Positions 1-64,000 of a stretch of 64,000 bases of DNA are shown here, one piece after another. Source of the DNA: Petrosia ficiformis (Eukaryota > Porifera > Demospongiae > Haplosclerida > Petrosiidae); contig OX345636.1 of NCBI GenBank assembly GCA_947044365.1, forward strand, positions 9,134,001 through 9,198,000, in the 5' to 3' direction. The notes under the pieces are model-generated. The model searched no databases, was not told the DNA's origin, and saw nothing but the letters and a program-made list of their open reading frames with translations. The position numbers were made by a program, and so were the translations under genes. Position 1 is the first letter of the stretch. Every line of letters begins with the position of its first letter.

Positions 1-464
1 AGTCACAGAACTTGCACGGGGTCTTATATGGTGTGATAATAATTAATACATTTTAGTATAATTATATGAAAATGACTACAGCTAGTTATAATAATTATAA
101 TGTTTTATATATTATATAGAACACTTATGACTTTAAATCTGTCAGAGTTGGTCACCTCTAGTGGTCCTACCTATCTATGCCTCCTATATAAGTGTTATAT
201 ATATATAAGACACGACTTGTGCACTGATTTCAGACAGCTAACTTGCATTTCACTATATACCATATATATTTTTATTTCTTTTGTACTGTTGTAGAGTTCC
301 TCCAGTCTGTGCAAATGATGATAACATGAGATGTTGGAGTATTTATTGTTTAAATTTGCTGATGCTAGGCCAATCTGGGGCAACTCTAATTATGCATAGC
401 AACAGAGTATAGCTAGCTAGGTGTATTTTATTTGTTAAATATGTCCTTGATTGTGGTATTGTAG
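1..464. other. AT-rich DNA, no gene seen
   Basis: No frame here reads as a recognisable protein. The last bases before 465 form an AG splice acceptor for the ankyrin-like exon that follows, so this is probably intron or spacer. Confidence 0.4.
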
Positions 465-621
465 TTATTCAACAAATTGTGGTGATAAGTCTGACGTCAT
501 AAACCTTTTCCTATCAAAGGGAGCGAACATATACCAGAAAGGAGTTGAAGGATACACATCTATGTATCAAGCAGGATCTAGTGGTATAGTAGGCCATGGT
601 GAAACCCTACTGGCACATTGA
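465..621 (+). pseudogene. ankyrin-repeat exon, worn or terminal
   Basis: After an acceptor ending TTGTAG, one frame reads through to TGA at 619-621 and shows ankyrin-repeat spacing: GDKSDVINLFLSKGANIYQK, then GVEGYTSMYQAGSSGIVGHGE. The LLxxGANI and GYT(S)MYxA signatures match the helix-turn-helix pattern of ankyrin repeats. Only about one and a half repeats are left before the stop, and no donor site is needed to explain it, so it is either a last exon or a broken copy. A second ankyrin-like piece lies about 470 bp downstream on the same strand. Upstream exons, if any, are outside the window. Function and partner are unknown. Confidence 0.5.
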
Positions 622-1085
622 TATGTTTTCTTTGTTTGGTCAAGCTAATCCAAGTGACACTAACTACATGTCCCTTGCCATCTATGCCAATGAAATTTTG
701 GTAGAAAATATATTTCGTATTTTCAAATTTCTAAATAACATCTTGTTTAAAATATCTTGCTTGTATTCTACTTGATCTTTAATAAAGTATGTTGCAATAA
801 CGAAAGAATTATAACAGTAAATGATTTGCCTGTTCAGTTCCAATCAATTTTTGAGCATCTTGTAACTGATTCTTACTTGAAGGATCTTCTCTGTTGCATG
901 TATTTTTAAAACGTGTGATTGAAATTTCAAGTACAATACTTCACAACAAATTCCCTCTGCTTCTTCAATGTTGCAGTATCTTCTTACATTAGTGAGATGC
1001 CATTACGCAACCAGATGAAAATGACAAAGGTAACAGATTACTTCACAAACATGTAGATTCTATCTTTGTCACTTTCAGATTTTAG

Positions 1086-1212
1086 ATTGGTGTTCACAGA
1101 ATTGTTGATGGCTAATGGTGCTCACTTTGATGCTGTGAATGTACTTGGGGAAATCTCCATTAGTATGGTTAATCCTGCTGAAAAACTGTTTCAAAATATT
1201 TGCTCAGAGTAA
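1086..1212 (+). pseudogene. ankyrin-like exon fragment
   Basis: After an acceptor ending TTTTAG, the frame reads ELLMANGAHFDAVNVLGEI and continues to a TAA at 1210-1212. LLxxGAHxDAVNxxGE is typical of one ankyrin helix pair and its loop. The next repeat is missing. The 465-621 piece already ends in a stop, so the two pieces are not simply consecutive exons of one open gene; they look like debris of an ankyrin gene or alternative last exons. Confidence 0.45.
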
Positions 1213-2398
1213 AGGTGTGTCTAGGAAGAAGATGCATTTATAATTGTTTATATGATTATATACCTAGCTATACTGTATTTTGTAGCTGAAGAAGGCCCTT
1301 AGGCTGAAACGCTCTTTTCATGAAATACCATAATTATTTTATAGGGTTATACGAAGTTCAGGAATCACCTCAATGAATACTATACACACAATGCAGTATT
1401 GAGCCTTATGTTATATAAGGTATAATATATTATATTAAAGTCTCAATATCAGGTAATTCTGAATGTTCAGAGAACAATGCTTCACCACATATTTTAGGAA
1501 TGGCTGTGGTCTAAGTTCAAAGGTAATTGCAATGGTACTCAATAATATATAGGTTCATTGAATTTATGACCTTTTGATCGATTTGATGATGAACTAAAAG
1601 ATGGACCAGAATTTTTGTAATAACACTACAATTTTACCATGATTATTAATTATTTTTTAATTGTGTTTGAAGATTTCAGGAGGATCCTGCACACTGTGAC
1701 AATGTAAACAAAACATTATACAATTATAATATATTAAAGCATAATATTATTATTAGGTTTCTGAAAAACATTCTTAAATACATTTATACACAACAACTAT
1801 TTCATATAATAAAGAGCTTGACATGTATGCAAAACACACAATAATACACATAAATTGTATCAAATATCTGTAATTAAGAGTGATAAAGCTTGCATGACTA
1901 TATATAAAGTCATCGATAAGCCCAACAATGAATCATCTAATATTAAATAAATCAATTTTAATTTAGTAATAAAAAATAAATTGAGTACATGTACACTAAA
2001 AGCAATACCCACCCAAACGCTATAATTATAAAATGATTATAATAATTATTACTATCATTGTACATAGTAAGTGTTCACAACCTCATACTTAGCTCCTCGG
2101 ACATTATGTTTAATTAAAGCTCCAGTATAAATTATTCATTCTAGAAGCAACTTATCCTAGGATTCGTAATCAATTAAAATCAAATCATAAACACAGCTCC
2201 ATCACAAACCAACCCAACAGTGGTTTCATTGAAGTTATTGTTGGTTTGAACTCAAGATAAGCATATACATTGTGAACCATGCCACACGTCACACTACTGA
2301 ATCAAATTCAATACAGAATTAGTACTATTTCTATACTATATACTATCTTTTATCAATCAATAGAATTCCAATAACCAAAACAATAATTATTAATAGTA
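1213..2398. other. intergenic AT-rich DNA
   Basis: No coding frame recognised. The segment near 1285-1320 (CTGAAGAAGGCCCTTAGGCT and following) resembles the conserved non-coding tails of some retroelements, but this cannot be assigned. The right end adjoins the sulfotransferase stop codon; no AATAAA signal is obvious. Confidence 0.4.
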
Positions 2399-4078
2399 CT
2401 ATTCAAATTTAAAATCTAGTCCTGTTCCTGCCATAATCCTAGCATATTCATCATCAAATTCTGATAACTGATCTTCAGTGAAATGGTTCTTCCAATCACC
2501 AACTATACCCTTCCTAAAAAATGGTACAGATCCTTCTCTACGATGACTCACTATCCATGACATATTTGCAGCTGGATTGACTTTCATGTTGTCAAAAGTA
2601 GATAGTGAAACTATTTTCTCAACTATTTCTGGTTGGAGCTGAATATTCATAAATTCAGCAATCTTTTCTACAGTGAGCTTTAAGTCATCCTTCATATCCT
2701 CAAACTTTAGAAAAAGTATATTGCTTGCATCTGTGAAAAAATAGAACAAAACAGGTACTGAATTTCCTCAAACATTAGCATGAATAAAGGGTCTGTCTTG
2801 TTGAGATGTTGAGGTGAAATTTACTAGAAACAGTAATAAATGCCTGACGATAATTAAACACGTGCACCTTTCGATATGTGGTTGTAGAATTTCAGAAGAT
2901 GTATTTTAAAGCTGTTATATACTACAAAGACACTAATGCCTCTGCTTGAATAAAATTTTGACTTAATGCTGGCTGGAATGCTCCAGAAAACAAACAAATG
3001 CCTGAGTTACCTCATGTCCTGTTTTTCCTCTAGTCAAACTAAAAGTCTTTTGATATGCACATAGTAAACTAGCAAAATGATTGGTTTGCAACACTGCAAT
3101 ACAAACTGTTGATTCTTGTTGCTGCAGTGTAATAGTATCATATCCCATCCCTGTAAACTACCCGATATATCATAATATCATACTACATATTCACAGACAA
3201 ACAGACAAATATGCAGCACACCTCTGTAGTTCCACCATTCCAATACATGATTAAACCAAGATCCACCTTCTGCCCTACCAGTAATAAAGAACTTGAAGAA
3301 CGCATTCCAATCTCCAGTGAATTCAAATGCCTTAATACTTCGAGCATGATAATACAAAGACACAGCTGTGTCTTTAGGGTTTCTTGCAATATAAATATAC
3401 TTTGCTGGAGACTTCGCAGGTTCACCACCTGGCATAAATTCGTAGTTCGTGTGACTTTTGAAAGCACGAGGTGAGGACAGATCCTATATATTATAATAAA
3501 CACAATATTTACAATATCAGGTTTGTTCATAATGATCATTGCTTTATATCTCAAGGGTCGTAACTTTTAATCAAGGAATAAACCAATGATAATAATTATA
3601 TAGATATTCTGGGTCCTCTTGCAGAGTTTGACAAGCGATTTGCATAAATATTGTTCAAAAAAAAAAAATGTGACCTAATTTTCAAAAAAGGGACACTTTC
3701 TCAAAAAATAATTTGATGAAATTCTTACCTTTAATCACTCATCATTCAACTATTTTGTATGCCGGTATGCATTCAGTTTTGACAGTATGAATGGTCTTAA
3801 CGTCATGATTTTATTTTACATACCTCAATATTAATAGCAGGTTTCTCCAACCATGGAATACAGTGGGAAAGTGGTATATCATCCTCTATTCCATTTCCTT
3901 TGATCAACTTCACTATTTGTTGAGTCCATGTTGTACCAGATTTAGGAAATGTTACTATAAACAGATCATCTGGTCTCAAAGGAAATGTTGCTAACTCGTC
4001 CAATCTATTTTCAGGTATGCTGGGATTGAATGGTAATCCACATACATAGTTTAATTTGTAGACCAATTCAGGATCCAT
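2399..4078 (-). CDS. cytosolic sulfotransferase (SULT family), 3 exons
   Basis: Exons on the minus strand are 4078-3824, 3483-3222 and 2730-2399 (stop TAG). They total 849 nt, giving 282 residues, the usual SULT length, and phases agree at both junctions. The enzyme would transfer sulfate from PAPS to small hydroxyl or amine substrates in the cytosol. The 5'-phosphosulfate loop FPKSGTTWTQQ lies near residues 44-54, the catalytic His is in FKSH (about 96), the 3'-phosphate site is ARNPKDTAVS (about 118-127), and the C-terminal RKGIVGDWKNHF loop closes over PAPS. There is no signal peptide or membrane segment, so this is not a Golgi enzyme. All key residues are present and the gene looks intact. 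The substrate cannot be predicted. Intron 1 holds a piece of a GTGACC foldback element. Confidence 0.93.
3669..3767. repeat. fragment of the GTGACC foldback element family
   Basis: Begins GTGACCTAATTTTC and continues with the same internal order (AAAGGGAC, then a CATCATTC and TTTTGTA block) as the complete foldback copy at 36800-37050. It lies inside sulfotransferase intron 1 and its right end is not preserved. Confidence 0.6.
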
Positions 4079-4761
4079 AGAGGCTGGTTCACCAAGTTAT
4101 CAGCCGGATTCAGCCCCGCCCAATCATGGAGGTGTTTCAAGAATAAGTGATGACATATGTTGCCCAGGGAACTATAGAGGTGTTTCACCTCTACCAACCT
4201 TTGGGAAGATTTTCACTACAACTATCACTCATGGTTTGGAACTTTGGTTCACGCGGTTGAGTCAAATGCCAGACTTATTGGTGACTGAAGCATCATGGCC
4301 ATTGTGTAATTGGACTGACTACAGATGCTATCTAGTATCTATGATTATTATTACGCCAAATTTTCACATAAACCTCTTTCTATGTTTTATAGATCTGCAT
4401 TGACACCTGGTGTAATTTATGGCTAGAATCCAGGTATTTGATGATTGAAGTTTTATCCTGGAGGCCAAGGCTTTCTTTTTTTTAATGTTCTTTTACAGAT
4501 AATTGAAGAGTATGTCCTGTACTCTTAATATTGATAGACAAATGTGGGTCCTATAGACTTAGTCGACCCACCTAGATCAGATAGAATGGATGATTGCATT
4601 ATCTCGTACTTTCTATATAGAACTCTAATAACAAAAATTGCAGTCCAATTTCTTTAACACAGTAGACAAAACATAATCATATTTATATATAACAATTTTA
4701 AACAGATAATACATTAATAATGGGGTTACATATTTTTTTTATAGTTGCAGGATTTAATAAG
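4079..4761. other. spacer between the sulfotransferase and EGF-fibrinogen genes
   Basis: Holds the 5' flank of the sulfotransferase and the 3' flank of the EGF-fibrinogen gene. No other coding frame, RNA gene or element was recognised. Confidence 0.5.
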
Positions 4762-7700
4762 TTACTGGTGTGGTCTCACTTTCATTTCAGTAAACTTCAG
4801 AGAATAATAAAATCCTCTCCAAGTTTCCCAGTTCACACCATCAGCATAATTAACATCATTATCTCCAGGTTCATATTCCCCACCAAAATAAAATCCATTG
4901 AGGTTAGATCTATGACAAGCATTATACCACCATGCTCCCCTGTGAAAGACAGCACAATTTACACCAGAAAGGTCATTGTCATTGTCAAGTGTAGTAAATC
5001 GCCGACCATTGAGATCATTGTTTCCCACTGAATTCATACAGTCACTGGCAATACCGGAATGTTCTCCTATTGTAAGTGTATATTCAGAAATAGTGTCTCC
5101 AACATTAAATGTGTCATATTCAGCCGAACGTTTTTCAGTGTCAAAGTCCTCCATATCAACTCTGAGTGTATGGTCAGTACTATCTTGCGTTAGGCGATGT
5201 ATTTTCTTCAACCCTAGCCAAAATTCTCCGTTAAGATCACCAAAGCCATCTTCATAATCAGTCCATACACGGTAAAAGTCAACTGATCCATCCATTCTCC
5301 TTTGGAAGACGGCCCATTGGTGGTCATCAGTTTCCATGTCACAATAAACCTTAAGGAAAAGTAATTATAGCATAATTATTGACATGTATATTAAATATAT
5401 CTTTATAATAATTGGTATATCAACCTCAAATGCAGTTTCTCCATTATCAGGATTGATATTATACACTCCACTCGTTTCATATCCTTGTGTAAACCATTCG
5501 CTGCAATCATGATACACTAGATCTGCAAATGAAAGAATAATAATTATTTTTGTAAACAGCTAGACTCTGGGCATATAGCTATCAGTGCTGCTGTTGTACA
5601 GTTAATGTTAGAGTACAGAAAAATTAACGCTGAGGCAAAGCCCAAGCCAGTTAGAGTACAGAGTTTGCTCAGGCTTGAAATAAGTTCTTTATATTACAAG
5701 TGAGAGAATTTCCTTGTGGAGTAGAGATAGTAAACATGGCATGCAACATACTTTAAACAATTGTTTTCCACAGAGTTTAATGTATATAATTGTAGTCATC
5801 ATTTATAATCTTGAAGGCATATATGTACTTCAGTTTCCTTGAATAGAGACACTTACATTTTCAGGCCCCAGTATTTGAGTACATAGCCAGAAAGGTAGAG
5901 AAACTAGTGCCATCAACAATGATTGATACATAGTCATCACAAAGGGATAGTTTTTTCACAATAATTATATCTTGTTAAAATTATATTATAATTATAAAAA
6001 TGTCTTCTAACCTGCACAAGAAAGAGGTGTTGTTAACGGACACAAAAGAACATGCAGTCCATTTATATCTCTATATGTGAAACTACTTCCTTCATTTGCT
6101 GAAGAGCAGAATTGACTCAATGCTGTGGCTAATATAAATAGAATCTAAGGATAAAACTATGACCATTAATTTACTTCACTATAGCTAATATTTATTTTTA
6201 TAATAATTATTACATTCTATATTGTATTTGCACATTATAATGTTTAGCTTGTGGAATTGCTAGAATGATGTTAATTATAATTGGGAATCACCTTACACAC
6301 TTGTGCTTCTAATCTCATTCAATTTGTGATTGGTCTAGTTTCATCATTGTCATTAGGGAATATTTTTGTGTCACATAAATAATATGTGCACTTACCACGA
6401 GCTGGAATATAGATAATGTGTTTTAAGGAGTGTTATTAGTGCCAAATTTGAGATTCCATATATAGTATAGAGGATCTCAAATGTACACAAGCAAAGTTGC
6501 TGTTTATATAACTATACATGAGTTTAATTATATATCAAAATGCTCAGTGTGTATGTCAACTGTGTTTGCCTTATTTTCTAATTCAGACACATAGAATTTG
6601 GTGATATCTCAACTTCACACTCTTCTTGAATAGTATATATTATATACAGTATAACTTTGCAATCATGCACTATGTGGTCTGAGCCATTCTTATATTATGT
6701 ATTCTTCGTCATTCTCATCATATTCCGTTATATTTTCCCCATATTAATACATCTTATTTTAAAAATTCTTTTTTTATAAATATTATTCCATTGTGGAATT
6801 CATTACCTTCTTCAATTGTTTCATTATCCTCTCTACAATCTTTCAAATTAAATCTTAAAAAACATGTATATAATATATAACATCTGTTTGTTTTGTCGTC
6901 TTGTTTTTGTTTATTTTCCTTTTTATGTTGTATTTACTTATCAATGTTACTACAGTTTATTCTGTTTTTTTTTTTTTTACTTTTTTTTGGGGTTTTGTAT
7001 ATGGGGTACGTAGTCTCTTCACTAGCCTTTGGCTATCTGGCTTATCCCCTTGCCTTTTGATCACAATAACACAATAAATTCAGGTTTTCAGTACTACCAC
7101 ATCTATGTCAGTTTTTCTTTAACATTCAAATAAAAGGTATAAATTTGATTGTTGAATGCAATCTACATAGGTAGCCAATAATATGCTATCTGCACAGACA
7201 ATAATTACTTTCATAATCATTACATTTTTGGTATAATAATAATTATACTTCTAAATTATCTCACTGCAGTTTGTTCCGATGTAATTTGTTTGACTACAAT
7301 CACAGCTGTATTCATCAGGACCTGATCCAAGTATACAAACTCCTCCATGCTGACATGGTGAATCACTTTGGCATATATTTTGAAGGATACATGTGTCACA
7401 AAATTCATTTGCTACTTCGCCATTTCCACATGCTAATGTACAAGCTGTATGTTTGTAAAAGAAAGTAATAATGATGCTAATTCCATATACTAGTTATAAT
7501 TTATTATGCACATACTCTTAGCTGGCATACTTCTGTGCATATTATATATATTATATATATATATCATTTATAAACTAGTCGAATTAATAAACTATGCATA
7601 ATAATAATATAGTATTCATACATGTACATGCAATTAATGAACATCACTGATTCATATAGTCGTTGGCTACATACTTTGACAGTAGCTTCCATTCCAATTG

Positions 7701-7834
7701 TTAAAGCAATAACATGTATCAACAACACACGATCCACCATTAATACAGTCAGGATTGCAAGCAGCACTTGAATAAAATGAATCTTCAAATGTTATACTAA
7801 TTACAACAAAAAGAATAAGCTTTAATTCTCTCAT
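4762..7834 (-). CDS. secreted protein: signal peptide, EGF-like domains, C-terminal fibrinogen domain; 5 exons
   Basis: Exons on the minus strand: 7834-7675, 7444-7265, 6122-6012, 5522-5425, 5349-4762 (TAA). They sum to 1,137 nt, or 378 residues, and all phases match; the first three junctions are phase 1, as is common for shuffled extracellular modules. Residues 1-25 form a signal peptide (MRELKLILFVVISITF). A first EGF-like module (CNPDCINGGSCVVDTCYC) and a second (CQHGGVCILG, then YSCDC) follow. The fibrinogen-related domain covers about 155-376: WAVFQRRMDGSVDFYRVW, GEFWLGLKKIH, a calcium-loop-like DNDNDLSGVNCA, and WWYNACHRSNLNG. Ficolin, tenascin and angiopoietin-like proteins share this domain and bind glycans or receptors, so a lectin-like or matrix role is likely. 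An alternative acceptor at 6144 would also keep the exon 3 frame locally, but it breaks the phase fit with exon 2. Confidence 0.9.
5868..5965. repeat. dispersed repeat, partner at 22330-22450
   Basis: The block running from GAGTACATAG through GAAAGGTAGAGA, CTAGTGCCATC and AATGATTGATACA recurs in the same order near 22345-22420. It lies in an intron of the EGF-fibrinogen gene. No coding potential; probably a fragment of a non-autonomous element. Confidence 0.55.
6715..7078 (+). mobile_element. 3' end of a non-LTR retrotransposon (LINE)
   Basis: On the plus strand, antisense to the host gene and within its intron 2, one frame reads TSYFKNSFFINIIPLWNSLP followed by SSIVSLSSLQSFKLNLKKHV and a stop near 6887. 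IPLWNSLPxxIVxxxSLxxFKxxLKxH is the typical C-terminus of CR1/L2/Jockey-type reverse-transcriptase polyproteins. A T-rich untranslated tail follows, ending in CACAATAACACAATAAATTC. Only the last 60 or so codons survive, as expected for 5'-truncated LINE insertions. Confidence 0.72.
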
Positions 7835-8349
7835 AGTTTACAGCCTGGGGAATAGTACCGATACTAGCCTAAGCCAAAATAAGCATTAGTCATAGAAACC
7901 ATTAAAAGTTAATGATGACATACAAATCACTTTCAGTGAGTAGTAAAGGAATTTAATTTTCATTCCATCACACTGATATCATGAAGATATTGACTACAAC
8001 AAATAACAAAATTAAATTATAATTATATACACAACTGTATATACAGTAGCTTATTTTTAATGATGTCCATGTTCATCAACGGTAAGCACTTTAATATTTT
8101 TATGTTCCAGATTCCATTATCATAATCTGGATATAAATTATAGTATATACCACACTGTCGTCGGACCCGAACCAGTTCAAAGTTCGAGCATGCGCAGATA
8201 ATGCATCTGTCACGTGATACGCACATGCAACGATATTTGCATGTGTAGAAGAAGGGGGTTCTGGAGAAAGGGCCGGGAAGACGATAAAAGAAAGCCCCTT
8301 GAAGGAAGATTAAGGCAGTGAAGCGAAGAGTGGTGGTAATAGAAAGAAT
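7835..8349. promoter_or_regulatory. divergent promoter region between the EGF-fibrinogen and PUR-alpha genes
   Basis: The two start codons face away from each other across 515 bp. The part nearest the PUR-alpha start contains GCATGCGCA (8188-8196), which matches the NRF-1 site consensus, and CACGTG (8211-8216), an E-box. Both are seen directly; their use is inferred. No TATA box is obvious. Confidence 0.5.
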
Positions 8350-11300
8350 ATGGCAAATATTGGAAGACCGAGAAGGGGCGGTGGTGGAAGGAGAGGCCCA
8401 CCAAGAGGAATGGGCAGACGTCCGCCATTCCGTGAATTTCGACCTCCTCCACCACGAGATTATGGAGGTAATTGAAGCTTTTATGTATTACATATACCAG
8501 AAACAAGTATATGCACTTAGTCCAAAGTATAATAAAATGTGGGTGGATCTTGTAAGCTTTTGTTTTGCAAAGAAATGGTGATTATAATGTATACTAACAA
8601 GCTATATATATATATATATATGTAATGTCCTTTCTTTGCCATCTAATGCTACTGACATTTAACCTGTGCTAGTGCTGCCATGATATGGAAATGTTCCAAG
8701 TTGTACATTGGGAATTTTATGTTAGGATAGGATATATATAATATATATATACATGTATAATTATATAAACATTTAATGCTGTTAGTGACAATATAATCAT
8801 AATAAACTGTGCCACTGGCCGAAAGAGAGAGCTATGTAGTGCCAAATAAGAAGCTCTTTGGGCCAATGGTGTGCCATATGAGTTTATCAAAAACACTGTA
8901 TCGGATCAGTTTTTAATAAGACCTATTTTTCTATGGGTAGTGACCCGTGTTTTCTTTGTGTTAAAAGAAAATTTAGTGAACATATGTGACCTAATTTGCG
9001 AAAACCATGCACTTTGCGCAAAACAGAATTATTGAAAAATATGTCAAAATACTTCCTGGGGCGAATACCATATTGTTTGATATTATGAATGTATATTGTC
9101 ATACCTTTCTGTTGGTACTAATTTTACCATGAAATCTAGCAAGATTGTCATACTACAAGCTTTGGAATCACTCCATGGCGTCAGTAAACGGATTAATGAA
9201 ACGATTTAAACAATGGGGAAAAAAAAAACGGGAAACGGCCAATGATGTCATTATTTTTACATTACTATGGCAACGAGTAAACAATGATGTCATTATTTTA
9301 CATTACTATGGCAACGAGTAAACACAGCAGGTAATTAATATTCAAAAATCTAAACTGTCTTTGAGAACAGAGGATAGTATTGTGCGCTTGTTAAATCTCG
9401 AAAGGCCTCCAGAGGATAACCAAAGCGGTCTACTAAACCTTCTGGAGGATTATTTTCTTGATGATTTTCCCACAGATATAATTTAATGAGATAATGAATT
9501 TAATTTAACCATGCATATGAATAAAAGGCTCTGAAATTCATAGTGAAGATAGTGGAGCCTTCCACTACTGCTGATACAACAATTACTCAAATAATACTTC
9601 ATACTTCCAACTGGTAATCATCACCTTCCATACACTTTAAGACACTATAAGTACAGCAAAACAACCCTTCCTTCTCTATCAAATTTTCAGACATGTGGTG
9701 GAACGTCGGAAACGGAAAATTATGGGAAAATTGACTTAATTACATTTTTGCGTTTAAATTCCTCAGTCTCTGATGTTTGACAGCTCCTAACTCAGCAACG
9801 GAAGCTCTGATTGGGACGAAACAAAAAGGGAAATAATGTACACATCAATGCGCCACGCCCTCTTTCTGCTGCTTACAAAAACTCATTTTCGGTTTTCCTC
9901 TCAAAGTGTGTGGTTTTCCCAAATTAGGTCACATACTATTATCAAATCAGTAATCTACTGATATTCTTTGGACCAACACAGGGAGGATTTCATGCATGTA
10001 CATGTATAACATGCAGAATAATTAACAATAGCCGACTCCTCAAGGAAACGATTATCAATTGTTCATAAAAGATAGCAAGTTTGTAAATACTTGTACCGGA
10101 TCGTTATCTTTTGGTGCGTTTTACAACAAAAACACAAACCAATAATCTTATGAACCATCTATCTACATGTATGACACCATCACAATGATATCTAAAGCAA
10201 TCAATAACAAAACATGATCGTGTAGAAGCTAAGCCTTTATTGAAACAAATGAATATTACTATTGGTTGCCACAATCATTATTAGGGATGGGGGATTATGA
10301 AAATATGAGTCAACGATTATTGGCTACCTTACATACATGTATGTACATGTATGTAGATTTCATTCAACAATCAAATTGATACCTTTTATTTGTTGAGAAA
10401 ACAGTGTTGAAAAAGTGATTTAGATGTGATAGTACTGAATAATCGTTATTTTTGTGACCACGATATGGCCATTTTTAGATGATATGATTATTACAAGAAA
10501 TTTTAATCATGATAATCAAAATATTGCTCATCCATAGTCATTATGTACAATGTACATGTATGTATTAAAAATTAGAAATTAGTAAAATTCCATATTGGTA
10601 CATGTACACTGTACAACTCTAATAATCATGCATGAACTGGCTGGGGGCCCCATTTACATGTACATGTAGATCCTCAGAGATTGATTCCAATGATCACATG
10701 TACATGTAGTTTGGTTTCTTAAACTAGGGATAGGAGGGGTGTGGGGATTGTGCTTTATAAAAGCTTCGAAGGTAGATTTTTAGCGTTTGTCCCAGCCCTA
10801 TTATTTGTAGGAAGCCAACTAAGTTTGATACCCAAGATGAACAACTATTGCTCTATCCAATAATCACCACTTTTAATTATAGTATGTCTAGATTAATTAC
10901 ATGTATATAGCAAAAACGAGATATATAGAGAAAAAGTATCCCTACGATTGCTTTGTGGTGCCCAGCATTCAGTAATCATGGCTGACTTTATCATGCCTGA
11001 AACACAATAGCCTGTTATAGTTATTATTTTGATTATCCACTCTCCTTACCTTCAAAGGACCTTGTAGTACTTTAGAAATATATTTCAGGCATAATAGCTA
11101 CATGTAGCTATTAGTTCCAGTTTCTATGTAAGCTACTTAGCTACAAGCAGCTTTCTTTCTGCTGGTCTGTAGAGCTTGAGTGCGTGTTCTTATACGTGCC
11201 ACACCCATTAATTGACCGAGCCCCCGGGAATGATGTAACTTCCTCAACTACATGTACGTATGCAACGCATACTCACGCAAGTGGACACAAGAAAAAAAAT

Positions 11301-14300
11301 ATATATATATATTCAACCCCGTGGAAAGCAATCATAAATATTTGTTTAATGGCCCGTGGGCCTACAGGCCGTTAAAAAAATATTAGCTCTGCTGAATGGG
11401 TTCTATTTAACTAAAATTGGCCAATTATCATTTTATGATGTAATTATATTTATTTGCTATCCAAGAAGAGTAGATTAAATTAGTCAATAATCACCACTTT
11501 TAGTTATACATGTAGTATGTCTAGGTTCCTGTTGCAGTTGTAGTTTAATTTAGCAAATATGGTTTACTGAAACAGTTCTACAGTATTTACTTGTAACTAC
11601 ATGTACATGTACATGTACATGTACATGTATGCATGTAACTAAAAGGTGCCATTCTGTGGTGATGAAATGTCCAGTAGTTGACTCAATGTTTCCACACCCC
11701 AGTGCCCATTTTTGGCCAATTATTGATTTAGTTACATGTACATGTACATGTAGTTATTTGTAGTAGATTTGTAATTTATTTAGTTATACATGAAATTCAA
11801 AAAAAGTCACAATGCCTTACGAAAGTTATAGTTAACTAAAATAACACTAATTCCTACATGTACATTGTTTTGGAAATGAGCCATTTTCCCGGTACTATAA
11901 TATTTCTCTTCCATATATAGACACTGAGGATCTTGGAAGTCGTGAAATTGATGTTGAAAGCAAGAAGTTGTTGATTGAAGTGAAGTCAAATGAACAAGGA
12001 AAGTTTGTGAAGATCACAGAGGTATGTAATGTATGTTCTTACAATGTATACACATTGTATGTGCATGTACATGTATATGTTCAGACAAATTGCTTGATCA
12101 TGAATACCGACATTATTAATAACCTCTAAATAGAGTTGTACCGATTATCGGCAAAGAATCGGTATCGGCACCGATAACTGAACATCGGTTGAGATCGGCA
12201 TCGGTGAAAATATTCAATTAGCAGGCCGATTGTTATGTAATTCAGTAAATTCACGCATGCGCAGATTAAAATATTTTCTTGTGGTCAGTAAATGATTATT
12301 ATTGTTTTTAAGAAAATGATGAAGAGATCGCCAATATGGGACCATTTTAAGATATGTGAAGACGAGAAGTATGCTTCTTGTAACTATTGTAATAGAGATA
12401 TATCTCGTGGAGGAAGGAATCTGAAGACCTACAACACCACGAACATAGTCAACCATCTTAAGTCTGAACACAAACTACCTTATACAAGGTACTGCGAGAA
12501 GAAGGCAGCTGAGACTGAGCGTACCAGAACTAAGAGAGATACGAAGCAGTTGTCTCTGGAAGAGGCTAATGACAGAGTGAAAGAATGGGCTATTCATGAT
12601 CCTCGTGCCGATCGTGTTCACAGAAGGATCGGAGAGATGGTGGCACTTGATAATCAACCGTTCTCAATTGTGGAAGATCCTGGGTTCTGTAGGCTAGTAC
12701 ATACTTTGGAGCCACGATATCACATTCCCAGCAGGAAGTTTTTTTCAGAAACTGTTATTCCTAGGATCAAAAGAGGGGTTGAAGCTGAAGTAAGAAAATG
12801 TTTAGATGGTATACAGTATTTTAGCTTCACTACTGATGCTTGGAGCACCCAGTGTAATAATGCCAGTCTCTTAGGTTTAACTGCACATTGGATAACAGAC
12901 AGCTTTGAAAGGAGATCATCAGTTCTGAATGCAGTTCTTCTAGTAAGGCATTGTGACTTTAAGCATTCATCTGTGGGATGTGACCGCCTAAGGCAAATCC
13001 AGCAAAACCTTGCCCTTCCACAGCACAAGCTAAAACAAGATGTCCCCACTCGGTGGAATTCATCTTTATATATGTTACAATCTGTTGTCGAACAAAAAAT
13101 GGCATTGGCAGCATATGCTACTGAACATGATATTCCTCTGCTTACCTCACACCAGCTAGACTTAGCTGATAAAGTGATTGCTGTACTGAGTCCAGTAGAA
13201 GAAATTACACAGATGATATCTACTGAGACAGCAGCAGTTTCAGTAATAATACCTGTAGTAAGAGGACTAATGAAAACCCTTGAAAAACATAACAATGACT
13301 CTGGTGTAAGAACCATGAAAGGGGAAATGTTGACTTCACTGAAGCGACGCTTTGCTGACATGGAAGACAATGAAGCTCTTGTTTTAGCAACCATCCTCGA
13401 TCCAAGATATAAAAATAAATTTTTCTGTAACAAGGAACAGGCAACAGATCTACTAATAGCAAAATATTCTACTTTATTAACAGCCGAAGGAGAACCTTCA
13501 TCCAAAAGATGTCGCACTGAAGATAATACAAAATCATCTGACTTTTGGGACTCATTTTCCGAGATGATGGAAGAATCTGGAGCTACTAATGGAGACTGTG
13601 GAGAGGAATCTAGTGAAGTTACCAGGTATTTAAATGAGCCATTAATACACTTTCAGACAGGAAAGCCTTACATCTGGTGGTTTGAGAACATGAAGCAGTA
13701 TCCTCTGCTGTCACAACTTACCAAAAGATATTTATCTGCTCCACCAACTAGTGTCTCCTCTGAGAGATTATTTTCGTGTGCTGGGGAACTTTATGATGAT
13801 AAGAGAAATCGTTTGACTCCAGAAAATGCTGAAGTTCTTCTTTTTATTAAGAACAATTTTCAGCTAATTGATGGACAATACATATATACTAATGAGTAAT
13901 GAAAATGATAATGTGTAATTGACAAAATATAATAAATAATTAGTATTCTATAATGAAAGTGATAATGTTGTTATAATAGATTCTTTTGTGAACTAATACA
14001 CGGTATAATCGGATCGGTAATCGGTATCGGTTCCTTTTCACTTGTTTTAATCGGTAATCGGAAAATCGGTAAAATCTGTTATCGGTACAACTCTACCTCT
14101 AAACACATACATGTACCCAGGGTTTCATCCAGAAATTTGTCTTAGTGCTCAAGTGGGTGTAGTATGTGGGTGTGGGTAGTTATTTAATCTGAAATATGGG
14201 CGTGGTTAACGAGCCAAACGGCCAAGATTTTACTGCTACATTCCCTCAGAAGAATTCAGACCTAAACAAAGTTGATATTCTAGAAGGTTAAGGCTCTGTC

Positions 14301-17300
14301 CAACTTGGCCTGCAGTCACAGTTCTTTATTCCATGTGGAAATAGCAAAACGATTGTATTGACAAAGATGGGCGTGACCGCTAAAGACGGTCGAGTTGTAT
14401 CAAATTCTCCTGCCTTCATAGATGTTAGGAAAGGCTTGAAGCTTGCTTCGAAGTTAGCATAAAGACTGGTGAGTATGTAGACAAATCCTCAAGTTCAGTT
14501 TTACAAATGTGAAGCTTCAGTTTTGGTGAATACTTACATGTACTTGACAGTCAAATTTTCTGTTATATAAACCGTTTCGTATATCGTTTTTACGATCTAT
14601 CACTGAATATTTAATTACCGTTTAAACTGACTTTTGATGAGGATTTAGCATACTACAGAGCTAGAACGGTCATACTACAAAACGAAACGTAATGTTTTTA
14701 TTGACATACTGTAACACATGTTAATGATGGGTGTGGCTTCCTGTTTTGAGTAAAAGCGTGTTAAACAGCGCGCATAATGCGCTTTGGAGGAAACCTTGCA
14801 TGTACCCCCTCAAACACAATTATAGTAAACCCCGTTGAGATACTCTGATATATTGATTAAAATTAATGTAATAAGATTCAATACAAGTTGCTTCGCTCAA
14901 AGATCGATTATCTCTCAATCGCTATATGATGTGGTGTGGAAACAGCAGTCATGCATGACATTGTCTGAAACTGAGCTTTATACAAGATATGGGGACCAAA
15001 ACAAGAGTGGTGAAAGTAGGTCAATAGTCCGGCAGTTGGCTCAATGCAGTGTTCTTGTCAGGATTTTCATATTTAGTGTGCCACCCACGCTTTTAAATAA
15101 AATAATAATATTTATCTTCAAAGTTGAGTTTACTTGATTGTTTAAACAAATTGAATGTGGTTTGTAGGTTGGGTGTTAATATCATGTGGTTTCATGGTAA
15201 TTACATGTAAGTATAACAATGCTAACACCACCACAAAAAAGGCCTAACGAGAACACTGGCTCAATGTTTCCATACCTCTGGCGATATGATGTGGGGATCA
15301 GTTTAAAAAGTAAAATGGCGACTGGTTGAGCACAGGACAACAGCAAATTTTTGGTAGCTTTTCATTTAAAAAGAATGTACATGTACATGTACATGTATGT
15401 GTTAATTGTTGTGTTGTAAACTTATAAACATACCTTATAAAGTATATTGAAAAATCACAAAAATTCCAATAGTAATATTCAATCTGAAAAAGCTTGTTAT
15501 CGAAACAGCTTTAAATTATATCCTCCTCAGTGTATTAACTGTAAAGCTCATGAGGTGTCACTTATTTACTAAATGTTTTCTGTATGCTTTTCAGACACAA
15601 ACACAAGGGCGTGGTCGATTGATATTGAATATTGAAACAGCTGTGATACTAAGAGGAATATTGGATACTTACATAGCTGAACTGGATACTCTTACTAGCA
15701 CAAGTACAGAGGGAAGTGATTCTGAAAGACTCAGGAGGTACATATATAGTGATGAGTAAATGTTTCTCTTTACTGTATGTACATGTAGTAGCTACACTGT
15801 TCATGTACATGTACAGTACCTTACATTATTAAGTTTAAATACTATCACTGTACTTCCATTGGCTGGTAGTGTCAGTTCCTTTAGGAAGTATTGTTTGAAT
15901 TTCTGAAGAGGAAGCAGTCCTTCTAAAGGTCTCAAAGATAACCTTGATTTACTCTCTTGTAACTCATAAGGGGCGTTTTTTTATGGCCCGTAGGGCCATC
16001 CCTATGATTGCTTTCCACGGGGTTGAATCTATATATTTTTTTTTTCTTGTGTCCACTTGCGCGAGTATGCGTTGTACACATAGTTAAGGAAGTTGCGTCA
16101 TTCCCGGGGGCTCGGTCAATTAATAGGTGTGGCGCGTAAATGAACGTGCGCTCGAGCTCTACAGACCAGCAGAAAGAAAGCTAAGTAGCTTACGTAGAAA
16201 CTGGAACTAATAGCTAGCTATTCTGCCTGAAATATATTCCTGAAGTTCTAAAAGGTCCTTTGAAAGGTCAGGAGAGTAGATAATCAAAATAATAACTATA
16301 ATAAGCTGTTGTCTTTCATGCTTGATAAAGTCAGCCATGATTACTGAATGCTGGACACCACAAAGCAGTCATAGGGATACTTTTATCTTCACTTAAATTT
16401 GTAAAGCAATCATAGGGATGTTTTTTTTTTCTCTATATACACTTGTTTAATACTATTACTTTGCTTTTCACACTACAAGCTGGGACAACTTCTCATCTTC
16501 ACAAGACTCCTCCCCTTCAATTAATATAATTTTAAAAAGTTAAATATACCAATATTCTTTTTTTATATCATTATCATTACTATAATACACACGAAAAGAA
16601 CAATCTATAATAATTATATCCAAGGGTGTGGAAACATTGAGCCGACTACCGGACATTTTGACCTATTTTCATCACTCTTGTCCTGCTCCCCATATACTTT
16701 GTATACAGTTTAGTTTCAATTTACCAGACATTCACTACATTTATCGGACAATGTCCTGCATGACTGGCTGTTTCCACACCACTGATTATATCTAGTATTA
16801 TCTACCATGATAGCTCAATTCACCTGATAGTTTGAGTTCCTTGAAGCTAAAGCAGTTGTTTCAGAACTCGAGCTTTACTGCTCTGTCTATCAACTCATAA
16901 CAAGTAGCACATATGAAACAGTGTTAGCGCCAGTGGTCGTCTCTCCATCAAATGGCGACTGCTTTTCTTTTCTTCTATCCTCCATTTTGTAATTAATAAT
17001 AAAATTAATAATAATAAAATTAATAATGAATAATAAATAAGTGGGTGTGCACACGCGTTCAGGAATTGGAATGGCTGACTTACGATCCGAGTTATGATCA
17101 TACTTTCTTCCTTCTGGCTCAAGCTCCAGAAATGTAGAAGAAACTTAGTCAATCCCACAATCCAAGAAGACTAAAAGATTGTTTTGTGTGTAAGCATGGT
17201 GATCGCTTCAATATCTACTATTATTTTTATGTATCAGACTATCAGTCCTGTTATTCAGTGGTTAGCATATATAATACACGATTTTCAGTCAGAAATATAC

Positions 17301-20253
17301 TCTCGCTTCAAATACATGTACATGTATTTCAAAATAAATGACACATGTTAAGATCATAAACAATAAAAACAACAAGTGGTGACCAATATTATTTTTCTGG
17401 TGCTAACACTGATGTGAGATCGCATGCTAGAATGTTCTTGCACGAGCTGGTGATTCTCGAACTCGTGTGAGCGATTCTCATTCACGTGTGAGCATTCATG
17501 CTCTCATGCAAATATTAAGTGTCGTTAATTGTCGAGTTTACATTATACCTTCCACTCACGCAAATTTCATTTGCGTACTTGTAAGTTTCTTTAGATTGTG
17601 TATGCTAAAACACAGTTTTACAACACTGATTGAACATCATTAACCAAATGTCAGATACATGGCATGTACCACTGACATACTACTAGTTCATCCACACTTA
17701 ACATTCATCCTTCTGAAATTATTCTACATGTAATTCTTGAGTGAAACCCTGTCTACAATAATGTACATAAACAATTATATTAAAGTACGTTCACGTTGAG
17801 TTGGCACCAAACTAAATTATATTATCATTTAGTTTGGTGCCAACTCAATGTGAACGTACTTTAGTCATGTCTGGATTAGCATAACTGATACTTATAGTTA
17901 GTGTTATATGGAGGAAAGGGTTTGCAGTTTTCTGCCCATGATGCATTGTATTTAGAGTGGTGGTTGGATTCTACATTGTATTTAGCCAGTATATACTTAA
18001 TTCTGTCTCAGTAGCCTATACATGTATTATCTAAGAGGTGGCTAATTTATTTAAGAGGTGGTTATTCCTGACCAGTGTGGGCAGAACACTGGGTTTGGAA
18101 AATAAATTCCACGCATTGAAAAAATTAATGATCCTTAGACACTACCTTCACAAATGATTGAATTAATTTATAGACACTGTTTTCCACAGACATGAGCTCT
18201 ATTTTACACCCTCAATGACATTAATAATATGGCCACATCTAACATGTACTTACTGTACATAGTAGTAAGTACATGCACATGTAGATAATGAAACTGAATC
18301 ATTTAGTCCCTTAGACTGGTATTGTGTTATTCTATGTCATTTTCTCTTTAACACAGTGAGTCTTTTTCTCAAGGACGTAGACGATACTTTGCTGACGTTC
18401 GTTACAACAATCGTGGAAAGTTTGTCAAGCTAACAATGATAGCAGGAAGTAAATCCTTTGTAGCACTACCTCTTGAGGGCCTTACCCCATTCCATACAGG
18501 ACTCTGCCAACTACTGGATGAGTTTGCACCTACTGATGGATCTGCACCTCGTGAGTGTTCTATAAATTGCAATGCTGCTGTATACAGTACATTTGTATAT
18601 CCTATACAGTAACAGTAATTAAGTTAGTTCTATATACTGTCAGTATACTAATTATCGTCTTCCTATTGTATTATTATTCAAGTGACATTTACATGTACAC
18701 CAATGACTGTAACATTAGTGATTGAGCAATTAATCAATTGATGAATCGATTTTGAAAATTAATCTAATTATTCCAAATGACATGTTTTTCAAGCATGTGG
18801 CAGCACTGATTTTAATAGATTATCAATCGATTTCAGAATGTTAGCCAATTCCCTGCTTTAGGTGAAACTACTGTTGGTTAACTGTAGTTTGAAAAATGAA
18901 ACTTCTCTGTAATAATTACTGTTTTTATAGACATACATGTACATGTACATGTATACTGTACAGATACAATTTATGTGACTTAACCCTTCATATGCGTTTT
19001 CAATTATTCCCGTTTGTGGGCGTGGTGCGAAAGAATTTTCTGATTGATTTTATAGCATGAAATCATGGAATATAAAAGAAACTGATATGCATACAGCATT
19101 AAGAAGATGTTTATTTAGTTTAATGGAGCCCAAAAATCGAAGATACATACCTAACAATAGCAATAAAGAGACCTTAATTGTGGGCGTTGCCACTGACTAC
19201 TACACTTTCAAACACTCGCCTTGCTGCTTTCCTGTAGCTAACGAAGCATGTTTTTGGTATCTACTGCTTTCTTAGATGGTCTTCTGTCTAACTAAGTCAG
19301 TTAAAAGTCACTGCTATTTAAAATGCAGAAGTTATGCAGGCGAGTATAGAGGTGGGCGTTGCCCGTGGAAGTACTAAATTTTCAAGCTCTCGTCTTACTC
19401 TCTTCCTGGTGACAACGAAGCATAAATTTAACATCAATGGCTTGCTTAACAACTTTCCGAAAAAGGAAGTTAGAATCTTGAGTCTTATAAAATGTGAGAG
19501 TTATAAGCTGCAAGTAATTATACATTAAGTACTCCGCCCACTTGCAGCTTGGGCGCATTAAAGCGCCACAAGCAGTATAATTAGTAGTGGGTGCCGGGGC
19601 GCCTTAAAGCGCCTACAGCAGATGAAGGGTTAATTAAAATTACTGTTACACACCTTGTCCTAGTGATGCACATGTGATTATGTTATTTAGTTTCTCATTT
19701 TGGTTTTGTAGCATCTCCTAATCGTGATCCATTACCCAACTCTCGTGAGGTAAGAGCTGGCGGTAAGACATTCTTCTTTGATGTTGAACGAAATGATCGA
19801 GGAGCTTTTGTTCGTCTTTCAGAGGTTAGTAACTATTAATGTACTGCAATAGACAGGAATACAAATCACAAAATTATGACATGTAAATTTAGAAGGGGTC
19901 CAAAATTCATATTTTCCCTATGGAGCTTGTCTGGTCAGTTGGGTGGGATCATTCTGCCATTTTGTACAGGAAATCAATGAAATTTTGTAGCTTTAGGGCT
20001 CCTCTTCCTAAATACCAAATTGCATGTACAGAATGGTGAATGCTTGCATGAAAGTGTCCTTTTTAAAAATGTTAGGTCACTTAATTAAATAATTTTAATT
20101 ATCCTGTAGGTTCTACGTGTGTCTGGAAGACGTACTCATATAAATATACCAAACTCCTGTTGGCCACAAATGTCGGAAGTTTTCACCCAGCTGAGTCAAG
20201 AGCTACCGTACGAAGCTGGCAGTGCCAGTGGAAGTGGTTCGGAAGACAACTGA
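8350..20253 (+). CDS. PURA: PUR-alpha-like single-stranded nucleic-acid-binding protein, 6 exons
   Basis: Exons: 8350-8467, 11921-12021, 15595-15737, 18357-18550, 19712-19824, 20110-20253 (TGA). They total 813 nt, or 270 residues, with all phases matching. The N-terminus is Gly/Arg/Pro-rich (RRGGGGRRGPPRGMGRRPP), like the Gly-rich leader of animal PUR proteins. Three PUR repeats follow, each a four-strand sheet plus helix: about 43-115, 122-180 and 193-262, with the signatures GKFVKITE, NNRGKFVKLTM and NDRGAFVRLSEV. Repeats I and II form the nucleic-acid-binding unit and III the dimerisation unit in the family, which acts in transcription, mRNA transport and DNA unwinding. The C-terminus is short and Ser/Gly-rich. 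Introns total over 11 kb and carry most of the window's MITEs and one hAT transposon, yet every splice site looks intact. Confidence 0.94.
8771..8905. repeat. dispersed repeat, close copy at 43910-44045
   Basis: The two stretches share long runs, for example GTGCCAAATAAGAAGCTCTT and GCCATATGAGTTTATCAAAA, in the same order with scattered differences. Both copies lie in introns (PUR-alpha intron 1 and LIM-gene intron 3). No coding frame; probably pieces of one non-autonomous element. Confidence 0.7.
8986..9932. mobile_element. non-autonomous DNA element with GTGACC inverted ends (947 bp)
   Basis: The left end reads GTGACCTAATTTGCGAAAAC and the right end, on the opposite strand, GTGACCTAATTTGGGAAAAC: inverted repeats with one difference over 20 bases. 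There is no open frame, so any transposase must come from elsewhere. It lies in PUR-alpha intron 1. Inside, a 41-42-bp sequence is duplicated in tandem at 9241-9323. The ends match the foldback element at 36800-37050. Confidence 0.7.
9241..9323. repeat. two tandem copies of a 41-42-bp unit
   Basis: Two units start AATGATGTCATTATTTT and end GGCAACGAGTAAAC, differing by one T. They lie inside the GTGACC element. Confidence 0.8.
10895..11385 (-). repeat. R1 repeat family, copy A (reverse)
   Basis: On the minus strand it follows the R1 order: GGCCCGTAGGGCCATCC-like start, GATTGCTTTCCACGGGG, a TA-rich run, GCGAGTATGCGTTG, GTCATTCCCGGGGGCTCGG, CTACAGACCAGCAG, AACTGGAACTAATAGCTA, GCCTGAAATATATT, GGTCCTTTGAAAGG, then CAGCCATGATTACTGAATGC. 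It is more diverged than copies B, D and F. It lies in PUR-alpha intron 1 and is non-coding. Confidence 0.75.
11599..11630. repeat. short array of the ACATGT hexamer
   Basis: About five uninterrupted units of ACATGT. This is the longest run of a self-complementary motif (TACATGTA) that is scattered through many introns of the window. Confidence 0.85.
12131..14095 (+). mobile_element. hAT-superfamily DNA transposon, 1,965 bp, with 8-bp target-site duplication
   Basis: The ends are inverted repeats: TAGAGTTGTACCGATTATCG on the left and, read on the other strand, TAGAGTTGTACCGATAACAG on the right. Directly outside is the 8-bp duplication CCTCTAAA (12123-12130 and 14096-14103), the length typical of hAT insertion. 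Both subterminal regions are packed with short ATCGGT/ACCGAT motifs, likely transposase binding sites. The element carries one transposase gene and lies in PUR-alpha intron 2 in the same orientation as the host. The identical duplication and well-matched ends suggest a fairly recent insertion. Confidence 0.93.
12292..13899 (+). CDS. hAT transposase (ZBED-like), internally shortened
   Basis: A single open frame of 535 residues; the start may be the Met at 9 or 10, just before KRSPIWDHFK. A BED zinc finger covers about 13-60 (Cys30, Cys33, His55, His60). The RNase-H-like core begins with FTTDAW (Asp182, first catalytic Asp). The C-terminal dimerisation region, about 440-530, contains YLSAPPTSVSSERLFSCAG with the catalytic Glu region, and RNRLTPENAEVLLFIKNN. 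In full-length relatives roughly 100 residues, including the second catalytic Asp (a DNAxNM-like motif) and the CxxH pair, lie between the VL strand and HSSVxxxRL. Here VLNAVLLVRHCDFKHSSV joins them directly near 213-226. The gene is thus open but probably catalytically dead; it could still bind the element ends. No stop or frameshift is seen. Confidence 0.88.
   Translation: MIIIVFKKMMKRSPIWDHFKICEDEKYASCNYCNRDISRGGRNLKTYNTTNIVNHLKSEHKLPYTRYCEKKAAETERTRTKRDTKQLSLEEANDRVKEWAIHDPRADRVHRRIGEMVALDNQPFSIVEDPGFCRLVHTLEPRYHIPSRKFFSETVIPRIKRGVEAEVRKCLDGIQYFSFTTDAWSTQCNNASLLGLTAHWITDSFERRSSVLNAVLLVRHCDFKHSSVGCDRLRQIQQNLALPQHKLKQDVPTRWNSSLYMLQSVVEQKMALAAYATEHDIPLLTSHQLDLADKVIAVLSPVEEITQMISTETAAVSVIIPVVRGLMKTLEKHNNDSGVRTMKGEMLTSLKRRFADMEDNEALVLATILDPRYKNKFFCNKEQATDLLIAKYSTLLTAEGEPSSKRCRTEDNTKSSDFWDSFSEMMEESGATNGDCGEESSEVTRYLNEPLIHFQTGKPYIWWFENMKQYPLLSQLTKRYLSAPPTSVSSERLFSCAGELYDDKRNRLTPENAEVLLFIKNNFQLIDGQYIYTNE
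14110..14800. other. PUR-alpha intron 2 segment, possible MITE
   Basis: The segment opens with GGTTTCATCCAGAAA and closes with TTTGGAGGAAACC, which could be weak inverted ends. Between them is non-coding DNA with GGGCGTGG-type motifs. No target-site duplication was identified, so this stays tentative. Confidence 0.25.
15968..16447 (+). repeat. R1 repeat family, copy B (forward)
   Basis: Near full length: from TTTTTATGGCCCGTAGGG through CATCCCTATGATTGCTTT to AAAGCAATCATAGGGATG and CTCTATATACACTTGTT. The CATCCCTATGATTGCTTT block at the left and its exact reverse complement near the right end suggest a MITE with subterminal inverted repeats. It lies in PUR-alpha intron 3. No coding frame. Confidence 0.82.
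16625..16780. mobile_element. MITE with GGTGTGGAAAC inverted ends (156 bp)
   Basis: Left end GGTGTGGAAAC, right end GTTTCCACACC, exact inverted repeats. Pieces of the same sequence (ATTTTGACCTATTTTCATC, CTTGTCCTGCTCCCCATA) recur at 58670-58735, 59510-59580 and 60065-60140, and shorter parts near 11660-11700 and 42130-42170. It lies in PUR-alpha intron 3. Confidence 0.75.
17781..17863. other. near-perfect 37-bp hairpin with 9-nt loop
   Basis: Arm 1 (17781-17817) starts TAAAGTACGTTCACGTTGAG and arm 2 (17827-17863) is its reverse complement apart from one position that would form a G:U pair. The loop is 17818-17826. It lies in PUR-alpha intron 3, so it would be transcribed. It may be a minimal inverted-repeat transposon or a small-RNA precursor. 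Confidence 0.8.
18980..19633. mobile_element. piggyBac-like MITE flanked by TTAA
   Basis: TTAA (18980-18983) is followed by CCCTTCAT, and ATGAAGGG is followed by TTAA (19630-19633). TTAA target sites with CCC-starting inverted ends are the hallmark of piggyBac elements. The 646-bp interior has no long open frame, so it is non-autonomous. It lies in PUR-alpha intron 4. Confidence 0.72.
19890..20085. repeat. worn GTGACC foldback family fragment
   Basis: In PUR-alpha intron 5, the order CATTCTGCCATTTTGTACAG, AATCAATGAAATTTTGTA, CCAAATT, GAATGGTGAATG, then GTTAGGTCACTT follows the half-arm of the foldback element at 36800-37050. Confidence 0.55.
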
Positions 20254-21406
20254 CACTTTACTTAACAACGCAACTCTCCATCTCGATATGTTCTATATTT
20301 ATAAATGAGTGTTGAATTTTTAGGTTTTTTTGTATCGTTCTTAAAGGAAAAAAAACATGTTTAATGAGGCTTAAGAGTAAAAGTTTTAAGAAAGATTCTC
20401 TATACAATGTATTGTAATATATTATGATGTTTACCACACCTGTAGCAACACACACAAAATACATACATTGATGTATACTTTGTGTGTTATGTTTGTTGTA
20501 AAGAACTTCGTGCTTCTCGTAAGATGACTGGATGTTTCTTTTTTTTTTGCAGTTTTATAAGTATTTGAATTTTATAATATTATTTAGTTAAGATTGTTAA
20601 TGCTAACATACATACAGGTATGTACTATGAAGTAGTATGGAACTCCAAAGAATACAGAGATCTTCAAGTGGGCTTGAGAATGTTTCAAGTTGGGTAGGAT
20701 TGAGGACACAGAGTGCAAGTAGTAGTGAAGATTATGAGGATGCGAATCGACTGTAACAAAGAGATACTAGTAAGAGTACGCTTTGATCATGTTGCATTTC
20801 GTTTTGCGCCGCTGGCGTATCGCTAAAATTCAACGAGACTGTAGCGAGTACGATGCGCATAATGCACGTGACTTTAATTAAAATGCTGTTCAGCAGATTA
20901 TTATCGTACTGTATAGCTATACAGAAAAGATTTATTAAAGTAAAGAGGAAATGTGACAAGATGCACTACTGAGCAAACAGTAAGATATTAAAAGAAAGGA
21001 TAGGACAACACCGTGGCTAAACTTGGCATGTACTGTCATAATCTGTCTGTAAAGCCTCCTGAGCAGTATTTTGATCCCTGGATAGTCTTTGTTGTTAGAT
21101 TTTCATCGCACATGATCCCCCACACACTTATTAGGTAAGCCTAATTAAATTTGATTAAGTTCTACCGCGAATCTTGTAGTGCTCAGAACGAGAGTCAATA
21201 GCAATCCACCAGACCCTTCCTTGCCACTAGTAATTTGTCCAATCTTACATTTGTACGAATTTCATTTTTGCAAGCTTCTAACACCAAGAAAAGGCAAATG
21301 ATCACCATGAAACTATATATGTAAGGATTAAACTCAGTGAACTTGCCTACTGTAGTCTATATATTTGATTTGCAGTTGCAGAGAAAACATAAAAGTAATC
21401 AAAAAT
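20254..21406. other. 3' flank of PUR-alpha and spacer
   Basis: Holds the presumed 3' untranslated region of PUR-alpha (T-rich, ACACACAAAATACATACATT and similar) and AT-rich spacer. No gene recognised. Confidence 0.4.
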
Positions 21407-22117
21407 GGGTGGTGTCCGATTATTGATTGTTTACTCTAATGTGGTTGTAACTAGCATTTATTCTCGGTCCACAAATGCTGTTATCAATCCCCCACACCTA
21501 ATTTTACTTTAAAGTTAGCTTAGGGCACTTTAAAAAAAAGTAAAAGGAGATTCGAATAGCGTGTTGATGTATGTGTGATGTATACCTTTGCTAGTTCTAC
21601 TGATAGAGAAATTAAAGGGATGATGTGATGCCGAGTCACATCTCACACTAAGCATCTTGATCAAGGCTGGTGTGGTTATAATAATGTTTTTGGTACGATT
21701 CCTATCTGTAAAAGGTCAAGTGATCAAGTGATGATGACTCGTTTTGCAACAATTTACAGCATATAAAATATTACATGGCATGGTCAGTGATTCAGTACTG
21801 AGTTGAAAGCTAAGAAAGTAAGCAGCAGTAGGATTGAAATCACAGTATAATGTTTCCGGAAAAGTCTAGTAACGACGTTTTGAATTTTTATGGATACGGC
21901 AAATTTGGCAACTGTATCTGCCTACTATCTGGTCTTCAATAACGGCAGGTCATGTTCAAGATTTTTGCAACAAGCAAAATGTACATGCAGGCACATAAGT
22001 ATATCACAGCACAGGTGTGATCGTTCAGGTTTCTCTACAGACAACACACATAACGTGACGTGGACTCCTAAACGCAATTTTACGTATATAGGTACCAATC
22101 AATAATCGGCCACACCC
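21407..22117. mobile_element. MITE with GGGTGGTGTCCGATTATTG inverted ends
   Basis: Left: GGGTGGTGTCCGATTATTGA. Right, on the other strand: GGGTGTGGCCGATTATTGAT. The matching ends enclose about 710 bp without a convincing gene. A solitary further end-like copy, GGGTGGTGTCCGCTAATTGA, occurs at about 22276. Confidence 0.6.
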
Positions 22118-22518
22118 TTTTGTAATTAGTACTATTATTTGTTTTGCAAGTCCAAGACCAAGCAAGCAATCGTCGTGAAACGTATTACATGTGTAGTCTA
22201 GTGATAATACTTTCTTACTATGGTGTGGTCATTCGAGTTGCAATTGTAAAGGGAGTCCTATATAGCGTCTGAGTATGGGTGGTGTCCGCTAATTGACACT
22301 TCGTCTACTTAGACTGCAATTACACTTGCTTCTTCAGGCTCAGTTATCGAGTACATAGAAAGGTAGAGAGATACTAGTGCCATCAGCAATGATTGATACA
22401 CAGTCATTTAGAAAGCAATTATGTAGGCATCCTTTTTGGAGGTTTTTTTCTCAATTATTATTAATCTTGTTTTAATTAATATAAACCACGGCGTGCACGA
22501 GACTAAAAAGCTAATTTA
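22118..22518. promoter_or_regulatory. 5' flank of the UNC93-like gene
   Basis: The 400 bp upstream of the start codon contain the dispersed repeat shared with 5868-5965 and otherwise AT-rich DNA. No core promoter motif stands out. Confidence 0.3.
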
Positions 22519-25500
22519 ATGTCAACCTTTGATCAGAGAGAGTTACCTTCTCTTCGGGAGTTGAAAAATGCTATTCAAGATGGCGAAAGGAAACCGTCAC
22601 TTCCCCTCAGCCAGAGAGATGTTTGTTACTGTCAGTTGAGTGCAAAAGCCAAGGCATATAAGAATCTGTTTGGTGCCTCGATATCCTTCATGCTAATATT
22701 TAGTGTATTCTTGGGAGTTGCTGGTCTACAAAGTAGTCTTAACGAAGTTGATGGCCTCGGGCTTGCATCACTGTCTATCCTACATGTTTTTTATATTTTA
22801 TCGGGTTTCTTCACATCTGCAGTTATTCGTCTATTTGGTACCAAGTACACACTTGTAATATGTTATGTAGGGATGACAGTGTATACAATTACTAACTACT
22901 ATCCACATTGGTATACTTTGATACCTGTAGCAGTGTTTGTTGGAATAATATATGCACCTTTGTGGGCATCATTAAATGTGCATGTCACTTCAGTAGCAAT
23001 TCAATATGCGTCAGTTCTTCAAGAAAATCCAGCATATTTTATATCTTTATTTACGGGTATTTACACAATGTTCATTAAAATAGCCTACATTCCAGCAAAT
23101 ACAGTTTCCTCAGTAGCCTTATTGAATGGACGAGAAGAGAATACATCTATAATAGACTCATCTCTTGGTGACATATGCGATAACACAGAAGCTGGTAACC
23201 TCGATGAATTATATCTTTATATTCTTTTGTCTGTTTATGTTATATTGGATATTGTGGCTATTGTTATATTGATATTATTTGTGGATCATCTTGGTACAGA
23301 CAACAGATTATGTCCCCCATCTAGAGTGTATGAATATTTTCGAAAACACTGTTTTGCTACATTAAAGATGATGCTGAACTTCAAATTGATTCTCATTCTT
23401 CCAATGATACTACTGGAAGGGTTTTTACTCTCTTTTGTTCTTGGTCATTTCACAAAAGTAAGTTTCCTTTCTTTGCATACACATTAGGGCTAGGAATTGG
23501 CCCTGATTCTGAAATCAATTATCACTAACTTCAAATAGATTAATAATTGATTAAAATCAATGGAAGTAATTAGGCCATTTAGGTCAATTTGTGCAGGAAC
23601 CTCCTCCCATTTGATGATCAAAAGGGCTTCCAGTTGCTTCCATATTGTACATTATTTGCTGTTGCCTTGAAAAATATGTCTTGAAATAATTAGCATAATA
23701 GATATCATAGACTTACAATTGGTAATCAAAAGGATTTTCAATATCGATTGATTAATCAATCAATCATCCCAGCGCTAATACAAATCTATCACCCCAACAC
23801 CCCCCCTCCCCCCTTTTGTCCACCTGGATTTGGATTTCCCCATGTATTGCACCCCTGACTAAATATATGTAACAAATGTACTTCTGTATTTAGGAATAAG
23901 TATAATTTTTATGACCTAAATAAGGAATTAATTGTATACTGAGCCCTACGGTAACTGCTGACCAAACATAATTTAATTCCTTACATAGCCATGCAGCACT
24001 GAGTCAAAATTCTTCCCATTTCCAACACTGACATCTCTGCTACATATATTTTGGCTACTGTTCACTTTCTCTAGTCTCTACCCTAAACTTGGCTCTTTTG
24101 CTGACAGTGAGTACTACTTCTACCAACTTGCTTACAGGGACACGAAAGTCCCCAAGAGCTTCGTAAGTCTAATTCAAATGCAGTGTTCTCCCTCTTTCGA
24201 CTTCAACTGGGGCAAACAAAACAACCCCACTGCATGTTAACACCAACTACACCCACAATATCGGCTTTTACAGCAAGTGAAATGTCTCAGCTAACCACCA
24301 GTTTGCGTGTGCGAGCCCAAATTGTGTGGGCGACAAGAGGGCTGTGCCCCCTTCCAACACCTATTAACAGGGGAAAACCCCCCCCCCCCCCCCCCCCCCC
24401 CTTAAAATTCCTCCCATACTCAATATATTTAGAGCAAAGGGTGATTGAAAAACCATCAAATGTTTTAGCCATTTTCATGGGGTTATCCCTGACACCAATA
24501 ATTACAAATATTTGGAGTGCTTCATAATGCTAAAAACACACTCCAAACTGCGTAGGAGTCAAATGTCACATATATGTGACATCAGTCCTCTAAGGGTTAA
24601 TTAATAAATAAAAGCGTATGTAGGGATAATTACATATAAACCCAAAAAAGCACAGGAACAAGATTGGGATAATGCCTTGCTTTGGCAACAAAATTAAATA
24701 CCACTTCCATAATCAAGAAACAGCATAGTACAAAATAAATTTGTATTTGTAGCTACTAAAACTACATTAATAGCTTTAAAAATGTTGAAATCTATTTTTA
24801 TAAAAAAGAGGAATAATACATGTAGTGAAAACGATAGTGAATAATAATAATAATAATAATGATGATTATGAAGATTTTGACAGAGTACCATCTGGCTTTA
24901 CTTACATATTCCATTTTTGAGTACTTGCAATTGAAATGTATGAACAGCCATTTTTTTTCCAGGCCATCTCTACATAGAGAATACTACCGTACTCTCTGAT
25001 AAATTCCTAATTTGATGATACATCTGTATATAATAATCATCTGTATAATGGAAGTGCACTTTCCATTAGTAATATTGGCTTCTTAAGTGCCTAGAGACAC
25101 TTCATTGTTAATACTTTATGTAAAAGCATAAATGAAAATCATATAACTTAATCAAATTGGTTAGAATGATCAATCAGTTTTTACAGTGATGTATTTATCA
25201 ATAAATGGGGTTACTATAACAATTTTGCATGTATAACTGTAAAAAAACATTCAAGAAACTAGACATGCCACAAGTACAAGACATTAACTATAGGTCAGGA
25301 TTAGAGAACAAGACATTAACTATAGGTTAGGATTAGACATTAACTATAGGTCAGGATTAGAGAACAAGACATTAAGTATAGGTTTAACCAAACACCATCA
25401 TTAATTGTTATGCTAAAAAGGGGATGGAAAGGTGATGGAAAGGATATCTTTAGTATCTATTTCTCACATGCAGGTATATGTTTCAGACTGTATTGGAGTT

Positions 25501-27462
25501 CATTGGATTGGAGTTGCATTGGCAATATTTGGTTCTGGTAGTGGATTAACAGCCTTAACTGCTGGTCGTCTAGTGAAATATATTCCACAATATTTCATTA
25601 TTTATACTGTTAGTACTATTATTGTGGGCATACTGATTTTCTTGCTTTTGTGGAAGAGAGAACCGAGTTATGTTGTACCATTCCTAGTGCTTTTTGGATT
25701 GGGTACATGGGAAGGAGTATGGTTCTCAACATCTGCAGGTGAAACATTAATTATAAAAACATTATTAGAGAAGGAAAAGTATCCCTATGGTTGCTTTGTA
25801 TTGACCATAAATTGCTGATAATGACTTTCTCATATCCAAAACCTAAGGCAATAATTACTATAGTTATTTCACTTATTTGTTTTCTGTTTTAGTTGCTTCT
25901 GGGTATACGTTGAGGTAATATTGTCTCGCAACCAAGGTTTTTACCTGTAAAGAAAGAATGATTTAGATTTAACTTAACACATTACATCATACATTATGAC
26001 ACAAAATTTAGCTGTAAGGGTAAGATCTGGTTCTCCATTTATAGTAATGACCACTTTCTATTCATAGTAGTGAATGTTGGAAGTGCTAGTTTTCAGAGAT
26101 CTTATTGGCCATAGGTTTCATGATCAACAACAATAATTATATTTTCTTAGTTGTTAACTCTCTGATCAGAAAAACTTTAGAGAACTGAGCTTGTTTTTCA
26201 AAATTCTTCCCATTTCCAACACTGGCGACTCTATTGCATATATTTTGGCCATCGTTCACTTTCTCTATCCCAAACTTGGCTCCTCTTCTGACATGGAGTA
26301 CTTCTGACTTCTACAAACTTGCTTACTGGGACTCCAAGCGGTTCGTAGGATTTAATCAATTTTCAGGGCTCTCCCTCTTTTGATTGGAACTGGAGCAAAC
26401 AAAATGACCCCACTGTATATTGGCACCAGCTACACCCATGATTTCAGGTTTTACAGCAAGGGAAATGCCTCAGGTACCCACCAGAGCATGTGGGCGGGGT
26501 CACTAAACCCACGATTTGCATGGGTGACGAGGGAGTTGCGCCACCTTCCAACCCAATTAACAGGGGGACACCCACCTTTAATATTCCTCCCATAGTTGTT
26601 ATTTAGGCCAAAGGGCAGTCAAAAAACCATCAAATTTTTTAGTGATTTTTATGGGCTTGTGCCTGACACCAATTACAAGCATTTGGAGAGCTTCGTAATG
26701 CTAAAAACACACTCCGAACCACGTAGGGGTGAAATGTCACATATATATGTGACATCAGTCTTCTAAGCGTTAACATTTTGGGAGAAACTCGCTACCTTAG
26801 ATAATAAAGTATCACCCTATAATTATAATGGTTATTTTCTTGTTGCATTTTTTTTCTGTTTGTTGTACAATGAAGAAGACCTTGAGTATTGATCCCTCAA
26901 AATGTTTGACTCTTAATAAAGTTTTCTAATCACTGTATTGCATATATGCAATAGTATTTCACGGAGTTACAACTACTATACAGACCACAATGTTAAGAAA
27001 GGTTTGTGAAATAGTCAAATAAATGTAGGTTAACATTATATATACGTATATGTCATGTACCAAACAAGATTGCAAAAGCGCATTCTTTCATAATTATTAC
27101 TGCGAGTAATAAAACTATACCTGTATTATGAATCCTGATCACAGAGATAAGCTCTTGAAATACATTTTCTTTATATAGGTCTGGTTGGTATACTCTTCCC
27201 ACACAAACAAGAAGAAGCATACAGTGTTTTGTATATGGCTATGGGTATAGGGTTTGTAATTGGATTTCTTTTTGCCTTCTTTTTAGATACTGAAATTCAG
27301 CTCTGGTTTACATTAAGTTTATTCACAATAGCATTAATTTCATATACCATTTTGACTTTCAAGACGAAAACTAAAAGAGAACTTTTGCCATGTTTCAATT
27401 TCATTAGCAACAAACTAAATAACATGTATTATTATGTTATTTCAATTATTATTAATTTTTAG
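22519..27462 (+). CDS. UNC93-like multi-pass membrane protein, 3 exons
   Basis: Exons: 22519-23457, 25474-25738, 27179-27462 (TAG). They sum to 1,488 nt, or 495 residues, with phase 0 then phase 1 junctions that fit. About twelve hydrophobic helices alternate with short loops, as in the major-facilitator-like UNC93 family. The first follows YKNLFGASISFMLIFSVF (around residue 50), the family's N-terminal signature, with GLQSSLN after it. A loop with potential N-glycosylation (ENTS) lies between helices 5 and 6. Helix 10 ends GLGTWEGVWFSTSAG, matching the conserved G-x-WxxVxxT region of UNC93A. Family members regulate two-pore potassium channels in nematodes or traffic Toll-like receptors (UNC93B1); which role applies cannot be told. 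Both introns carry copies of one MITE. Confidence 0.9.
24005..24600. repeat. MITE copy 1 in UNC93 intron 1
   Basis: Shares about 560 bp with 26154-26773: AAATTCTTCCCATTTCCAAC, ACATATATTTTGGC, ACTTGCTTAC, GCTAAAAACACACTCC and a terminal hairpin GTCACATATATGTGAC followed by CTAAGGGTTAA. The TTAA with GGG/CCC end suggests a piggyBac-like family. It contains a run of about 30 C near 24371-24401. Confidence 0.65.
24601..25473. other. rest of UNC93 intron 1
   Basis: AT-rich intron with a short tandem duplication at 25280-25385: units built from AGACATTAACTATAGGT and CAGGATTAGAGAACA repeat about four times. Confidence 0.55.
26154..26773. repeat. MITE copy 2 in UNC93 intron 2
   Basis: Bounded by TTAA at 26154-26157 and 26770-26773. 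The interior is colinear with copy 1, including the terminal GTCACATATATATGTGAC hairpin. Direct orientation relative to copy 1. Confidence 0.65.
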
Positions 27463-28315
27463 AAATTCTGTTTCATTTCAATACATACATATTATATAAC
27501 TTCTGTTTCTTCCTCTGGCCAGTAATCACGCTGCTATATAGTAAATGGTCTTGCTACTATCTGAATCAACGGGATTAAAGTTAGGTCACCAAAAATAACT
27601 ATTTGAATTCCAGATGTCTTGCTGGCCTTGAAGCAATTGTATTACAATTACTTTTAAAATGAAATTCTTCAACGAAATATAGTCCACACTGTGTAATCTC
27701 AGGCTCATGTATGTATGTATGCTCTATAGGTTGTATAGTACTGGTATTAACAATCAATTGATCGCAATTGCCTCTTGAGACAATTTCCATTCTTTGGTTG
27801 CTGTAAGTGTATAATTATAATTTTATGTTTCTTTTAATTTGGAAGTATTTGGGCTGTACATTGTTTTGTATGTTTCGATTGTTAGGACAATCTGACAATG
27901 AACCAGATATAATAGTTCACTCCAGAAGATGGTTACCATTGTGCAGAGATCATACAAGTATACTGCAATGAAAGTGTGAAAGTGTGGTAGGGTAGATTGT
28001 AACTAGTGTCATCAATGCTCATTTTTCCCCTGCATTCATATATACTGTTTGGAAAAGATATATATATTTATATATATATTCAAAAGAATTTTGTGAGCAT
28101 CAAATATTATGTTCATTGAATATAGCACTTTCAGCTACAGATAATTATAGCACAAACCATTATTATAATGTACAATTACAAATAAAAATTATATATATAA
28201 GTATATGTTTTCTGGTTCAATGAATGAACTTTGGAAAGGTAGTACACATTAAAAGAAATAAATGTAGTATATAGTTAATAGCAGTTACAGTCAATCATAG
28301 TAATTGGAACTGCTA
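27463..28315. other. spacer between convergent UNC93 and CD225 genes
   Basis: 3' flanks of both genes. AT-rich with a TATATATA run near 28060. No coding frame recognised. Confidence 0.45.
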
Positions 28316-30730
28316 CTACCAGTAAGCACTATGAACTATAATTATTGCTATAGTGATTAATACTGGAGAAATCACCCCCACCACACATGCTATAATGTTG
28401 CAGAAGAGAGCTGCTTTTCTCTTCTCATGAGCCTCAGCTAGATCTCCTTGAAATTCTGCTTGTGTGGCCTGTAGGTGTTACAGTATTGTGAAATTAATGC
28501 ATGGTCTGATGTTGTATAGTTATAGTAAAGAATTGTTCATAAAACAAGCTCCAGCATAAATTAGTTACAATCATCGTTTACTGTTTGTTACTCTGAGCCT
28601 AAGTTTCTATATTGTCCATCAAATCAAATGATAATTTTTTAAAAGAGCCTTAAGAAGTCTGCAATTGTGAGTTTTAAAAATTGTCATAACAAAAGGTTTT
28701 AGAAAAGCCTGTCTTTTATTTTGATTCTTGTATAATTTTTAAGTCTGTTGGTAGTTGGATTGAGTTCCAAATGTTGTTAGTTATCCAGACATTTTGGTAA
28801 AAGACATACACAGACAGAAAACTGTAACCCTCCACTCCGGCAACATGGGCAAGAGATAATTACCATGTATACATACAGTATACTAGACAGTAAACAACTT
28901 GCTGAACACAACACCATTATCATTGATTCAAAAAATATAATTTTCTAATCCATGTTCTAGCTTACAGCAGATGCATAGATGATTGCTGGAACAGTACACA
29001 ATAGTGAGCACCAAGAACCACATAGGAAACATATTACAGTCAGGATAACAAAAAGTGTTAAAAAATTGTCACCAGATGCATGGACTGTTGTTTGGCTATA
29101 AACTGCAGTGGGTTGCTGCTGTACTATAACATTGGTTTGCTGGGAGAGAAGAAACAGAGAAAGAAATAGGTAGACAGTTAGTGACAGAGAGAGGGAGAAT
29201 AAATTATCATAATTATAAACATGAGAAAGGGCCCCTAAAATTATGTAACCATTACAAAATTATTCTTCTCCCCAATAATATGATCCTAGAAAAAGACTGA
29301 AAAAGGATTGAGTTGATACAAGTTTAGCATGGCATTGCAATAAAGTTCTATAATGTAGATGCTTCTAAATATATACATGGTATCATGCAAGACTCACTGA
29401 TTGTTGTTGCACTGGTTGGGCTTGTTGCTGTTATGGAATATGATAATGAGGAGGAGCATCACCTATGTAATTATATGAAGTACATGATAGCTCGCTGTAA
29501 AGCGTGATGTGCTATAATTCAATGAATGTACTGGTTAATATAAATTTTATGAGTTTAAAATTTTGTACATGGTAATCATGGATAGCTATTTATGTCGTCG
29601 GTATTATGTATAATTACAATCAGGGGCGCTCTACAGGAGGGGGCGGGGCAGGGCAGGCAACTGCCCTCCACAACCCCCCAGTTTTTACTTGTATGAATTT
29701 TTGTGAGTTGTTTACATACATGACATGAAGGGTGGAGTTAGTTTACACAACTATAACAACTGGTCAATTCAGTTTACGCAAACATAATTCTGCATCTAAA
29801 ATTTGGAGGCAGAAGATAATCTATTATTGCGCATAGCGCCTACATTACGTGACCACACCCCTCATGAATAATTAATAATCCAAAAAGCGCAAAGTCCGCC
29901 CTACCTTACAAAATCTCTAGACCCGCCCCTGATTACAATTACAGATTTGTGTACTTATGATAGCAGGTTACTTCATATGACGACATTCTTAGTAACTATA
30001 CCTTTTGAGATGATATTACACATGCACATGTATCTATAAAAAAACTATGCCAATTAAGAAGTCCAAATGATTTGTATTGTGCATGGCAAGTCACACTCAG
30101 CAGCCTATAATCAACTTTACATACAAATATATGAATACAGTGGAACCTCCGAAGAGGACACTCTGGCAAATTTGCTTTTGTCCTTTGTAGAGAGGTTGTC
30201 CTCTTCTTAGTGATTCTTTCTGCAGAATGTGTTTCATACATTTTTTATAACAGCAAAAGGTTTAAACACTTATAAAACTCAAAAGGTTACAAAAAAGGAA
30301 TGAACAGGATTGTACATGATTACTGGCTGCTGATAAGCCAAAAGTCTAAAGCAGTTTGTCTTGTTGCATTAATTTGTATACTGACATGAAACATCATCTG
30401 TGATAGATCCTATTTTAATGAATTCTTTTGCCTCTGCAGTGAAGAACTATTTTGTGGAATCAACTGATATTGATCATATCTGAACAACATAAATATTTAA
30501 CAGGAATGTCATATCATACCATTGTATCCATCGGATGAGTACCCTAGTTGCTGAGGAGGATAATATAGTTGTTGGGGAGGGTAACCTGGTTGGTTATATC
30601 CTGCCTGTTGAAGATGGTAGCCTGGTTGGATATATCCCGCAGGATATTGCTGTGTTAGATTTGATTGATTAGGGTATAATTGTAAGGAATAGCCAGGAGC
30701 AGATGGATACTCATTATTCTGTTTACACAT
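28316..30730 (-). CDS. CD225/dispanin (IFITM-like) membrane protein with Pro/Gln/Tyr-rich N-terminus; in-frame stop
   Basis: Exons on the minus strand: 30730-30520, 29462-29398, 29139-28966, 28468-28316 (TAG), with phases matching. The N-terminal part is rich in Tyr, Pro and Gln (YNQPGYPPQQLYYPPQQLGY). The CD225 domain has a first hydrophobic segment (GDNFLTLFVILTVICFLCGS), the conserved turn AIIYASA, the cytosolic loop QAEFQGDLAEAHEKRKAALF and a second membrane helix ending VLITIAIIIVHSAYW. Dispanins are small dual-pass proteins of plasma and endosomal membranes. In the second exon the frame runs HIP, then TAA (29431-29433), then QQQAQPVQQQS. The context suggests a Gln codon changed to a stop. 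Either the gene is dead, the allele is null, or the base is wrong. The start at 30730 is uncertain; exon 1 could instead begin at an acceptor at 30718 and follow upstream exons. Confidence 0.72.
29621..29931. mobile_element. hAT-type MITE (311 bp) with 8-bp duplication
   Basis: Begins CAGGGGCGCTCTACAGGAGG and ends CTCTAGACCCGCCCCTG, giving inverted CAGGGGCG-type ends. It is flanked on both sides by ATTACAAT (29613-29620 and 29932-29939). CAGGG-starting ends plus an 8-bp duplication are typical of hAT. It lies in the first intron of the CD225 gene and is non-coding. Confidence 0.88.
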
Positions 30731-30873
30731 GAATTTGAATACAAGAAATATATATATATACTAACTGTAATTGTATAATTATGACATAATATTTATCTCT
30801 ATTTGTGTATTATAACTTCATAATAATAATTCCTATAAACATTTATGGATAGCTATAATATGATTTGTAATAC

Positions 30874-31050
30874 CGTTACAACTATGCTTATCCTAAATCT
30901 TATGATGACACAACAGATGATTATCATTAATGTATGTTCATTTATGCCACTTTGAAAAGATGTACAATTCATCTCATAATTTTGATGATGTACCACTTGT
31001 AATGGAATTGGGTATCCAAGCATCATTTTATTATTAACCACTGAATTTTG
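30874..31050 (-). CDS. possible upstream exon of the CD225 gene (or a second dispanin-like fragment)
   Basis: After an acceptor CTTTTCAG the frame runs 59 codons without a stop to a donor (ACG then GTATTA), phase 0 at both ends: QNSVVNNKMMLGYPIPLQVV, and later INEHTLMIIICCVIIRF, a hydrophobic segment. It could precede the exon starting at 30718, or read on to a stop near 30850 as a separate last exon. The hydrophobic part is placed like the first CD225 helix, so a partial duplication is also possible. Confidence 0.4.
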
Positions 31051-31173
31051 CTGAAAAGTGAGTGTTTAATTAAAGCTACAACAGATTTTGTCTTGGCAAA
31101 TCATAATTTGTATATTACAATTATTATGTATAATTATATTTAGGTACTGTATTATACAGTTTTCAATTCATAC

Positions 31174-31196
31174 CTGGTTTAGAGGATAAGGTACTC
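31174..31196 (-). CDS. possible 23-nt micro-exon upstream of the CD225 gene
   Basis: Between a pyrimidine-rich acceptor (TTTTTGTTTCTCCAG) and a donor (CAG then GTATGA) lie 23 nt encoding GVPYPLNQ in phase with the next exon at 31050. The Pro/Tyr/Gln composition matches the gene's N-terminus. Exons further upstream were not resolved. Confidence 0.35.
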
Positions 31197-31271
31197 CTGG
31201 AGAAACAAAAATTTAATTGAATGATATATACAAATTGTGTTGAAGAAAGAAATACAATATTCTTATTGTAT

Positions 31272-31353
31272 ACATTATATATATATATATATATAATTAT
31301 ATATATATTATATATATATATATATATATAATTATATTATATATATATATATA
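31272..31353. repeat. TA dinucleotide microsatellite
   Basis: Nearly pure alternating TA with a few AATTA interruptions. Confidence 0.9.
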
Positions 31354-31473
31354 ACTTGTGATTGTTATAGTACAGCAGTAAAATGTCTGTATAATTATAT
31401 ATAGGTGTTGAATTATGCAACATTTGATCTCACCTTCCGATGAATAACAAAGTCTAGTCTACGTCTCGCGAGC

Positions 31474-31538
31474 CAGACTCCTCCCCTTTTTAAAGAGCGC
31501 GCGCATATCGATATCGGTCTAAAAAGGGGAGGAGTCTG
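31474..31538. repeat. 18-bp inverted repeat around a GC-rich core
   Basis: CAGACTCCTCCCCTTTTT (31474-31491) is exactly inverted at 31521-31538. The core holds GCGCGCGC and ATCGATATCG. It is GC-rich in an AT-rich setting and probably a small MITE; the CCCCTTTTT ends resemble the element at 38775-39327. Confidence 0.7.
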
Positions 31539-31864
31539 TAAATTTGCCCGCGGGCCCACGCCCGGGTGTAGCTACCTGTGTACAAATAACAGTGTTTAGT
31601 TTTGTTGAAGATCTCTACTTTCCAGACTGGCATTGCACACGTTGTCCAAGGAGTTCCCATAAACTGTGTCCTACTATGATGCTAATTATGTATATATAAT
31701 TATATATTTATTTAATTCAACCAGAACCAGTTTGAGCAAACAATACCATACTTACAATGGTTTCATGTCTTTCTATAGATTTTATGAATGAAACAACAGT
31801 ATGAAATTTGGATTTTATAACACATTAAAAAAGTATTTAACTATTATAACATCATAATAATAAT

Positions 31865-34800
31865 TCATAGCTTAGAGAAGACTGGTGTTTCTTTTTGTAC
31901 TTGAGCTTGAATTGATTTGACAATATCTTCAGTTTGCAGCATTGACATGTTCCATGTGGCCTATTAGAAAAGTATGCAATTGACTTACTATTAATATGCT
32001 GTAGTTAGCTATGAAATAGTCAATGAAACTTTGTGCCCCTTGTGGCCGGGCATCCCTATAATGGTGTTGAATCTGACACATACACATTGCACATTTATAA
32101 TACACACATGTAGTTGAGGAATTTGCATCATTCCAGGGGGGCTTGGTCAATTAATGAACATGACACGTAAAACAACATGCTTTACTTTAAACCAGTGAAT
32201 TCTGAATTACTCAGGCCAACTATTATCAAAAGTTACTACACATTAAAGAGGCAAAAGAACCTGTTCCATTTGTTCAGAAGTCTGAAAAGAGAGGTCACTA
32301 TGTGAAGTTATTACCACAGCAGCAAGCTGGGACCATTCAGCATGGCAAATCCAGCAGCTGTCCATCGCTTCTCTAAAAACCTTAGAATTGAAATCAAGAA
32401 AGGCAGTGTAAGGGTATGGAAGAAAACGTATTTGGCAGAAGTAGATAGTCAACTTCAAGCTGGCAATGCAGTGACTATCATGACACTGCCTATAAGTACA
32501 GTGTGAGTGTGGTCGACCTTCCCTCATTTTGTTGACAAGTTAGATGAAGAACAGAAGAAGTCAAGGTTTACATCAGAAAGTACATATTTAGAAGTGAAAT
32601 AAAATCCAAAGTCACTATGTCTGTCTGGTGTTACTGCCATAGTACAAAAACACGACAGAATGTATACTCTCTGAATATGCCATCCTATCACAATAACAAG
32701 AAATTTGGCCATGTCTTCAACTTATAGAATAGTATTTGTCAAGAGGAAGGGTTGTTCCACAGCGAAGATAAACTTTGATGACCTGAAAGAACAGTATTTA
32801 TTGGGACATCCAGTCCATTGTAGAGATGGAAGAAATCCCCTGTAAGTTAGTGGTTAATTGGACTCAGACAGAAAAAAAAGTATGCAAACAAGGTCAGATG
32901 GTATATATACATGCCTAGCTACTAGCACACGAGGTTAATATAGGACACAAACCACTTACTATAACACTTAAAGCAACTCAAAAGAGCTGTACTTACGTGA
33001 ACAAGTATACAGTATATAGGGTTATATCAAAGTGGTTTGTTTCAAATGCTCAGTGCATTGTAAAGAATGCTATAAAAGACATAGGGCACATGATTTGACA
33101 TGTTTTGCTTTTTTGTTAAGCATTCTTTCTAATGTGAATTATGTTCCTTAACAATAATTATCAATGCATCACTAACTATCACATTGAAATATCATTCAGT
33201 CCCATTCCAATACCATCCATCCTCATTCCAATACCATATAATCCAGTGACTCATCCACAGTATGGTCTCTTGAATAGTTGAGGTTAATCTTTGATCCTTG
33301 AACAGCAACAGGACTTTTGCTCACTATGAGGGTAGCCATTTTGATAGCTGCTTCAATCATGGTGGCATGGTCCGAAAATATGTCACTGAAACACAACAAA
33401 AGAATAATAAACTGAAAGTCATTTGCTAGGCCTGTGCAATAATGAAATAAATGATATTATCTCGATAATAGTTATTAAAATTATTAATAATTTGAAATTT
33501 AATTTACAAGCATGTTGACATTGTCTGGACACCATTTTTGGCTTTCTCTAAATGGAGAAGCATGCCCTCTTCACACACACTCAAATTTGACTTCTTCCTC
33601 CATGATGCTTAGAAAGTAACATGTTGGTTGCATAATGCACATGTGCAGTAGTTAGTGATAATAAAAAAAATATTACCTTATTCATGAAGGAGCGATATGT
33701 TTCACAATAATCTCATTTAGCACAAGGAAATGATTTACATTTACAGTATACATATATGTCAATAAAATGTCACCATACGGTTCTACTGTCAGTATATATA
33801 GTGTAGTAATTACTGTCTCACTACTGTGGTATTAATTGACAAGTACACCAATTACTATCAAAACTAGGGCTGGAATGGATCCTGCTTTACTACCTGGATA
33901 TCTGTTCACATTAACACAATTGGGTACACAAATGATTGCACTAAAAAAATCATGACTTGTTTGCACTAAAATATACAGCTGTAATCAACTGTAATAGACA
34001 AGCACTATTGGTCTATTTACAAATTGTTCTGCTCTCTAAAAGCCAAAAAAAGCTGCTAATATGAAGCAAGACTCTTATCAATCGCAATTTCATTCCAATT
34101 TCAATTTTCATGTGTTTGGTTTCTGCACATGCGCAAACATTAAATGAGTACTCAGATACCAATTATTAATAAAGTGGCTGTGTTTTTGTAACTATGCTCT
34201 CTTGTATTGTAATGTAGTATCCATGTACATGCGTCAAAATATTGACAACATAAATGAATATGTTCTTTGCAAGTGATATTCACCTAATCAATCCAATTGA
34301 TTTGGCCTCTTCAGCCATGAAACGACGTCCAGTATATACCAACTCCTTAACTTTACTAGAGGACACAGAGGAGGAGGAATGGAAGATCGAGAGTTACAAA
34401 CACATAAAGGGGAGAGAAAAAGAAAGGAAGTAAGCAAGAAGAGGTAAATATAAAGACAGAGGCCGACAGACAGAGATAGGCAGAAGGAATAACTGTTAGA
34501 TACATGTATGTGCATCTACCTACATGTACATGTAATTCGGCATTAGAGCCAAGGTAAAATATTTTTATAACTATATCCTTGAAATTTTGGTTTTAGCTTT
34601 AGTAGGAATTAAATAGTAAATATTCTACTCACTAATTGACTATACAAATTGCTGAAAATACTGTAGCAGTCATTTGGAAGGTAACTTCAAAATTTAATGA
34701 AGAATAACGATTTAGATCTGTTACATGTACATGTACTTACTAAACAGTACCTAGTACATGTACATGTATCTAGAATAACGATTTAGATCTGTTACATGTA

Positions 34801-37800
34801 CATATACTCACTAAACAGTACCTAGTACATGTACATGTATCTAGAATAACAATTTAGATCTGTTACATGTACATATACTCACTAAACAGTACCTAGTACA
34901 TGTATCTAGAATAACAATTTAGATCTGTTACATGTACATATACTCACTAAACAGTACCTAGTACATGTATCTAGAATAACAATTTAGACCCATTACATGT
35001 ACATGCACATGTACATGTACTTACTACACAACACCTAGTAGATCTACATGTGTCTGAATAACAGCCTTTACATGTACATGTACAGTACCTATCTATAATG
35101 TGTATATACCTTTCATTGCCAACAATTTTGGGTAATCTCTGAAGTGTACCAACATCGGCTGCCAATCCAATATCAACTTCCTACAATAAATGTGCATGTA
35201 CTGTACATATCAGACCAGGGATCATAATTATACACAGAGAATATAGGAGAGATATACATGAAAACTCATGTGCCTAGCATGCTAGCAAAAGGCGTAGAAA
35301 TAATTAACAAGCAAACACAACAAAACAAGCAACCACAGTGGCTTATAAAATTCATAAAACACAGCCCATGTACATGTACAGGTCATTCTATTTTTTTTTT
35401 GGAAGTCTCTGGGCATATACATGTAGCATATGCAGGAACAGCAATCAGTGATCTTTCTGCTACTCTTCAGCCACTCCAGCTCCCTAGCCAAGTGAGTGTA
35501 CAATTGTTCAAACTAGTCACAGAGTCCACCAGAAGCAGTCTCACAACATCTATATTTCAAATTTCCCCTGGGAATTATAAAGCAGTACATAGCCATTGTA
35601 AGTTTTTCAAACATCATATTACTTTCCCATTCAAAGTAAAGATGTAAAAATGGACAGATATTTGCGCACAATATCCTAAACCATGTACATGTATACTATA
35701 CAATCACTATATCAATATGATCAGGATAACATAATCATTACCTTAATTTGGAACCATGCATTATCAGTACACAGTCTGATATCACATGCAGTTATAAGAT
35801 CTATACCTCCACCAACACAAGGTCCTTGTATAGCAGCAATTACTGGTTTAGAACACTAGAGAGAGATGATACGTACATGTACACAACTACATGTACATAT
35901 ACATGTAGATTTAGCGGTGTACATTAATTAGTACACTGTATACATGACTAATATGTACATGTACATGTATACATGTATGTATAAAACACAACAAAATAGT
36001 ATACAGCCATATATGTGACCGCTTTATTAGGGGAAGTAAATAAACTGACTGGAATCAAGGAAGGAAGTACACATGTATAAGAAGAGGAAAAGTGGTTAAG
36101 GGTTTAATCCAGAGGGGGGCGCAGGGGGGCAAATGCCCCCCCCCCCCCCCCCAAGCATATGACACCATTACCAAACATCATTAAATTCTCATTAAATTCT
36201 ATTATATCATACAGTACTACGTAATAGGGCTGCCTCTCCTGCCCGTCTAGACTAAACCCTGTGGTTTTCAGATATGAAAAATAATAATGCATTATATACT
36301 ACATGTATTTTCATTGTTAGCCTGGAGGTGAATATGCCAAATATACTATATAAATGTAGAGGAGGCTTATGTGGATATAATCCGAGGCTATGGTTTACAT
36401 ACATGTGTACATGTAATACATGTATATACCTAACCAGATCAAACAGTTGCCATGGTAGCATAACGTACATGTACATGCATTCATATAATTATAAAAATTA
36501 CAAATTCTTTAGTACATTCATGTACATGTATTTACAAACCTTTTCAATACTAGTGAAAGACATTTGATAGGGTTTAACAACATTATCTCTTAAATAGAAA
36601 GCTTTACGAGCAACATCATTACTAGTCGCTGAAAAGAACATTTCAGCAGCGTCATTTAGATCTAGTCCTGCTGTAAATACTGATCCACTAGCACTTATAA
36701 TTACACAACGACAAGTTGTATCTTGAGATAGGTGAGTAAAACACTCCACCATTTCCCTACAAGAAAACAAAAAGGTTATATACAATGAAGGTATAATATG
36801 TGACCTAATTTTCGAAAAGGGACTTTTTTTCCCGTAAAATTATTATGATCAAACGCTTACCTTCCATCGCTCGTCATTCCACCATTTTGTACAGGAATTC
36901 AATGAAATTTGGTATCCAACAAGCTTATTATATCCCCTTCCTGGATGCCAATTTTCATTGAATTCCTGTACAAAATGGCAGAATGATGAGCGATTGAAGG
37001 TAAGCATTTGATAATCATAATTTTCCAGGAAAAGGTCCCTTTTTGATCACATATGGTATTTTTACAACGTCAGATGATAAAACTGATCAAACTATAAATA
37101 AATAATTTATTACATATTATATTATTGTGGTTGTTTTTTGTGTTTCAATGTACAGGAATTAAATCAAAATATATTAATAGACAAATGGATGGATGGATTG
37201 ATAGATGAATGGATAGATAGGTGGATGGATAGGTGAATAGATGCATTGATAGATGGAAAAATGGATGGATTGGTAGACAATTGAATAGTAAAAAGCTCAT
37301 TCAAAAAACACTGCCACACTCATGTCAAATTTGTCATTTGGTGTTTCAATATCACATGTACTACCAAATTCGGTATTACTAATCACTGTTGTTAAATGAA
37401 TGATGGAGCATATATTTATACATGTAGTATCATAGAAATTTAATATCACGGTAGCTACATAGTCATGTACATGATGTTATCGGAGATGTAGAAAGAAAGA
37501 AAGAAAGAAAGACACCTGAGGCAATGGAAAAATGAAAATGAGAGTTGCCTCAGGTGTATGTACAATTATACATGCACCACTAATATTAGGGCTTGAACAA
37601 CTATCTAATACTCATGTGGCTTAAGCAGTTAGTTGTTTAATTGATTATTATAACTACAAATATGACCATTAATTCAGTATTATGTTTGCTCAATGATGTG
37701 CGGTGATCACCTCATAACTTAATTACCAGAATGATTTGATATTACAAATCACAGAAAACATGCTATCGAAGATCTTTTAATAATAGACCATCTGCTTCTT

Positions 37801-39673
37801 TGAACAAGCTAGTTCCAACCATGACCAGACTGGCAGACCCGCCGTCAATAATTAATATAATTACAACTAGTCAACACAGATTGTCATAAGTTTAACAATT
37901 TAGTTTACTGGTAAGACAGGTTGTTCAGGACCTAACTTGATATACTGTGTAGTACATGTACTGTACATGTACTGTATATGTACTGTATACAAGTACTATA
38001 CATGTACTGTACATGTACTGTATACATACTATACATGTACAGATGATGTACTGTACATGTACTGTTCATGTATATACAATACGTTTGATATAAACAAAAT
38101 ATCACTGACTAAATTTATTTGGAAAAAGCAGCGATAATTAATCAACCATACCTCCAAAATGATTTGTTCATAGCATTTCGTTTATCAGGTCTGTTTAGTT
38201 CAACTTGTATTACATTATCTTTTGGACGGGAGAGTAACAGCGTCTCATACTTTGGGAGAGATTCCGTTGCCATGGCAGCAGTTAAATGTAGTTTCGTTTG
38301 TGGAGTGACTTGATGACTTCGAAGAGGTCTTAATGCTCCTATATGCCAATACAGGAGAAAGAGAAAAGGTAAATTAGGATGACCATCTCAGGTGGATTAG
38401 TACATAATTTGGTATTCACTTTATGTTCAAAACTATACCGTACTCCAGATAGTGATGTCTTAGTAAATTATAGAACTTCCCGATATTTGTGCTCAAGGTT
38501 AAAGGGTTTATTAGTGTTTCTGCTCAATCATTACCAGTTACTGACTGACTGATGTAATCATTAGAACTTACATTTGGCATGCAATTAAGCCAGCTGATAA
38601 TTATTATATATGTAGGTCACTAAAATTCACTTGAGAAAATTATTGTAAAGCAAAAGGTCTTAATATTTCAGGGAAGAGACAAGTTATTTTCTGGTTTGAC
38701 CATATTGCCTCAATTGGCTAAAACTCTCTGCATCAGAACTCATTTTCAGAAGTTACTCTGGTAAAACAGCCATTCCCCTTTTTGACAATTGGACGGCGGG
38801 GAGAGTCTGGCCACAATCAACACTGCTGCGTGTCCTATTGGAATGTAATTGTGGTGTGCAACACCCCTTCATAAACACCCTATTACAAAGAAAGAGCAGG
38901 GATTTTATATTTTTTTACCTTTTGTGTATGTTGTAGGAAAGACTTAGTCTAAAGAAATCATTGACTGTTGAATACAGAGATTTTCTCAGTCTATATAGAA
39001 GACAATCATGGAAAAGCTTTTTCCATACTCTGTAGGAAGTGAGACAACCAAATCTCTCCTGCTTAAGAATGCTACAGCTATATACCTTCAACTGCCCAGT
39101 CTAAGATTTTCATAGCAAAGTCTCCTAACTAAGAAGCAGCTTCTTTACTCCCATATACACTATCACTAGATCTAGTAGCCATCTTTAGTTAATCAAGATA
39201 AAACCGCACGTGGGCAGGGTATTGGTATACTGTAATCTGATTGGAATACAGGATTTGGTGAATGCGAACATGGAGCAGTGTCGATGGTTCACCAGACTCT
39301 CCCCACCACCCGATTATCAAAAAGGGGATAGGATGGTTCACCAGACTAATCAGAAATCAAGCCAGGTGCAGTTTGCAAATTTTTAAAGTGGATCATAACT
39401 TCACAATTACCATTACAATTACACTGTTGCAAACTTTCAATTACAATTAGGATTAGTTGAAAGTAGTAATGATTACAGTAATAAATTCAGCAGAATATAT
39501 ATATATATATATATATATAATTATAATTACAATTACAACAAACTTGCAACTCGTCAACAATATGTCATATTGATATACATGTAATCCACAACAAGGAAAT
39601 TAACTCTAGACATTATTATCTCACCTGTAATGTGATATTTTATAAGTCCTCTCCACAGACGTGCAGTAGCCAT
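31865..39673 (-). CDS. ECH1: delta(3,5)-delta(2,4)-dienoyl-CoA isomerase, 8 exons
   Basis: Exons on the minus strand: 39673-39625, 38338-38152, 36756-36540, 35855-35742, 35180-35110, 34355-34284, 33385-33235, 31960-31865 (TGA). They sum to 957 nt, or 318 residues, with every phase matching. The enzyme isomerises 3,5-dienoyl-CoA to 2,4-dienoyl-CoA during oxidation of unsaturated fatty acids. It has the crotonase fold: [31 protein letters not shown] (CoA and oxyanion loop), [38 protein letters not shown]. The three acidic residues known from rat ECH1 (Asp in GGGID, Glu in KEVD, Asp in AADVG) are all present. The N-terminus [20 protein letters not shown] is Arg-rich and free of acids, like a mitochondrial presequence, while the C-terminus is SKL, a type 1 peroxisomal signal; vertebrate ECH1 also has both. 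Introns are rich in TACATGTA motifs and MITEs. Confidence 0.95.
32037..32180 (+). repeat. R1 repeat family, worn copy H
   Basis: In ECH1 intron 7, GGCATCCCTATAATGG, GTAGTTGAGGAATTTGCATC, ATTCCAGGGGGGCTTGGTCA and ATTAATGAACATGACACG track the R1 order with many changes. Confidence 0.55.
32181..33234. other. rest of ECH1 intron 7
   Basis: Intronic DNA without a recognised gene. The stretch at 32240-32850 is less AT-rich than its surroundings and may be an old insertion, but no frame gives a recognisable protein on either strand. Confidence 0.4.
34703..35085. repeat. minisatellite, about 65-70-bp unit, five to six copies
   Basis: Units start GAATAACGATTTAGATCTGT and contain ACATGTACATRTAC, ACTAAACAGTACCTAG and TACATGTATCTA. 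The first four are nearly identical and the last ones diverge. It lies in ECH1 intron 5, ending about 25 bp from the exon at 35110, and is built largely around the TACATGTA motif. Confidence 0.88.
36099..36260. mobile_element. small MITE with AGGGTTTA ends and a poly-C core
   Basis: Left AGGGTTTAATCCAGA, right (other strand) AGGGTTTAGTCTAGAC. The 162-bp interior holds a G-rich block and a C run of about 18. It lies in ECH1 intron 3. Confidence 0.55.
36800..37050. mobile_element. GTGACC-type foldback element, 251 bp
   Basis: The left half (GTGACCTAATTTTCGAAAAG, ATCGCTCGTCATTCCACCAT, TTTTGTACAGGAATTCAATG) is mirrored by the right half (CATTGAATTCCTGTACAAAA, ATGATGAGCGAT, GGTCCCTTTTTGATCAC), so almost the whole element is a long inverted repeat. 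It lies in ECH1 intron 2. It is the most complete foldback copy of a family also present at 3669, 19890 and 41560 and sharing ends with 8986-9932. Confidence 0.82.
37177..37275. repeat. GGAT/GATA-type microsatellite
   Basis: Runs of GGATGGATTGATAGATGAAT and variants. In ECH1 intron 2. Confidence 0.85.
37490..37560. repeat. GAAA microsatellite next to a 13-bp hairpin
   Basis: (GAAA)n is followed by ACACCTGAGGCAA, about 20 bases of loop, and TTGCCTCAGGTGT. In ECH1 intron 2. Confidence 0.7.
38775..39327. mobile_element. non-autonomous element with CCCCTTTTTGA inverted ends
   Basis: Left CCCCTTTTTGACAATTGGAC plus GGCGGGGAGAGTCTGG. The right end on the other strand is CCCCTTTTTGATAATCGGGT plus GGTGGGGAGAGTCTGG. 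These roughly 36-bp inverted ends enclose about 480 bp without a gene, in ECH1 intron 1. The palindromes at 31474 and 46363 resemble joined copies of such ends. Confidence 0.72.
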
Positions 39674-39835
39674 TTAAACAAATGAGTGCACACAGCACTC
39701 TTCATATCATGTGATAAGACTAGCAGCAGTATTTATAAAGAAAAGAAGTTTATAAACAGTGAATATATCAGTGAATATATATATATAATCATTAAGTTAT
39801 CTTGTTCTTGATACTTTGAACACAGCAAAAGCAGA
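39674..39835. promoter_or_regulatory. compact bidirectional promoter between ECH1 and the LIM gene
   Basis: The start codons of ECH1 (-) and the LIM-domain gene (+) are only 162 bp apart. The spacer contains the interrupted palindrome AGTGCACACAGCACT, ATGTGATAAG and a TATTTATAAAG stretch. Shared control is inferred from distance alone. Confidence 0.6.
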
Positions 39836-42800
39836 ATGTCTAGATTTGGTGGAGCCCCGAAATGTAAGTCGTGTGGTAAAAGTGTTTACATGGCTGAAGA
39901 AGTGAAGGCTAATGGTGAAAGTTATCACAAAGTGTGTTTTAAGTGTTGTCAATGTAACAAGAGTTTGGATTCGTAAGTTCAACATTAATTTAGACCATTA
40001 AAGTAATGATCCATGTATCTGTCATCCATCTATTTGTTATTTGATCCTGTTTGATAAATTATTACTCTGCCTATGATTATAATTAAGTCTAAATTGAGTA
40101 TTTACAAAGTGCTTGTCAACACTTCATAAGGTAATCCTAAAAATATCATTGCTTGAATAATCTATGAATAATCTATGATTTATCTACCCGCCTATTCATC
40201 TTCACTTTCATTTATATATATACATGTAGTAATAACATGGCTGTATCAGAAGAGAAACTCTATTGTGCTCCATGTCATCGTAAGATTCATGATATTCACA
40301 AAATGGCATATGAATCAACCGATTCAGGTACGAATAAATATCTACATGCATGTGATTTCTTTATTAAACTATGCTTATACCATATCTCCATGGTTACCGT
40401 AGGGAGTAGTTATAAGTGCTCACTTGAGCCTCGCTGACCACAAATGTAATCATTACATGTCTGCTGCTGCCTGTGCAACAGACCTGTCACATAGTAGTTG
40501 TACCCTAAATAATGTGGACTGCCTTTGAAAATGTTGGAGCTTTTTGTTCAGTTGTATCCCTAATGACAAAAGAGCTTATGGTTCATAACAAAGTATTTGG
40601 ACCAGGGGAGTCCTATTTACTTTGAAATATTTCACTGAGGTGGACTGAATGTATGTGACAGTCCCCAGACATTGTTTAATTGTTGTATTAACTAGCCTGT
40701 ATGTTAAAAGCCTATAATACACTTGAGAAAAGTTGTCTCTGACTTTTCCTATGAGTGTTACAACCTCATAACATCCACTAAACAGATGAATACATGTACA
40801 TGTTCCAACCTAGACTTTTACAGTGTATTAAGTGTATGTGTGTGTGTGTGTGTGTTATGTGATATACATGTAAGTAAATGTAATGTACATGTACATACAT
40901 AAGTGTATATATGTCTTGTTTACTAATCCCATGAGTTCCATGTGTGTTACGTATATGTTTGTGGTTTATAATTATTTTAACCACTACATGTGTTTCCAAA
41001 TAGTTTACATTCTTGATGAACTATTTAATTTTTTGTTTTCCTTACAAATATTTGCCCTTACAAGGTCATAAGTAAACCCTGTACATGTACACATGTATGT
41101 ATGTACAAAATATATGTATGTGGTACTACATGTACATGTACATGTATATATAACATATACACGTGTACACATATAGTGTGTACATGTAAGTGTCAGTATA
41201 CATAGTATACATGTGTATGTTTATTCTTATCTCTTAAATGACAACAAACTAAACAAACCCCCATGTATGGGTATTTGTGGTTACTGTGTAGTGATTAGAT
41301 TACTATGACAACCATATTATTCATTATGGAATGTTGTATATAAAAATATAAAAGCAAAGCAAATTAGTCCTAATTTGGCTAAAACCAAAACCCTTTCATG
41401 ATTAAAAGAAAAGAGAATACATTTACTATACATGTATGTACGTACATGTATACATGTATGTGACGCAGTTTGAGTAAACCACACTTTTGGTACAATAATT
41501 TTGAGCACACACTTATATTCTAACACTGCTATTTACTCATCTTATACAGGAAGCAAACTAAATTTGGTATCTAGGAGGAGCATCAGCTGGTCTACCTGGA
41601 TACCAAATTTCATTGGCTTTCTGGACAAAATGGCTGAAGAGCAAGTGTTTGATTAAAATTATTTACCACAAGTATGTATGGTTTTCCCAAATTGGGTCAC
41701 ATATTGTACTGAAACATTAACAAGCTTGTCCTAATAGCATACATGCCTGTACATAGTAAAGTCCAACATTTTCATATAATTATTTTCATCTAGCTGTTCC
41801 CAGTACATGTATACTTTGTATGTACATGTAAGACAGTTTCAATTATACTTGTCAATGTAAGTATTAGATATGTACGTACATGTATGTACATAATGCAACT
41901 CATATACTTGAACTACTTAAAATAATTATTTCCATGATATAATTATTATATATGTACATAACTACATATGTATATGTTTACAGCCAACTGTACTGTAACT
42001 GGGCTGAGGCAAAGATGAAGCCAGTCAGAGTACAGAGTTGGCAGGCTGTACTCTAGACTAGAGTTCACTGTACATACATACATGTATACTTTGTATATAC
42101 ATGTAAGTCAGTTTCAGTTTATAAGACATCATCAGACAATGTCCTGCATGACCACCTGTTTCACACCATAGCTACATTTGTACTGTGAATAAGTAATAAA
42201 TGTGTTTACAATGTGATAATGTACTATATTGAGACATATATCTTCAATGGGAATACATACATGTACTTGTACAGTATTTGCTATATATATAGACAGATGA
42301 TAATTGTCAGAAGGATGAGTCTGAGGAAGCAAAAATAGTAGGAGAATATGGTAACCGTCAAGGAAGAATAAAATAAAATTGTTTGTAACTTTTATCACTG
42401 CTCGTTACTATTAGTAACCCACTATTAATGATAGCCATTAGGTACATGATTCAATACAGATTGTGATTCACACTTTGTTGATAATAGTAATCTTACTTTG
42501 TACTGTACAAATACATGTGTATGTATACAGTACCTGACATATTATCAAGTTTACATGGTATCACTGTACTTTCATTGACATCATTATACAATGCTGCATT
42601 CAGAAAAGTTGCAAACGGGGGGCAAAACAGGTATTTGCTTCTGGTGTATTTTCTGACAAATATTTGACTACAAAAGATATTTGCTAAGCAGGTTTGAGAA
42701 TTTAGTAGGGGGGATGGGGGAATTTAGTAAGGCCCCCATCCCAAAATGCAGCTGTGCATGTACATTGTGAGTGAAGTACACTGCTTTTTGAAATTTGAAT

Positions 42801-45245
42801 GTACATGTACTAAACTGTATTACACGTTGCTACTATGCTATACATATACATGTAACTTACAAATGTAAAAGTAATTCACAAATTCCTATGATCACAGTAC
42901 AAAGTAGTACAATAGTACATGTACTTTTTCATGATCTCAATCTTCTTTTCCAAACTCAGTACTTTTTCTTTGGTCTTATCCAATCAGCTTGAACTAGCTA
43001 TACTCAACTAATTTTATTGTAGCTAACTAGCTACAATAAAAAATCATTACAGTTTCATGCACGTGCAAAAAATATTAATGACCCTATCTCACCATGTCTA
43101 TACAATTTTTTTTTAAAAACAATATTTTTTTTACAATTTTTGATAATACAAGCGATTTGGGGTTTGGATAACTAAGGGTCTACTGTACATTTTATAATAC
43201 TATAATTACATGTATGTACATGTAATATGAATATGGATAGTAGTACACAGGTGATAAATCACAAGGTTTTCATGAATCTCATTTATTGCACTTTAGGAGT
43301 GAGTACTGGAGGTCCTGATGATTGTGGAAGATGTGGTAAAGCTGTTTATACGGCTGAGAAAATTGTTGGAGCTGGAAAGGTATGATTATTATTCATATTA
43401 CCATTACATCATCAATTCCAATGTTGAAACATTCATTTATGGACAAATGTATTAGCAGCTTCATTGAATTGAATTTTGATTACTTACATACTTCTTCTTC
43501 ACACCTTTAATTCTCACCTTAGTGCAGACACAAAACACGTGAAATCAAAATTGCAATAAAATGGTGGTTGATAAATGTCTTGCTCTGTGTTATCAGCTTT
43601 TTAGGCTCATAGAATGCAGAATCATCTGTAAAAACACCAAAGCCGCTTGTATAAACATGATTGACAGTACATTCATGCGATTACACAAGTGGCGGGTGCA
43701 CATTGTTAAGATTACAAGTAAATGAACGAACGTTTTAGTTTTTACTATTCATTCATCTATCAATCTATCCATCTACCATCCATATATGCATATATTCATC
43801 CATCCATCCATTCAGAGTTTTTGATAAGTTTTGAAGCATGGGCCAAATTGGCTCAAAAATGGTTAGTGTGTGCGCCATTGAGAATACATCTTGAGCCAAT
43901 TAACAAAGAGCTAATGCTGTTAGTGAGAATATAATCATAACTAACTGCGCCACTGGCTCAAAGAGAGAACTGTGCAGTGCCAAATAAGAAGCTCTTTGGG
44001 CCAATGGTGTGCCATATGAGTTTATCAAAAACACTGCATCCATTGATGTTAAGCTTGGAATGAAATTTAGCCTGCTAACTTCAAATATTTATCCCATCCT
44101 TATAATGATGTAATGTATAATAATCATGATACAGTAGAAGGAGAATGTTCTTTTGTGTATACAAAGTACATACCTCTTCATATTCTTTTACCCAACAGAA
44201 TTGGCACAAACGATGTTTCTATTGTCAATCTTGTCATAAAAGTCTTGACTCCACCTCTGTGTGTGACAATGAAGGAGAAATTTACTGCAAAGGTAACCAT
44301 GTGATATACATGTATGTGTTTATTTTCTGTATTATCCAATCCAGTTGTAACAGTAGAGTAGAATATCACTCACTTGGGAAATAATAACTTTGATTAAACA
44401 CTCCCTTCAATATGAGACTGACTACATGCGAAAATCAGTCTTATTAGATTTTCAATTTTTCCAAAATGGTTGATCGTTTTTTAATTATTTTAAACAAGTT
44501 ATATAGAGAAAATGATTGCTTTGTGGTGTCCAGCAGTCAGTAATCTCAGTTGACAATAGCCTATAATAGTGATTATTTTGATTACTTAATTTCCTTACCT
44601 TTTGAAGGATCTTTCAGGTAGAATAGATTGCTATTAGTTCCAGTTTGTACGTAGCAGCTTTCGTTCGTTCTTCCTTCTTTATCTACGTATACAACGCATA
44701 CTCTCGTAAGCGGACACAAGAATATAAATATATAAATATATATATAGTTCATACCCGTGCAAAAGCAATCATAGGGATGGCCCTAAAAAACCAATAAAAC
44801 TTTCAACTCTTGAAGGCATACATGTACATGTAATTTATTATAATACCAAATGTTGCTACATGTACATGTAGCTTCTTGAACAAGATGGCTGAATAAACAA
44901 ACAGTTGATTTTAAGTGTTTGGTAAACTGGAAAATCAAATAACACTAATTTTCGTAGTCACTCTCGCATATGCTATTTAGCCATTTAGTATAGAAACTGA
45001 ACTAATGTTAGTATCCAGCAAGAGTAACTATATATATGTATTGCTTCTCCTTAACATTTAGTTAGCTTCCTGTATACAATGAATGACTGAATGCATTGGA
45101 GCAAAATTTATTATCCTAAGTGACTTTCTCATCCATGGATTATTAATAATAACATATTCACATTGCAGGTTGTTATGGTGGCAAGTTTGGTCCTAAGGGA
45201 TATGGATATGGAGGTGGTGCTGGTGCTCTAACACGTACAGAATAA
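39836..45245 (+). CDS. two-LIM-domain protein of the CRP/CSRP family, 5 exons
   Basis: Exons: 39836-39972, 40230-40327, 43297-43379, 44199-44292, 45169-45245 (TAA). They sum to 489 nt, or 162 residues, with all phases matching. LIM1 starts at Cys10 ([14 protein letters not shown]), with zinc ligands continuing through [14 protein letters not shown] to CAPCH. LIM2 starts at Cys88 ([15 protein letters not shown]), with [16 protein letters not shown] and [20 protein letters not shown]. The closing [12 protein letters not shown] is the diagnostic tail of cysteine-rich proteins, which scaffold actin regulators and transcription factors in cytoskeleton and nucleus. The linker is shorter than in vertebrate CRPs (about 193 residues), so the protein is compact. 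Intron 2 is about 3 kb and crowded with TACATGTA motifs. The gene shares its upstream region with ECH1. Confidence 0.94.
40830..41240. repeat. GT repeat and dense TACATGTA motifs in LIM-gene intron 2
   Basis: A short TG run at 40838-40854 is followed by many copies of ACATGTA/GTACATGTAC up to 41240. Confidence 0.75.
41560..41702. repeat. GTGACC family fragment
   Basis: AAATTTGGTATCTAGGAGGA, GGATACCAAATTTCATTGGC, GGACAAAATGGCTGAAGAGC, then GGTTTTCCCAAATTGGGTCAC: the right-hand arm of the foldback family with the GTGACC end. Confidence 0.6.
43910..44045. repeat. dispersed repeat, close copy at 8771-8905
   Basis: Colinear with the PUR-alpha intron 1 copy (GCTAATGCTGTTAGTGAGAA through CATATGAGTTTATCAAAAAC). 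In LIM-gene intron 3. Confidence 0.7.
44500..44800 (-). repeat. R1 repeat family, copy C (reverse, partly deleted)
   Basis: On the minus strand: GGGCCATCCCTATGATTGCT, GTGTCCGCTTACGAGAGTAT, AACTGGAACTAATAGCAA, GTGATTATTTTGATTACTTA region and CACCACAAAGCAATC. The middle segment with the GGGGGCTCGG block is missing. In LIM-gene intron 4. Confidence 0.65.
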
Positions 45246-46000
45246 ATCATGTGTAGTGACACACCTCTTGATTAATAGACCAGTACTATCTGATTAGATA
45301 ATCAATTGATTTTTAGTGTTTAATAGTTAGTCATAACTGCTGTCATAATTAGTATTTGTTGGTGTTTTTTTTCTTCTAATTTATAATAATGGCCATTTCA
45401 TTATTAATTTTATTTCACAGTTTTAATTAATTTTTATATCTTTTTTTTTTCAGTAGAATCATCTTGTGTATACATTAGTTTATAAATCAGCTATTAATTA
45501 ATTATGATAGTTGAAAGGTTGAGAATGGGCTAATCATAATTCAATTGTTGTTTTCAAAATGCACTATAAATTGGATGTACCTCACAAGCTGCTAAACGAT
45601 TGTTTTGATTTTGAAATGATGAGAATTATATAGCAGCTGTATGAAATTATTGAAAATTATTATTATTAAATTACTCCTATTTACGTACAATACTGTGCAA
45701 CCTCCCTTTATGGGATATCACGCACAGGCCAAAACAAAAATAAACAGAAAAAAAAGACTTGTAGAAAAAGCTAACTGCGCAAAAAGTGTCAACAAAGACA
45801 CGCAATACAATACAAGGAGGAGGAGGAGGTACGTACGTAAAGCAGGATAAAATTATTTAAGGAACAAAATATATAATATCATTGGAGTTATATAATATAA
45901 TTATAATTAATTAATAACATAAACAGGGCACCCCACATGTTAGGTGAAAGGCTCAGTGAAGATGTTTATATAATTATATTTGAAGTTGACAAAACGTTAT
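45246..46000. other. 3' flank of the LIM gene and spacer
   Basis: AT-rich; probably contains the LIM gene 3' untranslated region. A GGAGGAGGAGG run lies near 45819. No gene recognised. Confidence 0.4.
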
Positions 46001-46009
46001 TGAGCCTTA

Positions 46010-46540
46010 TGTACTCAGGTAGACCATTCCGATCTGGAAGGGAATATTTATAATAGTTTTCACGAGACATTGTAGATGTTGGTAGTGATGGGGTGATAAG
46101 GCTGAACGAGTTCTGTGATAAGATAAGAGGTGGCATCAATATCTATTAGGCCATAGATAATTTTATACATTACTACTAGACGAGTTATCATATGACAAGT
46201 TTTTTAATTAAGAATGACAAGTCTAGTTACTAAAGATCAATACTTGAGAAGACAAATTGCAAGACGCTGTATTGTTTCCAGAGACAATTTATTCTGTTGA
46301 CAATATGGATCCCAAATTGAGGAGCAATATTCTAGTTTAATTTGGGGTAGTCTGGTTAACCAGCCTCTCACATTTTTTGACAATCGTCCGATTGTCAAAA
46401 ATGTGAGAGGCAGACTAGCTTTTGGGCTGCAGGATCTAAGATGGTGTTGGAGCCAACTGAGATTCCTAGAAGCAGAAGAGGTAATTACATGTGTATGTTT
46501 ACTCCAATCAAGCTTGTTGTTATTGCACATCCCTAGGTAT
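46010..46540 (-). mobile_element. relic of a non-LTR retrotransposon reverse transcriptase
   Basis: Minus-strand frames show the C-terminal thumb and tail region of LINE polyproteins in pieces: LDWSKHTHVITSSASRNLSW, then IKLEYCSSIWDPYCQQNKLS and LETIQRLA, and further on, after stops, MYKIIYGLIDIDATSYL-like sequence. The order (SKHI..ITxxASRxL, LEYxSxxWDP, LExxQRxA) fits CR1/L2-type elements. A 49-bp inverted-repeat insertion interrupts it at 46363-46411. Several stops show that it is long dead. Confidence 0.72.
46363..46411. repeat. palindromic insertion inside the LINE relic
   Basis: GCCTCTCACATTTTTTGACA plus AT is mirrored, after CGTCCG, by ATTGTCAAAAATGTGAGAGG plus C: arms of 22 and 21 nt with a 6-nt centre. 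It is flanked by AGTCTGG and CAGACT, like the ends of the element at 38775-39327. Confidence 0.75.
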
Positions 46541-46971
46541 TTATAATTAATTTCATCGACAGAAGGTAAAGATATTTTTTTGATGCAGTAGGTAAATGAT
46601 ATATACAGGATTTCTCTTATAAGTAGATTGACACTAGGGTGTAGTTAAATTCTTTTGCCACTTCACTGACCAGTTGCAGATGGAATTGATATCTGATTGA
46701 GGTAGGTTGCAATCAGATTGATATCAGAGAGTACGGTAGTACTCTCTATGTAGGGATGGCACCGAAAAAAATGGCCGCCCATACATTTCAATTGCAAGTG
46801 ATGAGCTGAAATCTCTGGTAATATATACAGATAAGTTTTAATACATACATACCTATTCATATCTAGTGTTTTTATTACTACCAACACTGTCTAGATGGTC
46901 AAGATTGTCGTTAAGGTAGAGAACCTGCGAGTAGCAAAACTGGCAAAATCTTCATCATATTATTATTTTTA

Positions 46972-47420
46972 TTATGGCCCGTAGGGCCATCCCTATGATT
47001 GCTTTCCCACGGGTTCGAACTATATATATATATATATATAATTATATAAATTATATATATGTTTGTGTCACTTGCGCGAGTATGCGTTGTATACGTAGTT
47101 AAGGAAGTTGCGTCATTCCCGGGGGCTCGGTCAATTAATGGGTGTGGCGCGTAAAAGAATGCGCGCTCGAGCTCTAGAAACCAGCAGAAAGAAAGCCAAG
47201 TAGCTTACGTAGAAACTGGAACTAATAGCTAGCTATTCTGCCTGAAATATATTCCTAAAGTTCTCCAATGTCCTTTGAAAGGTCAGGAAAGTAGATAATC
47301 AAAATAATAACTATAATAAGCTGTTGTCTTTCATGCTTGATAAAGTCAGCCATGATTACTGAATGCTGGACACCACAAAGCAGTCATAGGTATACTTTTA
47401 TCTACACCCACATTTGTAAA
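46972..47420 (+). repeat. R1 repeat family, copy D (forward)
   Basis: Nearly full-length: TTATGGCCCGTAGGGCCATC to CACCACAAAGCAGTCATAGG, with an expanded TA run after GGGTTCGAAC. Confidence 0.82.
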
Positions 47421-47544
47421 ACAATCATTTCATAGTAAAATTCTCCTTGGTAGCCACCTTTCTCTCTCTAAAACAGTTAATAAACCACTGTTTTGCTCAT
47501 GCTGTACAGGAAATATATAGCGCTCGGGGTGGGGGCTCGAATCA

Positions 47545-47700
47545 AGGCCTTGATTATAGTTATTATTTTGATTATCTACTTTCCTGACCTTTCAAAGGAC
47601 CTTGGAGAACTTTAGGAATATATTTCAGGCAGAATAGCTAGCTATTAGTTCCAGTTTCTACGTATCCCATAGGGATGTTTTTTCTCAATATATCTTGTTT
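47545..47700 (-). repeat. R1 repeat family, copy E (reverse, partial)
   Basis: The right half of R1 in reverse: GATTATAGTTATTATTTTGA, CCTTTCAAAGGACC, AGGCAGAATAGCTAGCTATT, AGTTCCAGTTTCTACGTA, followed by CATAGGGATG. Confidence 0.72.
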
Positions 47701-47702
47701 TT

Positions 47703-48182
47703 ATTTTTATGGCCCGTAGGGCCATCCCTATGATTGCTTTCCCACGGGTTCGATGTATGTTTATATATATATATATAATATATGTTTGTGTCACCTACGC
47801 GAGTATGGGTTGTATACGTAGTTAAGGAAGTTACATCATTCCCGGGGGCTCGGTCAATTAATGGGCGTGGCGCGTAAAAGAACGCGCGATCAAGCTCTAC
47901 ACACCAGCAGAAAGAAAGCTGTTGAGCTTACGTAGAAACTGTAACTAATAGCTAGCTATTCTGCCTGAAATATATTCCTAAAGTTCTACAAGGTCCTTTG
48001 AAAGGTCAGGAGAGTAGATAATCAAAATAATAACTATAATAAGCTGTTGTCTTTCATGCTTGATAAAGTCAGCCATGATTACTGAATTCTGGACACCACA
48101 AAGCAGTCATAAGGATACTTTTATCTTCACTTAAATTTGTAAAGCAATCATAGGGATGTTTTTTTCTCTATATACACTTGTT
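47703..48182 (+). repeat. R1 repeat family, copy F (forward)
   Basis: Full length, TTTTTATGGCCCGTAGGGCC to CTCTATATACACTTGTT, in direct orientation to copies D and G. Confidence 0.85.
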
Positions 48183-48189
48183 CAGACAA

Positions 48190-49825
48190 ATCATTGGGCC
48201 ATCCCTATAATTGCTTTCCACGGGGTTTAATGTATATATATAATTATATATATATATATATATATATGTGACCGAGAATGAGAAAACGTGACTTGTGCGA
48301 CTAAAATTCAAAATTGAGTTTTTGCTATCAGCGGATTCTCCATGTTTCAAGCTACTTACTGATGGTTTTGATTTTGCAATATGACGTTCCGTTGCTGAGT
48401 TACACGCCCTCAAAGCTTTGACAGCAATTAAAATTAAAATGCTAGAAAAAAGCAATTTATAACATTTTCACGTTTTTCCGTAAACTATCCGTTTACGCAA
48501 GCATGTGAGAGAGAAACAAGCTTTTGGTGGTTTGTAAATGCCTGGTTTTTATTGTTAATAGCCAATTTTGTCATTCATTTGGAATGGTAAACTTCACCCT
48601 TAGTTTAGAGTGTCTTGTTCTGCAATCCAAGGCCCAAATTGATGGAGGAAATCTCATAAATGGTGAGTATGATTATTGTAGATAAAATGTATTGTTTACC
48701 TTCTTGGAATGCATTTGTTGTACTTGATATAAAACTGGGATGTTATTAACTGTAACAGTTTTATCTTGTATGCCTGTAGAGTTATGTTAACTCAGTTGGT
48801 TTTATTTGTTTCCTTTTGTTTATATTTGTTAACTAAAGTTAAAACATTATTAACACATGTATTTTCAACAGGTTCAAGCATCTCATCACAAGTTATCAAC
48901 ATCACTGAGAGCTTCTACATCATCACTGAACATCAAAATCTATTACAAAACATTATAAAATGTTATTTATTTTTTTAGTGATCATAAACATTGATAATGT
49001 TACTCACTCTTCACACAGGTAGGGTGGCACGATTAGACATTTACCATCTTGACCTCCAGCAGTTAGAAGTACCCTAGTTGAGTTCACAGCTCGAGTAAGA
49101 GCCTTTTCTTTGTTGAAATAAAATTCGTTGCTATGCGTTGCTATGGATTTCCCGTTAGCGTCCGCGTTACATTTCGTTGTCTGTGCTCCGTGTTTATAGC
49201 AATGGCTGACGTTCTCTATGATAAAACGAGTGTTTGCAGTATAGCGAGGTACTCCAGAGGACTTTAGATAGTCTCAGAGGATGAGTAAGTCACCTATAAT
49301 CATAAAGCAAGCGAAATCTCGATTTCGACAAGTGTTTGCTATGCCATCTATTTTGGCTAATAACTCGATATCAATAAAAGTCGCACAAGACACGTTTTCT
49401 CATTCGCGGTCACATATATATATATATATATATGTTTGTGTCACTTGCGCGACTATGCGTTGTATACGTAGTTAAGGAAGTTGCGTCATTCCCGGGGGGC
49501 TCGGTCAATTAATGGGCGTGGCGCGTAAACGAACGCGCGATCAAGCTCTACACACCAGCAGAAAGAAAGCTGTTGAACTTACGTAGAAACTGGAACTAAT
49601 AGCTAGCTATTCTGCCTGAAATATATTCCTAAAGTTCTACAAGGTCCTTTGAAAGGTCAGGAGAGTAGATAATCAAAATAATAACTATAATAAGCTGTTG
49701 TCTTTCATGCTTGATAAAGTCAGCCATGATTACTGAATTCTGCACACCACAAAGCAGTCATATCTTCACTTAAATTTGTAAAGCAATCATAGGGATGTTT
49801 TTTTCTCTATATACACTTGTTTTGT
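48190..49825 (+). repeat. R1 repeat family, copy G, split by a nested transposon
   Basis: The left part (GGGCCATCCCTATAATTGCT and the TA run) is at 48195-48267. The rest (GTTTGTGTCACTTGCGCGAC onward) resumes at 49432 and runs to CTCTATATACACTTGTT at about 49821. The intervening 1.15 kb is a different element inserted into the TA run. Confidence 0.82.
48268..49413. mobile_element. non-autonomous transposon nested in R1 copy G (1,146 bp)
   Basis: Left end GTGACCGAGAATGAGAAAAC followed by GTGACTTGTGCGACT. The right end on the other strand is GTGACCGCGAATGAGAAAAC followed by GTGTCTTGTGCGACT: 35 bp of inverted repeat with two differences. It sits in a TA run, so the duplication cannot be measured. 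No long open frame. The first bases GTGACC are shared with the foldback family, but the rest differs. Confidence 0.85.
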
Positions 49826-50073
49826 TTGTTGAGCTATCACAATGATTCTACCACCATTCCAGTCGCATCCATAGTAAAATTCTGGTCTACAAGTATCGAG
49901 ATGATATCTTCAGATATTATGAAAGAAGACAGTCTCAACTACAGCAAAGATTTGATCTCGAACTGGACGCCATTTTCATATGCACATGATTAATTATAAA
50001 AACATGCGTATGCGCATTGTAAGATCACGAAGACGCATGTGCAAATTGTACTGTCAGCTGTCTTGGTTCTCCT

Positions 50074-51266
50074 GTGAGCTCGTGTGATTCTGAAGTTGCT
50101 ATTTCTTTCTTCAACTCACATAAGATTTCTCTCTGCGTGGTCAGAAAGGAAGTGAAGTGCCGGTTTGACCTCTCTGAGCTAAGTTTCAATAATTGTACTG
50201 ATACACACACTACTTTTATCTTACTGTTTACTTGTCTAACTATAAGCTATTTGTCTTGCATACATACACTGTCTACACTCTGGTTAAATAGTCTAAATAA
50301 CATTTATACACATACACTAGTCACAGTCTTTTATATTAACCCTTGTGTCTTTAAATCTTCTATCACCCTAAGTAAAATGATTGCCATACAACAATGGAGA
50401 ATGGCTATTGGATGTTTTCATCCATGTGGTTTTACAACAGGTTATACAAAGGATTTTGCTAATGGTAAATGTTGTTTCCATGGCAAAATGTCCTTTATTC
50501 TGGTTATCAGTATTTTAAGTCTCCTTTTAGTAATGGCTGGAGATGTTGAGCTTAACCCAGGCCCATCTAGAAAATGTCCACATTGCCAATTTGAGATTCC
50601 TATACGCAAAAAAAAATGTGAACATTGTGGTTTGCTAGTTAAATCGTTTAAATGTAATGGAAAAAAGTTAAGCCAGAATACACAGTATTATCAGAAAAAC
50701 GTTGTTAATATTTTGGCCAAAAGGGCAGAAAGCTATAGTAAGGATCCTGAAAAACAAAAAGCTTTGTCAAATCAAGCTATAGGAGTAATCCTGAAAAACA
50801 AAAAGCTTTGTCAAAATCAAACTACAGAGCTAATACAGAAAAGTTCAAAACTGCCTTTAAAATGAACTATACAAAAAATCGTGATGCTATGATTAAATCT
50901 TTTAAGACTTACTATACAGATAACATAAAAACAAAATGTGCTTATGAAAGGAACAAATATGTTCTAGCTGAGCCTAAACTGTATGTAAAAGAACAGTACT
51001 TGAAAGAAATACAGTTCAATCTGTTAGATGATTCCATTGTATGGTTGGAATTATTCAAAGCTTATAAGAAAGAGCATGTGGATTTAGCTAAAAGAATGTC
51101 AAAATGTATGAGTAAAGCAGTCTGTAAGATAGCCACCAAAAAAATACTCAATAAAACACTACAAATGCGTAAGGAGTATGTTGGGTCTCTGCTCAAAGCT
51201 ATTAGATTAATTAAACCCTCCCATCGGCCAGGCAAAAGTTCACAAAATTTTTTTCTGTACATCTAA
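50074..51266 (+). pseudogene. 2A-peptide-bearing zinc-ribbon gene with one frameshift
   Basis: The first frame runs from 50074 (the true start may be Met102 at 50377) to about 50770. It has a hydrophobic stretch, FILVISILSLLLVMAG, immediately followed by DVELNPGP at 157-164 (50542-50565), the ribosome-skipping 2A motif. Next come a CPHC/CEHC zinc ribbon (168-185) and a lysine-rich region. Repeats of about 15 residues, based on Y-x-x-(D/N)-P-E-K, straddle the break: unit 1 ends with a 3-A run (50769-50771) where unit 2 has 4 A, and the protein continues in the next frame to TAA at 51264-51266. This is a one-base deletion, a programmed shift or a sequence error. 2A motifs of this kind are known in retrotransposon and immune-receptor genes of invertebrates, where the hydrophobic leader can act as a signal peptide. 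What the protein does is unknown, and the end looks truncated. Confidence 0.7.
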
Positions 51267-51376
51267 TAATTTTGTCCCTCTACGTGAGCAAATTTTTTTT
51301 TGGACGATTCATTGGAGCAGCTAATTAAAGTACTAATTATTTATTACATGAATAATTACTACATTCTACATCGAAG

Positions 51377-51508
51377 CTAGCTATAGGTAGCAAGGTCTGA
51401 GAGTGTTCCCCAGAACTCCTCTACCTCCATGTCTTTGTGGTCAAATGGGAGTGGTTCCACTGAAAGCTTGCGCCATTCATCATTAAGTATTTGCATCTTT
51501 GCCTGATC
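51377..51508 (-). pseudogene. possible last exon of a hAT-like transposase relic
   Basis: After an acceptor (GTTGTGCAG) the frame reads DQAKMQILNDEWRKL, PLPFDHKDMEVEEFWGTLSD and stops at TAG. The pattern LxDEWRxLxxxxLP...EFWxxL is common in ZBED/hAT-like transposase proteins just before the dimerisation motif, which is absent. Its phase-0 start would fit the exon at 54966-54827. Low certainty. Confidence 0.35.
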
Positions 51509-53599
51509 CTGCACAACAGCACAAGTATACACAACTGCACATGACAATGATGCAATTTAACAGTGAACAATCAAGTATCAACACTCTGCATTAATGCATT
51601 CATTGCATTGTTCAAATTATCAACATTATAAAGTGCTAGTGCCACACATTGTCGCATGTAAGTTGCAAGGAAAAAGATTGAGCCACTTCTCTAAGCAGTT
51701 TTAACTGTTTAATGAAGAGGGATGGTTAAGAGTGTACACACAGTTGTTAATTAATGGATGCAGTGTAGTATTTGAAAGACAAGTTCACAAAATGTTCATA
51801 AAAATTATTAAAAGTTCATAGAAAGTTCATAAAAATGTTCAGGTTCACAAAAAGTTCATGCAAGTCTCAGAAAGTTCATAGATCTATGAACTTTGTTCAC
51901 AAACTGGCAACCCTGCCTCCCATAGCCATAATTATGCATGAGATTTAATTATTTCATTAATTGATAGCAACCGTAAAAGCGTTGCTATAGCATGCTTGGC
52001 CATTTGGAGTGCCATTTTGAGTGGCAAAAAGGATTAACGTGGGTTAATTATCAGTTGCAAAAGGATTCTATATAATTATATTTATCTTTTATATTCCTGC
52101 TATTATGCTATACAACTATTAAGTATACTTCAAACCTTGTTTTGGTACAATTACTTGTTTATAATATTGATATAAAGAAGAAACAAGAAAAGATCTCATG
52201 TACATAGATTTAGTATAATTCGTCGCCACATGCAGTAGTAGACCACTCATGAATAATTAATAAACAAAAACTTCCCGTGCCTGCGGGAAGAATGTTTTGT
52301 ATATATAATATAGTTTCAGATATGAGGAAGTCATCATTTAGAAACTTGAAGGAGACAGTTAGTTCAACATGTAGACACTGCAGTGCAACAACAGGTATTG
52401 AAGGAGAAAGAGAGTATGGTACAAGAGAGATATTATTTTATTGCTGATAATGATCGTGTTCAACTTTTCAGTAGTGACACCACCTACTCCCATAGTTTTG
52501 GAAAGGAAGTTTCAGCCTGTCCAATGGACATGGCATTTGACACATGGTTATACAGTGTCAACAAAACTTGAAACATGCATGATTCATCTTCATAATTATA
52601 ATGACAATGCTAACTTATTAGTATATTAAGAATACAAACATAATCGTAACAGTATATTCTTTTGTAATCTGAATGCAAGCTTGTTTGTATAAAATTACAG
52701 GATATTTTCACTTGTATCTCAAAATTATATTTTGATCCATATGCATAAGACCAGTTTACACATAGATGGTCACAAATACACTCTATCAATGCAATTAGGG
52801 ATGACCCATGCATGTTTTGTTGTCTTTCCAATGGTATCGATTGATTCTACCACTAGAAACAGTTTGTCCTTCAATACTCAAACTGTGCATACTCCACTAT
52901 AATTTTTGTCTTAATTGGTTTTCTTACATATAAATCGAAAGCCTACAGTCGAGTTAATTCCCAAAGATAAATTGTTCAGTTGTATTCTATGGTATGTCAC
53001 TCCAGCAAAGTCAGGGACTAGACATACTAAATAAAAAGATATTACCCTTATTTTTAGTCTCACACAGCTAGACAGTATGCATGAAACTAGTACTTTAGAC
53101 CAGTTCTCCCATGGCTGGTATACCTAGGAATTAACCTATTAACCATTTATGCAGGAACGATACTATACTGGTGCCAGTAGCAACTTCTTGTTCAAAACTC
53201 ATGCATACGCATCCACTGATATGTCTTCACCACAGAAACTAGAACTGTTGTTTTAGTTCTATTAATACATTGATTCATTCATAATTATAGTATACAATGG
53301 ATGTGTTTTATGTAAAGGATGCAATGGCACCAGCTTAGTAAAGGACGGCTGGTCTATAACATGGTAAACAATACAGTGGTTTAGTATATAATAACATAGG
53401 ATATATAGTTATAGGATATATATTAATGCAGTGATTTAACTTAATCATGCAGTGTTTACGAGCTAAAATACGAAAAGGCAGTAAAGAACTCTGACTTAAC
53501 TGATTACATTTATAGTAACAATTGATGCGTATATATTTTTGTATTTCTTACTCTGATTGGCAAACTTCCACTTATTATAGGAGGGAGCCTATGTCATAA
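51509..53599. other. spacer or long intron, no gene recognised
   Basis: AT-rich DNA. At 51780-51900 the word AGTTCATA/GTTCACAAAA is repeated imperfectly about eight times. If the two hAT-like relic exons belong together, this is part of their intron. No RNA gene or open frame of note. Confidence 0.4.
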
Positions 53600-53803
53600 T
53601 ATACCGTAATTCGGGAAAATTTCGTACTATAAAAATTTTCGTATAACAGTATGCGTACGAAATTTAAAAATTCGAAAATTAACGGGTATATGGAAATAAA
53701 CGGTATTCGTAAATAATAACGTACGCACGTACGAAAATATATACATACGAAAAATAAAAATTCGAAATATTTTAGAGACGAAATATTCCCGATTTACGGT
53801 ATA
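53600..53803. mobile_element. MITE with TATACCGTAA inverted ends (204 bp)
   Basis: Left TATACCGTAATTCGGGAAAA, right (other strand) TATACCGTAAATCGGGAATA. The interior is made of short CG-containing words (TACGAAAAT, ATTCGAAA, ACGTACGCACGTACG), so CpG is strikingly dense for this AT-rich region. No coding frame. Confidence 0.8.
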
Positions 53804-54826
53804 ATACCACAAGTAACATTATTATTATAATTATTTAGCTGCATATCCATTATAAAGTATGTATGTGATGAACATGGATGTGTGTAAGGTGAAGAATATC
53901 TTAATCACAGGTTCGTCCACAGCATTCTAGTATTTCACAGCATTTGTAACAATCGTACTTATTTTGCATTATTTACTAAACCATGACATTCTACAATCAC
54001 CTCTACTGTTACAAATAATATCTCACAAATTAAACTACTATACTAGTACAGTACATAATTAAGTTGTACTATACCTGTTACAGGTAGGTGGCAAAACTCT
54101 ACTGTAAACATAACATTACACAGGTAATGTGGAATTATTATACATGCAGTGAGTATAGTAATATTGAATAGCATTTTAATAGAGAATATATAAACACTAG
54201 GTAGTGGCTATTTCTCCGGCGGGTGTGCTTATGCTTATACTCAGATATAATGAGTACTGTTATATAATTATTATTGACGAAGAAGGCAACTCACAGTTAA
54301 CAATGTTGGGAGGTGAATAAGGCTTACAATATCAACTACTCGTGTTCAGAGTGAAATCCTACCTTCCAAGTGCCCCTAGGATAGAAGGGCATGTGTATAA
54401 ACTATAAAACCACTGTTAGATCTCTAGCTAAATCAATTAACATTATTATTACATGAATTACATGTTATATCATATTGCCTTAACACAAACACATGTACAG
54501 AGATTATAAATCTTCCGCCTTTCAAAAAAATATAATTATAAGTATACATGAATGAAATTAAGTTCGTAATAATTTTTTAAAGTTTGTAATAATAATTCTA
54601 TTCAGAAAAACTACTTCCAAAATATACATTGCACTTATCTGATCCTTTTAAATGGATTAGGCAAATAGCCAGCTATTGTTTCAAAAACTTTATCTGCATG
54701 TGTTATAAAGAACGATTTTTTAATGTAAATTATACTATGATAAATTTTCCACATTATTACAATATATATACATTATAACACTAAGTATCTTAATTGATGT
54801 GAGACAACATGCAACATAACATTTAC
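53804..54826. other. spacer, no gene recognised
   Basis: AT-rich DNA without a recognisable frame, RNA or element. Confidence 0.4.
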
Positions 54827-54966
54827 CAGTGGCATGAATTGAGTAGGCATATCAATGCATGGTGGTGCAAGTGATGCCCTTAGTTGGAGTTTGATGTCGA
54901 CACAGTGCATGTCACCAGTGCCAAACATAGTAGTGATGGACCCCAGGGCAAAAATTATAATGCATA
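54827..54966 (-). pseudogene. possible internal exon of a hAT-like transposase relic
   Basis: An open minus-strand frame, ending at a donor (CTG then GTAAAT, phase 0), reads MFGTGDMHCVDIKLQLRASL then APPCIDMPTQFMPL. A short MPTxF segment followed by LxDEWRxL (the exon at 51508-51377) is how I recall related ZBED/hAT-like proteins. The acceptor proposed at 54967 is weak. Low certainty. Confidence 0.28.
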
Positions 54967-56774
54967 CTCAATACCTTGCACTTAATAAAGTGTGCTCTAT
55001 TATTTATGCTCACATTTAAACTGTTATTGTAATGAGAACGACATTAAATCAACAGAACTAAACTTAATCTGTTCTTACAAATTCATTGGCTATTAAAATA
55101 CTGATATCAGTTTCATAAGCCAGAGATTTGTTGACAAGCAGTGATCAGTCTCATGCAAATATTTACTGTAGGGGCTCTTGCTTTCTGTGTATGCCATGTA
55201 TTTAACTTTGCCAAAAGTCTTACTTTTCATGCATACAACAGCAAATAAATGTACAATATGGAATTGACAGGAAGCCTTTTTAATTATCAAATGGGAGTAT
55301 TAATTGGCCTAAATACTTTTCAATCGATTTGATGTTAGAGCTACTCAATTTCAGAATCTCAGCCACTAACAATGAAGAATTTCAGAATAATTCAGTCATA
55401 CGCTTATAGCTATAGACACATATAGAGACTCATTGGACTGTTATAAGATGTCAATTATCCACAATTGTCGCTAGAGTGCAGTAGCACTGTGCCTTGCCAT
55501 GATACACCATTCTAATAGTCTACTTGTTTCTTTCTTTTTTTTGGAAAACAATTACGGAGAGAAAGAAGTTTCTTTTCATTTTAGAATTTATTTGGGTAAT
55601 CTCACCGCTCTTTTTCTGTACAAAATTGATTCTAAGGCTGTAACTAGTCCAAACTGGAAATAGCTATCATTAATTAGTGGGTCATCATCCTTTTGTAGAA
55701 TATTCCAAACATCTTTGAGCATTCCAATGTATATTTCCATCACAAAATTAGAATAAATCTGATTCACAAACCTTTTATACCTCGCCATATTGAATTCAAA
55801 TTACAGCAATTGGGTATTTTTTCAATGTTTGCTATAGTAGAAAACATCATTCATACAGTAGTGAATAAAGTATCACTGAACATAAATTAACATAGTACTG
55901 CCTATGTTGAATACAATTGTTATTAATCCTCACTCACAAAGGCGGAGGAGGGTTACTGTAACCATTTTGTCTGTCTGTTCAGCTATCTGCCTATTAGCAC
56001 ATTTTCTGCAAAACTATGAACATTGGCACTTCAAAAGAATTACACTATTAGACTTCAAATCATACAAGTACATAGTATTTACAGGCAGCTTTTTAATAAA
56101 AACCTTTTGGTTCAATAAAGTTATGACAATGTTTACAACTCACAGTTGCTGTTTCACAACTTCAGAAGACTTCTGGTAACCAAAAGAATGCATGGAAACA
56201 CAACTCATCTTATTAGATGCTACATTGACTGGATAGGTCTTATGCAGAGCATTATTTAGGATATGCAGGCACGAGAAAATTAGAAACAAAGTGAAAAATT
56301 CAGGAATCCAAGTAAGTAACTCATCTTGTTTGAAAGCTATCACTCTCGAAACACTGCTTAAAATCAAGCAAAGTTGAAGCTATGTCCAAATATTTCATAT
56401 ATTTTTATAAACATGATCTACATGTGAAAGTTGTTTTTGTGGAGGTCTTTCACCATGAGTGCTGTCATCTGATAATGCAGTTTGAATTGGAATACAGTAT
56501 ATGAAAATACACACAATTATAATCATCATAATTTTACGACATGCAAACTGAATGAAGTATTGTACCCTTAAAATTATCTACTACTACTGTATACTAGTAT
56601 ACTACTATTATAATTATATATTCAATTTGGGGACTTAGTTAATATGAAAAGTTAGTAGTTCAGATCTTGTAAGCAAGAGAATATAATTATAGATAAAAGG
56701 ATAGGAATTGCAGACAAAGAAATTATGAATTAAACTTAGAATTCAGCTAACACAAAAAGATTTTGTAGACCAAC
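54967..56774. other. spacer, no gene recognised
   Basis: AT-rich. A 66-codon minus-strand frame from 55788 to 55588 exists but resembles nothing I know and has no supporting context. The 3' exons of the micro-exon gene, if it ends on this side, should lie here or further left; none could be identified. Confidence 0.35.
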
Positions 56775-59700
56775 CTTTCAACTCTTGCGATTCAATTTCC
56801 CACTTTTCTATTAAAATAAATAAATAAATGCTATGAAAATAATAGCTATAATGTGCATTTATGACATAAACATATACAGTATACAAAAATATAGACTTCT
56901 GGTCACAAAAATGTAGTGTACACAGTAACTTCACTCCAACAACGTAATAACTTTTTATTAATTTGCCAAGTTTTTACTCGCTGACAGTAAGGCATTTTCA
57001 TTTTTAGTTAACTAAACTATTACAGGTCTACTGTAATAATTATAGCTGAAAATGTGCCTATAATGGGGACGTATAGTTAGTAAAGGTAAAACTAAAATAA
57101 GCCCATTGATATTATGATAATTAAACTACAACTAAGCTAAAACTTTGAGAAACTAGTCGTACTATAAACTAAAACAACACTAAATGTAATGCACACTGAA
57201 CACAATACCCATTATAAAGTTCTCATGCATTTGTATAGCAACGTATAAAATTGTCTTACAAAAGTTTATTTGTTTTATTTGTGGATCAGTCATTGTATAC
57301 AAGGATGTTGCATCATTTTGGAGAGTTAATCAAGTTAAAGGAATACTTTTTCTCCATAAATTGTGTGAACTAGTATGTCATTATATCCTTTTATATAATT
57401 CCCTTTGATGTTAAACCTCTAATGAGGGATATATATATGAAAAAATTAATCTCAGATCATAGTATGAACTGGGATTTATTTTGTATAGTGGAAACCACAA
57501 ACAAGTCTTAGACGACCTAAATTTTGTGCAGTGTCATTGTGGGTTCACTTCCTGAAGACAGTAATTCAGTTATGAAGATATTTTGAATGTTGTGACACAG
57601 CAGATTCAACTATGAACACAATTTAAATACAATGACGCAGCAAAATTATCTATGAATATGGTTTATAATGGTTATACACCTATTTCATGCTATTTAGCAT
57701 CCTTTGGGCTTCACCCTAGGGATCTATATAGCATGAATCCCTCCAAGTAGGTGTGTAACCTATATTGATTATGTGCCAACATAGATATACTAGCTTGCCA
57801 AATGATGATTTTCTCTGTGGAAATACTGTATACCTGGGGGTAGATTAATTGTCCCATCTTCACATCATATAGTTGTGGTTAGAGTTAATTTAATTGGCAA
57901 ATTGTTTTCAACTCCACATTTAACAAAATTCAACACTTTCCAAAGAAACTCACTATAAGATTTAATGTTTTATTATATCGTTATCATGAAAGACTTCTAT
58001 CAAATCTGCTATTAATAAAAATATGATTACTGAAATTGTAGACAATGCAATTTGTAACTAATATGAAGACAAGACTTCAGAAGGAAGCAAAACATCCTAC
58101 CATTAAAATTAATTATTTGGTTATTTTATCGAAAAGCTACCTAAATTTGGCATGTATGAGAAGTAAAACGGGACCTGTATTTTGGATATTGAAGTTATGA
58201 AAAATTACATATTTATAATGGCCGATTGCAAATAGCAAATATCAGTCAAAATTATTTTGTGCAACAAGTCTGGTATATTATATACACACATTGAGCTCTA
58301 TTAATTCAACCAACCTCTCAGTTGCTGCAATTCAGAATCATAATCGTCTGGAGGTAGAGAAAGACCAATAATAATTTATTTATGATTTATTACTACTTGT
58401 TACTACATGGCAATAAGAACTACAAGACTTAGTGCATGCAATTTGACTACAAAATGTAACCCTATAAAACTTATGAAAACCATGCATCCTTGCAGTCTGA
58501 CATTCAAAACACATCATGAGCTCCATTGATTTCACCAACCTGTTAGTAGCTGCAATTTAGCATCATAATAGTCTATAGATAGAAAAACAGAAACTAAACT
58601 GAAAATAAAATTAAGATCATGTATAAATATTGTGCCTAAAACTTTAACATTCAATATTTGTGTGGAAACATTGATCCAACCGCCAGACATTTTGACCTAT
58701 TTTCATCACTCTTGTCCTGCTCCCCATACATGTACACTACTTCATTTTACATGATGGTCAACAGGGATAGAATCTATACATGTCTGCATGGTATATATAC
58801 ACACATTGAGTTCTATTAACTCCACCAACCTCTAAGTCGCTGCAATTTAGAATCATAATCATCTGGAGGTAAAGAAATAGAAATTAAACTGAAAATAAAA
58901 TTACGATCATAACTTAACATGCACTAATAATAATTTATTTATGATTTATTACTACTTGCTACTACATGGCAATAAAAACTACAAGAACACTTAGTGCATG
59001 CAATTTGACTTCAAATTGTCACCCTATAAAACTTATGAATATCATGCATCCTTGCAGTCTGACATTCAAAACACATCATGAGCTCCATTGACTTCACCAA
59101 CCTGTTATTTGCTTCAATTCATCATAATTGTCTATAGATAGAAAAACAAATACTAAACCGAAAATTAATTTAAGATCATATTTAAATATTGCGCCTAAAA
59201 CTTTAAATTCAATATTTGTGTGGAAACATTGAACCAATACTACTTGCTACTACATGGCAATAAAAACTACAAGAAGACTTAGTGCATGCAATTTGACTTC
59301 AAATTGTCACCCTATAAAACTTATGAATATCATGCATCCTTGCAGTCTGACATTCAAAACACATCATGAGCTCCATTGACTTCACCAACCTGTTATTTGC
59401 TTCAATTCATCATAATTGACTATAGATAGAAAAACAAATACTAAACTGAAAATTAAATTAAGATCATATTTAAATATTGCGCCTAAAACTTTAACATTCA
59501 ATATTTGTGTGGAAACATTGATCCAACTGGCAGACATTTTGACCTATTTTCATCACTCTTGTCCTGCTCCCCATACATGTACACTACTTCATTTTACATG
59601 ATGGTCAACAGGGATAGACAAGTCTGCATGGTATATATATACACACATTGAGCTCTATTAACTCCACCAACCTCTAAGTCGCTGCAATTTAGAATCATAA

Positions 59701-60258
59701 TCATCTGGAGGTAAAGAAATAGAAATTAAACTGAAAATAAAATTACGATCATAACTTAACATGCACTAATAATAATTTATTTATGATTTATTACTACTTG
59801 CTACTACATGGCAATAAAAACTACAAGAACACTTAGTGCATGCAATTTGACTTCAAATTGTCACCCTATAAAACTTATGAATATCATGCATCCTTGCAGT
59901 CTGACATTCAAAACACATCATGAGCTCCATTGACTTCACCAACCTGTTATTTGCTTCAATTCATCATAATTGACTATAGATAGAAAAACAAATACTAAAC
60001 TGAAAATTAAATTAAGATCATATTTAAATATTGCGCCTAAAACTTTAACATTCAATATTTGTGTGGAAACATTGAACCAACTGGCAGACATTTTGACCTA
60101 TTTTCATCACTCTTGTCCTGCTCCCCATACATGTACACTACTTCATTTTACATGATGGTCAACAGGGATAGACAAGTCTGCATGGTATATATATACACAC
60201 ATTGAGCTCTATTAACTCCACCAACCTCTAAGTTGCTGCAATTTAGAATCATAATCAT
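56775..60258 (-). CDS. tandem array of nine 30-33-nt phase-1 micro-exons (partial gene)
   Basis: On the minus strand, in transcription order: 60258-60226, 59973-59944, 59704-59672, 59419-59390, 59131-59102, 58862-58830, 58572-58540, 58347-58315, 56807-56775. Each follows an acceptor (such as TTTCTTTACCTCCAG or TTTTTCTATCTATAG) and ends in AG before GTTGGT. Each has 2+30+1 nt (or 2+27+1), so any number can be joined or skipped without changing frame. Type a encodes DYDSKLQQLR preceded by Asp; type b encodes NYDELKQIT; the last is EKWEIESQELK. An 11-residue period with Leu/Ile spacing fits a hendecad coiled coil. Eight exons are spaced at about 280 bp, arranged as a-b dimers repeated at 554 bp. 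The 5' end is cut off by a repeat relic at 60.4-60.6 kb, and the 3' end was not found. No protein family is recognised; splicing is predicted, not shown. Confidence 0.55.
57288..57345 (+). repeat. R1 repeat family, short worn relic
   Basis: TTGTATACAAGGATGTTGCA, TCATTTTGGAGAGTTAATCA follows the R1 stretch TTGTATACGTAGTTAAGGAA, GTTGCGTCATTCCCGGGGGC. It lies in the long gap between the last two micro-exons. Confidence 0.4.
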
Positions 60259-60420
60259 CTGGAGGTAAAGAAACAGAATTTAAACTGAAAATAAAATTAT
60301 GATCATAACTTAAAACATGCACTAATAATAGATTTATTACTACTTGTTACTACATGGCAATAAGAACTACAAGAAGACTTAGTGCATGCAATTTCACTAT
60401 AAATTGTAAATGTTGTATAT
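58250..60420. repeat. tandem segmental repeat, about 554-bp unit, four partial copies
   Basis: Blocks such as TTGACTTCAAATTGTCACCC, CAGTCTGACATTCAAAACAC and ATGATGGTCAACAGGGATAG recur at a spacing of 554 bp with near identity between 59240-59790 and 59794-60345, and with more changes further left. Each unit contains one type-a and one type-b micro-exon, plus part of the GGTGTGGAAAC MITE, so the MITE was present before the duplication. Confidence 0.92.
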
Positions 60421-60439
60421 ATATATGTTACTTTATAAA

Positions 60440-60600
60440 CGTTCTCACACAGATTTTGGAATACTTTAGCTAGAACAGCTATTAACTGCAGTTTCTACAA
60501 AAACGGCTCAGCAGAGCTTGAGCACATGTTCTTTTATGCCATACCCATTACTTGACAAGCCCTGGAATGATACAACTTCCTAAAATACGTACATACCAAA
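60440..60600 (-). repeat. R1 repeat family, worn relic (reverse)
   Basis: GAGCTTGAGCACATGTTCTT, TTATGCCATACCCATTACTT, GACAAGCCCTGGAATGATAC, AACTTCCTAAAATACGTACA track R1 in reverse. It interrupts the upstream end of the micro-exon tandem array. Confidence 0.55.
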
Positions 60601-60811
60601 AACAAGCTTGTTAAAATAACTAATTTATTGGTTACAATGCAAAAAAAAACAGTTAAATCAACTAATTTAGTGCGTAGTACAGTTGCAAGGATTTAACAAT
60701 TAGTTGGTTGTTCAGAATACATACATCTTACACCACAGATACTTTGTACTAATTATATTCAATTATAGTAGAATCACTATAATTTTAGGGTGCTGTCTAC
60801 TCATACTGTAT

Positions 60812-60896
60812 AACAGGAATTTTTCGAGGTATTTATATTTCGCGAATGAAGCTAAAAATAGCATTCGCGAATGTTAATTTCGCGAATTCAGAGAGA
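60812..60896. repeat. TTTCGCGAAT palindromic segment upstream of the HIRAN gene
   Basis: ATATTTCGCGAATGAAGC, ATAGCATTCGCGAATG and TTAATTTCGCGAATTCAG contain three TTCGCGAA or ATTCGCGAAT palindromes in 85 bp. It may be a small MITE or the 5' terminal region of an element carrying the HIRAN-ULP1 gene. Confidence 0.5.
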
Positions 60897-60950
60897 TGCA
60901 GGTGTAAGCCACGCCTACAACAATGAACAAATCGTCTGTTTTAATCCCGC

Positions 60951-61985
60951 ATGTGTACTCGTTTGCAGGCAATGGAGAGGTTTTCACTCAACTCCTGTGT
61001 TCGTGGACATCATGTCTACAAAAATGTGTGGACACCACAAATTGGTGAAACGCTGTTGTGTCAGCCAGAATTTGGGAACGTTATGGATCCATATGCAGTT
61101 GCCATCATAACTGGAGATGAAGTAATCGTCGGCCATGTTCCCAGGAAAATCTCTGCCATGTGTCACCTTTTCCTGAGGCGCGGTGGGCACATAGCATGCC
61201 AAGTAACTGGTCATAGGCAATTTTCAGCAGATTTGACTCAAGGAGGTCTTGAAGTACCATGTTCTCTGGTGTTTGTTGGAGCAGAGAAGGAAATTTGCAA
61301 AGTCAAAAGGTTGAGCAGTGCTGCCTCGGATATAACCATAGCCGTAGAGCCACCAGAAAAAAAGGCTAAAACAAGTAATCAAAGGTCAGCTGCTGCCATT
61401 GATATTTCAGAGCAGTATGATAGGTGTAAAGCATCATCTGAGTCAAGTGTTTGGATAAAAGTTGATGGTCATTTGCTGACATTATCGGATGAAAAGGATT
61501 TACTTAACAACAAAAAGTTGAATGATCGTCACATCAATTTGGCTCAAAGATTATTGAGTAAACAGTTCCCTGATATTGAGGGATTAGGCCACACTCTTTT
61601 TCAGAGCAAACCACCAATTAAAAGCATATCAAATGGTCTACAAATTGTTTTTGATCGAGAGAATCACTGGATTGTAGCCAGTAGCCTATCTTGTGATAGC
61701 CACACTATACAGGTTTATGACTCACTATATCCCATGGTCAATGAAGCTTCAAAAAAAGTAATGCTCAATTTATTCGAAGGGAGTAGAAGAAAAATTGTTC
61801 AAGTGAATGTGCAAAAGCAACTAGGTGGACAGGACTGCGGCCTGTTTGCTATTGGTATATCAACGGCCTTGCTTAATAACATTGATGTAACAACAATCCA
61901 ATTTAATCAGCATGAAATGAGACACCATCTACATGACTGTTTCAATGCTGGACTAATATCTCCATTTCCATCAAGAAAAGTCTAA
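60951..61985 (+). CDS. HIRAN domain plus ULP1-like cysteine protease, single exon
   Basis: One open frame of 344 residues; Met8 (60972) is an equally good start. Residues about 15-110 form a HIRAN domain (GHHVYKNVWTPQIGETLLCQ, DPYAVAIITGDEVIVGHVPR, FLRRGGHIACQVTG), a module that binds 3' single-strand DNA ends in HLTF/Rad5. A Lys-rich linker (EPPEKKAKT) resembles a nuclear signal. Residues about 180-325 match the C48/ULP1 peptidase fold: His in ENHWIVAS, Asp in QVYDSLYP, Gln and Cys in QKQLGGQDCGLFAIG, so the catalytic set appears complete. Such fusions occur in multicopy, intronless genes of cnidarians and sponges and are probably transposon-encoded; ULP1 modules travel with several DNA transposon groups. 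A pogo-type DDE fragment lies 200 bp downstream in the opposite orientation. Substrate (SUMO-like or other) unknown. Confidence 0.85.
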   Translation: MCTRLQAMERFSLNSCVRGHHVYKNVWTPQIGETLLCQPEFGNVMDPYAVAIITGDEVIVGHVPRKISAMCHLFLRRGGHIACQVTGHRQFSADLTQGGLEVPCSLVFVGAEKEICKVKRLSSAASDITIAVEPPEKKAKTSNQRSAAAIDISEQYDRCKASSESSVWIKVDGHLLTLSDEKDLLNNKKLNDRHINLAQRLLSKQFPDIEGLGHTLFQSKPPIKSISNGLQIVFDRENHWIVASSLSCDSHTIQVYDSLYPMVNEASKKVMLNLFEGSRRKIVQVNVQKQLGGQDCGLFAIGISTALLNNIDVTTIQFNQHEMRHHLHDCFNAGLISPFPSRKV

Positions 61986-62187
61986 TCATACAACTAACAT
62001 CATGCTGTAAATCAGTTTATCAAAAATTGAATTCATTACTTTTAATTAATATAATTTTTCTTAAAACATTCATTAACTTAATGACTTACATTTTTTTTTA
62101 TTAATAATACTATTATTTCAAGTTCTTTGTTATAATAAACTTAACTATTCTGTTCACTTCAACTTTCATCTTGAAACTTATTCTTTA

Positions 62188-62484
62188 TCAAAACAGTATT
62201 CCAGCCTCTCTGTAACCATTGATTGTAATGGTTGGATTATCTTTGAGGTAATTGTGCAAAGCAATCAACCATTTAGCACCTAGTGGTTTAACAATTGACA
62301 TAGAAAGATCAACAGATTGGAATCCTCCATCCTTCATTTGCTTGCAGACTTGATCTGAATACCACTGTTGGAATTGCCTTCTGAGAAATTCCTTTGCCGA
62401 TTTGTTCACGCTAATATCAAGTGGTTGAAGTTGGTCTGTACAATGAGCGGGAACAATCACTATGCGTGCGTATATGGTTGTCAT
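62188..62484 (-). pseudogene. C-terminal fragment of a pogo/Tigger-type DDE transposase
   Basis: The frame reads IVIVPAHCTDQLQPLDISVN, KSAKEFLRRQFQQWYSDQV, then IVKPLGAKWLIALHNYLKDN and INGYREAGI before the stop. VPxxCTDxLQPLDxSVNKxFK is the region around the last catalytic Asp and the following helices of the DDE_1 superfamily endonuclease. The first two catalytic Asp residues and the DNA-binding part are missing. The frame simply begins at Met in TTIYARIVIVPAH, next to a 46-bp tandem repeat. It is therefore a broken copy or a last exon whose upstream exons were not recognised. Confidence 0.75.
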
Positions 62485-62507
62485 CTATGGAACGCCAAAT
62501 ACGACAA

Positions 62508-62645
62508 AAATCGATTCACAATTGTCGTTTGTAAATAATTGATTGTCGATCTTTAATAATCGATTGTCGTTTGTAAATAATCGATCATCGATCATTTTAA
62601 ATCGATTGTCGTTTGTAAATAATCGATCGTCGATCTTTAACATCC
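62508..62645. repeat. minisatellite of about 46-bp units containing ATCGAT words
   Basis: About three units built from GATTGTCGTTTGTAAATAAT and CGATCATCGATC/TTTAA, at the truncated side of the pogo fragment. Confidence 0.85.
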
Positions 62646-62689
62646 TATCACTCCATACATGACCCCAAATTTGAATGAACTTACCAGAT

Positions 62690-63029
62690 CCTCCCCCTCT
62701 TCACCGCCATGAGGACGGATGGGGAGATCCCCTTTGGTAATCATGTGAGGGCTCCTTCCTCGAACTAAGACCACACCCATCCACCGCAGTCGCATGGAGT
62801 CTTATAGGTGATAATGGGTGTGGTTTCATGGGGAAGTCACGGGTTACCGAACCCCCGCCTAAACTAGCACACCCAGGTGTGCACCTACTTCCCCAAAAGG
62901 AACCCAAACATTAATTACCTACCCCTCTCCATGCAATTACTTCATACAGTATTATAGTTGCACAGTAAAGTATGCATTAAACAAATCAACCTACTACCAC
63001 ACAATTGCAATGTCGAAATTAAAATTAAG
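62690..63029. other. GC-richer flank of the tyrosine recombinase copy
   Basis: Less AT-rich than the rest, with inverted ACCACACCCAT and ATGGGTGTGGT (62769-62831). Position and composition suggest the non-coding 3' part of the element that carried the recombinase. No gene recognised. Confidence 0.35.
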
Positions 63030-63829
63030 TTAAATGTTCCCAACCAGTACTGATGACAGTGTTGCCAGGTCTTGTCTTGGAGTCCTGATGAATCTGGCAT
63101 ATGCAGATGACTGCCATCGACCCAGCATTTGGATAGTGGACTCTGGGCTGCTGTTTGGCTGCCCCAATGCGAAAACTGTGCCCAGCATAATTTGATGAGT
63201 CCAAGCCCATTTGCGACAGTGCCTCCCGGACTACTACCACCAATCTACCCCTAGTCAGAGGTGACCCATCCTGATACAAAAATAGAGGTCCCTGCTCCCT
63301 GGAACGAACCGCCAAGTAGGCTGCCATCGATTTCACTGGACACACTATGTCACGAGTTATGCCAAGATAAAGAGTGACCCCCAAACGGAATGGATCAGTC
63401 TTGCTCTGACAGATCCGCACCGACACAACTGTCGGGCGTTGAATCGAGTCTAGTGCTATGTCTGACAGTAACAGAGGTGCTGGGTTACGCACCGATGAGC
63501 CTGATGCTGAGTGGACCGTGAATTCACCAGAGCGCAGAAATCCGAAGAAGCCCAGACAGCAAGCTGCCCACAACATTTGATAGTCTGGATTCTGTTCTCT
63601 TGACCACAATGCGTGGAAACTACGTAAAATAGTGGGGGTAATTGGCAGTCGGGGTCTGGTTGGAACTGTTTGGGAGGCACGACGAATCCCCTTCAGGACA
63701 TATTCTAGTCTGGGGAATGTCCCAGGGCCAAAGGGGTCTTGGAAACCCGCACTAATCTGCAGGTGGCGGATAGCCGACACGTGGGACTTGATTGATTGGT
63801 ACTTCAGGGATTGCAAGGATAAAAATCCT
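63030..63829 (-). pseudogene. tyrosine recombinase (XerD/DIRS-like) with frameshift
   Basis: The minus-strand frame contains the N-terminal core-binding helix (SIKSHVSAIRHLQISAGF), the catalytic domain with Arg I (GFFGFLRSGEFT), the beta-strand Lys region (VRICQSKTDPFRLG) and the HxxR box (AGHSFRIGAA). After GAA the frame shifts near 63150-63165. The alternative frame then gives STIQMLGRWQSSAYARFIRT, with the conserved Trp/Tyr region, and ends at TAA (63030). A short deletion therefore separates the HxxR box from the nucleophilic Tyr, and the copy is dead as read. Recombinases of this type belong to DIRS-like retroelements or Crypton-like elements; no reverse transcriptase is seen here to decide between them. 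Its 5' side abuts a 42-bp palindrome. Confidence 0.8.
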
Positions 63830-63871
63830 CTCTCCTTTGTGGCGTTGATGCATCAACGCCACAAAGGAGAG
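63830..63871. repeat. perfect 42-bp palindrome at a gene-fragment junction
   Basis: Positions 63830-63850 (CTCTCCTTTGTGGCGTTGATG, wording split here as CTCTCCTTTGTGG and CGTTGATG) are exactly inverted at 63851-63871 with no loop. The left arm reads as the start of the recombinase frame and the right arm as part of the HECT-like frame, both on the minus strand. Confidence 0.95.
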
Positions 63872-64000
63872 GGGATTGTACAACACTTTGGGCAAGTAAA
63901 GGAAAAAATTCCCGTCTTGGTCCACCATTGTCAATGCCACACTCACCAACAAAATGGTCATACGTTTTTTGCTTGCAATGTACCAAGCATACAGGTCTGT
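63851..64000 (-). pseudogene. HECT-like ubiquitin-ligase domain fragment, cut by the window edge
   Basis: The minus-strand frame entering from the right edge reads KTYDHFVGECGIDNGGPRRE then FFPLLAQSVVQSPLLCG. The pattern FxGExGxDxGGPRREFFxLL is the start of the HECT catalytic domain, as in G2E3-type ligases, many of whose relatives are multicopy. The frame runs into the palindrome and reaches a stop shortly after (PCNP then TGA near 63811), so the domain is incomplete. The rest, including any catalytic Cys, is not in this copy; upstream parts lie outside the window. Confidence 0.6.

Follow-up and report, generated by a model that had tools for sequence, protein, structure and literature searches.

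A tandem array of micro-exons and its predicted TRAF-like host gene in the sponge Petrosia ficiformis

The micro-exon array and its nested duplications

The window analyzed here is a stretch of 64,000 nucleotides from chromosome 1 (C1) of Petrosia ficiformis (contig OX345636.1, positions 9,134,001 to 9,198,000). Nine short segments had been annotated as micro-exons on its minus strand, and all nine were recovered at the same positions, each with an AG acceptor, an open phase-1 frame and a GTTGGT donor. In the order of transcription these are W1 (60226..60258; a type, 33 nt, DDYDSKLQQLR, with phase 1-1 borders), W2 (59944..59973; b type, 30 nt, VNYDELKQIT), W3 (59672..59704; a type, 33 nt, DDYDSKLQRLR), W4 (59390..59419; b type, 30 nt, VNYDELKQIT), W5 (59102..59131; b type, 30 nt, DNYDELKQIT), W6 (58830..58862; a type, 33 nt, DDYDSKLQRLR), W7 (58540..58572; b type, 33 nt, DYYDAKLQLLT), W8 (58315..58347; a type, 33 nt, DDYDSELQQLR) and W9 (56775..56807; outer type, 33 nt, EKWEIESQELK, for which the equivalent in a paralogous gene, D, reads EQWETELQELK). 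The lengths thus run 33-30-33-30-30-33-33-33-33 nt. The core, W1 to W8, has the type order a b a b b a b a, where the type sequences are DDYDSKLQQLR for a and DNYDAKLQQLT for b, with one codon missing in three of the b copies. Under a strict definition (30 or 33 nt, a final base G and a pyrimidine fraction of at least 0.7), nine segments were counted on the minus strand of the window, against a mean of 0.0 per strand when a first-order Markov chain was used to simulate 60 strands of 64 kb. GTTGGT is a poor fit to the usual donor consensus, and this counts against the proposed splicing.

The eight core exons had been said to lie about 280 bp apart. This holds for six of the steps (285, 269, 285, 288, 269 and 290 bp) and fails for the last, which is 225 bp; the 554-bp offset is borne out for W1–W3 and W2–W4. 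The a and b units are 74–82% identical across about 112 columns. The largest repeat unit, absent from the first-pass annotation, is a tandem duplication at 58391..60080 on the minus strand, in which a block of about 850 bp with three micro-exons occurs twice; the two blocks, 59238–60080 and 58391–59237, are 95.1% identical over 853 columns. Repeated amplification of the cassette, as originally proposed, is therefore seen as nested tandem duplication that includes the level of about 850 bp. W9 starts 1540 bp past W8, outside the recognizable duplication, and keeps the same border and phase rules; it is an older relative of the core exons, with flanks no longer alignable to theirs. Two dispersed sequences lie within the array: a 69-bp repeat at 58660–58728, inside the array unit, has many copies elsewhere, up to 97% identical, on other contigs, and 57395–57765, in the intron between W8 and W9, is part of a dispersed element that recurs, in tens of matches, across many contigs.

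The predicted TRAF-like host gene and its neighbors

The predicted host gene of the array, a TRAF-like gene here called A, is located upstream and had not been recognized in the first-pass annotation. A scan of codon usage, for which 28 kinase-bearing open-reading frames of the genome served as the training set, revealed its TRAF-like exons on the strand of the array. Exon 1 (9205680–9205859, equivalent to window positions 71680–71859, minus strand) is open and encodes the RING-like half, and exon 2 (9202884–9203694, equivalent to 68884–69694, minus strand) is likewise open and encodes the ring remainder, cysteine-rich putative TRAF-type zinc fingers, a long coiled coil and a transmembrane helix. 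Both exons lie 8.6–11.6 kb upstream of the array, past the right edge of the window. Exon 2 ends LK|G in phase 1, which is the phase of the array, and when it is joined to the nine micro-exons the frame is unbroken throughout. In this gene model, the micro-exons supply 96 of the 448 residues, that is, not most of the coding region.

The zinc fingers of exon 2 matched TRAF6 (chain 5vo0_A; E-value = 5.7e-5), the only match below 0.1 among the five listed. The RING-like region matched zf-RING_6 at 22.7 bits (below the cut-off of 35), and DUF1759 matched over the rod at a sub-threshold 18.1 bits (cut-off 25.4); at E-values up to 0.1, the gene A model had no match to Pfam zf-TRAF. In the AlphaFold model of exon 2, residues 100–269 form one unbroken helix that runs into and through the membrane segment, with block pLDDT values of 79–93 from residue 101 on, as expected of a coiled coil following the fingers. 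Residues 1–97 have a pLDDT below 50, with an underlying alignment of 10 sequences, and a Foldseek search with this model gave no match at an E-value of 10 or less. The predicted protein starts with the RING-like exon and, by hydropathy, has its strongest hydrophobic stretch internally, from residue 311, and shows no signal peptide. Eight proteins matched the gene A model at E-values up to 0.001; because all of them are single-exon open-reading frames over exon 2, they carry no evidence on splicing. Another ENA record contains, in a contig of 5.37 Mb, an open-reading frame 97% identical to exon 2.

For copy searches, 200 kb of chromosome 1 was assembled from the window and further stretches. 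In these 200 kb, tblastn found zinc-finger exons starting at 9203670, 9211712, 9255060, 9270688, 9288961, 9292781 and 9300386, and two MATH exons, at 9291453 and 9299241. The MATH (TRAF-C) domain is carried by neighboring genes E and F. The tandem paralogue D (9281774–9290770) has the same plan as A, with six micro-exons, and is in frame from exon 1 through all six. Gene F has similar first exons without such a micro-exon; its MATH exon is in phase 1 and is followed by a second hydrophobic stretch. Because gene F joins its MATH domain there in the same phase, the array occupies the slot between the membrane helix and the MATH domain. Gene F itself (C1:9298663–9301708) is predicted to have a RING, fingers, a coiled coil, a membrane helix, a MATH domain and a second hydrophobic helix, so that its MATH domain possibly lies outside the membrane, between two anchors. 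In the genome at large, MATH exons form large clusters in C1 at about 6.1–9.6 Mb, as do single long open-reading frames with both zf-TRAF and MATH in C13 at about 4.78–5.17 Mb (counts in both regions are lower bounds, from the best 150 candidates scored).

From exon 2 to W1 the gene A model needs an intron of 8.6 kb, and this contains open-reading frames that are transposon-like by eye, a point against the model; among them are a long one at 63025–63852 (minus strand) resembling a tyrosine recombinase and another at 60945–61985 (plus strand) resembling an Ulp1-like transposon protease. At about 35745–35858 on the minus strand of the window there is a match to enoyl-CoA hydratase (PF00378; E-value = 3e-15), which is probably an exon of another gene. 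On the plus strand, an open-reading frame at 44130–44300, in a block common to the tandem paralogue, has by eye the look of what we take to be a LIM domain exon, and another at 50023–50865 bears what is presumably a 2A-like motif, GDVELNPGP, followed by a lysine-rich region; the latter has a relative near 9238.8 kb.

No MATH exon was found downstream of the A and D arrays by tblastn and Pfam in the parts scanned. In the window, tblastn gave no MATH match at an E-value of 1 or less, and when the two MATH exons of the cluster were searched against the 200 kb they found only themselves and one 28-residue match (E-value = 0.35). The Pfam scan, which excludes window positions 1–30000 and 9270.7–9274.0 kb, found no MATH in the minus frames of window positions 30001–64000 or of one further stretch (L009); weak matches in the scanned frames were DDE_1 (E-value = 0.044) and Phage_T7_55 (E-value = 0.057), both under the cut-off. 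Gene A is not a full TRAF, since no MATH domain was found for it in the parts scanned.

A weak candidate for the terminal exon was recognized at 55764..55831 on the minus strand, where a phase-1 acceptor is followed by ANIEKIPNCCNLNSIWRGIKGL and then TGA. Its acceptor lies 0.94 kb past W9. The candidate exon is identical in paralogue D, and in an inverted copy, G, the sequence is open, reads ANIEKIHNCCKFESIWGIIEGL and has its stop at the corresponding place. Genome-wide, the candidate exists in only three places (A, D and G). The flanks are about as conserved as the candidate itself, and we therefore put it at even odds that this is the terminal exon of gene A. Two other open-reading frames were considered and rejected: a signal-peptide-like one at 56395–56577 as a first exon, since a 2-base insertion in copy 3 breaks its frame and its acceptor is in phase 0 only, and one at 56143–56379 as a last exon, since its acceptor would require phase 2.

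Copies of the cassette and their coding constraint

A scan requiring AG, GT and an open frame found 19 copies of the micro-exon in the 200 kb, and a looser scan added a twentieth. Because such scans select intact copies, a profile of exon plus donor was built from those 20 to offset this bias; it recognized 21 copies at E-values below 1e-4, of which 20 have both splice dinucleotides and the frame. The sole exception (9226079–9226118) has lost its acceptor. The copy at 9259685 ends in A instead of G, and a GTTAGT donor is present in two of the 20 copies. In all 15 copies of A and D, frame and borders are intact. Two indel events were seen among the exon copies (-3 and +6 nt), and both are multiples of three. 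The search of the whole genome for further cassettes, suggested at the outset, covered 191,215,263 bases in 29 contigs and found 13 places with up to three mismatches, all within C1:9.19–9.29 Mb, against 0 for the reversed control (the pattern is by design blind to 30-nt and outer copies). Among 5.8 billion proteins, the joined unit peptides gave 654 candidates, none of them at an E-value of 0.01 or less.

The exon order in A is a, b, a, b, b, a, b, a, outer, and that in D is outer, b, a, b, a, outer. Because these orders differ, the core of A probably grew after or around the split of A and D, and the copy number of the exons may vary between individuals.

The micro-exon pN/pS was 0.26 in the a type, 1.12 in the b type, 0.64 between outer and core exons and 0.75 over all pairs of the 20 copies, so the codon substitution check that had been called for points to constraint in the a type and to none in the b type. 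Four copies from the outer and core classes (W9, D1, W8 and D4) differ by 0.40 in the exon, 0.52 in the near upstream flank, 0.56 in the near downstream flank and 0 in the donor hexamer, the near-flank comparison being ungapped and flank divergence thus inflated; near flanks were used since a comparison over 110 bp is confounded by non-homologous flanks. Differences among these four copies are most frequent at the third codon position (0.53; 0.29 and 0.38 at the other two). A third-position bias is also present in the a-type exons and absent from the five 33-nt b copies, which differ by 0.18 in the exon and 0.21 upstream. Between A and D, which are recent tandem duplicates, exon divergence is about equal to intron divergence; nonsynonymous changes make up six of the eight differences in the clear pairs (W9–D6, W8–D5 and W7–D4) and eight of the nine in the pairs of uncertain correspondence (W6–D3 and W5–D2). 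Divergence of the exons at the rate of the surrounding repeat, which the first-pass annotation named as one part of what would refute it, is seen for A versus D and for the b type, and is not seen for the a type and the outer exons. In a rough neutral simulation on the 20-copy tree, the probability that all copies remain open was 0.016, which is only supportive because the copies had been chosen for openness.

A non-coding repeat that merely resembles exons would suit the location of the array in a recently duplicated region and the 69-bp dispersed repeat inside its unit. Such a repeat is very improbable: simulated strands yielded no comparable segments on average, both indels preserve the frame, the outer copies keep exon and donor better than their flanks, and the phase agrees with that of the upstream exon. 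Taken with the intact borders and frame in 20 of the 21 copies and the third-position bias shown by a-type exons and by outer versus core exons, the segments behave as coding micro-exons. There is good evidence for a coding past of the micro-exons, and weaker evidence for present constraint on every copy.

Another alternative is that of a decaying remnant, in which TRAF-like genes have lost their MATH exon and the micro-exons, once coding, now drift and multiply as an unstable repeat. Such decay would account for the missing MATH after A and D in the parts scanned, the in-frame stop in exon 2 of A2, the broken frame in exon 2 of I, the acceptor lost in H, the inversion of G and the b-type exons without constraint. 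We consider it unlikely, though clearly less so than a non-coding repeat, because exons 1 and 2 are open in both A and D, exon 2 of A is constrained relative to that of H (dN/dS about 0.35), a 97%-identical frame exists in another ENA record, the a-type pN/pS is 0.26, and 15 of the 15 copies in A and D retain frame and borders.

A predicted rod built of hendecad units

The hydrophobic pattern was analyzed in 16 eleven-residue units of the 20, excluding three of 10 residues and one of 13. A hydrophobic residue occupies each of positions 3, 7 and 10 in 15 of the 16 units, and each of the other positions in 0–2; the resulting 4-3-4 spacing is that of a hendecad. For periodicity, seven residues from the start of the candidate terminal exon were included in the rods of A and D. 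D, in which all units have 11 residues, peaks at 98.4 degrees, close to the hendecad value of 98.18, for which none of 2000 shuffles reached the same strength (p = 0.39 for the heptad), whereas A, a mixture of 11 and 10 residues, peaks at 102.0 degrees, near the heptad value of 102.86 (p = 0.0005; hendecad p = 0.021). An exon pair of 33 + 30 nt gives 11 + 10 = 21 residues, or three heptads. As 33 nt make one hendecad and 33 + 30 nt three heptads, the units add in register, and each 33-nt exon reads as one structural unit in which the deletion of one codon would still leave a regular seam. The coiled-coil rod of the first-pass annotation is a good fit to both spacing and periodicity; that splicing adds or drops units is a prediction. 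Charges before and after the membrane helix are +3 and 0 in A and +1 and -4 in D, a bias which suggests that the RING and fingers lie inside and the rod outside.

We put at roughly two in three the probability that the array belongs to the TRAF-like transmembrane gene A and encodes the part outside the membrane, with each exon being one rod unit under the predicted splicing. Exon 1 and then exon 2 would supply the RING-like region, the TRAF-type zinc fingers, the coiled coil and the transmembrane helix; the nine micro-exons would each append one helical unit of 10 or 11 residues beyond the membrane helix; and the frame may end in a short terminal exon. Since a 33-nt exon would correspond to a hendecad, or three helix turns, duplication, loss or skipping of exons would leave the hydrophobic seam in register. 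The sequence itself shows the phases, the borders, the amplification, the paralogues and the conserved hydrophobic positions; the splicing of all nine exons, the topology, the terminal exon and the use of length variation are inferred from it.

The first-pass annotation knew of no named family built in this way, which overlooks the micro-exon genes (MEGs) of schistosomes. These contain very small symmetric exons in runs, which can be skipped without a change of frame, and have a high dN/dS; their products are said to have a signal peptide, and their coding region is mostly micro-exons (PMC4350168, PMC4015677); MEGs are apparently restricted to platyhelminths (PMC4350168), while micro-exon genes are also said to occur in other organisms (PMC4015677). 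The array, with nine exons of 30 or 33 nt in phase 1-1, shares with them small symmetric exons that are multiples of three. It differs in that the sponge host gene has a RING-like exon, zinc fingers and a membrane helix and draws only the minor part of its residues, given above, from micro-exons; the units are near-identical copies, no signal peptide is seen by hydropathy, and the host is not a flatworm. Gene A thus resembles MEGs in exon design and is not one of them with respect to signal peptide, micro-exon majority and flatworm host.

This situation also differs from that of the TRAF family, with which gene A shares the coiled coil and, putatively, the RING-like exon and the TRAF6-like zinc fingers, in that a transmembrane helix follows the coiled coil and no MATH was found. 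Davis et al. (1988) reportedly described exons of Schistosoma mansoni that are repeated in tandem and encode 81-base repeats; like the array, these would be head-to-tail repeats encoding a repeated peptide, with a unit that is, by the title, 81 bases instead of 30–33. Among the literature matches listed on sponge TRAF expansions, membrane TRAF proteins, Petrosia TRAF and one-exon-one-hendecad designs, none was recognized as on point.

Tandem duplicated exons are also reported to be spliced in a mutually exclusive manner (PMC9741552). Such exons share with the array neighboring copies of equal phase, and differ in that one copy replaces another, whereas the units of the array would add length. 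If the array were used alternatively, with one or a few micro-exons per mRNA chosen exclusively or stochastically, it would serve variety and not length. The common phase and donor, the short introns and the existence of two types are compatible with such use, which we hold to be improbable, as copies within a type are near-identical, so that little variety would be gained, and as the hydrophobic seam runs across neighboring units, favoring their serial inclusion.

On the preferred reading of serial inclusion, gene A would encode a TRAF-like ligase that is anchored in the membrane, carries a rod of adjustable length on the outside and serves perhaps as a sensor or adhesion stalk. By the rise of the helix, a hendecad measures about 1.65 nm. 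A more tentative idea, rather unlikely at present, is that the array acts as a genomic ruler, in which the copy number and splicing of hendecad exons set the length of the outside rod in steps of about 1.65 nm with the hydrophobic seam intact, and the codon loss in b exons, having reduced the pair from 22 to 21 residues and spread in A, shifts the winding from the hendecad towards the heptad.

If the exons are spliced as predicted, a rod would owe its length to the number of exons counted, the size of each exon fitting the geometry of the helix, and this would occur in an early-branching animal, within a TRAF-like family that has large clusters in the P. ficiformis genome. It would likewise place a micro-exon array beyond the flatworms.
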